This document shows positions 1 to 64,000 of a stretch of DNA of 64,000 nucleotides, one piece after another. A program made the position numbers and the translations under genes. The first letter of the stretch is position 1. The number at the start of each line of letters is the position of its first letter. The stretch covers positions 124,001 to 188,000 of the forward strand of contig VLTN01000056.1 in assembly GCA_008330645.1 (NCBI GenBank), given 5' to 3'. The notes below the pieces were generated by a model. The model did no database searches, had not been told where the DNA came from, and worked only from the letters and a program-made list of their open reading frames with translations. The stretch is from Cafeteria roenbergensis. Lineage: Eukaryota > Sar > Bigyra > Bicosoecida > Cafeteriaceae.

Positions 1-2879
1 GCCGATGTGGAACTCCAGCTCGTCCTTGCTCTTGACGGGGTCGGACGCCAAGGCGGCGGCAGCGCCGGCCGCCGACTGTTCCGCCTCCTCCTCGTCGTCG
101 TCCTCGTCGTCCGGCATGGCGCAGTCTGGCGCGAGCACGGTCCGCTGCAGCTGGGTGTGCAGCACCGACGTGCGGCCCTCGTGGCGCAGGAGCGAGGTGA
201 CGAGGAGGGGGAGGTCGCCGGGGCGGCCGCTCAGCAGGGAGGCGGGCACGCCAGCCACATGCAGTACCACGTAGCGGCCGGGCGGGGCGAGGGCTTCGCC
301 TGTGCGCTCCGCCAGCACAGACGCCAGGTCCGCGGCGGTGGCCGACGCGGTGAGCGTGGTGCCGGCGCCCACAGAGGCGGCGTAGCCAGGAGCCGACGAG
401 GCCGCGGCTGCAGACGACGCTCCGCCGGTGATGTCGACGCCTGGGCCGGTCGCGCCTGCGCGTCCCTTGCGGGCCTGCTGCGCGGTGGAGAGCTTCTCGG
501 CGCGCTCCAGGGTCATGACCTCCCCCTCAGCCGCAGCCATGGCCCGCGCTGCGTCGGCGCCCACAGCTTCGGCGGAACGCTTGGCCGACATGAAGTCAGA
601 GAAGGCGAACAGACGCGCGTACGACGGCGGGAGCGACTCCAGCTTGTCCCAGGCGGCCGTTCGGAAGGACTCCAGGCCGCGGTACCGGGCGAACCGGGAG
701 CGAGCAGGCTGCCCAACAGGCGTGTCCACCTCGTCGGGGAACTCCTTGTCCGACTCGAAGAGCTGACGCCGCGTCGCGGGGTCCGACTTGTCGGGGGGGG
801 GCGGGTCGGCCACGCCGAGGCACAACTCGCGCAGGGCGTCGTCGGCGAAGTTCTCGTCGTCATCCATATCGCGGCCGTGACCTTCCTCGTCGTCCTCGTC
901 GTCCTCGTCTTCCTCGTCGTCGTCGTCGTCCTCGTCCTCCTCGTCGATGTCGTCGGGTACGCCAGCACCGTCCTCCGCGGTAAAGTCAACGTCGTCACCC
1001 ACCAGCCAGGCGGAGCTGTAGTCGTCGATGCCCCTCTTCCGGCGGGCGTGCTCCAGCCTGCGGAGGCGCTCCGCCTCGTCGGCCACGCGCTCCTCCTCCG
1101 CCGTCGGCCAGGTCTGCTCGTCCAGGCTCGGGTCGGGGGCGGCGAGCGACTCCATCGTCTCCCCCCCGGCAGTGGCCTCCACCAGCACCGGGCCGTCGAG
1201 CCGGATGCCGGCGGTGGCAGACCTCGTCGCCGGCGCCTCTGCCCCGGCTGCAGCGGCCGCCGCCGCCGTGTTGGCGTGCGATGCCTTGAGCGGTGCCGGG
1301 TCGACCTCCTCCGTGACGCGAGCGAGGCGGAACGTCCCCATGCGGGAGACGTGAACCAGCGAGCGGGCGGAGAGCGGGGGCCCGCGGAGCCAGCCGCCGA
1401 CGACCAGCGTGCCAAAGCGCTCGGCTGGGGCGGGGGCGCCGGCGGCGGCCGCGGCGGCCGCATCAGTCGCTGCCCTGCGGGCGGCGACGTCGGCAGCGAG
1501 GGGGCACATTGGCTGGCCGGCCGCCGCGATGCCACCGGCGGCGGTGGTGATGCCTGCCGCGTGCGCAGAGCTGGTGAGCGCCTCGTCCTCCACGAAGTCG
1601 ACAGCGTGGGCGATGAGGGCTGAGCGACGCTCCCGCCAGGCGATGGCGCGGGGCTTAGCCGTGGTCACTGCGCGGATGAGGGCGGCGGTGGAGGACTGGT
1701 CCGCGGTCTTGCAGTCGTCTCCGAGCTCCGTGACAACGAGGCGGCGCCCCCACTTGAGCGCCTCCGAGCGGGCCTTCATGCTGAGCCCGTCAAGGCCCTG
1801 GAGGCACGCCGCGGTGGAGGGAAGGCCGGCCGCGCGGAGGCCGGCGAGGGCGATGTCGCCCACAGCATCGATGGCGTCGTCCGGGGACTGGGACACGTCC
1901 AACGCGAAGAGGAGGAGGTCGCAGCCGCGCGCGGCCTCCAGCGTCGCGACGAGGTCAGAGGCCGCACCGGTGCCCACGGGGCAGGACGGGTCACACGCGG
2001 CAGCCATGGCGGCATCGCCGGCGCCAGGGCCGTCTGCCACGGGGCGGGGCACGACGAAGACGGTCATCCTCTGGCGCTGGGAGCGGAACACGGCCGTGAC
2101 GGGGTTGCCGACGGCGCCGGGCACCGGGGAGGAGACCACCTCGTCACCGGACGCCACGAGCGCCGCAGCAGCCGCAGCGGCGTCCGCGGACGCGCCCAGG
2201 GCCAGGACGCCGACGACGCGAGGAGGGCCCTGGCCCGCTCCGCCGTTGAGGCCAAGGCGGCGCTCGATCATGCGCGCCTCCACCTTTTGCCGGCGCAGCT
2301 GCATGATCTGGTTGGCGCGGTCCTTGCGGGCCTTTGCCGCCGACCTGCGGCACGTGTTGGTAGGAGCGCGGCGTTGGTCGAGGGCGAGGGCGGGTCGATC
2401 AACAGCCGCGGCGCACAAGCGTGCGAACTTGCCCAACAGCAATCGCCGCTGCAAGCGACATGCGCACGACGGCTGGCCACCTCGCATCGGTGGCGCAAAA
2501 GTGCGGCACAGAGCACGCTTTGCGCCCCAGCCTTGGCAGCGGGACGGCGCTGCCTGCTGGGCTGCGGGGGCCTCAATGTTCTCGCCGGGCGAGACGCTTG
2601 CGCTCGCGGGCCGCGCTGCCACTCCCGTGGCGCAGCTCCCGTGCAGCAACCCGCGCCCGTCGCCTGCCTGCCCCCTTCCGAGACGCGCCCTCTCGCTGGC
2701 CTGTGCGCCGTTGCACGTGCTCACACAGAAGAAGCCATGCCGCCTCCACGGCGCTCGGCAACGTCGGCTCCGGCCTTTCGGCCGGCGATTCGGCGCTCCA
2801 CGGACCGCTTGCTCGCATGCGTCCCAGTCTTGTGGCCCTTGTTCTGCTGGCGCAGCTTGCCAGCCTTATGGCCCGACAT
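1..2879 (-). CDS. TSR1: Ribosome maturation factor TSR1, 3' end cut off by window edge
   Basis: TSR1 is a GTPase-like but inactive assembly factor of the 40S ribosomal subunit, acting in nucleolus and cytoplasm. Exon 1 is read as 2879-2725; its opening MSGHKAGKLRQQNKGHKTG matches the family N-terminus. Exon 2 runs from 2344 off the left edge; the junction (GT|G) keeps phase, with donor GTGAGC and acceptor CCGCAG. Exon 2 holds the basic AAKARKDRANQIMQLRRQK segment, a degenerate GTPase domain, the DDYSSAWLVGD motif, a long Asp/Glu tract near 860-950, and the signature EFPDEVDTPVG followed by YRGLESFRTAAWD and LPPSYARLFAFSDF near 630-760. The last visible residues, DPVKSKDELEFHIG, match the start of the C-terminal domain. 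The 377-base intron could hide another small exon. Identity is firm by family motifs; the exon 1 donor is inferred. Confidence 0.93.
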
Positions 2880-3096
2880 TCGGCCGCCCTTGGGCACTGG
2901 CACCCAAAGTGCAAGCCGGGAAGTCACGCTCTGCTGCGGCTCTGCGCGTGTCGGGCCGTCTTGTTCCGAGCGCCCCCCGCGCGCCGAGCCTCGACAGCCA
3001 TCAGCGGCAAACCGCGCACACTCGCCGTCGCCCATCGGGGAGCTGCGGAGGCAGCTTCGCGGCGCTGCGCGAGGGGCCAGGGCCAGCAGGCTGTGC
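2880..3096. promoter_or_regulatory. Divergent spacer between TSR1 and MOCS2
   Basis: These 217 bases separate the TSR1 start (minus) from the MOCS2A start (plus) and must contain both 5' leaders and both promoters. No TATA box or other recognisable element is visible in this GC-rich stretch. Confidence 0.5.
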
Positions 3097-3372
3097 ATGG
3101 CGACCGAGGCGCAAACTTTTCGGGTGCGCGTGCACTTGTTTGCGCGGGCCAAGGAGCTCGCGGGGGGCGCCAGCTTCGTCGACGCGGAGCTCGCTCTTGG
3201 GTCGACGGTGGGGCAGGCGCGCAAGGCTCTGGCGGCTCAGGTGCCGTCGCTTGCGGAGCTGCTCGAGAGCGCTTCCACTGCGCTAGCGCGCAACTCGGAC
3301 TTTGCGGACGACGCAGACGCCCTGGAGGATGGCGACGAGCTCGCCGTGCTGCCCCCCGTCAGCGGTGGATGA
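3097..3372 (+). CDS. MOCS2A: Molybdopterin synthase small subunit (MoaD/MOCS2A)
   Basis: This 91-residue protein is the sulfur-carrier subunit of molybdopterin synthase, which converts cyclic pyranopterin monophosphate to molybdopterin in molybdenum cofactor synthesis. The ubiquitin-like fold is recognisable from FRVRVHLFARAKELAG at the N-terminus and from the end VLPPVSGG. The terminal Gly-Gly is the site that becomes a thiocarboxylate. Length is typical for the family. The ATG at 3097 is in a weak context (T at -3, G at +4). The last 44 bases overlap, in another frame, the start of the large subunit gene, as in the bicistronic MOCS2 locus of animals. Confidence 0.93.
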   Translation: MATEAQTFRVRVHLFARAKELAGGASFVDAELALGSTVGQARKALAAQVPSLAELLESASTALARNSDFADDADALEDGDELAVLPPVSGG

Positions 3373-4015
3373 CCCCCGAGCAGCCGCCGTGTCTGTGCGC
3401 GTCACCGGCGACCCGCTCGACGCTGGAGCTGCCATCGCCGCTGTGACCCGCCCCCACGCCGGGGGCATCGGCGTGTTCGTAGGCACCACGCGCGACTCCT
3501 TCAACGGGCGGGAGGTGACCCGCCTGGAGTACGAGGCGTTCACGCCGCTGGCTGAGCGCGCGCTCGCCCGCATCGGCCAGGCCGCCGCCCGCCGGTACGG
3601 GCTGGCCGCCGTGGCAGTGTGGCATCGGGTCGGCGTCGTGGGGGTGGGGGAGGCCTCCGTGGTGATCGCCACCTCGGCCACACACCGGCGGGAGGCCATG
3701 GAGGCCGCCGCCGCCGCCATCGCGGCCGTCAAGGCCCGCGCCCCCATCTGGAAGCAGGAGTGGTACGCAGGCGACGACCGGGCTTGGAAGGAGAACTGCG
3801 AGTGCGCGCACGCCCTGCCCTCAGTGCCCGCCGCCGCCCTGCGGGGCGAGGGCGACCACCTCGACGTGGCAGCCTGGCTCGGCGAGCAGAGCCCCGCTGA
3901 CGTCGCTCGGGTGGGCAGCGCCGCAGGCAGCGCGCACAGGTCCGTCGAGCCAGCGGCAGCGCCAGCAGCGGCAGCGCCAGCAGCGGCAGCGGCTCCCGGC
4001 CTGTCCGAGGCGTAG
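3329..4015 (+). CDS. MOCS2B: Molybdopterin synthase large subunit (MoaE/MOCS2B)
   Basis: This 228-residue, single-exon protein is the catalytic subunit that partners with MOCS2A. The family motifs are in order: GIGVFVGTTRDSFNGREV, LEYEAFTPLAE, VWHRVGVVGVGEASVVIA, SATHRREAMEA, and APIWKQEWYAGDDRAWKEN. The start is placed at the ATG at 3329, which has A at -3 and G at +4. A longer reading from 3302 would begin with TTG and is not needed. The region after about residue 165 is Ala/Pro-rich and beyond the usual family end. It overlaps MOCS2A by 44 bases in a different frame, so one message probably makes both subunits. Confidence 0.93.
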   Translation: MATSSPCCPPSAVDDPRAAAVSVRVTGDPLDAGAAIAAVTRPHAGGIGVFVGTTRDSFNGREVTRLEYEAFTPLAERALARIGQAAARRYGLAAVAVWHRVGVVGVGEASVVIATSATHRREAMEAAAAAIAAVKARAPIWKQEWYAGDDRAWKENCECAHALPSVPAAALRGEGDHLDVAAWLGEQSPADVARVGSAAGSAHRSVEPAAAPAAAAPAAAAAPGLSEA

Positions 4016-4592
4016 ACGGGCGGAGCTGTCCGCCAGTGGCGAAGGGGGTTTGGGGGCCGCCGCGGTGCGGTCAGCGCTGGCCCTGGTGCCCGTGTGTGGC
4101 GGCAGCCCCTCCCGTAAGGCGAGGGGCGCGGGGCTCTGCATCCGCTGCGTGGTTCCGCTGCGTGGCTCTGCTTCCGCTGCGTGGCTCTGCTTCCGCTGCG
4201 TGGTTCCGCTGCGTGGCTCTGCTTCCGCTGCGTGGTTCCGCTGCGTGGCTCTGCTTCCGCTGCGTGGTTCCGCTGCGTGGCTCTGCTTCCGCTGCGTGGC
4301 TCTGCTTCCGCTGCGTGGCTCTGCTTCCGCTGCGTGGTACCCGCTGCGTCGCGTTGCCTCAACAGTCGCCGCTTGGAAGGCAACACCACGGCTCCGCAGC
4401 ACGCATCTCTGCGTCGAGCGCAGCTCCGCGGCCAATGACCCGACCACGAACCCGGACGCACGGAGTCTCACACAAACATATACGTGCACGGGCCAACAGA
4501 CCCCCCCCCTGCCGCTCTAGTCCTTTGCTTCGCCCACGCCCTCCCAGCAGCGGCCACGCCCCCCCCCCCGCCCGCTGCCCCGCCCGCTCGCC
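4016..4592. other. Convergent intergenic region MOCS2 / STPG-like gene
   Basis: Both neighbours end into this 577-base stretch, so it contains two 3' ends. About 220 bases are a minisatellite (4131-4352). C-rich runs lie at 4501-4508 and 4560-4570. I see no gene in it. Confidence 0.6.
4131..4352 (+). repeat. Minisatellite made of mixed 13- and 19-base units
   Basis: Two related units alternate: gctgcgtggttcc (13 bases, A) and gctgcgtggctctgcttcc (19 bases, B). After a partial B the order reads A B B A B A B A B B B, then a degenerate A. Unit B is unit A with a 6-base insertion. Neither length is a multiple of three and the array changes frame repeatedly, which argues against coding. Copies are nearly identical, suggesting recent expansion. 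Confidence 0.9.
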
Positions 4593-6446
4593 TCACACGC
4601 GCGGCATGGGGGGCCGGACGGCGTGTTCCGCGGCCCCGCCGGCGGCTCGCTGCCGCTGCGCCCGCAGCTTGGACAGGCCCCCCACCAGGGCCGCGTCCAC
4701 GTGCGCCGCGTCCTGCGCCGACGTCTTCCACGTAACCGCGGCCGCGTCCTTGCGGAACACGGGGGCCTCCCTCCCCTGCCTGCGCATCGCCGACGCGCCC
4801 TTGAACGACGTGGCAGCGTCGCGGCCGATGGTTCGGAAGTGGTCCACGCTGTAGGCGACGTCGGCGCCCTCCCCGCCGGCGTGCGCCCGCATGCGGGGGG
4901 CGCGGGAGCGCAGGGGGGAGGACTGCCCCGCGTGCCGCTGCAGAGCCGCGGCGCGGCTGATGGAGTTGGGATGCCCCCCCGTGTCCACCACGGGGTCGTA
5001 GTCCACGTCAACCACCGCAGAGCGGGCGCCGGACGTCACGGTCAGCCCCGGCACGCCGGCCCGAACAGCGATGGGGTCGCTGAACCTGGGCAGCGGGGCC
5101 GCCATGCCGCCCCTGGCGCTGTGAAGCCGCGAGGCCACGTTGTCGGCGAGCCCGCGCTTGCTGGGAGCCTGGTCGTAGGCGTACACGACGTCGGCGCCCT
5201 GCCCGCGCTCCGGCCGCCGGCCCACCGCCGGACCCTCCCGCCCCACGCGGTCGATGTGCACCCCCGCCTGGCGCCACTGAGCGGCGTCGCGCTCCGCCGA
5301 CCACCGCGACGACAGCGCCACCGTTGCGCCCCCCGGCTGCGGCCGCACTGGCCGGGCCCGCTTCCCGAACCGCGCGGCCTTGGAGATCGCCGTCGCCCCC
5401 ACGGGCGCCTTCTGCGTAGCCGCCAGCCCCCTGGTGACGTCGTACGACCCGGGGCCGGGCACCCAGTCCCGGCTGTGGCCCACGCCCCCGCCGACCCCCC
5501 CCGGCATGCTGGCCGAAACCGCCGCCGTCGCCGGCCCGCCCTTGGTGTCCACGCGCGCCCCGCCCTCGAACCGCGGCGCTGTCGAGTGCAGCTGCCCGCC
5601 CCTGCGCGGCGAGCGCTGCAGCTCTGCTGCAAGCGAAGTGGCCTCCCCCACGCTGCCCCCGGCATCCAGCGCCGCGAGCCTCCGCCGCAGGTACTCGTCC
5701 CCGGGCGGGGCGCGAAACCGCGGCTGCTTGGAGCGGAACACGCATCCGTAGTCTCTCGCGCCTTCCTTGGCCGCTCTGGCGGTGAGCGACTCCGCGTCTC
5801 TCGCCATTGACTCAACGGTCCGCTGGTCCTTTGACTCGCCGACGGAGCGCTTCGAGTCGCTGCCGAGGCGGCCACGCGCCGAGGCAGGCGGGCGCCGGGG
5901 CCCACGCTCCGTCGACGCCCGCTTCCCCATGAAACCGCCGCCGAAGCGGGGCGACGTCGACCGCATCACGCTGAACCCGCGGCCGCTCTTGGCCACAGCC
6001 ACAGCCAGGTCCGCCGTCGGCCCGCGCTCTGAGAGCCGCAGCTCCATGGCGTCCCGGGCGCCCCCGCCCGCCCGCTCCTGGGCCGTGGCCGTGAAACGGG
6101 GCGTCGACCCCATGAACGCCGTCGGCACCCGCAGCTCCGTGGGCAGCTTCGGGATTCCCCGCCCGCCGGGCCCGTTGGCCGCCCCGCTCTCGGGGGGCCT
6201 CACGCGAAACCGCTCCACCCTCGAGCGCATGCTCGAGTACTTCCGAGCCGAGTGCTCCACCTCCTGCGTGAGGGACGCGCTCGCAACCACGGTCGACGTG
6301 TAGGGCTCGTACGTCGCGTCCACAACCTCCTTGAGAGCCTTGCCGAACCGCGGCGCCTTGGAGCGGAGGATGGCGTACCCGCGGGGGCCGTGCTCCGCCT
6401 CCACGGCCATGCCCCGCTTGGGGCCGACCTTGTCGAGGTTGTACAT
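4593..6446 (-). CDS. STPG/SHIPPO-type repeat protein, probably ciliary
   Basis: This 617-residue single-exon protein carries many spaced copies of an R-S-x-x-P-R-F motif, for example ILRSKAPRFGK near residue 27, VMRSTSPRFGGG, VFRSKQPRFRA and LHSTAPRFEGG, plus a P-G-P-G-S-Y element (VPGPGSYDV). Such motifs are typical of SHIPPO/STPG (sperm-tail PG-rich repeat) proteins, several of which sit on or inside axonemal microtubules. Between motifs the chain is basic and rich in Gly, Ala and Arg with no membrane segment. A ciliary role is inferred from the motif family, not shown. The start ATG at 6446 directly precedes the first conserved segment (MYNLDKVGPKRGM). Confidence 0.75.
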   Translation of the reverse strand: MYNLDKVGPKRGMAVEAEHGPRGYAILRSKAPRFGKALKEVVDATYEPYTSTVVASASLTQEVEHSARKYSSMRSRVERFRVRPPESGAANGPGGRGIPKLPTELRVPTAFMGSTPRFTATAQERAGGGARDAMELRLSERGPTADLAVAVAKSGRGFSVMRSTSPRFGGGFMGKRASTERGPRRPPASARGRLGSDSKRSVGESKDQRTVESMARDAESLTARAAKEGARDYGCVFRSKQPRFRAPPGDEYLRRRLAALDAGGSVGEATSLAAELQRSPRRGGQLHSTAPRFEGGARVDTKGGPATAAVSASMPGGVGGGVGHSRDWVPGPGSYDVTRGLAATQKAPVGATAISKAARFGKRARPVRPQPGGATVALSSRWSAERDAAQWRQAGVHIDRVGREGPAVGRRPERGQGADVVYAYDQAPSKRGLADNVASRLHSARGGMAAPLPRFSDPIAVRAGVPGLTVTSGARSAVVDVDYDPVVDTGGHPNSISRAAALQRHAGQSSPLRSRAPRMRAHAGGEGADVAYSVDHFRTIGRDAATSFKGASAMRRQGREAPVFRKDAAAVTWKTSAQDAAHVDAALVGGLSKLRAQRQRAAGGAAEHAVRPPMPRV

Positions 6447-7213
6447 GCGGCCGCCGACGGATGACGAGCCTGCGCGCGGGCGGGGCAGCGCGCCGGGCCA
6501 AAGGGCGAGTCACAGTGCTTCACATAACGGTGCAAGGCATGGCCGCTGGGGCGTGGCGCTGCGCCGCCGCACGCGCAAAAAGGCCGGGCACATTGCCGCT
6601 GTGCCAAACCCGTGCCGGGAGTCGACAACAGCGCCTTATCGCCCCCCCCCCCCCCCCCCCGCTCCACTCCCGGCCAAGCACCAGGACGCGTGTGATGGAA
6701 GTATCCCTGGTCCAACTTGGGCTAGGGCTGGGCCGCGCGTGTGGCGCTGGCGCCGACTCGGACGCTGCCGAGGCTGGGAGCTCGCGCGGCAGTGGCTTTC
6801 GTCACAGCAACGCCCAACCCCCCACTTTTCCCGCTCGCAGGCAACGCCGGCCAACGCGCTCGACCCCGGACCGCACTGGCTGCCAGGCAGGACGCGGGCT
6901 CGAGCCGCGAGCAGCAGCTGCTCACGGGACTTGGCGCCACTTGCGTCCCTCGGCGAGGCGCTGACGAAGACGGACGTGGGGTTAATGACTCCGCCGCCAG
7001 GCATTCGCTCCGACACGCGATACAGCCGCATCCCCGTCCGCGGAGACGGCGACGCCATGGCCGCAGGGGCTGGCGCGCGAGTGCGGGAGACGGTCGGTTG
7101 CAGCGGCGGTTTTCGGCTCTGCCAGGAAATACATTCGCGGAGCACAGGGGCGCGCCCGCCAGCCAGGCGCCTGCGCGCTCACACAACCGCTCGCAGTCCA
7201 CGCGGCAACCACC
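6447..7213. other. Intergenic region upstream of the STPG-like gene
   Basis: This 767-base stretch holds the promoter of the STPG-like gene and the 3' end of the SUMF1 gene, both minus strand. The only striking element is a run of 19 C at 6642-6660. Open frames here show no recognisable protein. Confidence 0.5.
6642..6660. repeat. C19 homopolymer (G-run on the minus strand)
   Basis: Nineteen consecutive C lie about 200 bases upstream of the STPG-like start codon. On the transcribed gene's sense strand this is G19, which could fold as a G-quadruplex. It may also be a length-variable site or an assembly artefact. Confidence 0.85.
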
Positions 7214-9016
7214 TCACAGCTCGTCTGCGCCGGCAGCGGCATGCTGCCCGGGGCGGTAGCCCACCTTGGCGCCGTCCGTGACGCCCTCCGTGCTCGGAGG
7301 CACCGCATTGCCGACCTCCGGCGCGCCCACTTGGACTGCCGAGCCACTCTCGACCAGGCGCTGCTCTTCGGGCGTTGCGTCGCGCGCACAGCGCGCCCCG
7401 AGGTTGTACGCGCCAGAGTTGGCAGTGTTCTTCGTCCTGGCGGCCACGCTGCGGGCGCGGCCGAGCTCGAGGAGCAGGAGCGCGTCAGGCCGAGGTCGCT
7501 GTCGCAAGCGCCGGGCAGCGGTGCGGCACGACAGACGGGCGCCTTCTGCACACGCCCAGGTCGGCCATGCCGGCTGTGGCGCCGCAGCCTGCCCCCGCTT
7601 GCCTCTCCCACCGGCGCCCCGCTGCCCCGCAGCTCTGCTGCCCCCGCCCGCACACGGTGCGTGCCGCTCCGCTCACCGATACCTGAAGCAGTATGACTTG
7701 TGGCAAAGGAAGGATCCGCCCTTCTTCACCCACTCGACGTCGCCCGCGTCGGCTGGGGCCTGCTTGCCGCGGCAGTCCGGCGCCGGGCGCGCCGGGTCGC
7801 ACCACTCCGTCGCGGTCCACTCCCACGCGTTCCCAGCCACGCCGTGAAAGCCCCACCTGTGGCGGCCGGCAGCGTTGCGGCAGCGGCGCAGCGATCGGTG
7901 GCGTGCAATGCCTCCCCCCCCAACACTGCTGTCTCTGCAATCGTTGCAAGGCTGGGATGCGGAAGGCGGCGGGCTGCGAGGCGCGGGCAGTTGCCCGACG
8001 CCGGTTGTCACTCACTGGTTTTGCGGCCCAAACGCGTCCACGGGCGCCGCCCACTTGAACCCGTCTCTGGCTGTGTTCTTCAGCGGGAACTGGCCCTGCC
8101 AGATGTTTGCGCGATGCTTGTTGCGGGGCTTGAGCTTGTTGCCCCAGGCGTACATTCGGCCCTCTTTTCCGCCCCGTGCGGCGCGCTCCCACTCCACCTC
8201 GGTCGGGAGCCGACCGCCCGGCATGGCCCACGCGCAGAACGCGTCCGCGTCCGCGTGGGAGAGGTGCACGGCCGGATGCGAGCCGCGCCCACTTGCGTCA
8301 GATGCCGCACCTTCCGGGTGGCTCCAGCTCGCGTTGTCGCTGCGGGCCAGAGCACCGACATCCGCAGGCGGCAGGTGAAGCGACGCCGCGCTGCCCCGCA
8401 GGTGCCCCGCACGAGTGTTTGCGCCCGCGCAACTCACACTGGCAGCCACCAGGGCACGCTCTGAACCGCCTGCGTTATCGTCTGAAGGACGGCCTCATCG
8501 AGGGCCTTTTCGTGGACGAACGACCACCCGAATCGCTCAGCCTCGGTGATGTACCCGGTGGCGTTGACAAACTCGGCGAACCGGTCAATGGAGACCTGCG
8601 AGGCCTCGGCGGCAACACGCGCAGCTGCAAGCCCGGCGCGGTCGGGCGGGCAGCGACAGCCCGAACACCGCTTGGCGTGGCCGCAACCAGTCCAACGCGC
8701 ACCTCGTACTTGTCCAACACGAATGGCTTCACTGTCACGGGCCGGGCCGGTCCCTCAGCATCGAGGGGAAACTCGATGTGGTCGGTGCCAAGCCCAAATC
8801 TGCCGCCGGGAACGACGATTTGCTCCTGCGCGTGCAGCACCGTGCCGTCATTCACGCCGCCAACAACGCCATTGCGGCCGGGCTGGCTTGGCACAGCAGC
8901 GGCGACGGGCGTGGGGCGCCGTCCCGAGGGCTCACGCGAAAGTCCGGGCGGTTCGCGCGCGCCACGCCCGCAGCGAGGGCCACGGCCGCCAGCCACGCCG
9001 CGCTGTGGGCCTTCAT
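7214..9016 (-). CDS. SUMF1: Formylglycine-generating enzyme with ER-retrieval-like ADEL tail
   Basis: This enzyme oxidises a cysteine of nascent sulfatases to the catalytic formylglycine in the ER. Six exons are read: 9016-8936, 8825-8703, 8595-8438, 8339-8016, 7856-7677 and 7448-7214, giving 366 residues, close to human SUMF1 (374). All junctions keep phase and use GTGAGN or GTGCGC donors and CAG acceptors. A signal peptide (about residues 1-21, ending GVARA) comes first. Then follow GGRFGLGTDHIEFP, FVLDKYEVSIDRFAEFVNAT, PWWLPVDNASWSHPEG, GGRLPTEVEWERAARGG, GVAGNAWEWTATEWCD and GGSFLCHKSYCFRYR. Cys280 and Cys285 correspond to the catalytic pair. The protein ends GADEL, a variant of the KDEL/HDEL signal that human SUMF1 lacks. 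Identity is secure. Confidence 0.95.
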
Positions 9017-9222
9017 GGAGCGCCCGTCGCTGGTGCGGGAGGGCGTTGGGGTGTGTGCGGCGCAGCGGGCCTTGCGATCTGGAGCGCAGCTCATGCCGGG
9101 TTTGCGCTCTGCAAGCCACGCAACGGCGCGAATGTCGCGCTACGAAAACAAACGGCGGGCGCGACGCACCAAGGGGAATCTGGTCCATACGGCGCGGGTG
9201 GCAACATGAGGGCTGCGGGCGC

Positions 9223-12200
9223 TCACGCGCTGCCGTCCGCCGCGCTGCTGCTCGAGGAGGAGCTTCCCTTCGCGGCGGCCTGCTGCTCTGCGTCGAGCTT
9301 GCCCACGCGGTCATCGGCCCACTTTGCGAGGTCAGACGCGCCCTGCTGGCCCTCACCCGCCGCGCCGCTCTCGTCGCCGTCGTCGGTCTCGTCGCGGCCA
9401 CGCTTGCGGGGGCCGCGCACAGCCGCGATGGCCTCCGTGCCGCCTGGCACCGGGGCGAGGCCCTCGGCGGCCGTTGCCGCGGCGGAGACGGAGCCGTGCC
9501 GCACCACGGCGGGCACCGCGGCAGGGGGCGCCGCCGCCGCCGCCGCCGGGTTGGAGGCCGCCGCGGCAGCAGTCGCAGCAGCGGCGGCAGTGGCAGCCGC
9601 TGAGGAGGAGGAGGAGGAGGAGGACGAGGACGTCCCCGCCTCCGCGGCGAGCGGCGCGCCAGAGGCAGCAGCAGCTGCCGCCGCTGAGCGCACGTTTCGC
9701 GCCAGGACCACGCCCGATTCGGCAGCGCGCTGCGCAGCCTGAGCAGCCGCCAGCGCCACCTCCTCCTCCGCCGCGGCGACGGACGCGGGGAGGGCGCCGC
9801 GCATGAGGGTGCCATGGGTGAGGAGACGCGACGCGAAGGGCGGGAGGTCCTCGGCCACGCGGGAGGGGGGGAGGTCCACGGCGGGCGTGCCGATGAAGCG
9901 CACGCTGAAGGCAGCGCCGGCGGCCAGCGGGACGGCCGTGCCGGCGGCGCCGCGGGGGAGTCCGCGCATGGGGTCGGTTCCCAGGGCGCCGTTGGTGGCC
10001 ACCGCGTGCGGGGAGGGCGCGGGGGCGTCGGCGGGGTCCACGCCGAGGCGGGCGGCGGCGCGGGCGCGGACGGTTTCGGCGGTGGCCGCCGCGATGGCGA
10101 CGACGGCGGGCGAGTCGGGCACCAGCTGCAGGAGGAACCAGTCCTCGGCGCGGGACTGCAGCAGCGCGGCGGCGTCCAGGCGGTAGGCGGCCATTGCCTC
10201 GTCGGCCAGGTCGGCCATGGCCTCTGGGGTGGGGGCGGAGGAGGCCAGGGCGGCGCGGGCGGCGGCGACATCCAGCGCGAGAAGGTGCCGCTCGTAGGCG
10301 GCGCGGGCAGCGGCGCAGGACTCGTCTCCGGCGATGACGCCGAGCTGCTTGGCCGCGTGCTGGGACATGCGGTCGAGGGTGAAGACTGAGTAGGCGCCGG
10401 CGCCGAGCAGGGCGCGACACTCGTCCTCGTAGGCGCGGTCGTCCATGTCGCCCTGCAGCAGCGAGTGCAGGGCCGAGAGGAAGTGCCGGTAGCGCTCTTC
10501 CCCCTGAGCGACGTCGGCAGCGTCCGCCGCCGCGCTGCCCTCGGCGGGGGAGGTTGGAGCAGAGCCCTGCGCAGTCCCGACCGCCGACGAGGCGGAGGAG
10601 GAGGAGGAGGAGGAGGACGACGTAGAGGAGGAGGAGGTTGCCGCCGATCCGGCCGCTGCGGTCGCGTCGGCGTCAGCGGCGGCGGGGGGGATGCCCTTGT
10701 CAAGCACGTGGCCTGCCGTGCGGACGGGGCGCATCGCCAGCTTGCGGGCCAGAGCGAGGCGTTCGCAGATCATCTGGTGGAGGCGGAAGAACACAAAGTC
10801 CGCCGCCGTGCCGATGTAGATGGACCCGGCTGGCGGGGGCACGCCGTCGACGTCGCCTGGGACGTCGGCAGAGGCGCTTTCCGCCGCCGCGGCGGCGGCA
10901 GCAGCAGCTGCAGCGGCCTCCTCCTCCTCCTCGCGCTCCGAGGCCGGGAGACGGGACACCGGAGGCGGGGGCAGGGCCCCACCCTTGCGCATGCGACGCA
11001 CAGACCGCTTCGCGCTGCGGGCCACGCAAACCTCGTCGGCGACGGATGCCGCCATCTCGCCCATGGCCGGGGGCGGGAGCTCGGTGGACAGCGGGCGCAC
11101 GCGGCCACCTGGGGCGGGCTGGGTGGCGGAGCCGGTGGCCACGCCTCCGCCCGCAGCCATGGAGCCGAAGCCGCTGCCGGTGCCGCCGGTGATGCCCGCC
11201 CTGACGCGAACGAGCTCGGGGGCCTCAACCACGCGCAGCTTGGCAGCACTCAGAGCCACAAAGCTCTGGCCGTAGCCGACCAGCCGCACCACGGCCATGA
11301 CCTCAGGGGCGGCGCCCGCAGCGGGGGACTTGCCTCCCGACGAGGACGAGGACGAGGCGGACGAGGCCGAGGGCGAAGACTCGGTTCCGTGCTCGGCCTG
11401 CGCGGCCGCGCGGGCCCTGGCCGGGGCGTCGTCGTCTTCCCTGAGAACTCCGCAGTTGCCCCAGCGGACGGAGGCCACGACGCCGCGGCCGTAGGGGGAG
11501 GTGACGATGTCGCCGACCTTTGGCAGGCCCGCCCCGCGGGGGACGTCGGCGCCGAGCGGGGCGTCCCGCTGGGAGGTGTCCATGCGGAGGAAGCGGGAGC
11601 AGAAGGCGTGCCAGACGGCGGCGGTGCGCACCTTGTCGTGCACGTGGCGCTCCACGCCTCTGGCGATGAGGTCGGCGGCGTCTGCACCGGGGCGGGAGAG
11701 GGGGAGGGTAGCGGTCGGAAACAGATGACGCGGTCACGTAAACGGTGGCACGCGCGGCGGGCGGCATGCGCGGTGGGCGGCATGCGCGGCGGGCGGCATG
11801 GGAGTCGACTCACCCCTGAACACGCCCACGTCCTCGTAGCGCATGTGCAGCGTTGGCTCGATGATGGCGCGGCCGTCGGCCGTGTAGCGCACGGCGCCCG
11901 TGGCACCCTTGCCGATGTCGCTGCGCGGAACAGACGAAGGGCGGGGGGGAGTGGCGGGCGGCGGTGGCGGCGAGGCCGGGGCGATGGAGGTCTGGTGGAC
12001 GCGGCGCGCGGTGGTAGGCGCCGCAGGGCTGGGCGGCGCGCCGGCGGGGAGCGAGGGAGGGAAGGAGGGGAGCAAGGGGCGGCGCGCCGGCGGGGAGCGA
12101 GCGAGAGAGCGAGGGAGGGAGGCTGCTGCGGCAACCGAGCCCGCAGGGCGTGCGCGCCACGGGGGCGCAGCTAGCGCGGGGCGGCGCCGCTCACCTGGGG

Positions 12201-14856
12201 GGCTTTCCCACCGCGACGGCGGCGTCGTCCTCCTCCATGGGCTCGCCGCGCATGGCGCGCTCCTGGCGCTTGCGCCAGACGGTCACCTCCGTCTCTGCTG
12301 CGGCGACGAGCTGCCGCATCTCCTGGACGAGGCTCTTGGCCGCGATGGCGCGCTTGTCGTGCTGGCGGAAGTAGAAGGAGCGGTGGTCGAGGCTGCGGTA
12401 GTAGTTGTCGGCCATGACGCCGCGCCAGCGCTCGTTGTGCACGCGGCGTGCCTGCTTCCACTCCACGTCCTTCTGCATGAGGCGGCGCAGGATGACGGGG
12501 ACGGCGCCCCCTGGGTTCTTCCGCAGGAGCTCAAGCATCTCCTCGCCGCGCTCGCCGTACACCCGCGCGATTGCCTTGAGGTGGATGACGCCGAGGGCGC
12601 GGCGGTCGAGCCTGAACTGCCACTGGAAGCCCTTGGCAGCGCGCAGCGTGTGGATCTCCTGAGCCAGGGGCTGGAGGATGCGGATGGCGGAGGCGTTGGT
12701 GTCGATGACCATGTCGACCTCGTACCGCTCGTCCTCGCAGCGGAAGAGGGCGTCCTCGTATATGTTTCGGCGCATGTGCTTGAAGGAGTAGTCCTCGGAG
12801 CCGGTCTGGATGGACACCCAGCGGTCGTTGAGCACGGCCTGCTCCCAGGGGGCGCGCTCCGAGCAGCGCAGCTGGGGGTAGCCGTCGGGGAGGGAGCGGT
12901 AGGAGGGCGTGCAGCGGCGGCAGCCGCGGAAGTCGAGGTCCGCGACCGGGAGCGTGTGGTAGGCGTCGGTGGCGGTCACCTCAGAGGCGCCCTTGGACAC
13001 CATGAGGCTCTTGAGCTCGTCCTGCAGCTGCATGGGCAGCAGGGGCTCGGTCAGCTGGAGGAGCTCGCCCCTGGAGAGGATGCCTCTGGCGCTGAGGTCG
13101 AGCGTCTTGAGAAACTCCACCCAGAGCTCCCGCGCGCCGAGGGCCACCTTGACGCGCTGGAAGAAGACCTGCTCCGACTCGGAGATCTGCGGGTGCACGC
13201 GCGCGGCGGCCCCGCGGGCGGCTGCGGCCACGGCCGCGCCGCGCTCCGAGCGGCCGGGCCCGAAGCCGAGGGCGGCTCGGTGCATGTGGCTCTGGTAGAG
13301 GCGCTCGTCAGCGTGCGCGCGCGACCCCGCGTGCGTGGCGTACTCCTGGGACGCGGCGTACTGGACGTGCATGCCCATCTGGGCGGCCCGCTCGGCCTCG
13401 GCCCGAGCGCCGGCCTGGCTGCGGGCGTACTGGTGCTGCGCCGCGATCTGCTGCAGGCGCTCCTGCGCAACGTCCTGGACGGTGTCGGGCAGGAAGAAGC
13501 GGAAGTCGTTGAGGAGGTCGGGGTGGTCCTGGAAGAGGGCGGCCACGCTGGAGAGCACGTCGGAGATTACCTGCTGCTGGTCCACGGCGGCAGCGGCCGA
13601 CTTTTGGTACGTGTGCAGAATCTCAAGGAAGCGCTTGTAGACGTCGGGCTCGGTGCGGACGAAGCGCTCCTTGATTTTGGTCACATAGCGGATGGCGTGG
13701 TCGAACTCGGGGGGCTTGCCCTCCTGGCGGACCTCGCCGACGGGGCGGCGCGTGGGCGGCGCCGGGAGCATCACCTGGCTGGCCGGCTGCGGCACGCCGG
13801 GGTGCCCGATGGGACCCATGGGAATTCCGGGGCCCGAAGCCACGACACCGGAGCCGTCGCTCGTGTACTCGTCCGTGGCGTCGATGCGGTAGCCGGGCGG
13901 CAAAAACCGATTGAACTTGAGGATCAGGTCCTTCTTGCCGCGGAAGAGCTGGGACACCTGCTGGATCACCCCGGGCGTCTTCAGCCTGCAGAGGCACGGC
14001 GCGGCGGGGCGGTCCGCACGGGGAGGGCTACACGCTTGGCGGCGGGACGGGAAGGAGCGCGGGCGGAAAGAGCGGCCGGGACGACAACGGAGCAGCGCAC
14101 GCGCGCGGCTTGCGCCAACGAGCCGGCCGGCCGCCGATGCCGCCCAGGGGCGGCCTGCCGCGCGAGCGCCCGCACGCCACTGCCAGGGCGGAGCGCACCG
14201 GGCAGCTGCAGGCAGCGCGCGGAGCAGGCGCCCGCGCTGCTCACGTCTGGGCTTTGAAGTTTTTCATGATCTCGAGGAACTGGTTGTACACCGCGTCGTC
14301 ATCTGCGAACTCGCGCTTGACCTGCGGAGCCCGGCGAGAGAGGCGGCCAGGGGGGCACGAGAGCGCCAGGCGTGGCTGCTGGGCGGCAGGGCGCTGGGGC
14401 GCGCGGGGCCTGGGGCGGGCGCGGGGAGGGCCGCGGCCCGCAGGAAAGGGCGCAGGCGCTGCAACAGCCGAGCGGCCGAATGGCAATCGTCCAGCGGCTC
14501 GGTGCGTGGCGCGGGCCGCCGCCCATGCGCTCGCCCGGGGCCGCCTGTTCCCCGCGTCCCGCCGCGCCGGCACTGCGCAGGACGCGCGCTGCCCGCCGCT
14601 CGCGCAAGATCCGGCTGGCGGGGCCGGGGGGCGCCGGCGGAGGCAGTGACCTGACCTCTTCGAGATAGCTGAGCGCGTCATCCACGTTCAAGTTCCCGCC
14701 TCCAGCAGGAGCCATGGGCTGCTGGGCAACGCCTGGGTGCTGCATGCCAGCGGCCTGCGGCGGCATGCCGGCGTGTCCCTGCGGCTGCATGACGAAGACG
14801 CCGTGGCCGGGCGCCATTTGGTGCATCGGGGCGTAATGCCCCGGCTGGTACTGCAT
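9223..14856 (-). CDS. SIN3: Transcriptional corepressor SIN3
   Basis: SIN3 is the scaffold of histone deacetylase corepressor complexes in the nucleus. Five exons are read: 14856-14656, 14321-14245, 13985-12195, 11920-11814 and 11681-9223, giving about 1,544 residues. PAH1 spans exons 1-3 (LNVDDALSYLEE, then VKREFADDDAVYNQFLEIM, then TPGVIQQVSQLFRG). PAH2 is FDHAIRYVTKIKERF onward and a PAH3-like region follows ISESEQVFFQRVK. The HDAC-interaction domain shows CTPSYRSLPDGYP, RWVSIQTGSEDYSF and YEDALFRCEDERYEVDMVID. The C-terminal Sin3 domain is FVFFRLHQMICERL, then RYRHFLSALHSLLQGDMDD and SVFTLDRMSQHAAKQL. Exon 5 also has long Ser, Glu and Ala runs, and the last 250 residues are low complexity. 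The exon 4/5 junction is the least certain. Confidence 0.93.
11752..11799. repeat. Three tandem 16-base units in a SIN3 intron
   Basis: Three copies of gcgcggcgggcggcat lie head to tail inside the intron between SIN3 exons 4 and 5; the middle copy differs by one base. Confidence 0.85.
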
Positions 14857-16218
14857 GGCTGCCGACGCGCCTCAGTCTCAGGCTAGCGGGTGCGGCTCGG
14901 GCAGGCAGGCGAGTGGCCGCTGGCCCCGGACCTGCTCGCTGCGAGTGTCTGTCGGGAGGCGCAAAAACGACGTCGAGGAAACGCAGCTGGGCAGAGCGAC
15001 AAGCGACCCGCGCAGCCCGCGACGCAACCGCTGCAGCCACGCCAGCTCGGCCGCCTGGCCAGGGGCTGCCGTGGCCGGGGGCAACGTGGCTTGGGGCCAC
15101 GGCTTCGGCTGTGCGGCGCGCCGGCGATGTCGCGGGCGCGCAAGGTGCGGGTCCCCGCGCGCCCAACAGGGTTGCGCTGCCCTCGAGCGGCGCCGCCAGC
15201 ACGGCTGCCGCCCAACCCTGACAGTTGCGGCCCTGATGGGGGGATAACACTACCCACTCTTGCGCCTGCTGGCGCCTCAGTTGGGGCGGGGGATCAAGCT
15301 GGCCGCGTGGCGTCGCCATCGCAACGGCCCAAGAGCGAAACGACTGTTCGACGACGAACGCTGCTGTGCTCCCAGCGGTGCAGCTTGCCTGACCGGCCCG
15401 TGGTGCGCCGATGCACCGTGTCTGTCGAGGCTGTAGCGGGTCGGTGGCGCGGGGGGGTGAGGAGGCTTGGCGGGCCCGCCGCTTCCCAGGCTTGGGGCCA
15501 AGCGTTTGACTCGCGAGCCGCCGCATTGTGCTGATCTCCTGCGTCTTGAAGCCGACGGGCATGCACCCCGCACGAGCCTTTTGTAGGGAGGCATGTCGCG
15601 CGTTGCAGCGAGTGCGCTTCGCTCCGCCTGCTGCCGCGGAGCAGACAAGCGCTGTTTTTCCCACACGCTCCGACAAGCCGGCGGCTCGTGCGCCCGTCCG
15701 TCGGTCGAACACAAGGCACCGTAGGAGCACACCGGCCCAGACCCGCAGGGCTTGCGAGCCGCCGTTCGCGCTTGCGGGCCAGTCGGCTGCTCGCCCAGCC
15801 CAAGCGACACTTGCTGTCGCGCGTCCACGCCGGCTTGACTGCTCGCTGTCTGCGGGTGCAACCGACGTGCCGGTCGCTGGCAGCGTGCTGCACAGGAGCA
15901 GCAAGCCGGGCGGCCTCGTGGCCAAGGGCCGCGCTTTCCGAGCCGGCGCCATGGGGCGCGGGCGCTCGCGACCGCAGCCAACGCCCGGGCGTTCGCTCGC
16001 CGTCGTCGGGCAACGCTCTGCCGACGAGTCTCACAGCCGGTGCGGGTCCCAGCCGCGCACAGGCTGCGCTGCAGGCCGAGCGGGGCGCCCAGAACAGCCC
16101 GACCCACAGCTAGGGCCTTCCCCCGGCTGACGGAGGGGTCCGAGCTCCTAGGAGCTCCAGGACCGGCTGCAAGGTCAGCCGAACATCGTCGACGCGTGGC
16201 GCTTGCCAGACAGCAGCG
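14857..16218. promoter_or_regulatory. Long divergent spacer between SIN3 and the EF-hand gene
   Basis: This 1,362-base region separates two divergent start codons and should hold both promoters and 5' leaders. Several open frames cross it on both strands (for example 14678-15952 and 15277-16608, minus), but none gives a recognisable domain and they overlap real exons in wrong frames. A short non-coding RNA gene or an extra 5' exon of either neighbour cannot be excluded. Confidence 0.45.
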
Positions 16219-16878
16219 ATGAGGCCTGGGGCAAGGCTGGTGGCGGGCGTCTTCGCCACTGCGGCGCTGTTTGCGCTGACCCAGGGCACCGTGGCAAAGG
16301 ACACGCCGGGCGCGGAGGCAGAAGCCAGCAGCGACGTGGAGGGCCGCGTGGACTTCTACCGCCACGTTGACAGCGACCGGGACGGCTTCGTGGAGCGCGA
16401 CGAGGTGGTCAACGTGAGCGAATCCGTGCCCATTTTGCATGGCCGCGACCACTCTGAGCGTTGCGCATGCGTGCGGGGCTGCATTGCCCTTGCGCGAGCG
16501 CGTCTCGTTTCCGCAAGCCGAAGGTGCGACCGCCTCGCACCGACCGCGCTTGCCTGCCCCGCCTCCCCCCCCCTCAACGCCCTCGCCGCCGCTTTTGACC
16601 ACAGTCAATCAACCGGATGCAAGTTCTCAAGCGCATGCTGCGCACCAAGGACCGGCACCAGCTTGCCGACGACCTGCTCCGCGGCGTGAGCGAGGCTGCA
16701 CGGCCTCTCGAGGAGGCACCCACCGGCTCTCCCGGTGACGAAACCCAGCGCCCAGGCACGCACAGCAGCTCTGATGCGAGTGCCGATGCTGACCCGTCTG
16801 CCGCGTCCGGCGCTGCGGGTTCGGCGGTGGGCGGTGGCGCGCCGGGCAGGCACGGCCCACCGCGGGCTCACAACCGCA

Positions 16879-16912
<34 letters not shown>

Positions 16913-19196
16913 CGACGACGAAGCTTCGCCCGAGGCGCTCTCGTCCGCCTTCCGCACGCGTATGGACGACCTGCGCCGCCCGCTCGACGTCTACAGGTGG
17001 GCTCGCTTCGCCCTGCGCCTCCCCGCCGTGGCCCCTGCCCTTCGCAACGGCGGTGTGACCGGGGCGCACTTCGACGAGCTCGTTGCGCCCAAAGCCAGGG
17101 CCCTGTGGCTGGCGTCGGGCCTGCCCGAGCCAGCTTCCCTCTCAGGCAAGCACAAGCAGCAGCGCGGCAGCAGCAGCAAGGGCCTATCGGCCTGGGAGCG
17201 GGCTCGCCTCAGCGCCCTGTCAACGGAGGCGGAGGAGCTGCGGGACGCAATGCGGCTCCGGCTCATCGGCGTGGGGGCGGCGCCGCGCCAGCCGGCGCGG
17301 CTGTCGGCCCAGCAGCTGGACCGGGCAGCGGCTTCCGATGTGCTCCGTTCGCAGCTCGAAACGGGATCAGGCAGCGGCGTCGTGGCCGCCCTGCTCAGCG
17401 CCGAGGGCGAGGCCCACGCTCTTGTGAGCGTGAAGTGGGAGGTGCCTCCCGCCGCTGGCTCGGGCGAAACCGTGTTCCCCGCCCACAGCGTCCTGGTCGA
17501 GCGACGTACGATCGCTCCGGTTCCCGCGGCGGGGGCGCGCGTGCAAGACCTGACCCCTGCCGAGGTACGGAGCCAGCGTGAGAGCGGGGAGGCCCTCGTG
17601 GGGCCCTGGGAGACGGCCTGGTTCGGCGACGTGGTGGAGGGCTCAGCGCCGCCGCTGGGGCGGTGGCGGAGCAAGGCTGACGCGGTCGCGGCGGCGCGGG
17701 CAGCGGTGGTGGACGCGGCCACGGCCGACGTGTCCTGGGCTGTGGCCGACGACGCCGACGACGACGCGGGCACGGTGATCCGCACGGAGCTGCGCCCGGG
17801 TCGCGGCGGCTCGGTGGTGGACACAGTGGTAGGCGACGGCCCGGTTTGGCTGGAGTACAGCGTGACCCGCTGGTCCTACCGAGGGGGCTCCAACGCCTCG
17901 GTGTCGCTCCCCCTGCTGGTCCTGCCCCGCCGCATGGAGGCCGGGGAGGGGGCGCGCCTGCTCAAGGCGGCTGCGGAGGCGCGGCGCACGCGGCGGGACC
18001 GGGCGGCGAGCGCTGCAGCGGAGGAGCAGTCGCGCCCCCGCAGCGCTGGACAGCATCGCCGCGACGACGACCGCGACGACGACCACGACGACGACCACGG
18101 CGACGAAGGCCATGTTAGCCAAAGTGGGCACAAAAACCACCACCACCGCGGCGGCTCGAGGAGCGACGACGGCGGCGATGCTGACGACGAAGCCAAGGAG
18201 GAGGAGGAGGAGGAGGAGGAGGAGGGCGACGGATCGCGCCGCTCTCGGGACAGGGGAGGGTCCGACCGCCGTTCGGGGCGCCGGGTCGAAGGCAAGACGG
18301 CAGGCAGAGGCTCTGCCGAGGGCTCGTCCCCACACAAGGACGGCACGAAGCGCGGCGGCGACGCCCGCAGAGCCGACGGCGGCAAGCGCAGGCTCGACAC
18401 GCCACGCCAGGGCAAGCGGCGAAACGATCGGCCGAAGGGGGGCGGCGAGGAGCGAGGCCCGGCCAGTCGGCTGAAGGACGCAGGAACCAAGAAGGGGGCC
18501 TCCAAGGGCAAGGGCGGCGGCGACCGCTCGCGGGGCAAGGATCAGGGCCACGGCGGCTCTCACGGCGGCTCGCAGAAGCACAGCGCCGGAGCGAACGAGG
18601 GCGGCCGAGGAGGTGCCCAGCGCCAGGACAAGCCGGTCAGCGAGTTCAAGCTGCCCAAGCTGCCCAAGGCGTCTGGCAAGCCCAACGCATCGGCCGATCG
18701 CCAGGACGGCCCCGCCGACCACGCTCCCCGGGACGGCGCTGCGGCCAAGCCCAACGAGGCGCGCCGCAGCGAGGGCACCGGCTCGCTGCCCAACGACCGA
18801 GTCGCCAACGAGGAGGCCGAGCGCTTTGCTGAGCGCCCGGAGACCAGCACGCTGCAGCGTGCTCGCAACGGGCGAAGGTCCTTGGTTGCTTTCGTGGAGG
18901 CCATCATCGAGGACGTGCTCGAGGTTCTGCTGCTGATCATCGCAATCGGGTGCGTCGTGGCCATTGCGCTCGCGGTCACGCCCTGGACCCCGTTCGGCAG
19001 CAGCTGCGACCGCAACCGCCCCAAGTACACCTCGGACACCTTCCGGGTCGCGCGCAAGCTCATCAGCAACCCTCGCGAGGCCATCAAGTACAACCTGCAG
19101 TCCGGCACGGTGCTCGCAAGCAGCGCCCCGCAGTCTCAGGCGGCGGCGCTCTCGAAGCACAGCCGCCGCCCCTCGACCACTGCCAAGAAGCCGTGA
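16219..19196 (+). CDS. Secretory-pathway EF-hand protein with SAM-like region and one membrane segment
   Basis: Two exons, 16219-16413 and 16605-19196, join in phase 0 (donor GTGAGC, acceptor CCACAG) to give 928 residues. Residues 1-26 look like a signal peptide. Residues 51-62 (DSDRDGFVERDE) form a canonical EF-hand loop with acidic residues at 1, 3, 5 and 12 and Gly at 6. A run of 13 Asp follows near residue 160. Residues about 193-250 (VYRWARFALRLP... through GVTGAHFDELV) resemble a SAM domain. A middle domain with many Trp residues, a long charged His/Asp/Glu/Lys-rich stretch, and a single hydrophobic segment at about 838-858 (VLLLIIAIGCVVAIALAV) precede a basic tail. The order signal peptide, EF-hand, SAM-like, membrane recalls STIM, but the distance to the membrane is far greater. 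Function is not established. Confidence 0.8.
16881..16919 (+). repeat. GAT/GAC codon tract encoding 13 Asp
   Basis: Alternating GAT and GAC codons followed by a pure GAC run lie inside the EF-hand gene. It encodes an uninterrupted acidic tract in a probably lumenal region and could bind calcium at low affinity. The triplet structure makes length variation likely. Confidence 0.85.
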
Positions 19197-19341
19197 GGCA
19201 CGCTCAGGGATCGCGCGCTGCGCGGGCTGCCGGCATTGTTGCTGCGAGTGACCCATTGATTGCAAAAATGTTGTGGCCGGCCCAAACAAGCAATTTCTGC
19301 GACGCTTGCGACTGCGCACTGCCCGCACTCTTCTGCCCGCA

Positions 19342-20319
19342 ATGGCTGCAGCCTCCGACTCGCCCAAGGGCCACCTTGGCCCTGCGGATTCGCCTGTGTG
19401 CGGCGTGGCGTCGGAGCGCGGCCACTTCCACTGCTACGCAGGCGGCAGGCCGCTCGAGTCCGCGCTCGGGCTGCCCAACACGCCCCTGCTCGGAATCTAC
19501 GGCCCTTCCTACTGGCCGTCCCTCCCCTTCGTGCTAATCACAGTGCCCTACGAGGCGATGGCAGGCGCGCTCCCCGCCGGCGTTTGCGCGCAGCTCGAGG
19601 GCGTCGCCTCCGACCGCGTGGATGCCTGCGTCGCTTGCTTCGCGCACGTGCCCGAGGCGCCGTCCCAGAAGCTGGTCTCCTCGGCAACCAACGAAGTCAA
19701 CGTGATGCTGCACTACTGGCGGCTTCAGGCTGTGGCCGCCGAGTGGGGCTCGCGGGAGGTCCGGGCGGACTTGGTGGTGGCGGCTGACTGCGCGTCCGGG
19801 GCGGCCCCACTGTACTTGGACCACTCCGACGGCGGGCTGCCCCTGGGGAGCTCACTCGCGGCGCCCCGGTCGGTCGTGGTGCACGGCGGGGGCGGCATCG
19901 CGGTGTCGCCCAACAACTGCCAGTTCTCGCTCACCGCCGCGGCCGGCGCCTGCGCCTCGTTCGTCGTCTGCGCGCGCTGCCCGGCCGCATCAGTTGGAGC
20001 AGCCGGCCCGGCCGTCCCGGAGCCGGCGCAGTGGCGCGCCAGGCCCGGGGCAAGCAGCGGCGGCAGGCGCAGCGGCGAGCGAGCAGTTGTCATGGTCACG
20101 GTGCTCCCCCGCGACGAGGGGGCCGAGGCCGCGGCTCGGGCGGCCGTGGCTGCGGTCCCTCAGCGGGCAGACGCTGTTCTTCGCACCCTGGCGGCCAGCT
20201 GCGGCCGGGGGGCCGCCTGCGCGGCGCTGCTGCGCGCCGTTGCGGACCACGTAGCCTGGGCTGCCTCTGCCTCCCCGGCAGCCCCGGCCGCCGCCGCCGC
20301 CGGCCCGCCGGCTCTCTAA
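19342..20319 (+). CDS. Unrecognised protein, 325 residues
   Basis: A single open frame from the ATG at 19342 encodes a protein I do not recognise. The first 210 residues have balanced composition and look folded (for example LLGIYGPSYWPSLPFVLITVP and NEVNVMLHYWRLQAVAAEW), with several cysteines. The end is Ala-rich. No signal peptide or membrane segment is obvious. It starts 146 bases after the EF-hand gene's stop on the same strand. The frame is the only sensible one here, so the gene is probably real, but no function can be given. Confidence 0.6.
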   Translation: MAAASDSPKGHLGPADSPVCGVASERGHFHCYAGGRPLESALGLPNTPLLGIYGPSYWPSLPFVLITVPYEAMAGALPAGVCAQLEGVASDRVDACVACFAHVPEAPSQKLVSSATNEVNVMLHYWRLQAVAAEWGSREVRADLVVAADCASGAAPLYLDHSDGGLPLGSSLAAPRSVVVHGGGGIAVSPNNCQFSLTAAAGACASFVVCARCPAASVGAAGPAVPEPAQWRARPGASSGGRRSGERAVVMVTVLPRDEGAEAAARAAVAAVPQRADAVLRTLAASCGRGAACAALLRAVADHVAWAASASPAAPAAAAAGPPAL

Positions 20320-20550
20320 GCAGGGCGGCGCTGCCAGCCGCGCCGCGGGCCCGCTTCGGCTCGGAGCGGGCGCCGCGCCCGTGAGCGGCCGGGGCGGGAC
20401 CGCGGGAATCGCCCCGTCGGCAGAGCCGGCAGCCGTGGAGACGCGTTGTGACCCTGACGGCAGTGCCACGTGACTCACGACGAAGCGTCCTCGGTCCCAG
20501 CGGAGGTCACACCAGCGAGCGAAAACTCCCCTCGAACCCCACCGCGGCGC

Positions 20551-22682
20551 ATGCACTTCTCCAAGACCCTGCTGGCGGCCATCGCCGCCGCCCTGCCCGA
20601 GTGGTCCCTCTTCTTCGTCGGTGAGCTGCTGATCCGGCCGCGGGTCGCGGCGTCGGCACCGCATCTTGCACGTGCAGGGGGCGTCCAACCCGGCCCAGGC
20701 GACGGCTTGCACGCCGTTGCCCGGCGCCTCCGGGCGGCTCGCACGCGCCCCGCGCCCACCCAGCCGCTGCCCCTCGCCTTTCCCCTGCGCTTGCCCGCGC
20801 CGCAGACTACAAGCAGGTGCGCCCGTCGCGTCGGCTGACGGCCATCGCACCCCGCGTCCCGCAGTTTCCGGGCTCGCCACCCCCCCGGATCACCGCTGGC
20901 TTTCGCCACCCGAGCGCCCCCCCTGCCCCATTTCGCGCGAATGTTCGCAGCTGAAGAAGGTCGCCAAGGCCGTTGCGTCGGGCGCCATTCCCGCGGCGGA
21001 GTTCTGGGCCAGCCTGGAGGCGGAAAAGGTGAGAGAGCGAGCTCGGAACACGCACGCAAGCTGCAACTGGCGACCACGCTTGGGCCCTCGCGGCAGCAAC
21101 CGAGACGCGCGCCCGGCTCCTGCGCCCGCCCCGCCCTGGCGCAGACCAAGGTCAGGCGCTTCTACCTTGACAAGGAGGCGTGGGCAATTCGCCTGCTCGC
21201 GGTGCTCGGCAGCCAGGTCGAGGACCTCGTGAGTTCTTGTTGCGTTTTGTTCTTCTGCCTCCAGCGCTCGTCACTCACTCGCAGCCACGCTGCCGTTTGC
21301 CCCGCCCGCCCGCGCACACCGCGCGCATCCTCCCGCATTTCCCCCCTCACCGGTTTGCGAGGGCAGCGCACGCTGCTTGCGGTGCGCCCGCGACTGCTGC
21401 CCGGCCTTCGCTCACGGCTTCCGCACCGGCGCAGGGCAGGGCCGCGAAGGAAACAGGGTTCCACCGCGAGGACGTGGCCGAGTATGTGCACGCGCTCGTG
21501 GCCAAGGCTCGGGGGCGCGCCGAAGGAGGCGACGGCACTGCAGACGACGACGAGGACGACGACGCGACGAGCAGCGGCGACGACGAGCCGTCCTCCGCCA
21601 GCGACAGCAGCAGCGGCAAGTCCCCCACCACCACCGCCGCCGCCGCCGCGCGCGCAAGCGAGGGCGGCGTTCTGGGGCTTTCCGGTGGCACTGCCCTGTC
21701 CGCGCAGGCTGCCGCCGAGGAGCTCGAGGCCCACCGCTCCGTGTTCGTCGGCACAAAGAAGGGCCTTCAGGACTTTCGGCGCGAGCTGAAGCTGCTCCGG
21801 CAGTTCATCGAGCTCAACGCCGTGGCGGTCCGCAAGATCGTCAAAAAGTTCGCCAAGGTGGCAGGGTCCCAGGAGCAGCGGGACGCCTACATGCGGACGC
21901 TGCGGGCAGACCCGGACTTCGCCTTCCTGCGGGCCGAGCTGGTCGATCGCGTTGTGGGGGACGTCGACGCGCTGCTGGAGCGGGTGGCCGCGCTGCGCCC
22001 GGGCAACTCCAAGTGGGCCCAAACGCGCGTCTTCACCGTGGGCTGCTTCGACCTCGCCCACCGGGGCCACGCCAACCTCTTCCGCGCGCTGCGGGAGTAT
22101 GGCCGGTACCTCGTGGTGGGTCTGCACGACGACGCGTCGTACTTCAAGCTGAAGCGCAAGCACACCGTGGACGACCTCGAGACCCGCATCGCGAACATCA
22201 AGCCGTTTTGCGACAGCGTCTTTGTCATCCCCAGCACGGACCCCACCCCGTACCTCCGCGCAGTGGTGTCCGAGCAGGACGTGCGCGAGGGCACGGTCTG
22301 CTTCGTGCGCGGAGCGGACATGCCGCAGTTCCCCGGAAGGGAGTACATCGAGTCCGTCATGCCGGTGCATCTGCTGCCGCGCTCAGACGGCGTGAGCTCC
22401 AGCCTGGTGCGCGCCATCTACCACTGCGAGGACGGCGAGGACACCGACCTGGTGCAGGCGCGGGCCATGGCCGCGGCGTTTGCGCCCCTCGACGACACCG
22501 GCAAGCCCTGCGTGACCGAGGAGATGGTTGCGGCCGAGCTGGAGGGCCTTCAGCGCAAGCGGGAGCTCGCGGACATTGCCCGCGCAGCCAAGGAGGCAGC
22601 GGCGGCAGCCGACGCTGCCGAGTGCGACGGCGCGGCGGTGGACACGCACGTCGCAGATGCAGCCGCCACTGCCGTGTGCTGA
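20551..22682 (+). CDS. SPX domain fused to a cytidylyltransferase domain
   Basis: Five exons are read: 20551-20620, 20806-20816 (11 bases), 20951-21028, 21145-21228 and 21435-22682, giving 496 residues with phase kept at every junction. The N-terminal half is an SPX domain: MHFSKTLLAAIAAALPEW, then DYKQLKKVAK, KVRRFYLDKE, and LRQFIELNAVAVRKIVKKF near residues 200-220. The Tyr/Lys positions that bind inositol pyrophosphates in SPX proteins appear present. The C-terminal half is a nucleotidyltransferase of the cytidylyltransferase family: VGCFDLAHRGHANLF with the HxGH motif at 290-293, YLVVGLHDD, and RSDGVSSS at 397-404, matching the RTEGIST-type motif. The likely reaction is transfer of CMP from CTP to a phosphorylated alcohol such as phosphocholine, phosphoethanolamine or glycerol 3-phosphate; the substrate cannot be read from sequence. 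Phosphate-status control by the SPX half is inferred. Confidence 0.9.
20806..20816 (+). other. 11-base microexon encoding the SPX DYKQ core
   Basis: The 11 bases between a CGCAG acceptor and a GTGCGC donor, joined to the final G of exon 1, encode Asp-Tyr-Lys-Gln. This is the conserved D-Y-K of SPX domains, directly before LKK in exon 3. Skipping it would shift the frame. Confidence 0.82.
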
Positions 22683-23035
22683 TGCGCTCGCGCCGCCGCC
22701 CCCGTACCCTGCAGTGCGGCGGGGAGGACTGCTCGGAGTGCTTCGGCCGCCGGTCGAATTCCTCCCCGCCTGCCATGTGTATCATCTATCCCACCGCCTG
22801 CGCGTTGCAGCGTGTGAAGGGTTCTTGGCGCGGCTTCGCGGCTTGGTTTTGTTGTTTGTGTGCCCAGCCGCCCCCGAGAGCCAAATTTGCGCGCCTTGCA
22901 GCGCCCAGGCAGGCCTATCACGCGAAACAAGTCTCCGAAGCTATCTCAAGAATACGTTCAAGCCGGGCGCATTCGCTGAAAAGATCGACCCTAGCAAGCG
23001 CGCGCCCACCCTCGTGCTATCCGGCCCAATGTGCC
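22683..23035. other. Convergent intergenic region after the SPX gene
   Basis: This 353-base stretch holds the 3' ends of the SPX gene (plus) and of the disordered protein gene (minus). It is locally T-richer near 22845-22860. I see no gene. Confidence 0.5.
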
Positions 23036-26000
23036 TCAAGCCTCGCCAGGCGTGGCGGCCCCCGCCTTCACTGGCGGGGGAGACGACACAGTGGCCTCTA
23101 TCCTGTCCCGCAGCCACTGCCTGCCCTCGGCCACTGCGGAGGGGATGTCCGGGGCCGCAAACTCGTAGAACCCCATTGAGTCGCAGGGATCAGTCGCAGC
23201 GTCCATCGAGGCGGCCTCGCCGTCCCCAACGCCCGCCGCCCCACCGTCAGAGTCGTCAGCGGCGGCGTCCTCAACAGCGGCGTCGCCGGTGTCTTCCGCA
23301 CCCCCGCTGGCATCGTCAGCGGCGGCGTCCTCAACTGTGGCATCGCCGGTGCCTTCCGCACCCCCGCTGGCATCGTCAGCGGCGGCGTCCTCAACTGTGG
23401 CATCGCCGGTGCCTTCCGCACCCCTGCTGGCATCGTCAGCGGCGGCCGCAGCATCTGCATCGTCCTGCTCTGGCTGCTGCCCCGATTCCGGCTGCTGCTC
23501 TTCGGCCGGGCTCGCAGCGCTGGCCCCGGCATCGGCGTCCCACTCCGGCTCCTTCTCGGGCTTGGGCCGGTCCTGGAACTCGTCCGGCCAGCGCTCCTCG
23601 TCGTCCTCCTCCCCGTACGGCTCCACGATGAGGTCCTGGTCGATGCGGAGGTTGGGCCGACACCGCCGAAGCGGAGTGTCGGGCCGAGGCGACGCGGTCA
23701 TCTTCGCGCGGCAGAGCCACGGCCGGCCAGAGGCATCCGTCACGATGACTGACGTCGGCTGGCGCGGCTGCTGCACGCCAATGCGGCCCAGCACGCTCGG
23801 AATGAGCAGCGGGGCGCCGGAGCTAGCGTGGCCGCGGCGCGGGGCCGCCGAGTCGACCGCTCCAGCCGGGCCATCGCGCACTGTGAGGGCAGCGGTACGT
23901 GTCCGGGCGCGAAGCTCCGCCCCAGTGACCCCGATCCGCACGAGGTGCGCGACTGATGCCCTGGAGATGAGGCGGCGAGCAGGCCGCGCCGAGACACCCG
24001 ACCCGCCGGCGGCAGGGCGCTCGTTGGCGGCAGCGCTTGATGCGGCGGCAGCGCCCGGCGGGGCATGCGCGCCCGGCGCGCCCGGCAGCCCACCCTCGGA
24101 CTCGGCTGCCAGTGCGTTACCAGGCGCCTCGGCGGCACGTTCAGGGGCGGGCGCCGGGCCGCCGGGCCGTGAACCCGCTGCTGCCCCAGCACGGGCTGCT
24201 GGCCGAGCGGCGCTGCCGGCGCCGCCGAAGCCCACCAGCAAGCTGCCCACCGACCCCTGCGACCCGCCCGCCTGCTGCACCGGCCGTCGCATGCCCGTCC
24301 GCAGGCCCGGCAGCAGCAGCCCGCTTGCCCGCCGCTGCCGCGCGTCGGCGGCGCAGCCAAGCCCGTCCGCGCCGCCGTCCAGGTCGGCCTCCACCATGGC
24401 GGACATCACGTCGAACCCTTGCTCGGGGCTGTCCGGCAGAGCCGGGAGGGGCTCTGCCATGGGCTTTCCGCCGCCGCTGGCCCCGCCGCCGCGCCCGGCC
24501 GCGTTGGCCGCAGCGCCACCGGCAGTCGGAGACCCCGTCGCGACGGCCAGGGCCTCGTCCGCGGCGTCCGCCAGCTCCTGGTTCGCCCACGCGGCCGGGA
24601 ACGACTCGGCACGCCGGCGGTCCAGCGAGCCGTCCACAGGGACCAGCCGCGGCTTCACGGTGGTCACGCCGAGCGCAGCGGCGAGGGAGGCGACGCTGGC
24701 GCCGATGCTCCTGCTGGAGCTGCCCTTGCGCGCCTGGGGCGGTCCTCTCGAGTCTTCGTCGTCGTCGTTGCGGGCGGGCATGTCGCCGTCGCCACTCTCG
24801 TCGTTTGGGGCGTCGGCGTCGAAGACGTTGGCAGAGCCGGTGGCCGCCGTGTCGGCGGCGCCATCCCGCCCGGGCTTGCGCGCGGACCCGCGGTCCTCCG
24901 GCGCCCGGGCGACCATTGGCCCCTGCCGGCTCCCCGCCTGCAGCGGGCGGGCCAGCCGTCTGGCCTCGACCGCTGGGTCTCCCCCCTTGAGAGCAGGAGG
25001 GGGCAGCAGCGCCGTGGCGGAGCTGGAACGGACGGGCGGCGCGCCCGAGGCTTGCAGCGGCGCTGAATGGTCTGGCTTGAGGCGAGCACTAGCTGCCGGG
25101 GGGGGAGGATCAGCGCAGCGCTCGGCGGGAAGAGCAGGGCGTGAGGTCGCCGAGCAAGGCTGAGCCGGGGCCTGTCGGGGCGATTGGACAGCGCTGCGGC
25201 CGCCCTGCGACGGAGTGGCAGAGCCCGAGAGCGGCCCAGACGGGGACACCGGCGCCGTCGGGGGCGCCGCGATGGCGTCCGGGGCAGCGTCGGCCTGTCC
25301 GTCTGGGCTGGAGGGCTGCGTGCTCGGCTGGCAAGAGAGCTCTTCTGGCAGAGCTTGGGTTCGCAGAGCGGCCCGTTCCGGCAGAGCTGGGGGTCCAGGG
25401 CGGCGGGATTGGCTCGTGGCAGAGTGTGCAGGCTGCGCGCCCTGCTCGGCGGCGCCAGACACCGCCTGCGCCGTCGAAGCAGCTTCGGGCGAGGCCGGCG
25501 GGGGCATCCTGGTGGGGAGCGTGGGTGCTGCGGCTGCTGCTCCGTCAGCGGCGTGGTCGGAAGGCGGCTCGCGTGCCTGCTGCGGAGAGGGCTTCCAGAT
25601 GGCGCGGTCGCCCTCTCTGGCGGCGCTGCCGCTCGGCGCGTCGACGCCCGCAGATGCCGCGCCCCGCGCGGGGGCTGGGCCGCCCGACACGTCAGCAGGG
25701 CGCGGGCCGGGCTGCCTCCGGGCTCCTGCCGGCCGGGGCTTGACTGGGAGCACCGGCGTGCCCCCGCGTTCGGTCATGGCCAGCCTGCGCTCCATCTCCT
25801 CGATGTGGCCGAGCAGACCGCTGATAATGCCCTCTGCAGCCCGCGCAGTCATGGGGCGGCCGTCTGCGGAGCAGCCTTGCTCAGCCGGCCAGGCCGATTC
25901 CCGGCCGTCGCCGCTCCCGTCGCCGCCGTCGTCGGGGCCGCAAGTCGGCGAGACGCTTGCCGGAGTGTTGCGCCCTGGGTCCAGACCAGTTCCCCTCCAG

Positions 26001-27754
26001 CCCACTGCCGCCGCTTCGCCGACGGCGCTCTGCTCAAACCGGCCGCGGAGCTCGGTGACGGACAGGCGGCTGCGGCTGGGCGCTGCCACGGGGGGGCCGA
26101 GCCGGGTGGGGAGGTCGGCCCGCGCCCCGGCACTGAGGCCGCCTCCGAGCGTGTCGGCGGGCAGCGGGTGGTGACTCTCCCGAAGGAGGGACGGCTGGGG
26201 TGGGCGGAGCGGCGGCACAGCGGCGGTCGGGGAGAGCGGGGGGGCAGCGGCGCCCGGAGGCGCCCAGAGGGTGCCGCGCGACCATTCCCCCACCTCTGCC
26301 GTCGAGGCGCCGCCGCCAGGAACACCGACACTGCCGCCGCCAGTGGCCGCACCTGCCACACGCGGCGGCGGGCCGGGCGACACGGAGGCGGCGCTGGAAG
26401 CGTCGCTCGCATCCGCCAGTGCAGCTGAAACGGCTGACAGACGCGCGGTCCGGCCCTCGCCGCCGCTGTTCACAGCGCTGCCGGATGAGGGCAGCACTGC
26501 CGTGGGGGCAGTCCCTCTTGTCGCACCAGAGTCCGTCTCGGGCCGCCACCACCCCTTGGACGGCGAGCCCCAGGCCGCAGAACCGTCGTCAGGGCGGCCG
26601 CTGGTCGGCCGCCGAGGCTGCCTGAGCGACTCTCGGGTGGGCTGCGGCACGGATACGGACCCGTTGGCCCCTGGAAAGGCGCCAGCGGGTGTGAAGTGTG
26701 GCCCGCCGCGCCCGCTGCGGGCAGGGCTGCCAGGACCCTCGACCAGGTCCATGGTGAGCGTGGCGGCGCCAGTCTCCGACCCGGCCTCAGCAGACGGCGA
26801 CCGCTGCAGCTGCAGCGGCGAGAACTTGGACCTCTCGGGCGCGGCGGTCTGAACGGGAGACGGATGGACCGCGTGCGGGAGGGCGGGGCCCCGACTCGCT
26901 CGCGAGGGCTCCGGCTGGCTGTCAGGGCCGCGGCTGCCGACGGACGACGGAGCTCTGGGCGACTCGGCGAGCCGCGTGCCGGGCCGCGCCGCCGGCGGAG
27001 CGAGGCTGTGGGCGTCGAAGAAGCGCTCCCAGTGGCCGTTTCCCCCGTGCGGAGCAACCCTGCTCTCACGGGAGCTGCCCCATTCGACCGCAGGGGCCCC
27101 GTTGCGTCCTGAGAAGGCGGAGCCAAACTCGCTCTGGACGCCGGCGGGCAGCGGCCCTGGGGACCTTCGCGCCCTCTGACGCGTGCCCGGCGACCACACC
27201 GGGCCGCGCGCGGATCCAGGTGTGCTGGGCGGCGTTGTTGAGCCATGCGCGCGACTTGGGGCGGCGGCGGCGGCTGCAGCCTGCAGCAGCGGGTTGGCAA
27301 CCCTCCGCTCGGACGGCGCCCCCTGGGATGCAGGCGCCGCAGCGCGCGGGGCAATGCGCGCAGTGAAGCTGGCCTGGCGGGCGGCCGCGAGCCTGGGGCC
27401 GGAGGGGCGCGAGCCGAAGCGCTCACCCGCGCCGGACGACGACGCCGGTGACTGGCTGGCAACTGGCTGCCTCTGGTCGCTCATGCGGTGCGCCGCCAGC
27501 AGCGGCGACCGGGGCGACGAGATGCCTCCGGAGCCACTGCGCGGCGAGGCTCCCAGAGTGCCTGCAACGTGCTCCAGTTCCTCGAGAGTCGCAGCGAGCG
27601 AGGAGCTCCAGTCCTCGGACGCATCGGCTCTCGCCCTGGGCGAGCGAGCGCCACCAGGTTCTCCGTTGCTCGAGGCTGCAGACGCGGGCCCGTTGCCGCG
27701 CGCGTCAGAGGCCTGCGCCGCGGGCGCGACCCAGAAGCTCCTGCCGGCGCGCAT
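23036..27754 (-). CDS. Long disordered Ser/Pro/Gly/Ala-rich protein, unknown function
   Basis: One open frame of about 1,572 residues from the ATG at 27754; the frame stays open further upstream to 28249, but that would run into the carrier gene. The sequence is almost wholly low complexity (Ala, Pro, Ser, Gly, Arg) with a possible short coiled coil (GLLGHIEEMERRLAMTE) around 25790-25840. The best-ordered segments are near the end: SVAHLVRIGVTGAELRART, then PSVLGRIGVQQPRQPTSVIV, then LRRCRPNLRIDQDLIVEPYG. After these come three 20-residue acidic repeats and a final FYEFAAPDIPSAVAEGRQWL. I recognise no domain. Long open frames also exist on the opposite strand here, but they are shorter and fragmentary. 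Confidence 0.65.
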   Translation of the reverse strand: MRAGRSFWVAPAAQASDARGNGPASAASSNGEPGGARSPRARADASEDWSSSLAATLEELEHVAGTLGASPRSGSGGISSPRSPLLAAHRMSDQRQPVASQSPASSSGAGERFGSRPSGPRLAAARQASFTARIAPRAAAPASQGAPSERRVANPLLQAAAAAAAPSRAHGSTTPPSTPGSARGPVWSPGTRQRARRSPGPLPAGVQSEFGSAFSGRNGAPAVEWGSSRESRVAPHGGNGHWERFFDAHSLAPPAARPGTRLAESPRAPSSVGSRGPDSQPEPSRASRGPALPHAVHPSPVQTAAPERSKFSPLQLQRSPSAEAGSETGAATLTMDLVEGPGSPARSGRGGPHFTPAGAFPGANGSVSVPQPTRESLRQPRRPTSGRPDDGSAAWGSPSKGWWRPETDSGATRGTAPTAVLPSSGSAVNSGGEGRTARLSAVSAALADASDASSAASVSPGPPPRVAGAATGGGSVGVPGGGASTAEVGEWSRGTLWAPPGAAAPPLSPTAAVPPLRPPQPSLLRESHHPLPADTLGGGLSAGARADLPTRLGPPVAAPSRSRLSVTELRGRFEQSAVGEAAAVGWRGTGLDPGRNTPASVSPTCGPDDGGDGSGDGRESAWPAEQGCSADGRPMTARAAEGIISGLLGHIEEMERRLAMTERGGTPVLPVKPRPAGARRQPGPRPADVSGGPAPARGAASAGVDAPSGSAAREGDRAIWKPSPQQAREPPSDHAADGAAAAAPTLPTRMPPPASPEAASTAQAVSGAAEQGAQPAHSATSQSRRPGPPALPERAALRTQALPEELSCQPSTQPSSPDGQADAAPDAIAAPPTAPVSPSGPLSGSATPSQGGRSAVQSPRQAPAQPCSATSRPALPAERCADPPPPAASARLKPDHSAPLQASGAPPVRSSSATALLPPPALKGGDPAVEARRLARPLQAGSRQGPMVARAPEDRGSARKPGRDGAADTAATGSANVFDADAPNDESGDGDMPARNDDDEDSRGPPQARKGSSSRSIGASVASLAAALGVTTVKPRLVPVDGSLDRRRAESFPAAWANQELADAADEALAVATGSPTAGGAAANAAGRGGGASGGGKPMAEPLPALPDSPEQGFDVMSAMVEADLDGGADGLGCAADARQRRASGLLLPGLRTGMRRPVQQAGGSQGSVGSLLVGFGGAGSAARPAARAGAAAGSRPGGPAPAPERAAEAPGNALAAESEGGLPGAPGAHAPPGAAAASSAAANERPAAGGSGVSARPARRLISRASVAHLVRIGVTGAELRARTRTAALTVRDGPAGAVDSAAPRRGHASSGAPLLIPSVLGRIGVQQPRQPTSVIVTDASGRPWLCRAKMTASPRPDTPLRRCRPNLRIDQDLIVEPYGEEDDEERWPDEFQDRPKPEKEPEWDADAGASAASPAEEQQPESGQQPEQDDADAAAAADDASRGAEGTGDATVEDAAADDASGGAEGTGDATVEDAAADDASGGAEDTGDAAVEDAAADDSDGGAAGVGDGEAASMDAATDPCDSMGFYEFAAPDIPSAVAEGRQWLRDRIEATVSSPPPVKAGAATPGEA
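23254..23433 (-). repeat. Three tandem 60-base units coding for 20-residue acidic repeats
   Basis: Three nearly identical 60-base units start at 23254, 23314 and 23374, with a partial fourth after 23433. In the minus-strand frame each encodes 20 residues containing DDASGGAEGTGDATVEDAAA. The unit is a multiple of three, so copy number can change without breaking the frame. Confidence 0.9.
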
Positions 27755-28127
27755 GGTGCGGCGCGGCCCAGAGTGCGGCGCGCGATTGCCACGAATCACA
27801 AGGCACCAGAGGCGCCTGCGCCTGGGGCGGCCGGAATAGCGAGCCCTGGCGGTCCGAGGGCGCGTTCCCCCTGACTGGCCCGCGCGCCAGCGCGATTCGG
27901 GGCCGGTTCCGGCTGCGGGGGCAGAGTGTGGAAGACCGGGGTTGGTTTCTGCCGGGCCTGCCGCTTGTGGAGATTCGCAACTGAGGGCAGAGCAACAGCA
28001 TTTCAGGCGGAGGCTGATGGGGGGCGGGGTCAGCAAGCAGCGCTGCCGCCCCAGGGACCCTCCCCTGACGGACCGCACCTTGCATCCATCGCTGCATAGT
28101 CGTATCGGCCGGAAGGGCGCCTGGGCC
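27755..28127. promoter_or_regulatory. Divergent spacer between the disordered-protein gene and the carrier gene
   Basis: These 373 bases lie between two divergent ATGs and should hold both promoters. No clear element is visible. The exact minus-strand start is uncertain, so the spacer could be shorter. Confidence 0.4.
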
Positions 28128-29612
28128 ATGCAGAGGCCCACCGACGACGAGAAGCGGGCAAGGTCGCTGATGCTTACCTCGCAGCTCGTCGCAGGAGGCG
28201 GAGCCGGGGCCATCACGAAGACCAGTATTGCCCCGCTGGAGCGAATCAAGATCCTGATGCAGCTCGAGGTGAGCGGGGCCGGCGGGTGCCCCTCTCACGC
28301 TTCGGGCCGGAGCGGGCCTGCGGCTGGAGCCCGGAGCGCTGGTTGAGATTTTACTTTTCCGGCGCTCGTGCTGCTCGTCCAGGTGGCAAGGACCACGCCC
28401 CACGGGTTTCCGCGGCCCGCGCCCTCGCGCCCGCCCGGCGCGCCCATGCGTCAGGCACCTGCTGGCCTTTGCGTTTGCCTCTCCGCACCGCGCGGCTGCG
28501 CTCCGATTGGCGCGGGGCAACGGCTCGCTGGGTGGTGTGCGATTGCGGGTGCCCGGTTGATGGCGCAGGGCATGACTCACGCGGCGGACCGCAAGTACAC
28601 CAGCCTCTTCCAGTCGCTCAAGACGGTGCTTCGCGAGGAAGGCGTGCTGTCCCTGTGGAAGGGCAACGGGGCAAACGTGGTGCGCGTGGTCCCGGTGTAC
28701 GCTCTCAAGTTTGCCTTCAACGACGAGTTCAAGGCCATCGTGCGCCGGTTCCGTGCCGAGCAGTCGGCGGCCGCGGTGGCGGCTGGCGGCGCCGCCACCC
28801 GAACCAAGCTCTCCTTCGGCGAGCGCATCGCCGCCGGCACGATGGCCGGCATGTTCCAGATCGTCGTCACCTACCCCCTCGAAGTGACCCGCACGAGGCT
28901 CACTCTCGGCCCGGGGCTGGGCCTGCAGTATAAGGGCATCCTCGACTGCATGCGGAAGACCGTGCGGTCAGAGGGCTTGGCCGGCCTCTACAAGGGGCTG
29001 GGCCCCACCATCCTCTCAGGAGCCCCCTACGTGGGCCTGCAGATGACTGGCTATGACACTGTCAAGAACTTCGCCACCCAGTTCGACGCCCTCTCCCGGG
29101 TCGACGAGAAGACCGGCAAGCGGCGCCCCATCCTCGTGGCGAGCCTCCTCTGCGGCGCGCTCGCCGGAGTCATCGCCCAGACCAGTGAGACGGCTTGCCC
29201 GCGCCCCGCCCACCCACCCCCGCCGCCCCGCGACCGAAGCCGCCGCGCCATCGCTCGGCCACCAGCCCGCCGCACCATGCCGCGAGCCGTGCCCCCCCCC
29301 CCTCCCCGCCCTCTCCGGCCTAGCCAGGCTTGTTGCGCGCTCTGACCCCGCACTCCTCCTCCGAATTGCGCCTCGCGACCGACCGCAGTCACCTATCCTG
29401 GCGACACGCTTCGCCGGCGAATGCAGACCAATGGCGCCAACGGCGCGCCCCGCGTGTACAAGAACACCATGCACTGCCTTCGCGCCACCGTGGCCAACGA
29501 GGGCGTGGCCGGGCTTTACCGCGGGGTCGTGACCAACGCGGTTCGGGCCATCCCTGGAGCCGCGATCCAGTTCATGAGCTACGAGGCGCTCAAGAGCGTG
29601 ATCTTCCTCTGA
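28128..29612 (+). CDS. Mitochondrial carrier family protein, adenine nucleotide/CoA carrier-like
   Basis: Three exons, 28128-28268, 28569-29184 and 29389-29612, give 326 residues, a normal size for the SLC25 family of inner-membrane transporters. The three family signatures are present: APLERIKILMQ in repeat 1, TYPLEVTRTRL in repeat 2 and TYPGDTLRRRMQ in repeat 3. Each is followed by the usual loop motif: VLREEGVLSLWKGNGANVVR, VRSEGLAGLYKGLGPTILS and VANEGVAGLYRGVVTNAVR. The repeat 1 start (LVAGGGAGAITKTSIAPLER) most resembles carriers for ATP-Mg/phosphate, AMP/ADP or CoA. No N-terminal EF-hands are present, so it is not a calcium-regulated SCaMC. The substrate is not proven. Repeat 3 has Gly where Leu is usual (PGD). 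Confidence 0.92.
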
Positions 29613-29986
29613 CCCGGCAGCGGGTTGTTGATTTGCGGGCGGGGGTTTGACGACTGACTTTTTGCGGCCACGCGAATGTGCGCTTGAGGCTGCTGGGCGG
29701 GGCTGGAAGGGCCGGACAGCCCTGCGCCCTCGATGGTGGATTGCCGGCGCTGGTAACACTTCCCGTGTGTGGCGCTGCAGCCCGATTGAGGGCGGATTCC
29801 GAAACGTTGCGACGTGTTTGCGCTGGCGCAACGGGCCCACACTACGCAAGCCGCTGGGCTGCACGCGACTTGAACTCCCCCCACCCCTAGCCAGAGCGCG
29901 CGCGAACCCGCAAGCCACCGCCGCTGCCGAGCCCAAGCCAGCGAGGCTTGCTGACCCAGCCCCGCTGCCGCGCTTCGCCGGCCACG
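29613..29986. other. Convergent intergenic region after the carrier gene
   Basis: These 374 bases separate the carrier stop from the stop of the giant minus-strand gene. Nothing recognisable beyond presumed 3' untranslated sequence. Confidence 0.5.
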
Positions 29987-32900
29987 TCACTCGACGGATC
30001 CGTTGAGCCGGAGCAGCTGCGCGGCAAGCCACACCACCACTCTCGAGCTAGCGAGGCAATTCTTGGCGCTGCCGCCCCCGCTGCCGCCCTCGAACCGCAG
30101 CCGCTGAACAGCCCACGCGAACGCCAGCCCCCGTTGCAGCAGCTGCACCGCCCGCTGCCGCAGCGCCAGCGCCGTGTCCTCCTCCGCCTCGCTGTTCGCC
30201 AGCACAAGCGCCCACACGGACGCTCGGGCCATGAGCGCGACTCGCCCGTGCGCGAGCCACGCACGCAGGAGCAGGGCCACCGCACCGCCCGCTGCGGCAG
30301 AGCCGGTTGTCGACCCGTCCGCGTCCGTGACACCCGGAACCGCTGCACCCTCCACAGAGGCGAGAGCGTCCGCCATCGACGCCACGGCCACGCCCAGCGT
30401 GTCAGCGTCGTCAGCCACCAGGCAGGACACGGGCGCGGATCCAGCCAGCGGCAGGAGCCGGAGCGCCTCCGTGAGCTCCTCCGCCGCTGCCTCCGCCGCC
30501 AGCAGCACCGCGAGGCCGACGGCCTCGTCGGGGCGGCCCCCGGCGTCAGCGACGGCTGCCGCGTGCGCCGACGTGGCGGCTTGGTCGAGTGAGAGACGCG
30601 TCGGAACGCCGAACCGAAGCTCCATCGGCGCGGGCGCGCGGTCCTCGTCCAGGCTGACCATGTCCTCCAGGTCGAGCTCTTCGCTGCCGGACGGTTTGCC
30701 CTGAGCCCCGGGCGCTTCGAGGGCGCGGGGGTCACCAGCAGCAGCAGCAGCAGCGGTCGCGGATGCGGATGCAGAGCTGGTCTGGGCCAGCTCCAGCACG
30801 AGCGCAGCATCGGCGGCGTCTGGGTCTTGGCCCGGCTGCAGAGCCAGCTGCACCTCTCGCTTGGCATGAATTGCGGCCGCCACTGCGGCCCAGGCTCTCG
30901 CTTCCGCAGTGATGGCGCGACGCTCGTGCGCGCTGCGGCCGGCCCCCGGCAGAGGCGGGGCCGCTTTCCAGGACGAAACCGGCTCTGCAAGCCAGGAGCA
31001 CTCGTCGGCGTCGCTCGCTCGACGAGACAGGGCGGACCAGCCGTGCCCGCGGCCGCACGACGAAGAGCCCGGTGATGCGGCAGCATGCGAAACCGCCGAC
31101 GATTGCTCAAGCTCCAGCAGAGCAGCACGCATCGCTTGCAGCACGGCATCGGCATCCTCGCCCCCGTCAGCGGCAGCAGCACCGGCCGAAGCGGCAGCAC
31201 TGGCACCGGTAGAGCCGATTCCTCCTGCCGGCCAGAGATCCCCAGCGACCTTGAGGGCCCGGCCCAGCGCCTCGCCGCTCCGCAGCGACACGGCTGCCTG
31301 CAGAGCTCTGCGGCTCAGCTCGGCTGCCGCCGACAGCAGCGCCGCCGCCGCTTCGCTTCGCAGGAAGGCCACGTCATCCGCCGCGTCCGGGCAGCCCAGG
31401 CGAGCTGCGGCGGCGGGGACGGCTTCGCCGTCTGCGGCCTGCAGGGCTGAGAAGGCCGCCGCAGCAAGCTCTGCCGACTTCCAGCTGAGGCAGGGCTCGT
31501 CCGGACCGGCGAAGCTGTCCGAGACGTCGGGGTCCGCACGCTCCGACCAGATCGACGCCTGCCCAGCCATGGCTCGAGTTCCGGCGCGCGCTGCGGCCGC
31601 CGCAGCGGCGGCCGGCGCCGAGTCGGCTGTGCTCGCAGAAACGTAAACGCCGTTCGTGGCAGCATCCGCGTCGATGTGGCCCGCCACGGCAATGCGAAGG
31701 GCCGAAGCGCACACCCGGGGACCCAGGCCGGCCAGCATCTGGCCGATGACGTCACCCAACCCGGCTCCAGCAGAGCGAGCGAACGCCCGTTGCAGCAGGG
31801 CAGCTGACCACACAGCAGCCTCCGTTGCCGGCAGAGCCCTGACGAGCGACACCACGAGCCCCGCCTGGGCCGCCGAAACAGCCGTCGCCAGCCCCGAATG
31901 CAGCGCCGGCGCAAGCAGCCACCGAAGTCCCCCCCTCGCTGCGGCACCAGCGCCGGCGTCGCTTCGCTCCCGGACGCTGACTGCCTCCAGAGGCGGCAGA
32001 GCCGGGGGGCCAAGCAGAGCCACCGCCGCCGACGTGACCGCGCGCTGGGCCACGAGAAGCGCCGGCAGAGCCGCCTCGACCGCGGCGTCGGGGCGCTGCG
32101 AGGCACCGTCGCTGCCGGACGAGCGGCGTCGCTGGCAGACGCTGATGGGGCCCTGAACCAGGACCGACGCCGCCCTGACTCGGAGGCACGCCTCTGCAGC
32201 CGCAGCTGCAACGGCGCTGGCCGGAGCCAGGCATGACGGCATGCTGCCGGTGGCAGCGGCCGCTGGCGCTGCGGCCGCCGCCACCGCCTCTGCAAGGCGC
32301 AGAGCGGCGGCGGAGCACTCGGCTGCGCATAGCTCTGCGACAGAAGTGGCCACAGCGGCGGCAGCCTCTGCCGCCGAAGTCACGTCGCGAGAGGGCGCAG
32401 CGGTGGCTCTGCCGAGAGGCCACGGCAGAGCCTCTTCGGCGATGGCGCGAGCAGCAGTCGCGGACACAGCCGCTGCCGTCGCTGCGCGGGTGGCCATGGA
32501 CGCTGCGGCCAGCTGGTCGCCCAGCGTGGGTGCGGCGTCGGAGAGACGTGCCCCGACGGCGACGTCGGCGGGGAGACCAGCCGCTGCGGCAGCGCGGAGC
32601 CAAGCCGCAGACACCGCGGCCTTGGATGGGTCGGTTGACCGGCTGAAATGGGGCAGCACCATGCCGAGGGGGCCGGGGGCGGGGCACGAGTCGGAGGCCG
32701 CGGCAGCAACTGCCACAGCAGCGGCATCGGCAGCAGCATCGGCAGCGGCCACGGCGGCCGCGCCGGGGGCGCCAGAGAAGGCGGAGGAGGAGGAGGAGGG
32801 CGCAGGTGCGGCTGCTGCTGCCGACGGCCACGGCGCGAGCGCGCCCCCTCTGGTGATGGCAGAGGCCCAGGCGGCCGCAGCGGCCATCTCAGTGCGGCGC

Positions 32901-35900
32901 GCCTGCGCTGCCGCAGCGGCCCAGAGCTGGCCAGCAAAGCCCTCACCGGCGGCTGCGGCAGATGCGACCGCTTCCACGGGCGCTCCGGACGCCACTCTGA
33001 GAACTGCTGCCAAAAGCCGCAGGCCGGCAGAGCTGGCAACCAGCGCAGCCTGTGCGCGGGACGATGTGGACCACCCCGCAGAGTCGGCGAGCGCCCGCAT
33101 GCGCCGCCTGTGCGCGTCGTCGCGAAGCGAGCAACCCCGCTCCACAGCCGCCGCGGTCGCTTCGACGGCCAGCGCCGCGCAGGCGGCCTGCTCTGCCGCC
33201 CGCGCGCTTTGCTCCCCGAAGGATCCGACGGCAGAGCCCCAGGAAGGATCGGAAGGATCGGCAGAGCCGGGGCGACCAGACGCGCGAGGGATGTGGCTGA
33301 GCTCCGCGCCTGCCAGAACGCCCCCCAGCCACAGCTGGCCGTGCTCTCGGCAGAGCTGGGTGAGCGCCTCGATGGGGGCACCAGCGCGGGCGAGGGCCCA
33401 GAGGCCGACGGACAGACGCGCGAGCGCAAGCAGATCGGCAGGGTGCATTCCGCGAATCCCTCCGGACGAAGCGTCCATCGGCAGAGCCGCGGCCACGGCC
33501 CCGAATGCGGCGTCGGGGTCGGCGCGGGTGAGGCTCGACTGCTCCGCCGAGCGCCACAGGGAGGTGGCGGCCGCGGCTCCAGCGGGGCCATGGCTGCGGG
33601 GCTCCGAGTCGGCGCCGATGTCGGTGCCCCCCTGCGCCGCCTCTGCCGCCGCGAAGGCTCTGGCGTGCGCCATCCAGACCCTCCTTCCGACGCCGGCGGG
33701 GCGGGACGTGGCGTCAGCGTCGCCGGAAGACGGCAGCAGCGCCGCCGCCAGGGCCGCGACCACGTCGCCCGCAAAGCCGCCCCTCGCAGCCTCATCCAGG
33801 CGAGCGAGGCACGCCGCCCTGCCCGGGGCATCGGGGCGCGGGTTCGGGCCAGAGCGGCCCGCGGCTCGGGCGAGGAAGGCGGCGGGCGTCTCGGCATGCG
33901 AGCCGCTGGGCACCGCGACGGCGGGGCAACCGGCCGCTGACGCGAGGAAGGTGGTTTGCAACCACCTTCGCGTGAAGAGGAGCATGCGGGTGCGGGTGCC
34001 GGCCTCCATGGCGGCCAGGGCGGCGGATCTGCCGTGCTCCCTGCCGCTCGAGGCCGCTGCCGAGGCACCCACGTGGGGCCAAGGAGCGCCGCCGGCCAGC
34101 GGTCCCCATCGCGACGGCGTGCCGCCTGAGGAGACGGTGGACCCTGCAGCGCGGCCCCGTGTCGCCGCTGCTGCAGCTGCAGCTGCTGCTGCTGCTGCTG
34201 CCGCCGGCTTGGCAGCCGCCGCGGCTGCAGCAGCGAAGGCCTCGTCGGCAAGGGGACGGAACTGTCCGCCCGCCTGGCCACGCGCAGAGGACGCCATCGC
34301 TTCCGAGGACGGCTCCGCGCGGCCGGGGGCTAGGCCTGCAATTGCGTCTGCCTCGCGGGTGGCGGCGGCAGCAGACTCCAGGACATGCTCGGCCGCGCCC
34401 TTGGGAGACAGGCTCCTGCCAGCGAGCTCCCACGCGGCCGTTGCGGCAAGTTCCGCCCGAATGGCGGCCTGCGTGGCAGTGTTGGCGGGGGTGGATCTGG
34501 CTCTGCCGGACAGGCCGGCCTGTGCGCGGGCTGCCGCGGCGGATGCGAGCACCAGTTGGTGCGACGCGCAGACGGGTGCAAGGCAGGCGGCGGCGGCGGC
34601 GGCTGCGACGCCCGGCGTGGCCCTGCGGGGCTGCCACGAGCGGGAGAGCTGTGGGGGCGCTGGCCGGGCCAGCGCAGGCGGCCCGGGGCTGGCCAGCGGC
34701 CGGAGCACGCCCGCCTGCGAGAGGGCTGCCAGGATGGGCGATGAGGGCTTGGATGGGGTCCGGTCCGTGGAAAGTTCCCGGGCAATGCTTTTGGCCGGCA
34801 TGGCCGCAGGGGCTGGAAGGATCTTGGAGGCTGCGGCAGCGGCGTCGGCTAGGGCTGCTCCGAGGGCGTCAGCAGAGGCGGCCGCCGCGTCGGCGGCGGG
34901 GCCTGTGACGGATCCGAGGAGGTGCTGTGCCGAGGCGACGCAGCGAGCGGCCATCGCCCATCGGACGAGCAGAGTGGCGGCCTCGGCAGAGCTCGGAGCG
35001 GAGGCCAGCGCCGTGCAGGTCGGGCGGTCGAGCAGCGCGGCGAGGGCGGAGGCGGTGGCGGCGCGAAGTGCGCTGGGGCTCTGCCCGATCCACGCCGCAG
35101 CGGAGACGAGCCGGTCGCTTGCGCTGGAGGGGCGGGCGGTCACGGCGTCGAGCGCGGCTTGCGCGCGAGCAATGGCATCCAGAGATCCGGCCCCGGCGGT
35201 GCCGGCCAGGTCTGCGGCCGCCAGCGCGGTGGCGAGCGCCCCCACCATCGCCGAGTGGCCAGCGTGACCCCCGCCGAACAGGACGCCCGATGACGGGTCG
35301 GCGGCGCCGGAGGAAGCGGAGCGACGGGAAGGGTCCTCGGCGAGGGGGCGCTCGGCATAGGCGCGAAGCACCTGCGCCGCCCGCATTCCAAGCGCTGCCT
35401 CTGCCGCCCCCAGAGCGACCTCGGCAGCGGGAGGGCTGGCCACCGCGGCCAGCCCGCCCAGCGCCAGAGCGTGCCAAGACAGAACCTGCCTTGCCTCCGC
35501 TGCGCCGCGCAGGGCGGCGCTAAGCGACTCGCTGGCCCTGCCGCCATGCGCAGCGGCGGCCTTGGCGGCGCGGGACGTGTCCGTTGCGAGCGCCTGGCTT
35601 GCCAGGCGCACTGCCTCCCCGTGCCAGCCTGCCGAGCAGAGCTCCAGGCAGAGTGCCTCCAGATCCGAGGCGGTTTCGCCCTCTTCCCTCCACAGTGAGA
35701 GCAGAGCCGACAGCGTCGCCAAGCCGTCCGGCACGCCGCTGGCCCCGGCGCCGCTGGCTGGGCCGAGCCGGGCCTGGAGCGCCGGCTCCGCGAGGGCGGA
35801 GGGGCACTCGTCCGCAAAGTCACGGCGCTTGGAGGCGCTTACGGCGGCTGCGACGGAGCGCCGCGCGCTTCGGCGGGAGGATACGCCGAACCCGGCGGCA

Positions 35901-38900
35901 GCCCCTGCCGCTGACGGCGAGAGTGACCGCGCCTGCGACACTCGCCAGCTCTGCCCTTCCCGCCCCAGCAGGCGGCGCCCCGAGGGGCTGTCACGGCCTG
36001 CGGCACCGCCAGCGGCGTCGAAGACACCCGACGCTGGGGAGGCGGGGAACGGCGTCGGCGCATTGGCTCTGCCGGCGGGAGAGCCCTGCCCGTCCGCATC
36101 CAGCTCCGACGCGGCGTCGCCGGCTGAGGCAGCGGCTTCGGCCGCAGCACCGGTCAGCCATGTGACCACGGCGGGGCCTGCATGGGGCAGCAGCGGGGCG
36201 CTGCTCGCGAGCCACGGCGCCGCGGCCATCGCGGCCTCCGCCTCGTCTGCGTCAACACCGCTGTCTGGGAGCAGCAGCGTGAGGCGCCGCCAGTCCGCCC
36301 AGGCAGCGAACCGCACCAGCGTCGGGGCCAGCCCCGCACGCAGCGCGAGGGCCGCGGCGGCAGTGCGGCAAATGCGCGCCGACGTCGGGGGTCCTGTCGG
36401 GCAGAGCTCAAGTAGAGCCAGGTCAGCCTCACAGCGCGCGTGGGCCTCGGCGAGCAGCCGCGCCGCGCCAGCCTTGGGCTGCAGGCGGCTTGGCTCAGGG
36501 CTCGCTGCCGACCCGCGCCCGCTGGCAGCGAGGCGGACAGTTGCCAGCGCGGAGCTCACGGCTGCAAGCTCCGCGGACACGCACAGCTCGACGATGCGGC
36601 AGAGCTGCGTGGCCAGGGTTTCGCACAGCCGCCGGCTCTGCCGGCAGAGGTCGGATTCGACGGGTGGCGTTGCCAGCGCCGACCCCGCAGTCGTGCCGGC
36701 ATGCTGGCCCATGAGGCGAACGGCGTCGTCCATGACGCTGCTCGACGGCATCAGCTGACTGTCAAGGCTGCCCTTCCCAGCGCCGGCGCCGGCACCGGCC
36801 GCCGGAGGCCAGCTGAGCGGGTCAGCCGGCGCTGCCGCTGCGCCAAGGACCACGCGCGAGGACGCCAGCTCCCGGAGACTGGCTGGGCGGATGGCGCCTC
36901 CGCGGCCGCGGGAACCGAGCCCAGCGAAGGGGGCTGCCCCGCCAGTGCGGCGCGAAGAGGACGCGAGCTGCAGCGCGGCTGCCTCCCCCCAGGACAGCGC
37001 TGCCGTCACGAGGTGGGCGTGGGTGGCCTTGGCTCGGGCCCGTAGAGCTGCCAAGCCACCCCGCGAGCGCTGGGTCCAGCCCACACGCGCGGAGGCACGG
37101 AGCTGCCACGAAGCGAGCAGGGCGGGCTCGGCAGAGCCCGAAGATTCTGCGCCGATGACTGAGGCAGCTTGCAGGAGGCATGCCGGCGGAGCGAGGTGCC
37201 CGGGCCTGAGCGAGGCCAAGCAGCGCGGCCACGACAGACAGCCCGCCTCCCAGCCGGCGGGCGGCTCGGGGAGGACCAGCGACGATGCGGACAAGACGGC
37301 TGACCCTGCCGGTGCCGGCGGCTGGGACTGGCGGCCGAGGGGGGAGGGCGCGGAGGATGGGGGCAGCGGCTTCTTTGCGGCGGCAGGCGGCAAGACGCGG
37401 GCGTGTCCGGAGCTCCGCGCTGGTTGCGCGCTGCGCCCCGCAGCTGCGACTGCAGCGCCGGGGGTGGCAGCGGAGGGCTCAGCGCCCGCTGCAGCGTAAC
37501 CCGCCGCGAGGAGGGCGCTGGCGGTGCCAGCGGGGGCACTTCCGGTTGCGGTGGCGGCCTCGTCCTCGGCCTCCCGGAGAGCCATGACAACTGCCAGCGA
37601 TGCCCCCACCACGGGGACGGGGCCGGCCGGCGTGCCTGGTCCCGACGGCCCTCCCGGCTCTGCATGGTCAAAGGGCTCTGCCACGCCGTAGGAGCCGCCG
37701 GCGTGCCGGCACGCGAAGGTCCAGGCCCTGCCAGCCACCCACAGCGCCAGGGCGTTGTCCGCCGCAAAGGCCTCCGAAGGGGCGTCTGCCTGACCGGACG
37801 AGGCTCCGGGCGCGGCAGGGAGCAGGCCGGCGAGCAGCGCTGCCGCAGGCGCTTCCAGCGCGGGCGCGCGAGCAGGCTCAGCGGGGCCGTGGGAGGAGGC
37901 GCCTTGATCGGCTGAGCGTCCGGCAGCCTGTCTCGAGGCGAGGGTGGGCTTCATGCCGGGGAGGAGGAGCCGGAGGCGGCTCGTCTGCGCCGAAGAAGCC
38001 TGCTCCTTGAGGATCAGCTCTGCCGCGGTTTCGGCCAGCAGCGGTGATGGGAGGGGCGGCGCCGCTGCGCACATGGCGCGGGAGAGGGACGCTAGGGCGC
38101 CAGCTGACGGGGGCAGGGATGCGGTGACCAGGGCCACGCCCGCGCAGGTGGCTAGGAAGCCGCCGTGGTCGGCGAGCGCCGCGCGCGCGGCCGGGCCGAC
38201 GCTGGCGTAGGCAGAGCTGGAGCCGTGGCTTGCCGCGCGCAGGAGGAGGAGGAGCACGGTGTGGCTGCGGCAGGCGCCAGTGACGGCGCCCGAAGCGGAG
38301 GACACGTCATCCAGCAGGGGCAGAGCGCCCCACCCGCCGGCGGAGGCGCGGCCGGCGCGCGCGCGGTCCGGGGCGGCAGCGGCGGACGACGAGCCGAAGG
38401 TCGAGAAGGCACCCGGTGCGCCGTCGGGCGCAGCAACGGACCTGGACACGGCCGCAGCGCGCTTAGCCGCGTCCCGGATAATGGCAGCTGAGGCCTGTAC
38501 GACTGCGCAAGCCAGCACCCTGAGCGGGCCACCCGGGCCGGCGGCGGAGGAGCAGCTTGCCACACTGCTCGTCGCCAGGGCGACAGCCTCCGACGCGCGG
38601 TGGTGGGAGTGCTGCCAAGCCAGGTGAAGAGCTGCCGCGTCACCGCTGCCATCGGCCTTTGAGCGCGCGAGGGCTGAGCTCGCGGCGGCGAAGGCGCTCT
38701 CTGCCGTCGACACTGCGGAGAGCAGGCCTGCCGCGGCGTCAGACACCGCTCCCTCAGTCCCCGGCTCCGGAATGAGAGATGCTGACGCGCACGACCCTTC
38801 CGCCGCTGCTCCCGCTGCTGCGGCGGCTGCCGAGGCCGCCACTGCGGGCGGGGGGCTGAACAGAGCTTGGCCAAGGGCAGCCCATCCGTCGTACGACCCC

Positions 38901-41900
38901 GCGTCGGAGCCAAGGCCGCCACTGCTGGCTGCGCGGCCGCCCCTTCCTCTGCCACGCGCGGCCGCGGCCTGCGACGCCAACCCCAGCACGACGCGCGGGA
39001 GCAGGGACAGGAACGGCAGAGCCGCAACCTGAGGCGGGGGCTGGGCCGTGCGGCGCCCGGGGCTGCCGGGGGGCGAGCTTGCAAAGGCGGGCGTGGGACG
39101 CTCCTGCGGGAGCCCCAGTGCCCCCGGCTGCGAGCCGAGGGAGCCCGCTCGGGAGCCTTGGGCTGACAGCGACAGCGACAGCGGTGCGTCGGCAGAGCCA
39201 GACCCCTGAGAGGGCTCTGCGGGCGCGGCGACGGTTGAAGGGTCGCCGAAGAGGACTTGCTGGCTGGAAGCGCCCGATGCGAAGACGAGCAAGGCGCCGG
39301 ACGCGACGGCCGCGCCGGTTGCGGCCGCGGGGTGGTCGGGGGCCCAGGGGGCCACCAGAGGGCCCACCGCGTGGGCCCCGAGGTCGCTGGCGAGGAGAGA
39401 CTGCGCGCACCGCTCCAGCCAGGGCCGCACGCGAAGCCGCCGGCCGCTGCTTGCGGCCGCAGGCGCGCCCTGCCCGTTGCTGGCCCCGCCACCGGCAGAG
39501 CCAACCGCGACGGTGAGGCGCAGGTCGGCGGGACAGGGCTGGACTACGACAGCCAGGAGGGCCTTCACAGGTCCCCCCCCGGTCCCCGGACCGGCGCCCG
39601 CCCCATCCGCGCCGTGTTCAAGCGCTGCGTAGTCCTCGCCACTGCGGACAACGCCACCATCCGCCTCTGCGTCGAGTGCGCCGCTGCCGCCGCCGCTGCC
39701 GCTGCCGCTGCGAGCGCGCCCCTCCAGCCGCTTTGATGCCACGCCCCTGCCGACTTGGGCACGAGGCCACACCAGGGCCACGCCCAGACCAGCCCGTGGC
39801 TCTGCCATCATGCAGAGCTCTGGGTCGGTCGGGGGGTGCGAGGGGGAGTCAAGCGGTCCCACGGGCCACGCCACGGCCTTGCGCGCTCCCGCCGACGACG
39901 GCGGTGACGTCACTCCGCATGCGCTGAGGGCCACGTCGACGGGCACCGACACGGGCAGCGGGTCGATCAGGAGCAAGGCTTCGCTCGGCAGAGCCACGCC
40001 CTGCCGGCCGGGAGCGGGCTGCACCGGCAGAGGCGCAAGGCTCCGCCCCGATCCGTCCAGCTCTGCCCCGGGAAGGCCCATCACGAGGACGTCAACCCGG
40101 GACACGAGGTCCCGGCCCGCGGTGCGAGGCCGCGCCACCGTCACGGCGAGGGCGTTGCGTCCGCAGCCCAGCCCGTGAACGGCGGAGCCTGCCATGGCGT
40201 CAGCGGAGAGCAGGCTAGCTGGCGAGGTGGCCTCCACGGGCCGCTTCGCCCGGCGCCGCCTGCTGCCGCCATCTCCGCCGCCTCCGCCACCGCTGTGCCC
40301 GCGGCTGCGGCTGCTGTCGCTGTCCTCGCTGGCGTCGCTATCCTCGTCAATTCGGCCCTCGCTGCCAGACTCGTCGGCGTCGTCCAGCGTGCCGACGTCC
40401 ACTGCGCACATTGCCACCACCGCGCCGCGAACGGGGCCGCCGTCGGCGCTGGCCTCTGCGCGCTGCAGCTCCTCGTTCAGCGAAACCGCCCAACAGAGCT
40501 CCGGCTCTGCCGAGGGCCCCAAAGGCACGCACCGCTTCACGACGGCGCAGTCCGTCGCAACTACCACCACTCGGCAGACACACTGCAGAGTGTCCACCGC
40601 AGCCAGTGCCGGGCGCGAAACCGCTGCAGAGCCAAGCAGGGCGTGCGCCTCCCAAGCGTCCGAGCCTGGCCTCGGCCGCAACCCTCCAAGCACGGTGGCC
40701 ACGACCCCGCCCGCAGACACGCGCGCGATGGACGAGTGCCGGGCCCCTCCCATGCCGCTCGGCGGGCCCCGTGGGAGGGGGCCGTGCGCGGCAGTGGCGC
40801 CGCTGATTCCCAGTGCCGACCCGACGAATCCCAGGAACGACGAGGTGAGAGACGCGGGCTCTGCCCCTGGCTCGACCCACGCCTCCGCCTCCAGAGCGCG
40901 TCGCTCCGGGTCCGCGGAGCCCCTGACGGAGGCTGCCCAAGGGCCCGACACGGCGGGCGGAGCGGCGCCCCTGCGCCGCGGGCGGGCGGACGACGCGGTG
41001 ACGTCGGCGGCCGCAGGCAGGACGTCGACGTAGACGAGCGACCCCCGAGAGCCGGTGAGGAGAAAGCGAACGTGCTGGAAGGATCGTTCCTGCGGCGGGG
41101 TGGGGGGTGTGGCGAAGAGGACGAGGGAGAAAGGCAGGCGAGCAGCGTGGGCGGGCGAAGGCGGGCGGGCCGGGGACGTGGGTGGGGGGGGAAGGCGGCT
41201 CGCAACTGAGGGGGTTCGCGCGCGAGCACGACGGTCGGGTGCAACGCTCAGGGGCGGGAACTCCGCGCCGCTCGGCGCGGGACGCGAGGAAAGCGGGGCA
41301 GGCGTTGCAGTGATTCGGCCGCCAGGTGGACTCACGGCACGCTCGACCTCGGCTGCGCAGCCGATGGGCACCAGGCCAGTGACGGCCTCCCGGCGCAACA
41401 ACGGCGCGCGGCGCCCGGCGCCTCCCCAGGCTTCCCGGCAGGCCACCGAGCTCCACGGCCGACCCGCCGAGTCGCGCTCAACCGGGTCGTCACGGTGTGC
41501 GGCGCGCAGGTGCCACACGAGGGTCTGGCCGGAGGGAGTGACTGCCACGGCAACGGGGTCCGCGCCCGCCCCTCGGGGCTGATACACAGCAAAGTTGCGC
41601 GCCCCGGGATCCCACTGGGCGTAGTCAGCAACAATTCCATCCTCGGGATCAGCCGCACGCAGTAGCCACGAGGTACTGGGCTGTGGCGCCGGGCTGTCCG
41701 CTGGCGGGCGAAGCGGCCACACGACGAGGCCGTCGCCAGTGGGCACTGCGGCCCACCCGCCGCAGGCGGTAGCAAAGCCAAACTGCGCGCGCGCAGTATC
41801 CCTGCTGGAGACGGGAGGCACGAGTTCCACCGCTGCGGGCGGGACTGCGGCGACGGCGGCAGCCGCCGCTTGGACCGCTTGGCTGTCGTCGCGCTCCAAG

Positions 41901-41965
41901 TGTGGGCCGCGCACGGCAGCCCCGTCACTGCCAAGGTCGCGGCGTGACCGCTTGGGCCACGACAT
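29987..41965 (-). CDS. Giant protein with propeller-like N-terminus, probable Nup133-like nucleoporin
   Basis: Two exons, 41965-41336 and 41089-29987, give about 3,910 residues. The first 500 residues read like a beta-propeller: GGWAAVPTGDGLVVWPL, VAVAVTPSGQTLVWHLRAA, VRFLLTGSRGSLVYVDV, and VVVVATDCAVVKRC then ELCWAVSLNEELQRAE. The last pair parallels a Nup133 propeller blade. TSSFLGFVGSALGIS resembles the membrane-curvature (ALPS) loop found in the Nup133 propeller. The remainder is largely helical and Ala/Ser-rich, compatible with an alpha-solenoid but more than twice as long as any nucleoporin I know. If correct, it acts in the Y-complex of the nuclear pore. Alternatives are a vesicle coat or other propeller-solenoid scaffold. 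The start is the ATG at 41965 (MSWPKRSRRDLGSDG); an upstream in-frame ATG at 42043 is possible. Confidence 0.7.
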   Translation of the reverse strand: MSWPKRSRRDLGSDGAAVRGPHLERDDSQAVQAAAAAVAAVPPAAVELVPPVSSRDTARAQFGFATACGGWAAVPTGDGLVVWPLRPPADSPAPQPSTSWLLRAADPEDGIVADYAQWDPGARNFAVYQPRGAGADPVAVAVTPSGQTLVWHLRAAHRDDPVERDSAGRPWSSVACREAWGGAGRRAPLLRREAVTGLVPIGCAAEVERAVSPPGGRITATPAPLSSRPAPSGAEFPPLSVAPDRRARARTPSVASRLPPPPTSPARPPSPAHAARLPFSLVLFATPPTPPQERSFQHVRFLLTGSRGSLVYVDVLPAAADVTASSARPRRRGAAPPAVSGPWAASVRGSADPERRALEAEAWVEPGAEPASLTSSFLGFVGSALGISGATAAHGPLPRGPPSGMGGARHSSIARVSAGGVVATVLGGLRPRPGSDAWEAHALLGSAAVSRPALAAVDTLQCVCRVVVVATDCAVVKRCVPLGPSAEPELCWAVSLNEELQRAEASADGGPVRGAVVAMCAVDVGTLDDADESGSEGRIDEDSDASEDSDSSRSRGHSGGGGGGDGGSRRRRAKRPVEATSPASLLSADAMAGSAVHGLGCGRNALAVTVARPRTAGRDLVSRVDVLVMGLPGAELDGSGRSLAPLPVQPAPGRQGVALPSEALLLIDPLPVSVPVDVALSACGVTSPPSSAGARKAVAWPVGPLDSPSHPPTDPELCMMAEPRAGLGVALVWPRAQVGRGVASKRLEGRARSGSGSGGGSGALDAEADGGVVRSGEDYAALEHGADGAGAGPGTGGGPVKALLAVVVQPCPADLRLTVAVGSAGGGASNGQGAPAAASSGRRLRVRPWLERCAQSLLASDLGAHAVGPLVAPWAPDHPAAATGAAVASGALLVFASGASSQQVLFGDPSTVAAPAEPSQGSGSADAPLSLSLSAQGSRAGSLGSQPGALGLPQERPTPAFASSPPGSPGRRTAQPPPQVAALPFLSLLPRVVLGLASQAAAARGRGRGGRAASSGGLGSDAGSYDGWAALGQALFSPPPAVAASAAAAAAGAAAEGSCASASLIPEPGTEGAVSDAAAGLLSAVSTAESAFAAASSALARSKADGSGDAAALHLAWQHSHHRASEAVALATSSVASCSSAAGPGGPLRVLACAVVQASAAIIRDAAKRAAAVSRSVAAPDGAPGAFSTFGSSSAAAAPDRARAGRASAGGWGALPLLDDVSSASGAVTGACRSHTVLLLLLRAASHGSSSAYASVGPAARAALADHGGFLATCAGVALVTASLPPSAGALASLSRAMCAAAPPLPSPLLAETAAELILKEQASSAQTSRLRLLLPGMKPTLASRQAAGRSADQGASSHGPAEPARAPALEAPAAALLAGLLPAAPGASSGQADAPSEAFAADNALALWVAGRAWTFACRHAGGSYGVAEPFDHAEPGGPSGPGTPAGPVPVVGASLAVVMALREAEDEAATATGSAPAGTASALLAAGYAAAGAEPSAATPGAAVAAAGRSAQPARSSGHARVLPPAAAKKPLPPSSAPSPLGRQSQPPAPAGSAVLSASSLVLPEPPAGWEAGCLSWPRCLASLRPGHLAPPACLLQAASVIGAESSGSAEPALLASWQLRASARVGWTQRSRGGLAALRARAKATHAHLVTAALSWGEAAALQLASSSRRTGGAAPFAGLGSRGRGGAIRPASLRELASSRVVLGAAAAPADPLSWPPAAGAGAGAGKGSLDSQLMPSSSVMDDAVRLMGQHAGTTAGSALATPPVESDLCRQSRRLCETLATQLCRIVELCVSAELAAVSSALATVRLAASGRGSAASPEPSRLQPKAGAARLLAEAHARCEADLALLELCPTGPPTSARICRTAAAALALRAGLAPTLVRFAAWADWRRLTLLLPDSGVDADEAEAAMAAAPWLASSAPLLPHAGPAVVTWLTGAAAEAAASAGDAASELDADGQGSPAGRANAPTPFPASPASGVFDAAGGAAGRDSPSGRRLLGREGQSWRVSQARSLSPSAAGAAAGFGVSSRRSARRSVAAAVSASKRRDFADECPSALAEPALQARLGPASGAGASGVPDGLATLSALLSLWREEGETASDLEALCLELCSAGWHGEAVRLASQALATDTSRAAKAAAAHGGRASESLSAALRGAAEARQVLSWHALALGGLAAVASPPAAEVALGAAEAALGMRAAQVLRAYAERPLAEDPSRRSASSGAADPSSGVLFGGGHAGHSAMVGALATALAAADLAGTAGAGSLDAIARAQAALDAVTARPSSASDRLVSAAAWIGQSPSALRAATASALAALLDRPTCTALASAPSSAEAATLLVRWAMAARCVASAQHLLGSVTGPAADAAAASADALGAALADAAAAASKILPAPAAMPAKSIARELSTDRTPSKPSSPILAALSQAGVLRPLASPGPPALARPAPPQLSRSWQPRRATPGVAAAAAAACLAPVCASHQLVLASAAAARAQAGLSGRARSTPANTATQAAIRAELAATAAWELAGRSLSPKGAAEHVLESAAAATREADAIAGLAPGRAEPSSEAMASSARGQAGGQFRPLADEAFAAAAAAAAKPAAAAAAAAAAAAAATRGRAAGSTVSSGGTPSRWGPLAGGAPWPHVGASAAASSGREHGRSAALAAMEAGTRTRMLLFTRRWLQTTFLASAAGCPAVAVPSGSHAETPAAFLARAAGRSGPNPRPDAPGRAACLARLDEAARGGFAGDVVAALAAALLPSSGDADATSRPAGVGRRVWMAHARAFAAAEAAQGGTDIGADSEPRSHGPAGAAAATSLWRSAEQSSLTRADPDAAFGAVAAALPMDASSGGIRGMHPADLLALARLSVGLWALARAGAPIEALTQLCREHGQLWLGGVLAGAELSHIPRASGRPGSADPSDPSWGSAVGSFGEQSARAAEQAACAALAVEATAAAVERGCSLRDDAHRRRMRALADSAGWSTSSRAQAALVASSAGLRLLAAVLRVASGAPVEAVASAAAAGEGFAGQLWAAAAAQARRTEMAAAAAWASAITRGGALAPWPSAAAAAPAPSSSSSAFSGAPGAAAVAAADAAADAAAVAVAAAASDSCPAPGPLGMVLPHFSRSTDPSKAAVSAAWLRAAAAAGLPADVAVGARLSDAAPTLGDQLAAASMATRAATAAAVSATAARAIAEEALPWPLGRATAAPSRDVTSAAEAAAAVATSVAELCAAECSAAALRLAEAVAAAAAPAAAATGSMPSCLAPASAVAAAAAEACLRVRAASVLVQGPISVCQRRRSSGSDGASQRPDAAVEAALPALLVAQRAVTSAAVALLGPPALPPLEAVSVRERSDAGAGAAARGGLRWLLAPALHSGLATAVSAAQAGLVVSLVRALPATEAAVWSAALLQRAFARSAGAGLGDVIGQMLAGLGPRVCASALRIAVAGHIDADAATNGVYVSASTADSAPAAAAAAAARAGTRAMAGQASIWSERADPDVSDSFAGPDEPCLSWKSAELAAAAFSALQAADGEAVPAAAARLGCPDAADDVAFLRSEAAAALLSAAAELSRRALQAAVSLRSGEALGRALKVAGDLWPAGGIGSTGASAAASAGAAAADGGEDADAVLQAMRAALLELEQSSAVSHAAASPGSSSCGRGHGWSALSRRASDADECSWLAEPVSSWKAAPPLPGAGRSAHERRAITAEARAWAAVAAAIHAKREVQLALQPGQDPDAADAALVLELAQTSSASASATAAAAAAGDPRALEAPGAQGKPSGSEELDLEDMVSLDEDRAPAPMELRFGVPTRLSLDQAATSAHAAAVADAGGRPDEAVGLAVLLAAEAAAEELTEALRLLPLAGSAPVSCLVADDADTLGVAVASMADALASVEGAAVPGVTDADGSTTGSAAAGGAVALLLRAWLAHGRVALMARASVWALVLANSEAEEDTALALRQRAVQLLQRGLAFAWAVQRLRFEGGSGGGSAKNCLASSRVVVWLAAQLLRLNGSVE
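29987..41965. repeat. Iterated DNA word GGCAGAG/CTCTGCC scattered through the giant gene
   Basis: By eye I count about 43 occurrences of GGCAGAG or its complement in this 12-kb gene. With 70% GC about 3 are expected by chance. Most extend to GGCAGAGCC or GGCTCTGCC, often next to CGG. Both orientations occur, and a 14-base palindrome ctctgccggcagag lies near 36634. In the minus-strand protein the word is read in all three frames (G-S-A, L-C-R/L-C-P and A-L-P), so it is a DNA-level signal rather than a protein repeat. Weaker enrichment occurs in 24430-25420. Confidence 0.75.
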
Positions 41966-42810
41966 GGCTGCCCGGAACCCAGGCAGGGAGCTGGGCTGCG
42001 TGCGGGAGCACCGCAACGAGCGCTGTTGTGGGGCACGCTTCAAACAGAGCCGACGACCGCGGATCAGTTCTTCGCAGTCGCGTTCATATCTGCAGCAGAG
42101 TCAGGCAGCGACGGGTGGAGTTCGGCGGCCTGCAGAGCTGCCCAGCAGCACCAGAGCGCCGTCCAAAGGCCCGTGAACCGCGCCCCACGTCACGCCAAAG
42201 CCTGGCATGGACACCGCGCACAGCCTCAACACGCTGGCTCACGCGAAGTGGGCGGGGCCCCAGCGCAGTGGGGTTGTCCGCAACAGTCTGTGAAGCAGCT
42301 GGGCTCGGCTTGGATTCTCGACAACCGCCAAGCCGAAGCAGGGTCGATGAGTGTGCATCGTGGGTGCGCTTCGCGCGGTGGCCGGGGCGGCTTCCGGTTG
42401 CCAGTGGCGCACGGCACGACGGTCTGTGTATCGCAGCGCTTTGGCAAATCACATTGTTGGAGGGGCGCCGCAGTTGCGCGCCGATGCCCAGTCTTCCCAC
42501 AGCCACCTGGCGTCAGGCAGCCCAGGCGCGTGGGCCGGTCGGGTGGGCATCATGGGCGCGGCTGCACTGGGGCGGCGACCGGACCGCGGATGCAGTGAGA
42601 CGATCAGCGAGTGCATCCGCGGCCGGCCGCCGCCCCCCCGCAGCCGCAAAGGGGGGCGGCCGAGATCGAGAAGCGCCGCAACACTGCCCCTTGTGGCCGC
42701 TCGCCCGCTCAGGAGGGGGGAGAGAGGGGGGGCAGCGCGGCAGGCTCCAAGTCCGGCGCAACGTTGCCTCAGGAGGCAGCTAGCGGCCGGTCGGCCGGTC
42801 GCGGGCAGGC
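41966..42810. other. Intergenic region between the giant gene and NNT
   Basis: This 845-base stretch lies upstream of the giant gene and downstream of the transhydrogenase gene, both minus strand. It should hold the giant gene's promoter. The open frames crossing it show no recognisable protein. Confidence 0.5.
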
Positions 42811-45800
42811 TCACGCGCGCTCGCGCACCTGCTCCAGCAGCTCGGTTGCCACCTTGCTGGCGTCGCCGAGCAGCATGGAGCAGACGTCCGGGCGGAAGAA
42901 GAGGGGGTTGTCGACGGCGGAGTAGCCCTGGCCCATGGAGCGCTTCACCACGATGACGCGACCAGCCTTCCAGACCGGGATGACGGGCATGCCCGCAATG
43001 GGCGAGTCGGGGTCCTCCTCGGCGGCCGGGTTGACCGTGTCGTTGGCCCCCATGACGATGGAGACGTCGATGTCCTTCCAGTCCTCGTCGTCGAGGTCCT
43101 CCATATCCAGAACGTCGTCGTAGGGCACGCCAGCCTCCGCCAGCAGCACGTTGAGCTGCCCGGGCATGCGGCCCGCCACGGGGTGGATCACGAACTTGAC
43201 GTGCTTGCCCTGGGCCTTGAGCTCCTTGTGGACCTGCGCCATGGCGTGCTGCGCCTGGGCGACGGCGAGGCCGTAGCCGGGCACGATGGCGACGCGGCGG
43301 GCGTCGCGGATGAGCTGGCTCGTCTCGACCACGGACGTCTCCACATGCTCGCGCTCCTCCTCGCCGTCAATGGCCTTGGCCGACTGCGTCTTGGTGCCCC
43401 AGCCGCCGAGGATGACGGCGGGCAGCGACCTGTTCATGGCCTCGCACATGTGCAGCGACAGGAACCCACCGCTGGAGCCGATGAGCGCGCCGACGGTCAG
43501 CAGCAGCGGGCTGTGCAGCGCGAAGCCCTCCGCGCAGAGGGCCCAGCCGCTGTAGGAGTTGAGCACCGTGAGAAGGACGGGGGCGTCCGCGCCGCCCACG
43601 CCCATGCCGATGTGCCCGCCGAGGAAGCCGGCGGCGCCAGTGCCGGCAGCCAGCATGGCCAGCCCGGCGGCGGTGCCGGGGTCGCCTGCGGCAAAGGCCC
43701 CCATGGCGCCGAGGCTGAGCAGAGCCGCGCTTCCGTTGATGAGGTCGCGCTTGGGCAGGGTGATGCTGGCAGAGCTCACGAGGCCCTGCAGCTTGGCGAA
43801 GGCGGCGACGCTGCCGGTGGCGGTGATGGCGCCGATCCAGGCGCCGAGGAAGACGCTGACGCGCTCGACGGTGCCCAGGCCGCTGCCAGCAGTGTGCTCG
43901 GTCGCGGTGCGCGCGGCCTCGGCCACGACGTCGGCGGCGGCTGATGCCATCGCGGGGTCGCCCGAGGCGGCGAGGAAGGTGCCGACCGAGGTTGCCGCGG
44001 CGGCCACGCCCACGAGAGCGTGCATGGCCGCGACGGACTGCGGCAGCTGCATGGGCGAGATGGTGCGGCCCAGCACAGCGCCGGCGGCGCCGCCCGCTCC
44101 CATGAGGCCGCCGGCCTGCATGAGGGCGCCTGCGCTGCCGGCGATGGGGAGGGAGACGATGGCGGCGAGGGTGCCGGTGCCCAGGCCGATGACGGCCAGC
44201 GCGTTGCCCATGCGCGCGGTGTCCTGGGAGGAGAGGCCGGCGATGGCGCCGATGGAGGAGAGCGCGCCGACGAGGCCAAGGGTGCCCGCCGCGCCGGGGA
44301 AGCCAGCCGCGGCGGCGAGGCCGTAGGTGCCGACGGCGGCGGCGCCCGGGATGGCGTAGAGGTTGTTGTGCTCGTTGGGGTCGGTGGGCCGCTTGAACAT
44401 CTCGAGCATGCGGTGGGTCACCATCGACCCGCCCACGATGTTGGTCGTGGAGACGAGGACGGAGATGGCGCCGAGCCACTGCGCCGCCGTGACTGGCACA
44501 AGGGAGCCGTCCGCGGCGAGGAGGTGGAGGCCTCCCACGGCGGTGAAGCCGGAAAGGGCGTTGGTGGCGCTGATGAGCGGGGTGTGGAGGCTGTGTGCCA
44601 CGTTGCGCACCGCCCAGACGCCCAGGCCGACGGAGAGGGCGAGCACGGCGATGCTGCTCTGGAACTCAGTGTCGACGCCGCCCATGCCCATGGCGACGAT
44701 GGCGGAGGCGCCGCCCGCGATGCCGAGCGCGCGGCGCATCGTCTTGGCCTTGGCCAGCTCCTCGGGGGTCTTGGGGGCGGGCTTGTTCTTCTCCTCCTCC
44801 TCCTCCTTCTTGCCGGCGGAGCCCATTGCGGCCGCGTCCACCTTTTGCATGGACGGCGGGGGGGGGGCGGGCCACATCACCTGCCCGTCAAGCGTGACCA
44901 GGGCTCCGCGGGTGACCTCGTCGTCGAGGTTGAGGCCGAAGGCGGCGGCCCCGTCGGCCGGCCGGCTGGCCTTGGGCGGCTCCAGGGAGAGGAGGAACTT
45001 GGTGGCGTTGTTGCCGAAGAGCGTTGAGCTCTGCGGCGCCATGCGCGAGGGCAGGTCGGTGTAGCCGATGCAGGTGACGCCGTTGTCGGTCGTGATCACC
45101 TTGCCGGGCTGGGTCGTGGCGATGTTGCCGCCGGCCTCGGCAGCGAGGTCCACGGTGACGGAGCCGCGCTTGAGGGCGGCAACGTGCTCTGCCAGGATCA
45201 GCTGGGGGGCCTTCTTGCCCGGGATGAGCGCCGTGGTGATGACGACGTCCACCTCGCGCGCCTGCTTGGCGAAGAGGGCCATCTCCGCGTCGAGGAAGGC
45301 CTTGGACATCTCCTTGGCGTAGCCGCCGCCGCCGCCCCCGGCCTCGGCCATCACCTCGGGCGGCAGCTCGAGGAACTCACCGCCGAGGCTCTCCACCTGC
45401 TCCCTCACCTCGGGGCGAGTGTCGAAGCAGCGCACGATCGCGCCGAGGTTCTTCGCCGTCTGCACGGCCGCCAGACCGGCCACGCCGCCGCCGATGACGA
45501 GCACCTTTGCGGGGGGGACGCGGCCCGCGGCCGTGACCTGGCCGCTGAAAAAGCGGGGCAGGTGCTCCGCAGCCTCGATCACGGCGCGGTAGCCGGCGAT
45601 GTTGGCCTGGGAGCTGAGGACGTCAAAGACCTGCGAGGGACGGGCAGCAGGGGCGCGGGGGGCGGGCGAAGGGCCTGGGCGAGACGGATGGGGGTGCTGG
45701 CGACTGGCGACGCCGGGCAGCAACAGGCGCGGAGCCAGATCCGTCGTTTCGCCCCTGCCGCCCCTCTCGCTCGCTCGCTCGCTCGCGAGCCGGCGTTGGG

Positions 45801-46678
45801 CGCGCACCCGCGAGGAGGCCCGACTGGGCTTTGGCCGGCCTCTCCCCGCGCGGGCGGAGCGGACGCGCTTGCGAGTTGCGCTTGAGCGGCATTGATCGGC
45901 AGCCGACTGCAGCAGCGACAGTTGCGGCAACCCGGCTCTCGCCGGCCGTCGCAAACCCAAATCCGCAGGGCCAGGGCAGGCGGGGCCCGGGCTGGGAACC
46001 GGGGGCACTTGGGGCACTGGGGGGACCGCTGCCGCGGGGCGCTGGCGCTGGCGGGGCGCCGGGGCTCACCTGGGCGCGGGAGATCCGTGGGACGCAGTCC
46101 AGAGCCAGTGATGCAACCCCGGCGTCCTGGAACGCCTTGACCAGCTCCTTGTTGGAGCCCGGGCGGACCATGGAGATGGTCGCCGTGCCCTTGCGCAGGG
46201 ACTTGGGGTTGGGCGCACCGATGCCCGCCACAATGTCGGCGGCGTACGCGTCGCCCACGGTGGCGCCCGCCTCAACATACATGGCGTCCGAGTAGCCGGC
46301 CTTGCTCCCGGCTCCCGACTCGACGACGACCGAGCCGAAGCCCTTGCTGAGGAGCATCTTGACGTTCTCGGGCGTCATTGCCACGCGCTTGTCCTCGCCC
46401 TTCTCGCGGAGGATGCCGACGGCAAGCTGCGCCCGGGGGCGGTAGGTCTTGGCGGCTGCCTCGGCAGCCGGCCCCGTGGAGGCGGCTGCGCCAGCGGCCG
46501 GCGCCGCGGCGGCCGCCTCCGCCGCGAAGGGGCGCAGAGGGGGCGTTGAGGACGCGAGAACCGCCGAGTTGGGCAGCCATGCCGCCAGGCGCGCGGGCTT
46601 GAGCCCCGGAACACTGGATCGGCGCGCGAACGAGGTGGGAACGCGTGCCGCCAGGCGTGCGTGTGCTCGGGACAGCAT
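42811..46678 (-). CDS. NNT: Mitochondrial proton-translocating NAD(P)+ transhydrogenase
   Basis: This inner-membrane enzyme uses the proton gradient to reduce NADP+ with NADH. Two exons, 46678-46070 and 45630-42811, join in phase 0 to give 1,142 residues, similar to animal NNT. The N-terminus (MLSRAHARLAARVPTSFARR) is an Arg/Ser-rich mitochondrial presequence. Domain I (NAD-binding) shows GILREKGEDKRVAMTPENV, the dinucleotide motif VLVIGGGVAGLAAVQTAK and GNIATTQPGKVI. Domain II is a long block of hydrophobic, Gly/Ala-rich membrane segments. Domain III (NADP-binding) shows VAIVPGYGLAVAQAQHAMA, HPVAGRMPGQLNVLLAEA, GANDTVNPAAEEDPDSPIAG and KRSMGQGYSAVDNPLF. All three domains are on one chain in the order I-II-III, as in animals. 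Identity is secure. Confidence 0.96.
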
Positions 46679-47240
46679 CTTGAAAGCCGGGACCTGCTGA
46701 TGGGGCGGGTGACGGCCTTTTCCTGCGCTCGGGGCACCTCCCGCAGCGCGAACGCGAGTGCGGCCCGACTGGCCGCACCTTGGCGAGCTGCCACAACGAT
46801 GCGAGTTCGCAGCCGTCGCGAGCGAGCAGAGCCCTGCAAGCGTCCTGCCACGTCACGCGCGCGACGCTTCCCCTCGTTTCGCCGTCCCCAAGGGGAGCGG
46901 CAGGCGCCCGCCCGGGGCCCGCCTGCCGCGCCTGCCCCTCCGTGGGCCGCGGGCCATCCGGGGCCTCACAGTTGCGCTGCAAGCGCGCCGGGCGCTGCGG
47001 CAAGCGCCCGCGAGGCCCGTGCCACTCTCGCGCGCGGCCTGGCGCTGGGCTCGCGACACACGCCCCACACGCCGCAACTGCAAAGCCATACGCGGCCCTG
47101 TGTTGTGGGGTTCGATTGCGGCGCAAGGGGGTTCGCTAGAGGGGCGGAGCGCTGGCGGGGCGAGCAAGGCCTTGCGGCCCGTCGTTCAACAGATGCGAAA
47201 ATTGGCTCGCGCGACAGCGGCGCACGCACGCCGGACGCGC
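46679..47240. other. Intergenic region upstream of NNT
   Basis: These 562 bases contain the NNT promoter and the 3' end of the SET-domain gene, both minus strand. No gene or clear regulatory element is visible. Confidence 0.5.
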
Positions 47241-49416
47241 TCAGCGCTGGGGCACCGCAGGGCGCGGCGCGGGGGCTTCGGGCATGTCGGCGTCCCCGTT
47301 GGGCTTGACCTCCACGGGGCGGGCCGGGCTGTTCGCCTGTGGGGTAGCCGACGCGAACCACTCCGACTTGGCCGGGGTGCCGTACGAATCGGTTCCAGCC
47401 TCTTCCGTGGCGGTGGGCTTGCGGGAGACGTGCGCGTCCAGCAGGTCCGCCGACCACCCCACGCCTCCGGGCTCCACGGCGCCGTTCTCGATGGCCGCGA
47501 CGCGTGCCTCGCCGTCGGCAATGGCTGCCTCCACAGCCAGGCGCTCCTGCATGCGAGCGCGCACTGCCTCGCGCAGGAGGCGGGGGCCGGACGAGGGGCT
47601 CGCCGATGGCGGAGACCGCGGCTTGGCCCCGGGCATCTGGTGGCGAGCCCGCTTGGTCAGCTTCCAGTTCTGGAGCAGCTCCGCGTCGTCTGCGGCGGAG
47701 CCCGCGCCAAAGGAGTGCTCGCGGAGCAGCCGCAGGGCCTGCAACAGCCCCTCCACCGCCCGCTTCTCAACGTCCAGAGGCACGCGCAGGCCGGCCGTCT
47801 TGGCGTTGATAGAGGCCAAGGCGCCGGCCGCCGCGTCGCCGTCGTCCAGAGCGTCGCCGTCGGTCTTTGGGAGCTCGTGGCTCGCCAGGGAGTTGGATCC
47901 CAGGACCCAGGCGAGAACGCGAGCGGCGTACTGGGGGTCGGCGGCCATCTTCTCCTCGTTGGGGTCCCAGGAGTCGTCGAACTCGCGCGCGTTGTTGAGC
48001 CGCGCCAAGATCACCAGGCCCTTGCGGACAAAGGCGCCCTCCCCAAGGGAGCGCATGCGGGCCACGTTGAGGGCCGCAGTGCTGATGCCCATCGGGGAGA
48101 TGAGCACACTGTCGTCGAGCTCCAGGATGCGAAGGAGCTCCCTGATGCGCGCCGCGGCGTGCTTGTGCTTGGGGTCGGACTCCTGCGGGTTGCTGGTGCG
48201 GATGTTGAGGGCCGAGTGGACCTCAGACGTTGTCACTTGGCCGTGCTGGGACAGGAGGTCGGCGTTCCAGCGCTTGGGGACGAAATTCACAAACACCTCC
48301 TTTCCTGGCTTGGCCGCCTCCTCGCTGCCGCGGGGCTGGTGCGAAGGCCCCATGTGAGTGACCTTGAAGCCCTTGCGGGTGATGCTGTAGGCGGTACGGA
48401 CCCCCGCGGCGTGGTTGAACATGTGGAGAAGCGGGACGATGCAGGGGATCGAGCCGACCTCCTCGAGGCCAGTCGAGACGCGCCGGCCGAACTTCATCAC
48501 CATGGCCGACGCCCAGCGCAGCTGGTCATCACCCAGCAGGGACATGTCCTCAGCGTCGCTCTCGGCCTGGGCGGGGTCGGCGGCCACGTGCGACAGGAGC
48601 AGTGCGGCCGGGTCGCCCATGGGGAAGGCCGCGCGCACTGCGTCAACGTTTTCGGACACCCTGCGCTGGAACTCGGCAAAGGACTGCTGCGTCCGCTCCA
48701 CGGCCGATCCGACGGCAGTGCCCTTGAGGACAGCCTCCTCGGCGGCTCCCATGTAGCTGCGAGAGCATTCGGGCGGACATGCCAAGGCACCAGCAGCAGC
48801 AGGCACTGTGTCAGCGCGCTGTGTCGTCGGACACACTTTCAACCGGAATGGCGGCTGTGGCGGAGCAGCGCTACGAGCCACGCTGGCATGCTCACAGTGC
48901 GTTCAGCTCCTTGCCAGGGGGGAAGGTCTTGAGCAGGGCGTGGGTGCTTGCTCGGCCGCCCAGGCTCTTGTGGTACAGGAGCTCGAGCGCAAGCAGGTCC
49001 TCTCCGGTGAAGCCCAGGTCAAGCAGCTCGCGCGTGGCGTTGCTGCGGCCCACAGGAGCGTCACCGGCCTTGTCCAGCAGACCTGGAATCGGGGCCATGA
49101 GGATGGCCTTGGCGTCGCATGCGGACATGTCGTCCTCGGGAAAGACCGGGTCCACGTGTCCGCCCTCCTCCTCCGGCTCGCGCGTCACCACGCGCCACAC
49201 GAGGTTCTCAGGCGCGGCCACCTCTGGAGAAGCCTTGATCGCCTTGGAGGGCCGCTGGGCGTCGACGCGAAGCGACGGGTGCATGCGGCACCCGTTCGCG
49301 GCCGCCCAAGCCTCGAACTCGTGCACGGCCTTGGCTGCGCCGGCGTCTCGCTTCGAGGCCCCAGCGGCTGCCACGGCAGCGCAGGCCAGAGCCAGCACTG
49401 CAGCAACGGACCGCAT
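47241..49416 (-). CDS. SET-domain protein of the SETD3/Rubisco-methyltransferase type with a signal peptide
   Basis: Two exons, 49416-48896 and 48756-47241, join with phase kept (CT|C) to give 678 residues. The N-terminus (MRSVAAVLALACAAVAAAG) looks like a signal peptide. The split SET fold is recognisable from ILMAPIPGLLDKAGDAP, then LALELLYHKSLGGRASTHALL, ALYMGAAEEAVLKGTAVGS, and the core IPCIVPLLHMFNHAAGVRTAYS followed by GKEVFVNF. The FNHAA element corresponds to the N-H motif that binds S-adenosylmethionine. A helical C-terminal region resembles the substrate-binding half of Rubisco LSMT/SETD3-type lysine or histidine methyltransferases. The last 120 residues are low complexity. A signal peptide is unusual for this family; in an alga with a secondary plastid it could be the first part of a plastid-targeting signal. 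Substrate unknown. Confidence 0.8.
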
Positions 49417-49936
49417 TGTCGCCGCCGCGGGGTGTGCCAGCAGAGGGCGGGCGCCGCTGCTTTTTGCTGCTTCTGTGGCCGGGATGGCTGCGCCGCCACA
49501 CTCGACCCGAAGCAGAGCCCGTCACTTGCCCATCACCTTGCCCCCGGGCGCGGGGCACGGCCGCGCCGCCCACCTTTTCGATTCTGGGGAATGCCCTATA
49601 CGTGGCACTGCCTGCGACAGCTGAGAGGGCTGCGGGCCCCGGTTGCAGCTCGTGGCCCCTGGTGTCCGAGAGCGCGGAGCCTGCAACCGCTGCCACTGCA
49701 ACAGCTGGCTGCCACGCGCGACCGCCGCTGCTGATGCCGCCCACCACGCACGTATGCAAACTTCCCTCGGCAGCCCCACAGTTCCGGGGGGGGGGGGATT
49801 GGGGACGAAAATCCGCTGCTGTCGCCGTGCAGATTGAACGGGTTGTCCTGCGCTGGTCGCAGGGCAGAGTCTGAGTTGGCCAAAGTTGTGCGGAAGTACG
49901 GCTCAGTCCCGCGCCCAGCGACCACTCCACAGAAGA
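49417..49936. promoter_or_regulatory. Divergent spacer between the SET gene and the WD-like gene
   Basis: A 520-base spacer between two divergent start codons, expected to hold both promoters. A G run lies at 49789-49798. No defined element is recognisable. Confidence 0.45.
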
Positions 49937-52900
49937 ATGGCGGAGCCGCCGCTCCCGCCGGTGCCCTTTGGCCTTGGCGGAAACGGGCTCACGCACTTTG
50001 CCAGCGCCGCCTGCGACGGTGGTGCCGTGTGGCCGGCGCGTGCTGCGTTTGCGTCGCCGCTGCCAGGCATCGCCCCAGCTGCGCATGTCGAGGAGCTGCC
50101 GGCTTCCGACCCCCTGGCACGCCGACACAGAAGCCAAAAAGTTGCCACGGCGACAGTAGTGAGGCGAGGCCGCGCTCGCGCGTGCCATTTGTTGTCCGGC
50201 GGCCGCGCGCGCGCCGCCAAGCACCGACGGCGGCAATCCAGCCGACCGCTGCCGCGCCGCCTCGCTGGGCGCCGTTGCCGGTATCGCAGGTTGACCTCGG
50301 TGCGTCGGGGGGACACTCGGGGACGAGCACTCTCCTGGCCGGAGCGGCGCGGGCCGCGTTTTCGTCTGCGCTCGGTACTGTGCCCGCTTCGAGCAGACCT
50401 GCAGTCACGCCTCCCGGTCTGTGGCGGGGCGTCGACCCGCTCACGCTCATCCCGTGCGCGGACGGCTGCGTGCGCGTGATGGCCAAAGGTAGCTCGCGCG
50501 CCGAGCGCCAGCGGCTCGTCGCTGTGCTCACGCCTGCAAGAGCGGTCGCGTCCACGATTCGGTCCCTGTCGGTGTCGCCGGCGTTCGAGGTGCCTGCAGC
50601 TCCCCTCCATGCCCAACCCGAGCAGCAGTACCAGCAGCAGCAGCAGCAGCAGCAAGCGCACCCGGCAGCGGCCGCGGCGCCCTCCGCCCTGTCTTTGGAC
50701 TCCGGGACTCCTCCCGCCACGACGGCAACTCGGCGGGCTGTGCTCGTGGTCGCGGCACACCCGGGGGGTCTCACCCTGTGGGTGCTGCTTGAGACCCCAG
50801 CCTCCCAGCAGCCGCCTCCTGCCCTTGACGCTCTCAGCGGCGCGGCGCCGGCCTCTGTCTCCGACCCCTCGTGCTGGAACGACGTGGCCGACTCAACCCT
50901 CATGCCCAAGTCCTGGATTGCCCAGCTCGGCACTGTGAAGCTGCGCAAGTTGGCAGCTCTCTTTGCCGCCCCGCCAGACCCCGGCAGCGGCAGCAGCGGC
51001 GGCAGCGGCGGCAGCGGCGGCAGCGGCTCCGAAGGGAAGTCTGTGCGGCCCTCGCCCGTCACCGCCGTTGCGTTCCTGCCCGCCCTCCCGGGAGCTTCCC
51101 GGCGTCTTTACCTGGCAGAGCCAGTGGCCGAGCAGCCCGCATCACCGGCACCCCCGTCGTCGTCGTCGTCGTCGTCGTCGCATTCGTCGTCCTCGTCCTC
51201 ATCCTCGGCCGCGGCTGCAGCTGGCGCTACAGCCGCGGCGCCGCGCTTCGAAGTGCTCGCAGCCATTGCGGTGGGCACGGCTTCCGGCGTGGTTCGGGTC
51301 GCGAGCCTCTCTCTCGGCGTCAGGCCCTCCGACACACCCTTGACGAGTGCCCCCTCGGCAGTCTCAACGGTGCTCACAGCTGCGCAGGCCGCTGCCAGCG
51401 CTGCGCTGCTGCGAAGGCCGCCACCCGCCGCCGCCCGCGGAGCCCAGGCCGGGCCGGATGCCGTTCCGCCTGCGTCTGCTGCAGGGAGCGGCGCTGCGCC
51501 CCCCGTGAGCGAGGAGGATGCGGCGGAAGCCTACGGGAGGCAGCTTGACGACGCAGACGAGAGCTTGCCCCGGCCGACGCGGCGCCAGCTCGCACGGTCT
51601 CCGCGGCTCAATCTGCTGCAGCGCGGCGCTCCAGCCCAGCGCCAGGCGCAGCCCGACCAGGGTCACGGTCCCGCCGCCAGAGGGGAGACCCTGCTGCTGC
51701 TGCCTGAGGGACCCGTGCTGTTTGAGCCTGACGGCCGGGCAATCACCGCGCTATCGCCGCTCATGTCGGCCCATGCCTGCGGCCAGGATCATCGCGCTGC
51801 CTCCCGGGGCACCGGCACCAGCAGCGGCGATGGTGCGGCCGCCGCGGGCGCTAGGCCGGCCTCTGGCAGCCAGGACTGCGCCCGTGGCTGCGCGCACGCG
51901 CAAGCCGTCGGGCTGGCGGTGGTTCGGGGCGGGTGCCAGGCAGCCATCGCGGCCCTGTGGCCGGATGCTGCTCCCACGACAGCCTCGGCCTCGCGCGCGG
52001 CGCCCGCCGCTGCCGCCGCGGTGGTCGCCGGCGTGGTGCCCCCCCTCGTCCCGCGGAGATGCACGGTCGGGTCCGCTGCAGCGCAGACGGCGGTGGCTGG
52101 AGGCGGCAGCGTCTTTCGCATCGGGGTGCCGCCACCACAGCATTCCACCGCCGCGGGCGCTGCCCCCGGCGGCGTTGCTGGCATGTGGGTGGTTCTCGAC
52201 GCGACGCTGTCCGCGCCCGTGACCGGAGCCGCCTGGACCATGCTTCCAGAGAGCCACCCGACGTTCCGGCCGCTCCCCGTTCCTGCCGGGGCGGCCGGCG
52301 ACTCGCCCTGGGCGGCTGTAGCCGGCGCCGACGCGGCGGACCCCTCTGTCGCCGCTGCCCCTGCGGTTCCGAGCTCGGGGTTCAGCCGCTCTGCTGTCCG
52401 CGAGCGGGCCATGGGCGCGCTGTCGGAGTGCGCCACGGGAGTGCGGGACGGCGGCTCGCCCGTGCCGCGTCTCTCGCCGTCTCTCCATCCGCCTGACGCC
52501 GTCCCCAGCGCGCCGGCACGTGGACGGGCCGTCCCCTTCGCAGCCTTCGCAACGGGTGACGGGCGCGTGATCGCCTGGTCGGCACAGGCCTGGATCTCCT
52601 TCGCCGGTGCAATTGCGGCCGGCGGCCGCCCTGCCCGCTCCATCGCCCATTTTGAGCCGGCGTGCCCCGCTGGCCCCGTGGGGTGGCGCCTGCGCCGGCT
52701 GCTCGTTGCGGAGGCAAGCGCTGGCCCCTGGCGCCTCCGCACGGCCGAGGCCGCCGCCGCCCACCGGAGCGTGTCCTCGGAGGAGCGAGACGCTCTCAAG
52801 GCCGTCGAGTCGCAGCTCGCGCTCGTCGCGCAGCAGTCTCGGTCGCAGAACCAGAAGCGGCGGCTTGCCACACTTGACAGGCTCAAGAGCCAGCGCGGGC

Positions 52901-53477
52901 CTGTCACGGGCTCGCTGGCCTCCAACAGGTCGGGCAGCGTGGTGGACTCTGTCATCAGGGCCCTGGTTCGAGTCCCAGCCGCCTTCTCGGCCCTCGAGCG
53001 CGTCATCGACGACGCGACCGCCTCAGGCGCCGATCCGTCCGGCAGCGCTGCCAAAACCATCCTCGGCGCTTGGCTCGCTCAGCGGCTCCGCAGGCAGCGC
53101 GCGGTTGCGGCGCGAGCTCTGGCCACGTCGTCGCCGCCTGGCCTTTCTGGCTTGGACGCCAGCTGCTGGCCTCCTGTCGTGCTCCTCGCCTCCGCAGTTC
53201 CCTTCCACGACGTGCGGTCTGACAAGCAGAGCGTGCACCCCTTCAGCCGCCGCGCGCCGGTGCTCCCGGCAGACGCCGTGTCGATGCAACGAATCGACGG
53301 CTGGAGGGCCAGGGGGCTGGCTGCAATGCTCGAGCCTGCAGCTCCTGCTGCATCGGCGGCTGGTTCCGCCGGGGGCACGCTGGGCCGCCCAGCCTCGCCC
53401 GCCTCTGCCTCAGCGGCGGCGCCTCCGCAACGGCCGCCAGCGGCGTCGTCGTCGTCGTCCTCCTCCTCGGCGGCCGC

Positions 53478-53512
<35 letters not shown>

Positions 53513-55515
53513 CAGCAGCATCAGCGTCGCCTGCCCCTGCGGCGGGTGCTGGGGCGGCTTTGAGTCAGCCCGAATCGCCCGCCCCCTCAGCCTCGCCTTC
53601 GGATATTATTTCCGCCGAGTCCCTCTACGCGGAGGGCCCAGACCAGGGCGTGCCCCCCCCCGGGCTGGGCCAGCATGAGGACCCGTGCTCGGTGGCAGGC
53701 CTCGTCGTTGCGGCGGTGCGCGTCGCCAGCGAGCAGGCGACAGCCATCGCCACCGGCGGCAGCTCCGTGGGGGCCCTCGCCCCGTGGACCGCTATCTGGT
53801 TCTTGGAGCGCGCAGCAGCGATGCAGCATGCGCACACGGTCAACTCCGCAGCCGTGGCAAGCGCAATTGGGGCCTTTCGCCAGGACGAAGCCAGCCCAGC
53901 CGGAGCAGAAGCGCGCTCGCGGCCTGCACCGCAGGACGCGGCAGTGCCGACGGGCACAGCCGCCTCCGCTGACGCGCAGCCAGCTCCCGCGACAGCGGGA
54001 GTGCCTGCTCAGGCTGCGGCTGCCGGCGCTTCTGGCGACGCGCCCGTCGTCATGGGCCCGACAGCCGCTGACGCCGGCGCAGATGACAACGTTCTGCTTG
54101 ACGGCCCCGCGCCCCCGTCGCCACCCGAAGTGGCGTCAGCTCTGCTCGCTGCCCAAGCCCTCTTGGCCCTGCGAGCGTGCTCCGGCGACCCCTCCAGCCT
54201 GGAGTCGGCTCGCCTTCGTGCGCTGTGGCTGTTGCGCGCAGCAGTTGCTCTGCTCAGCGGGGCTCGCCTCTCCGCCCGGGACGTGGGCACCTTCCCGGGC
54301 ACCAGCGCTGCCCTGGACGTCGGGGGCCCGCCAGAGGTCGAGCCCAAGAGCCGCGTGGACGCTGGCGGCGCCGTTCTGGCGCAGTGGGGCCGGGGCCGGC
54401 GCAGGCTGACGCTGCTCGCCGTGGGTGGGGTGCGGGCCGCGGCGCTTGGGCAGCGGCTGGCTGCGCTGCTGCTGTGGTCGCGGAGTGCAGGCAACGCCGG
54501 GCACGCGGAGGGAGGCGCTGCCGGCGCAGGCCTGTCATGGCTGCAAGCCACAGTGGATGCCGGCCCTGCACGGCGCTGCCTGGCCGCCGCCGCGACCATG
54601 ACGGCGGTGATGGCTGGCCTCGTCGGCGCTCCGACGTGCGGCTCCCGCACCGAGGCTTCGCTGACCAGCTGGGCGGCAGTCAACGCCCGAGCCGCGCGCG
54701 CTGCCGGCGCGCCGCGCCTTCCAGACGGGTACTTGGCCGCAGCGTCCGGCCTCCCAGCGGCGCTGCTTCACGCGCCCCTTGCGGAGGTGGCTGGCGCTGA
54801 TGCGGAGGGCCTCGACGCTGCTGCAGCGGAGGCGTCGGCACAGCTCTCTGCCATCAGCGACGCGCTGGAGAGCTCCAGTGACATCGGCATCGCCAACGCC
54901 GTGGGCAGCGCGTCCGTGAGGCTGGGCCTTGTGGCTCAGGCAGCTGCGGCCGTCGCAGCGGCGTTCACCGCAGAGCACGAGGACTCGCAATGGTGCTTGT
55001 CGGGGGCGGCAGCTCCGCTTGTGGCTCTGCTGGGCACCCCCGATGGGCCCATCAGCCCCGCCACCGGCCAGCCCCTGGTCCTCAGTGACTCGACCCAGCT
55101 GCGCTCGTCGTTCCTCCGGCCCAACCTTGAGATCCTCGCTCCGATGCGAGCCTCGCCGCCGTCGCCTTCGTCGTCCTCCTCGTCCTCGTCCTCGTCCTCG
55201 TCGCCTGCCCCCTCCTCTTCCTCGTCGTCGGCCGCGTCGGCGGAGCAGGTCGCTGGCACGAGGGACACCGCCGCCCCCCTACATGCGGCCACCCAGCTCT
55301 GTCCGGCGTCGTGCCTGCCTTTGGCTGATGGGGGCTCGCTGGGAACGCTCCACTGCGAGATCTGCCACGCGGCTGTGCTCCGGGAAGCCGTGTGTGGCCC
55401 CATGGCCTCATCGGCGCTGTGGTGGTGCCGCGAACCGGGAAACGCCGCGAAGGGAATGGTTGCAGGTCCATTGTGCCCGCTATGCGGGTGCGTGCTCGGG
55501 TCGGTGGAGGCCTGA
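49937..55515 (+). CDS. Large WD-like protein with C-terminal zinc-binding motif, function uncertain
   Basis: Two exons, 49937-50158 and 50290-55515, join in phase 0 (donor GTGAGG, acceptor CGCAG) to give 1,815 residues. The ATG at 49937 has a good context (gaagaATGG). The N-terminal half has WD-like strands: RRAVLVVAAHPGGLTLWVLL, SPVTAVAFLPALP and VLAAIAVGTASGVVRVASL, broken by long Ser, Gln and Ala inserts. The C-terminal half is helical. The extreme C-terminus carries C-x2-C (CEICH), a W-W-C and a second C-x2-C (CPLCG), compatible with a zinc ribbon or treble-clef fold. WD repeats plus a C-terminal zinc site occur in Mediator subunit 16 and in the TFIIIC 90-kDa subunit; either could fit, and neither is shown. 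Confidence 0.65.
50632..50654 (+). repeat. CAG tract encoding a Gln run
   Basis: A nearly pure CAG array inside the WD-like gene encodes QQQQQQQQ after EQQY. A second CAG/CAA array near 53490-53515 lies in the same gene but is read in a different frame, as Ala and Thr codons. Confidence 0.85.
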
Positions 55516-55653
55516 GCCGGCAGGGCAACAATGTGTACTCGAGTGAAAGCTGGCGGCGGCGAGCGATGCAACGGAAATCCAACGCAAGCACGAAGTTAGT
55601 CACGACACAGAAACACGGCTCCGGAGCACGCACCCGCACGCAGCGCTGTCAGC

Positions 55654-57129
55654 TTACTCGTCCGCCATAGCCGCAGCCCCTGCTGCGGCGTCACCACTGA
55701 AGGCGTCGCTCTCGTCCATCTTGGGCTCCTTGGGCTCCATATCTTCGCCGTACTGCATGCACGCGTCCACCACGGCAAGGGCGTAGTCAACGGAGCTCTC
55801 CGTCGTGGGGTCCAGCGGAACGAAGGACACCATGTTGTAGTCGTCGAGGAGCGAGGCGATGGCTCCGTTGAGGCGCCGGAAGCGGGGTCCGGTGGCCTTG
55901 GCGAGGTTTCTGGCAAGGGCCTCTCCTGACGCGGACAGGAGGGGCTCGTACGTGGCCTCTTCGACAAGGTCGCACTTGGTCAGCACCTGCGGGCCGCGGA
56001 GCAATGGGGCGTTGGGGGGTGGGGAATGGTGAGCGGGCAGCGAGCGGCGAGCAGGTTGGCGGCACGCCGCGGCTGGGGGGCGGGTGGCACGCTTGCGGAA
56101 AGGCTTGCGCCGCGGTTGCGTGGGAGGCAGATGCCGGAACCCAGGCCAGTGCCCCGGTGGCTGCGGCCAGGCCAGGCCAGGGAGGGGGGAGGGGGGGGGA
56201 GGGCTCTCACATTGACGTGCGGCAGCTCAAGGTGGACCATGGCGCTGAGCGCGGCCAGGTTGCCGGAGAGAAGCTTGGCCGCATCCGTCACGAACATGGC
56301 GTCGATGGTATAGACGCCGGCGACGTTGAATCCTGCTCGCGTTGGTGGTCGGGTCGTGTCGGACGGGCAGCACGGATCAGTCGGGCGGCGAAAGCGGCAA
56401 AGGTTCGCGTCGCGCTCGGCGGCCAGTGGGCGCACTGCAACAAGCGCGGCGGCGCTGCGAAGCAGAGGCTGCCACCGCCCCCCTTCCCCGGGGCAGTCTC
56501 GAGCGGGAAGTGCCTCTGCGCGTCGGCGCCGCGCGCCTGTCCCGCGTCCACAACATCGCAACCTGCCCTCGACTCCACGCGGCACAGCAGCCCACCCCCA
56601 GCCCGGCCACGCGCGCTGACTGGGCCGCACTGCTCACCTTCGCTGCGCAAGACGTCCACCACGCGCCTCATCACCGGGATGTGAGAGTACAGCTCGATTT
56701 GGCCAGGGCAGTCCAAGAGAACGTAGTCGTCCTCGCCAAAGTTGCGCAGAATCTCCTGGAACCACTCGATGCTCTCGGCCAGGTACTCCATGCAGTAGAG
56801 AAGGCCGCCGTTGGGCCCCATGCCCAGCTCGTCCATCACCTCGTCCACGCTGATGAGGTCGCGCACGTCAGCATCGATTTGGTACTTGAACGCCTCGGCG
56901 GCCGGGTCCAGGTTGATCACGTGCACGCTTCGGCCAGACGCCGCGCAGTGCTCCTGGATGGTCTGGCAGTATGTCGACTGCGGCGGGGCGGAGCACGGCA
57001 AAGCAAGAAGGGCGGGTTCCGTGAAGGAGTGCGGCCGGCGAGTTGCGGTGAGCGTTGCGGACAGTGCCGACAAGCCCTCCTCACCTTTCCTGTCCCCGCG
57101 GGGCCCATCACAATTTGACAGTACTTCAT
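55654..57129 (-). CDS. GPN3: GPN-loop GTPase 3
   Basis: GPN3 works with GPN1 in assembly and nuclear import of RNA polymerase II. Four exons, 57129-57085, 56977-56638, 56332-56211 and 55986-55654, give 279 residues, the normal length. Motifs in order: the P-loop GPAGTGK|S split by intron 1, NLDPAAEAFKYQIDADVRDL, the family-defining Gly-Pro-Asn in GMGPNGGLLYCMEY, DDYVLLDCPGQIELYSHIPV (G3), LLSGNLAALSAMVHLELPHV and TKCDLVEE (G4). The end is FVPLDPTTESSVDYAL and MQYGEDMEPKEPK. All junctions keep phase. Identity is secure; GPN3 is preferred over GPN2 on the basis of length and the YGEDMEPKEPK end. Confidence 0.95.
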
Positions 57130-57325
57130 GGCTCCGTCGGCAGGTCGCTCGGGGCGGCGCTGGCCGCGAGCGGGGCACGGCAGAGTGATTGCCTTCGTGC
57201 AGGGCGGGAACTGCTTGCGGCTCTGCCCGCCGGTGTTTTGCAGTTTGGGGCGCATCGCCGCCCGGGCGCGACACCGGAGCAGCTGGCATCCTGCCCGGGA
57301 GGCTGTCCGCGCATAAGTGTGCGCT
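57130..57325. promoter_or_regulatory. Divergent spacer between GPN3 and the 57326 gene
   Basis: Only 196 bases separate the two divergent ATGs, so the promoters must overlap. No TATA-like element is visible. Confidence 0.5.
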
Positions 57326-58618
57326 ATGCAGTTCGACATGGGCGCGGGAGGGGCGGGCTCCAGCTTTGGCGCGAGCGCGTCAGCGGCGCCCGTTGCAAGC
57401 ACCAGCATTGCCGAGGCCCTGGGTACGCGGCGGCGCGGCGCCGCCGGGAGGCACGGCAGCCTGTCGCGGGCCGGCAGCGGGGTAATTGAGGCCCGCCCGG
57501 CCGACGAAGCTGCCGCCGCTCAGGAGGTGGGCCGGTTCGGCAGAGGGCCACCGCGAGCCCCCGCCGCGCCGGGCCTGCGAGCGCGCGTGCCAGCTGCGGC
57601 TGCCGGCGGCCGCCCCGATTCGGGTCGCAGGCAGCTCAGCGCGTCCTCCTCGCGCGGCAGCGCTCGACGCCGACCCCGGCCCAAGTCGGCCGCGCAGCTC
57701 ATCGCGGAGGCCAGCGCCCACGACGCTCCGGCCACCCAGGAGGCTTGGAAGACCTTCGGGACGGACACGGCCGCCGGGCGCGCCCTGCGGTCGCTGTACG
57801 GCTCGGGGCGGCGCGCCCAACTCTCTGTCAAAGCGCCCAGGCCCAAGCAGGGGGCGAAGCTGGACGCCGAGGCCCGAGGCTCGTTCATTCCTGGCGGGGC
57901 CAAGCCCGGCGCGGCGGACCCGCGGTCGGCCAAGCTGGACCGGGCGGCAATGCGCTCGGTTGAGCTTCCGCCCGACTACGCGCAAGAGGCCCGCTGGGAG
58001 CGAATGCGGCCAGCGCTCATCGACGTGCACCCGGGCAAGCGCCGGACGGCCGAGGGCATTGCGGAGGCGGAGAGGCTGGCGGAGCAGGCGGCCGACCGGC
58101 CAGTGCAGAGCATGGGCCGCGCGGTCGCGACCGACTACGAGAAGCGCCGCCTCCAGCTGCAGTTCCAGTTCAAGGGGGGCAAAGCGCTGCCCTACGCGGC
58201 CTCTCGTGACGCGCTTGTCGGAGAGGTCCCAATGTCCCTGGTGGCGGGCAAGCCCGTCCCGAGCGTGGCCGCGTCGAGGGCCAAGGCGCGAAAGGCCCGC
58301 GCGGCCCAGGGCGGCACGCGGGAGGCGGAGCATCGCCGGCCGGTTGTCGCGTTCAATCTGCCCGTGGACGACGGCGACGACGACGACGAGCCGCTCCGCT
58401 CCGCAGCGGAGGCATCAGCAAGGTCGCCCGGCCGAAGAGCTGGCCCCTCCTCGAGCACGCTGCTCGGCCTGGAGGCCCAGCGCGACGGCATTCTCAAGGA
58501 GGCCGAGGGAGTTCTCCGCGACGACGGAGATGTGGCCGCCATCGACGACGTACTGGGCAGACTTGAGGCAGTTGACCGCCGGCTGGCTGACGAGCGCCGC
58601 CGCCTTGGGAGGTCGTGA
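57326..58618 (+). CDS. Unrecognised basic protein, 430 residues
   Basis: A single exon from the ATG at 57326. The first 110 residues are disordered, rich in Ala, Gly, Ser and Arg. The middle is better ordered and basic: KTFGTDTAAGRALRSLYGSG, then PDYAQEARWERMRPALIDVH and DYEKRRLQLQFQFKGGKAL. The C-terminus has a short acidic run (DDGDDDDE) and a predicted coiled coil (LLGLEAQRDGILKEAEGVLR onward). It lacks membrane or signal segments. I do not recognise the family. It shares a 196-base divergent spacer with GPN3 and ends 27 bases from the convergent MER3 stop. Confidence 0.65.
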   Translation: MQFDMGAGGAGSSFGASASAAPVASTSIAEALGTRRRGAAGRHGSLSRAGSGVIEARPADEAAAAQEVGRFGRGPPRAPAAPGLRARVPAAAAGGRPDSGRRQLSASSSRGSARRRPRPKSAAQLIAEASAHDAPATQEAWKTFGTDTAAGRALRSLYGSGRRAQLSVKAPRPKQGAKLDAEARGSFIPGGAKPGAADPRSAKLDRAAMRSVELPPDYAQEARWERMRPALIDVHPGKRRTAEGIAEAERLAEQAADRPVQSMGRAVATDYEKRRLQLQFQFKGGKALPYAASRDALVGEVPMSLVAGKPVPSVAASRAKARKARAAQGGTREAEHRRPVVAFNLPVDDGDDDDEPLRSAAEASARSPGRRAGPSSSTLLGLEAQRDGILKEAEGVLRDDGDVAAIDDVLGRLEAVDRRLADERRRLGRS

Positions 58619-58645
58619 CCGGCACTGCAGCCTCCCCGCTGCAGC

Positions 58646-61600
58646 TCAGAAGAATGCGTCGGCCGCGTCGTGCAAGCAGCGCGACCTCGCAAGCGCAGCG
58701 TCCAGCGCGCCAAGCGGCCTCGGCGCCGCCATCGAGGCAACCCCAGCCGGGGCCACTGCTGGCAGCCGCGCGCCTGGCCGCGGCAGCGAAAGCTGCACCG
58801 GCAGGCCTCGCGCGGCTTGGGCGGGGCGGCTCGCGCCGGCGGGCTCTGCGCGCGGACGGTACGCGCTGCGGTCTGGCGTCAGCAGTGGGGGTCGGCTGGG
58901 GGTGACCTGCACAGCGCTGCGGCGGATTCGGCTGCTGAAACCGCCCGAGAGTCTGGCGAATGCCTCCATTGCGCGGTGCGCGCCCCGCGTGCCCACGAGT
59001 GACGTGATGCTGCGCTGGCCCACGGACGATGCCAGCGATGGCGACACGGCACGGGGCTCGCCGGCCAGTTGCCGCTCTGGCGTTTGCGCTGGTGTGGCAT
59101 CTGTCGCCGGGAGCCGCGCTCCTTGGCGGGCAGGCGACGAGCCGTGCTGCCCCGAGGCTCTCCCTGCAACCCCGCCCTGCCATGCAAACTTGCGCAAGGC
59201 CTCTGCTGGCGGCACTCGCCGTGGCGATTCGCTGGCTGGGGGCAGTGCCCCTCGCGGGCCTCGTGAGCCGGTGTGGGGTTCCTCCCCAACTCGACCGTGA
59301 GCGGTTGATGCGTCGCCGGGCCGAGCGGCCACCAGCTCGGCGTACGGGTCCCTTCGCCGGCGCTTGCAGCGCGCTTCATCCAATGGCAGCTCGTCGATTG
59401 CCCCGAGCAGCTCGGTCAGTCGGAGCTGGCGATGAGGCGAGGTGGGCGCGTCGGCCCCGCCGTCTGCGGGCCGCTGGCTGGCGCCCGGCGCTGAGCTCCG
59501 GCCCCGCTTGGCGGGGCCTGCTGCAGAGGCCGCCTGGCGGAAGGCGCCTGCCGTCGGGGCCGCCGCCCCGCAGGCCTGCGCAAAGGGTCCGCTTCGGGAG
59601 CGGCCGGTTCGCATGTCGAGCTGCGAGTACCAGTCCAGGCCAACCAGGCGCCGATGCAGCAGGTGGACAAAGACCAGGTCGGCGTTCCCCGGCGCCTCCG
59701 CCACCACGCCGGCCGCACCGGCGGCGTCTGCCAACTGGACCATCGTGGGCTGCTGCGGCTGTCGAAGCCGCACCCGGATGGACTGGCGGACCGCGAGGGC
59801 CCGCACCGGCTTGCGCTCCACCAGGCCGCCGGGCGCGTTTCGGCACACAAACAGCTCGTACTCGCTGAGATCGTGAGAGCGCGCCGCGGCGGGCGCCGGG
59901 GTGGCGCCGTCGCCGCTGGCCGGGTCGGAACCGCCGACGGGCGTGGCGCCGCCGACGGCCGGCTCCAAGTCAAGGTCCACCGCGTCGGGCCCGGCCTTGG
60001 ACGCACGGACAGTGAGCTGCAAGACCCCCCGCAGCACGGCTTGGGCCGACGCTGCTGCCGCTCTTGAGCCCCTTGAGCGGGCTGCCATTGACGCGAGGGC
60101 GTCCAGCGAGGCGCTGCAAAAGTTCTCCAGCGTGATGACGCCGTTGGAGACCCACGCGGCGGCCATGGCATCGGTCACTCCGCATCGCAGCACCGCCGAC
60201 AGCTGGTGGATCTGGCTGGTTGGTGCTTCGCCTCCGCCGCTGCTCGCGCCGCGCGATTCAGGCGGGGGCATGCCCCAGCTGCGGGCCGCGAGGCTTCTCC
60301 CCAGGATGCGGCAGTTCACTGCCAAAGGGCTCCGCACGTCCTCGGAGGCGGCGATGTTGGAGACGGCGACGAGCAGCCGCTCCGCTCGAGCGGCAAGCAT
60401 CCGCGCGTCCTGCTCCAGCCGCGCGTCGCCGAACGCCGCCCGCGCCATGGCGGCCTGCAGAAGCACAAGCGCCTTGGCCTGGGGCGTTTGCACCTTTCCC
60501 GGCGTGCGGTAGCGGACGCACCCAGCCCGCAAGGCGTTGAGCTCGTTGAGCCGCTTCTTGTCGTCTCTCCGGATCGGCATGCCGTCCAGCACCTCGACGC
60601 ACGCTACCACGCGCTCGAGGATCAGGCGGAAACTGGCGCTGTAGGGAACCACCAGCAGCCGGAGCGCTGATGCTACCGACAAGTACGCGTGCGCGATGCC
60701 TCGGGATACCGAGCGCGGCTGGAGCAGGAGGTCTTCGCCGCCGGCCACCGCCTTGGCGAGCGACCGCCACTCCACTGCAGCGATTTCGGAGTCGAGCCTC
60801 GCTCCGCCGGGGGCCTCGATTTCCGTCCGCGGCTCGCCACCGGCCGCCGCCGCTGCAAGGCCTGCTGGCGACGGCCGAGGGGGTTCACTTGCCTGCCCGG
60901 CTGCGCTCGCGGCGGTCACTCCTCGGGCGGCCGCAGATTGCGGGAGCGCGCGGGTCACTCCTGTTGCCACCAGCTTTGCCAGCACCTGCCGGCAGAGGCG
61001 CTTCAGGGCGCGTCTGGCCGGCGCCTCTGGGCCCTGGTTCAACTCCGGAGGCTGGGCTGGAGCACACGGCAGTGCCCAGCCCGCCGCGGCGTCGTTGAGC
61101 TCGGCCTCGTACCGCCTTGGGTCCCGCTCGGCCCTCACGGCCAGGAAGGTGCTTGCTGCCCACCGGTAAGCGTCGCTGACGCAGGCAATGGACCTGCAGG
61201 CCACCTCGGCGTTGATGTGCTCTCCGAGAGAGGAGAGCAGTCCAGACTCCACAATGGTGGTTGGCCCGAAGAGCGCGGCTTCGTACTTGTCCTTCTTGCT
61301 TCGGGCGGTCATCACGACCCCCACGCCTCGCGAGTCAAGCCCGGGGCGCCCGGCCCTTCCGATCATCTGAATCACGTCGCTCGGGTCCAGGTCCGTGTAG
61401 CCCTCAGCAGCGCCCCTGTAGGCGGACGTCGACAGCACCACGACGAGGTGCGCCGGCAGGTTGACCCCCAGAGCCAGCGTTGTCGTTGTTGCCAGCACTC
61501 GCAATGTCCGAGACTTGAACAGGCTCTCCACTTCACTGCGGTCCGCTGCCTCCAGGCCGCCGTGGTGGAAGGCGACGCCGTGCCTCAGTACTGTCGAAAG

Positions 61601-63299
61601 CAGCTCGCTCCGAGACGCTGCGGCTGCGCTCTCCAGCTGCGCGCGCTGCCTGTCGTCGGCGACAAAGGGAGACGGCCCTCTCCCGATTGAGGGATCCTCC
61701 AGCAGGGCTGGGCGGCTGCTTCCCGCGCGGCCGGCGGCTCGAATGGCAGTGGCCGGGTTCTCCGTTGGCGCCGCCGGGATGAGTCTCGTGGCGGCGTCTG
61801 CCATCACTTGCGCAGCCACTTGTGCCGCCTTGCGCGAAGTGCAGAAGATGAGCGTGGGCCTGCCGTCGGAAAAGCGCGAAACGACGCCAGGCAGCCGCCG
61901 GAACAGGCTTTCCGAAAAGAGAAACTCGTTCTTGCCGTCAAAGTACGCAAGCACGTGCTTTTCCAGGGGCACCGGCCGAAACTCTTCCCCGAAAACATGC
62001 TGCGGGTTTGTCACCGGCGCAAGCGAGAACCGCAACGGCAATGCTGTCATTGCGCCAAGGGCAATGCTGGCATCCACCAATACTCTCGCTCGGCCGTCCC
62101 CGCCCCGCTCTCTCACCATGTCCCCGGGCGCGACCCTCAACCAGCGCGCCACGTCCGTTGCGTTGCGAAGCGTCGCCGCCAGCGCCACAAACCTCAGGGC
62201 AGTTGCGGGCATACGCTTGGCCTTGACCTGCTCGCTTTCCGAAATCGTCTTCTGCGGCGGTGCGAGGCCCCACACAGCGTCGCCGAAGAGTTGCGGCAGC
62301 AGTGCAACACTTCACGAAGGGAAATCGGTGTGGCCCGCTGCGCACCTCGTGCTGCCAATACAGTCTCACCATGCGTGCCACAATGGCCTCGAGCGCTGCT
62401 CCGCGGGAGGTCCCCACGTGGTGCACCTCGTCCAGGATCACGAGCGACACTCCTCCAGTGAGGCCGACGTTGTCACGCCACCGGCGACTCAGAGCGTCCC
62501 ACTTCTCGGGCGTGGAGCAAATGACGTCTGCTGCCATGAGGGACGAAGTGGCGGCGTCCCCTCCGCCGAGGCCTCCTGGGGAGAGACCGTCGCCCGCAAG
62601 CGCCTCGACCCGAATGCCGAGCGGCCCGAACCGAGCTCGCCAGTCATGCGCCTTTTCTTGGCACAGCGCTGCCATCGGCGCCAGGTACAGGACCTTGCCC
62701 GGGAGCATAGACGAGACGTCGGGCATGCCTGCCCTGGGAGCTGCACCTGGACAGTGGGTTTGCTGCATCTGAGCGGCCAAGGCCGGGCTGAGCGCCGTGA
62801 GCCTTTGCTGCATTGCCCCGACGATGGCGAGCTCGGCAACGACGGTCTTGCCAGTGCCAGTTGGTGCCACCACTAGCAGGTTCCGGCGGGACAGGAACGC
62901 AGACTCGAACACAGCCGACTGCACGGCGTTGAGCCGCTGCCATGGCCACAGGCCGAGGAACATTGGCTCGACAAAGGCGCTGAGCAGCGCTCCGCCGCCC
63001 GGCGCTCGCGCGGCCTGGCTGGCAGCGCTTCCCGGGTCGCGCCTGGGCGTCCCGGCGGTCGCGGCAGCAGCCTGGGAGCACGACACAGGCTGCGCCTCCG
63101 GGCTGCACGTTGGCAGCCCCGATGCGCTGCAGGGCGCCGTGGCCGGAGGAGCGCCGCCCGGCATCTCGTCGCCGCCCGCCGTGCCTCGGCGGCAAGCCTC
63201 GCCGACAGGCACTGGGTCGGCGGCGAATGGGTCGTCCGCGCCAAAGATGGCCTCGAGGGCGTCCTCCTCGGCCAGGCCCGTGGCGGCTTGGAGCTCCAT
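58646..63299 (-). CDS. HFM1: Meiotic DNA helicase MER3/HFM1-like
   Basis: MER3/HFM1 is a Ski2-type 3'-5' helicase that promotes meiotic crossovers. Two exons, 63299-62346 and 62251-58646, join in phase 0 to give about 1,519 residues. Motifs: LLVVAPTGTGKTVVAELAI (Walker A at about 148), VLYLAPMAALCQEK, DVICSTPEKWDALSRRW, VILDEVHHVGTSRGAALEAI (DEVH box at about 290), RFVALAATLRNATDVARWL (motif III), TLIFCTSRKAAQV, TTTTLALGVNLPAHLVVV (motif V) and IQMIGRAGRPGLDSRGVG (motif VI at about 613). A winged-helix region and a Sec63-type domain follow, then a C2-like segment ending near GLDWYSQLDMR and a disordered tail. POLQ- or ASCC3-type relatives are less likely because there is one helicase cassette followed by one Sec63 unit and no polymerase. 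Confidence 0.87.
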
Positions 63300-63471
63300 T
63301 GCCCGAGCGTTTCGTGGTGCGGGCAGTTGCCCGCCGGCCGCGCATTGGCCGATCGCGAGTTGCACTCGCAGCCGCTCTGCCAGGCCACAACGACTGGCGG
63401 CGGCAGGCTACTGGCGGAGCGGGGGCGCTACAGGCCACCGGGGAGGCAGGCGCTGGGGTCCCGGGCGAAGA
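63300..63471. promoter_or_regulatory. Divergent spacer between MER3-like and LRRC74-like genes
   Basis: A 172-base spacer between divergent ATGs, the shortest in the window, so both genes must share promoter sequence. Confidence 0.5.
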
Positions 63472-64000
63472 ATGCCCCCCAAGAAGGACGCCAAGAAGAA
63501 GGCGGGGGCTGAGGACGAGAGTGAGAGGCCGCCGGGTGCGCCTGCTCGCGCCGCTGCCCGTTGTTGCTGGCGCGCGACCACCCCGCCGCCAGTGCCGAGT
63601 GTGACCGCCCCGCCCGCTTGCAGTCAACTACACGGATGTGGTTCTCAAGAACTACAGGAAGGCTTGCACGTGAGCCCCGTCCCGTCCAGTGCGTTCGTGT
63701 CCGGCCTTGCTGCTGCGCCTGCCAAGCCACTGCCAAGCTGCCCGGCTGCCTGGGCGCTGGCACCGCGCCTCCGCAGCTCGATCGGGCTCACGCCTCACGA
63801 GGACTTGATGACAGCCCTGGTTCCGGAGGAGGATGACGGGACAGGCATCGGAAACGTGAGCGTGATCCCGACCAGTCGAGCACGTGCCGCGCCCAGCCCC
63901 GCAGGCGTCAACCCAGTGGCCCACCGTTGCCTGTGCTCCGGCTCCCCGCCTCTCAGTTGTGCTTTGACAAGGACCTCGGCCCCGGAGGCATCCGGGCCTT
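63472..64000 (+). CDS. Leucine-rich repeat protein, LRRC74-like, cut by the right window edge
   Basis: Four short exons are read: 63472-63520, 63624-63669, 63777-63855 and 63957 onward, with phase kept and GTGAGN donors. The start is lysine-rich (MPPKKDAKKKAGAEDE). Then comes YTDVVLKNYRKACTSIGLTP, followed by HEDLMTALVPEE and the first repeat LCFDKDLGPGGIRA. This order, a short helical lead-in and then a ribonuclease-inhibitor-type repeat of the L-G-P-x-G-x-x-A form, resembles LRRC74 and related ciliary or signalling LRR proteins. Only about 72 residues are in the window, so the assignment is tentative. Confidence 0.6.
   Translation, partial: MPPKKDAKKKAGAEDESERPPGAPARAAARCCWRATTPPPVPSVTAPPACSQLHGCGSQELQEGLHVSPVPSSAFVSGLAAAPAKPLPSCPAAWALAPRLRSSIGLTPHEDLMTALVPEEDDGTGIGNVSVIPTSRARAAPSPAGVNPVAHRCLCSGSPPLSCALTRTSAPEASGP

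Follow-up and report, generated by a model that had tools for sequence, protein, structure and literature searches.

Gene structure and domain architecture at the locus

The window, that is, the whole 64,000-nucleotide stretch of Cafeteria roenbergensis DNA analyzed here, contains on its plus strand a five-exon gene at 20551–22682, with the ATG at 20551 and the stop codon ending at 22682, which encodes a product of 496 amino acids (aa). The exon boundaries were placed by hand, and each of the four introns has the form GT..AG. Exon 1 (20551–20620) encodes the start of an SPX domain, MHFSKTLLAAIAAALPEWSLFFV, and is identical in FNF27_03150 (P0002), a predicted C. roenbergensis protein. Exon 2 (20806–20816) is a micro-exon of 11 bases encoding DYKQ; its Tyr25 corresponds to Vtc4 Tyr22, and the same residues are found in the predicted protein P0002. 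It is followed by exon 3 (20951–21028), which continues the SPX domain with LKKVAKAV and includes Lys29, the counterpart of Vtc4 Lys26 by alignment, and by exon 4 (21145–21228), which contains TKVRRFYLDKEAWAI and is assigned to SPX by its translation and Pfam. The 1248-base exon 5 (21435–22682) encodes an acidic/Ala-rich linker, the second half of the SPX domain, the entire nucleotidyltransferase domain, and the stop codon. Within this exon, all on the plus strand, lie the SPX motif KIVKKFAK (21834–21857), which provides Lys215, Lys218, Lys219, and Lys222; the CTP_transf_like domain delimited by Pfam (residues 281–406; 22032–22409); the HRGH motif (residues 290–293; 22059–22070); and PRSDGVSSSLVR (22377–22412), a motif of the RTxGxST type with a trailing Arg.

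The first-pass annotation of this locus had proposed that an SPX domain is fused to a cytidylyltransferase, and domain searches of the 496-aa product bear out this architecture. SPX was recognized in two stretches with a score of 86.6 bits (4.3e-24; cut-off 27.8), CTP_transf_like (PF01467) with 46.5 bits (5.5e-12; cut-off 21), and TIGR00125 with 32.7 bits against a cut-off of 27.7. Because KIVKKFAK and HRGH are both located inside the single exon 5, the fusion stands regardless of how the introns are called: it is real and visible in the raw DNA. The nearest protein is FNF27_03150, which matches over the full length at 99%, with 4 differences in 496 positions (R83K, V358M, E444A, and A494G), and belongs to a cluster of 10 member sequences with listed sources that include NCBI and the MMETSP transcriptomes.

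Two further features flank the gene. Just upstream is a 355-aa open frame (19252–20319, plus strand) that has no Pfam match at E 0.001, and downstream is a tandem array (23253–23446; 60-base unit, 3.2 copies, 96% matches) embedded in a long minus-strand open frame (23036–28294).

Spread of the fusion and conservation of its residues

In the first protein search, all 8 proteins scored contained both domains. A two-domain profile built from six domain-trimmed members was then applied at E ≤ 1e-5 (8000 candidates scored) and yielded at least 309 relatives; PF03105 and PF01467 were both present in each of the 120 listed, a result showing that the fusion recurs rather than its share among SPX or enzyme proteins, given that the query held both domains. 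Readable source names are in the minority among the 120 listed relatives and are mostly those of diatoms, with Pseudo-nitzschia multistriata, Nitzschia inconspicua, and Attheya named in full and partial names that we read as Coscinodiscus, Chaetoceros, Minutocellus, and Kryptoperidinium, the last being a dinoflagellate that carries a diatom endosymbiont. Seven of these 120 are named as complete MMETSP transcript frames and four as MMETSP peptides, indicating that the fusion is transcribed in relatives. The diatom proteins of P. multistriata (P0028) and N. inconspicua (P0070) have the same order of the two domains as the Cafeteria protein, but with a shorter linker and with C-S-S-T in place of V-S-S-S; P0002 and P0028 share 40% identity across 444 aligned positions. 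Given that Bigyra and Ochrophyta are separate stramenopile groups by lineage look-up and the fusion is present in both, it is either old or was transferred. The biological rationale given in the first-pass annotation, that algae swap phospholipids for other lipids when phosphate is short, does not apply to the host itself, because Cafeteria is a bicosoecid stramenopile (taxonomy look-up) and a heterotroph; diatoms, which alter their membrane lipids under phosphate shortage, do share the gene.

In the databases, the members are named only after one of their domains, as 'SPX domain-containing protein' or as 'cytidyltransferase like protein', and a search of an open-access library of papers found no description of an SPX–nucleotidyltransferase fusion. 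The earlier suggestion that the fusion is undescribed therefore holds for that literature, whereas the Cafeteria protein is by no means unique in this architecture. SPX–enzyme fusions are already known as a class, of which the nucleotidyltransferase partner is a new variant, and the previously listed SPX partners (EXS, VTC, MFS, and RING) omit Gde1, a phospholipid-recycling enzyme with an SPX domain (PMC7381174, PMC8749416). The architectures named in the excerpted text of a dinoflagellate survey are SPX, SPX-EXS, SPX-VTC, and SPX with DUF202 or CitMHS (PMC12388464). In P. tricornutum, six SPX genes are counted and three are named in the excerpt of the source (PMC8233357), so that one of the unnamed genes may be the fusion gene. 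In the Cafeteria genome, three further places bear SPX (on C10, C28, and C8); a single open frame was scanned at each, and Pfam recognized no second domain there.

Conservation was assessed in an alignment of 41 fused relatives hand-chosen from the 121 fused proteins collected, and both domains are present in all 41 (SPX at E ≤ 0.001). In the SPX domain of Vtc4, the PBC consists of Y22, K26, and K133 and the KSC of K129, K132, and K136 (PMC9911596); by alignment, the Cafeteria counterparts are Y25, K29, and K219 (PBC) and K215, K218, and K222 (KSC), so that the basic residues noted at the first pass are kept. Among the rows with a letter at the respective position, Tyr25 is kept in 36 of 37 and Lys29 in 37 of 38, and the four lysines of KIVKKFAK are each found in all 41 rows. 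Position 2 is Lys in 34 of the 37 rows with a letter but His in the Cafeteria fusion. The match to the solved SPX protein 7e40 covers the two ends of the domain; either stretch is weak alone, but combined they reach 3.4e-6. Judging from these residues, the SPX half probably binds inositol pyrophosphates.

The catalytic-type residues are likewise well preserved. His290, Gly292, His293, Lys321, Lys323, Arg397, Ser402, Ser403, and Arg407 are invariant (41/41), and the Arg of HRGH is present in 40 of 41 rows; thus, the HRGH and RSDGVSSS motifs read at the first pass are indeed present, with their key residues nearly invariant. The mean frequency of the top residue is 0.86 in the enzyme domain and 0.76–0.78 in two SPX core stretches; two further SPX stretches reach 0.55–0.59, and the linker, where 51 of 82 columns were usable, reaches 0.46.

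Relationships of the nucleotidyltransferase domain

Cytidylyltransferases lead the solved proteins that match the profile of the clade. The highest score was obtained for ethanolamine-phosphate cytidylyltransferase (79.5 bits for its two repeats together, 49.0 for the first alone), followed by glycerol-3-phosphate cytidylyltransferases (62.5 and 54.9 bits), a 'putative cytidylyltransferase' (5x9q; 41.7 bits), and choline-phosphate cytidylyltransferase (about 32 bits), the weakest of the three cytidylyltransferase kinds; a lipopolysaccharide-core protein (26.3 bits) and others come below. The best single-domain match is TagD/TarD (62.3 bits), with which the HxGH motif, the lysines at the place of LKxK, and the GDD and PRTEGIST-type motifs align, although its solved members are bacterial and lack SPX. 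Likewise, ECT/PCYT2 and CCT/PCYT1 belong to the same superfamily as the enzyme domain of the fusion and have these motifs in common with it. The top NCBIfam score was obtained for the heptose-1-phosphate adenylyltransferase family TIGR02199 (42 bits, below the equivalog cut-off of 181.5), and the glycerol-3-phosphate cytidylyltransferase family TIGR01518 scored 29.6 bits, also below its equivalog cut-off (165.4). The VSSSLVR segment of the fusion also fits the adenylyltransferase motif ISSTxxR.

Two phylogenetic trees were built. The 75-row tree (146 columns) included 18 of the 41 fused rows, 40 of the 84 usable shorter relatives, and 17 others, and carried a warning that its columns were too few and that long branches met; for the 65-row tree (144 columns), 12 rows of this set were removed (PPAT, the ECT C-domain, and 10 others, mostly near-duplicates) and 2 were added. 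Each tree contained three CCT/ECT reference rows, with CCT on a long branch, and rows labeled HldE-like by our own assignment from frame length and motif. In both trees, the enzyme domain falls in a clade apart from the CCT/ECT, TagD, and HldE-like rows (support 95/94 in the 75-row tree and 100/99 in the 65-row tree), and the fused rows come together at 100/97 and 100/98, respectively, with a few shorter rows intermixed. In the 65-row tree, the three CCT/ECT rows are separated from all others at 100/99, the HldE-like rows form their own group, and TagD/TarD occupies a separate branch beside the fusion clade with weak support (92/48). Since neither tree places the enzyme domain among the CCT/ECT, TagD, or HldE-like rows, the substrate is not transferable from any of these enzymes, and on the two trees together with the NCBIfam cut-offs we rejected a canonical CCT/ECT/GCT identity. 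The first-pass placement of the enzyme at the committed step of a CDP-alcohol pathway was therefore too strong, a CDP-alcohol product being an inference for a domain that does not group with the CCT/ECT rows.

Standalone proteins also belong to the clade, including one of the bdelloid rotifer Didymodactylos and some labeled Opistho-1/2, which we read as unicellular opisthokonts, as do two prokaryotic proteins, one archaeal and one alphaproteobacterial. By a simple pattern, the residue preceding the TxG/SxG motif is Arg in all 121 fused proteins collected, whereas among 120 shorter relatives it is Tyr in 53, Arg in 40, and neither in 27; the Tyr/Arg switch goes with the fusion. Some of the Arg-type shorter relatives look like fragments of fusions, given that an SPX-type lysine motif lies upstream in 4 of the 40 and that several fall with the fusions in the trees. 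The short relatives P0161–P0239, which include the 53 of the Tyr type, are uncharacterized standalone nucleotidyltransferases.

The prokaryotic relatives were found by scanning a prokaryote genome collection with two short patterns, which gave 76 candidate stretches, 2 of which encode relatives. In a Helarchaeota genome (an Asgard archaeon), L030:3977–5356 encodes a 459-residue protein with the nucleotidyltransferase domain of the clade at the N terminus and, in place of SPX as the partner, phosphatidylserine decarboxylase (PF02666; 133.5 bits) at the C terminus, and the next reading frame (L030:5393–6160) encodes a CDP-alcohol phosphatidyltransferase (60.4 bits). The alphaproteobacterial protein (L031) is 37% identical to the archaeal one over 242 aligned positions, and the linker is common to both; no decarboxylase domain was found in L031 by Pfam, the frame stopping before one, near the contig end. 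Of 227 genomes sampled from the archaeal phylum, 3 match at E 1e-12, the already-known one strongly (179.7 bits) and the other two at 70.1 and 63.1 bits, on the TagD side in the trees; in the second phylum sampled, 195 of 294 genomes match, again with the already-known one strong (174.8 bits) and the rest at about 73 bits or less. Among these 227 and 294 genomes, there was no strong additional case of a cytidylyltransferase–decarboxylase fusion. The one complete archaeal locus offers a slender hint of a phospholipid head-group role for the clade.

In viral contigs, P0002 matched 1 locus and the CT alignment A4 matched 5, and A6, A3, and the CT–decarboxylase protein matched none. The match to P0002 is 29% identical, the five A4 matches span only 43–44 residues, and the reading frames at the three of six loci inspected (L005, L032, and L035) are 153–182 aa long. 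On these scans, a viral origin was rejected. A 15-row subgroup of the short relatives in the trees looks giant-virus-like, an impression that the viral-contig scans did not confirm.

Possible functions of the fusion protein

The explanation we favor, with about an even chance of being correct, is that the protein is an SPX-gated enzyme of an uncharacterized clade that makes a CDP-alcohol for phospholipid head groups. The SPX half would bind inositol pyrophosphates, whose level tracks cell phosphate, and the C-terminal half, as an active nucleotidyltransferase, would most likely move CMP from CTP onto a phospho-alcohol destined for phospholipid head groups. Ligand-bound SPX may favor the active enzyme when phosphate is ample, with activity dropping in starvation and phosphate being spared, by analogy with known SPX proteins. 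What is observed is the fusion, its conservation between bicosoecid and diatom members, and the conserved binding and catalytic-type residues; ligand binding, catalysis, the acceptor, the choice of CTP over ATP, and the direction in which SPX would act are what we infer.

Several observations support the CDP-alcohol reading, in particular, the lead of cytidylyltransferases among the solved matches, the archaeal fusion to phosphatidylserine decarboxylase, and the gene content of the Cafeteria genome, which was searched exon by exon, a procedure that may miss split genes. Parts of a CDP-alcohol pathway are present: there are three matches to CDP-alcohol phosphotransferases and six to the choline-kinase family (on three contigs, four above the cut-off). 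The genome also has a PPIP5K N-terminal domain (122.8 bits). PF01467 gave 7 matches in 6 places at E ≤ 0.1, including the fusion and two weak ones; a gene on C9 has two such domains and is read as a two-domain ethanolamine enzyme (ECT) separate from the fusion, and the frames on C31 and C22 are read as phosphopantetheine- and NadD-type enzymes. A response of this pathway to phosphate is also on record: in phosphate-starved fission yeast, CDP-choline is reported nearly to vanish, with cytidyltransferase mRNA up twofold and choline kinase mRNA down sixfold (PMC11980565), and because the latter fall may explain the loss, the controlled step is not pinned to the cytidyltransferase. The same reading is weakened by the separation in the trees, the ISSTxxR-like motif, the top NCBIfam score for a heptose adenylyltransferase, the His at position 2, and the inositol phosphate kinase family PF03770, for which there were 0 candidates in the Cafeteria genome, where introns may hide them.

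Comparison with known SPX proteins cuts both ways. Vtc4, an SPX–polyphosphate polymerase, has the same PBC and KSC residues but acts within a membrane complex and lacks an HxGH nucleotidyltransferase; in yeast, mutation of its SPX binding residues is reported to cut InsP6-stimulated polyphosphate synthesis by the same chain (PMC9911596). The fungal Gde1 (SPX–ankyrin–glycerophosphodiesterase) likewise joins an N-terminal SPX to an enzyme of phospholipid metabolism, but it degrades glycerophosphocholine and has ankyrin repeats and an unrelated catalytic domain, whereas the Cafeteria domain would build. In fission yeast, both the SPX site and the catalytic site of Gde1 matter for inositol-pyrophosphate toxicity, although according to the authors Gde1 catalysis may not strictly require SPX, and mutation of the Vtc4 binding site did not copy the loss of Vtc4 (PMC8749416); another source describes regulation of Gde1 by its SPX domain as unconfirmed (PMC7381174). 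Thus, judging from the fission yeast results, control by SPX is not a given even in known fusions.

A bolder form of the CDP-alcohol reading, which we advance tentatively and regard as somewhat doubtful, is a switch within one polypeptide, widespread in stramenopiles, in which inositol pyrophosphate on SPX would control the committed activation of the head group, possibly in place of a missing canonical CCT. CCT itself is regulated by membrane binding and is not known to be regulated by SPX. We know of no earlier case of SPX control of lipid building, the known roles being in phosphate transport, storage, recycling, and gene expression. In P. tricornutum, the connection between phosphate shortage and membrane lipids has been approached through the SPX–PHR transcription cascade (PMC8233357). 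With a sensor and a nucleotide-activating enzyme in one protein, a direct post-translational link between phosphate and lipids becomes testable, and the fusion points to an uncharacterized nucleotidyltransferase clade that extends over stramenopiles, a rotifer, and an Asgard archaeon.

A possible but rather unlikely alternative is that the SPX-gated nucleotidyltransferase works outside phospholipids and activates a different phosphorylated compound for use in surface glycans or storage, with a sugar phosphate, polyol phosphate, or phosphonate as the acceptor and perhaps ATP as the nucleotide. The position of the clade apart from the CCT/ECT and TagD rows, the resemblance of SSSLVR/SSTLIR to the adenylyltransferase motif, and the best NCBIfam family, far under its cut-off as it is, would fit such a role, but the cytidylyltransferases at the head of the solved matches and the joining of the archaeal relative to a phospholipid enzyme speak for the CDP-alcohol reading. 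More improbable still is that the fusion is the choline-phosphate cytidylyltransferase of the lineage. In the exon-by-exon search, a mammalian CCT core query had no match other than both domains of the ECT-like gene on C9, so that no canonical CCT was seen in the Cafeteria genome, and the choline-kinase-family matches would suit a replacement; however, that search may overlook a split CCT gene, the query had no match to the fusion gene either, and CCT is the weakest of the three kinds among the solved matches.

We consider it very unlikely that the nucleotidyltransferase domain is mainly a metabolite sensor or scaffold, with SPX passing a signal to another protein, for example a transcription factor: an SPX-only protein of P. 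tricornutum has been placed upstream of the regulator PHR in a transcription cascade (PMC8233357), but the invariance of the catalytic-type residues in all 41 relatives would be unusual for a dead enzyme. Finally, a merger of two adjacent genes by a wrong gene model, for which we found no evidence, is refuted at the DNA level by the junction within one exon, and both domains also occur together in relatives from many different contigs, of which some have transcript names.
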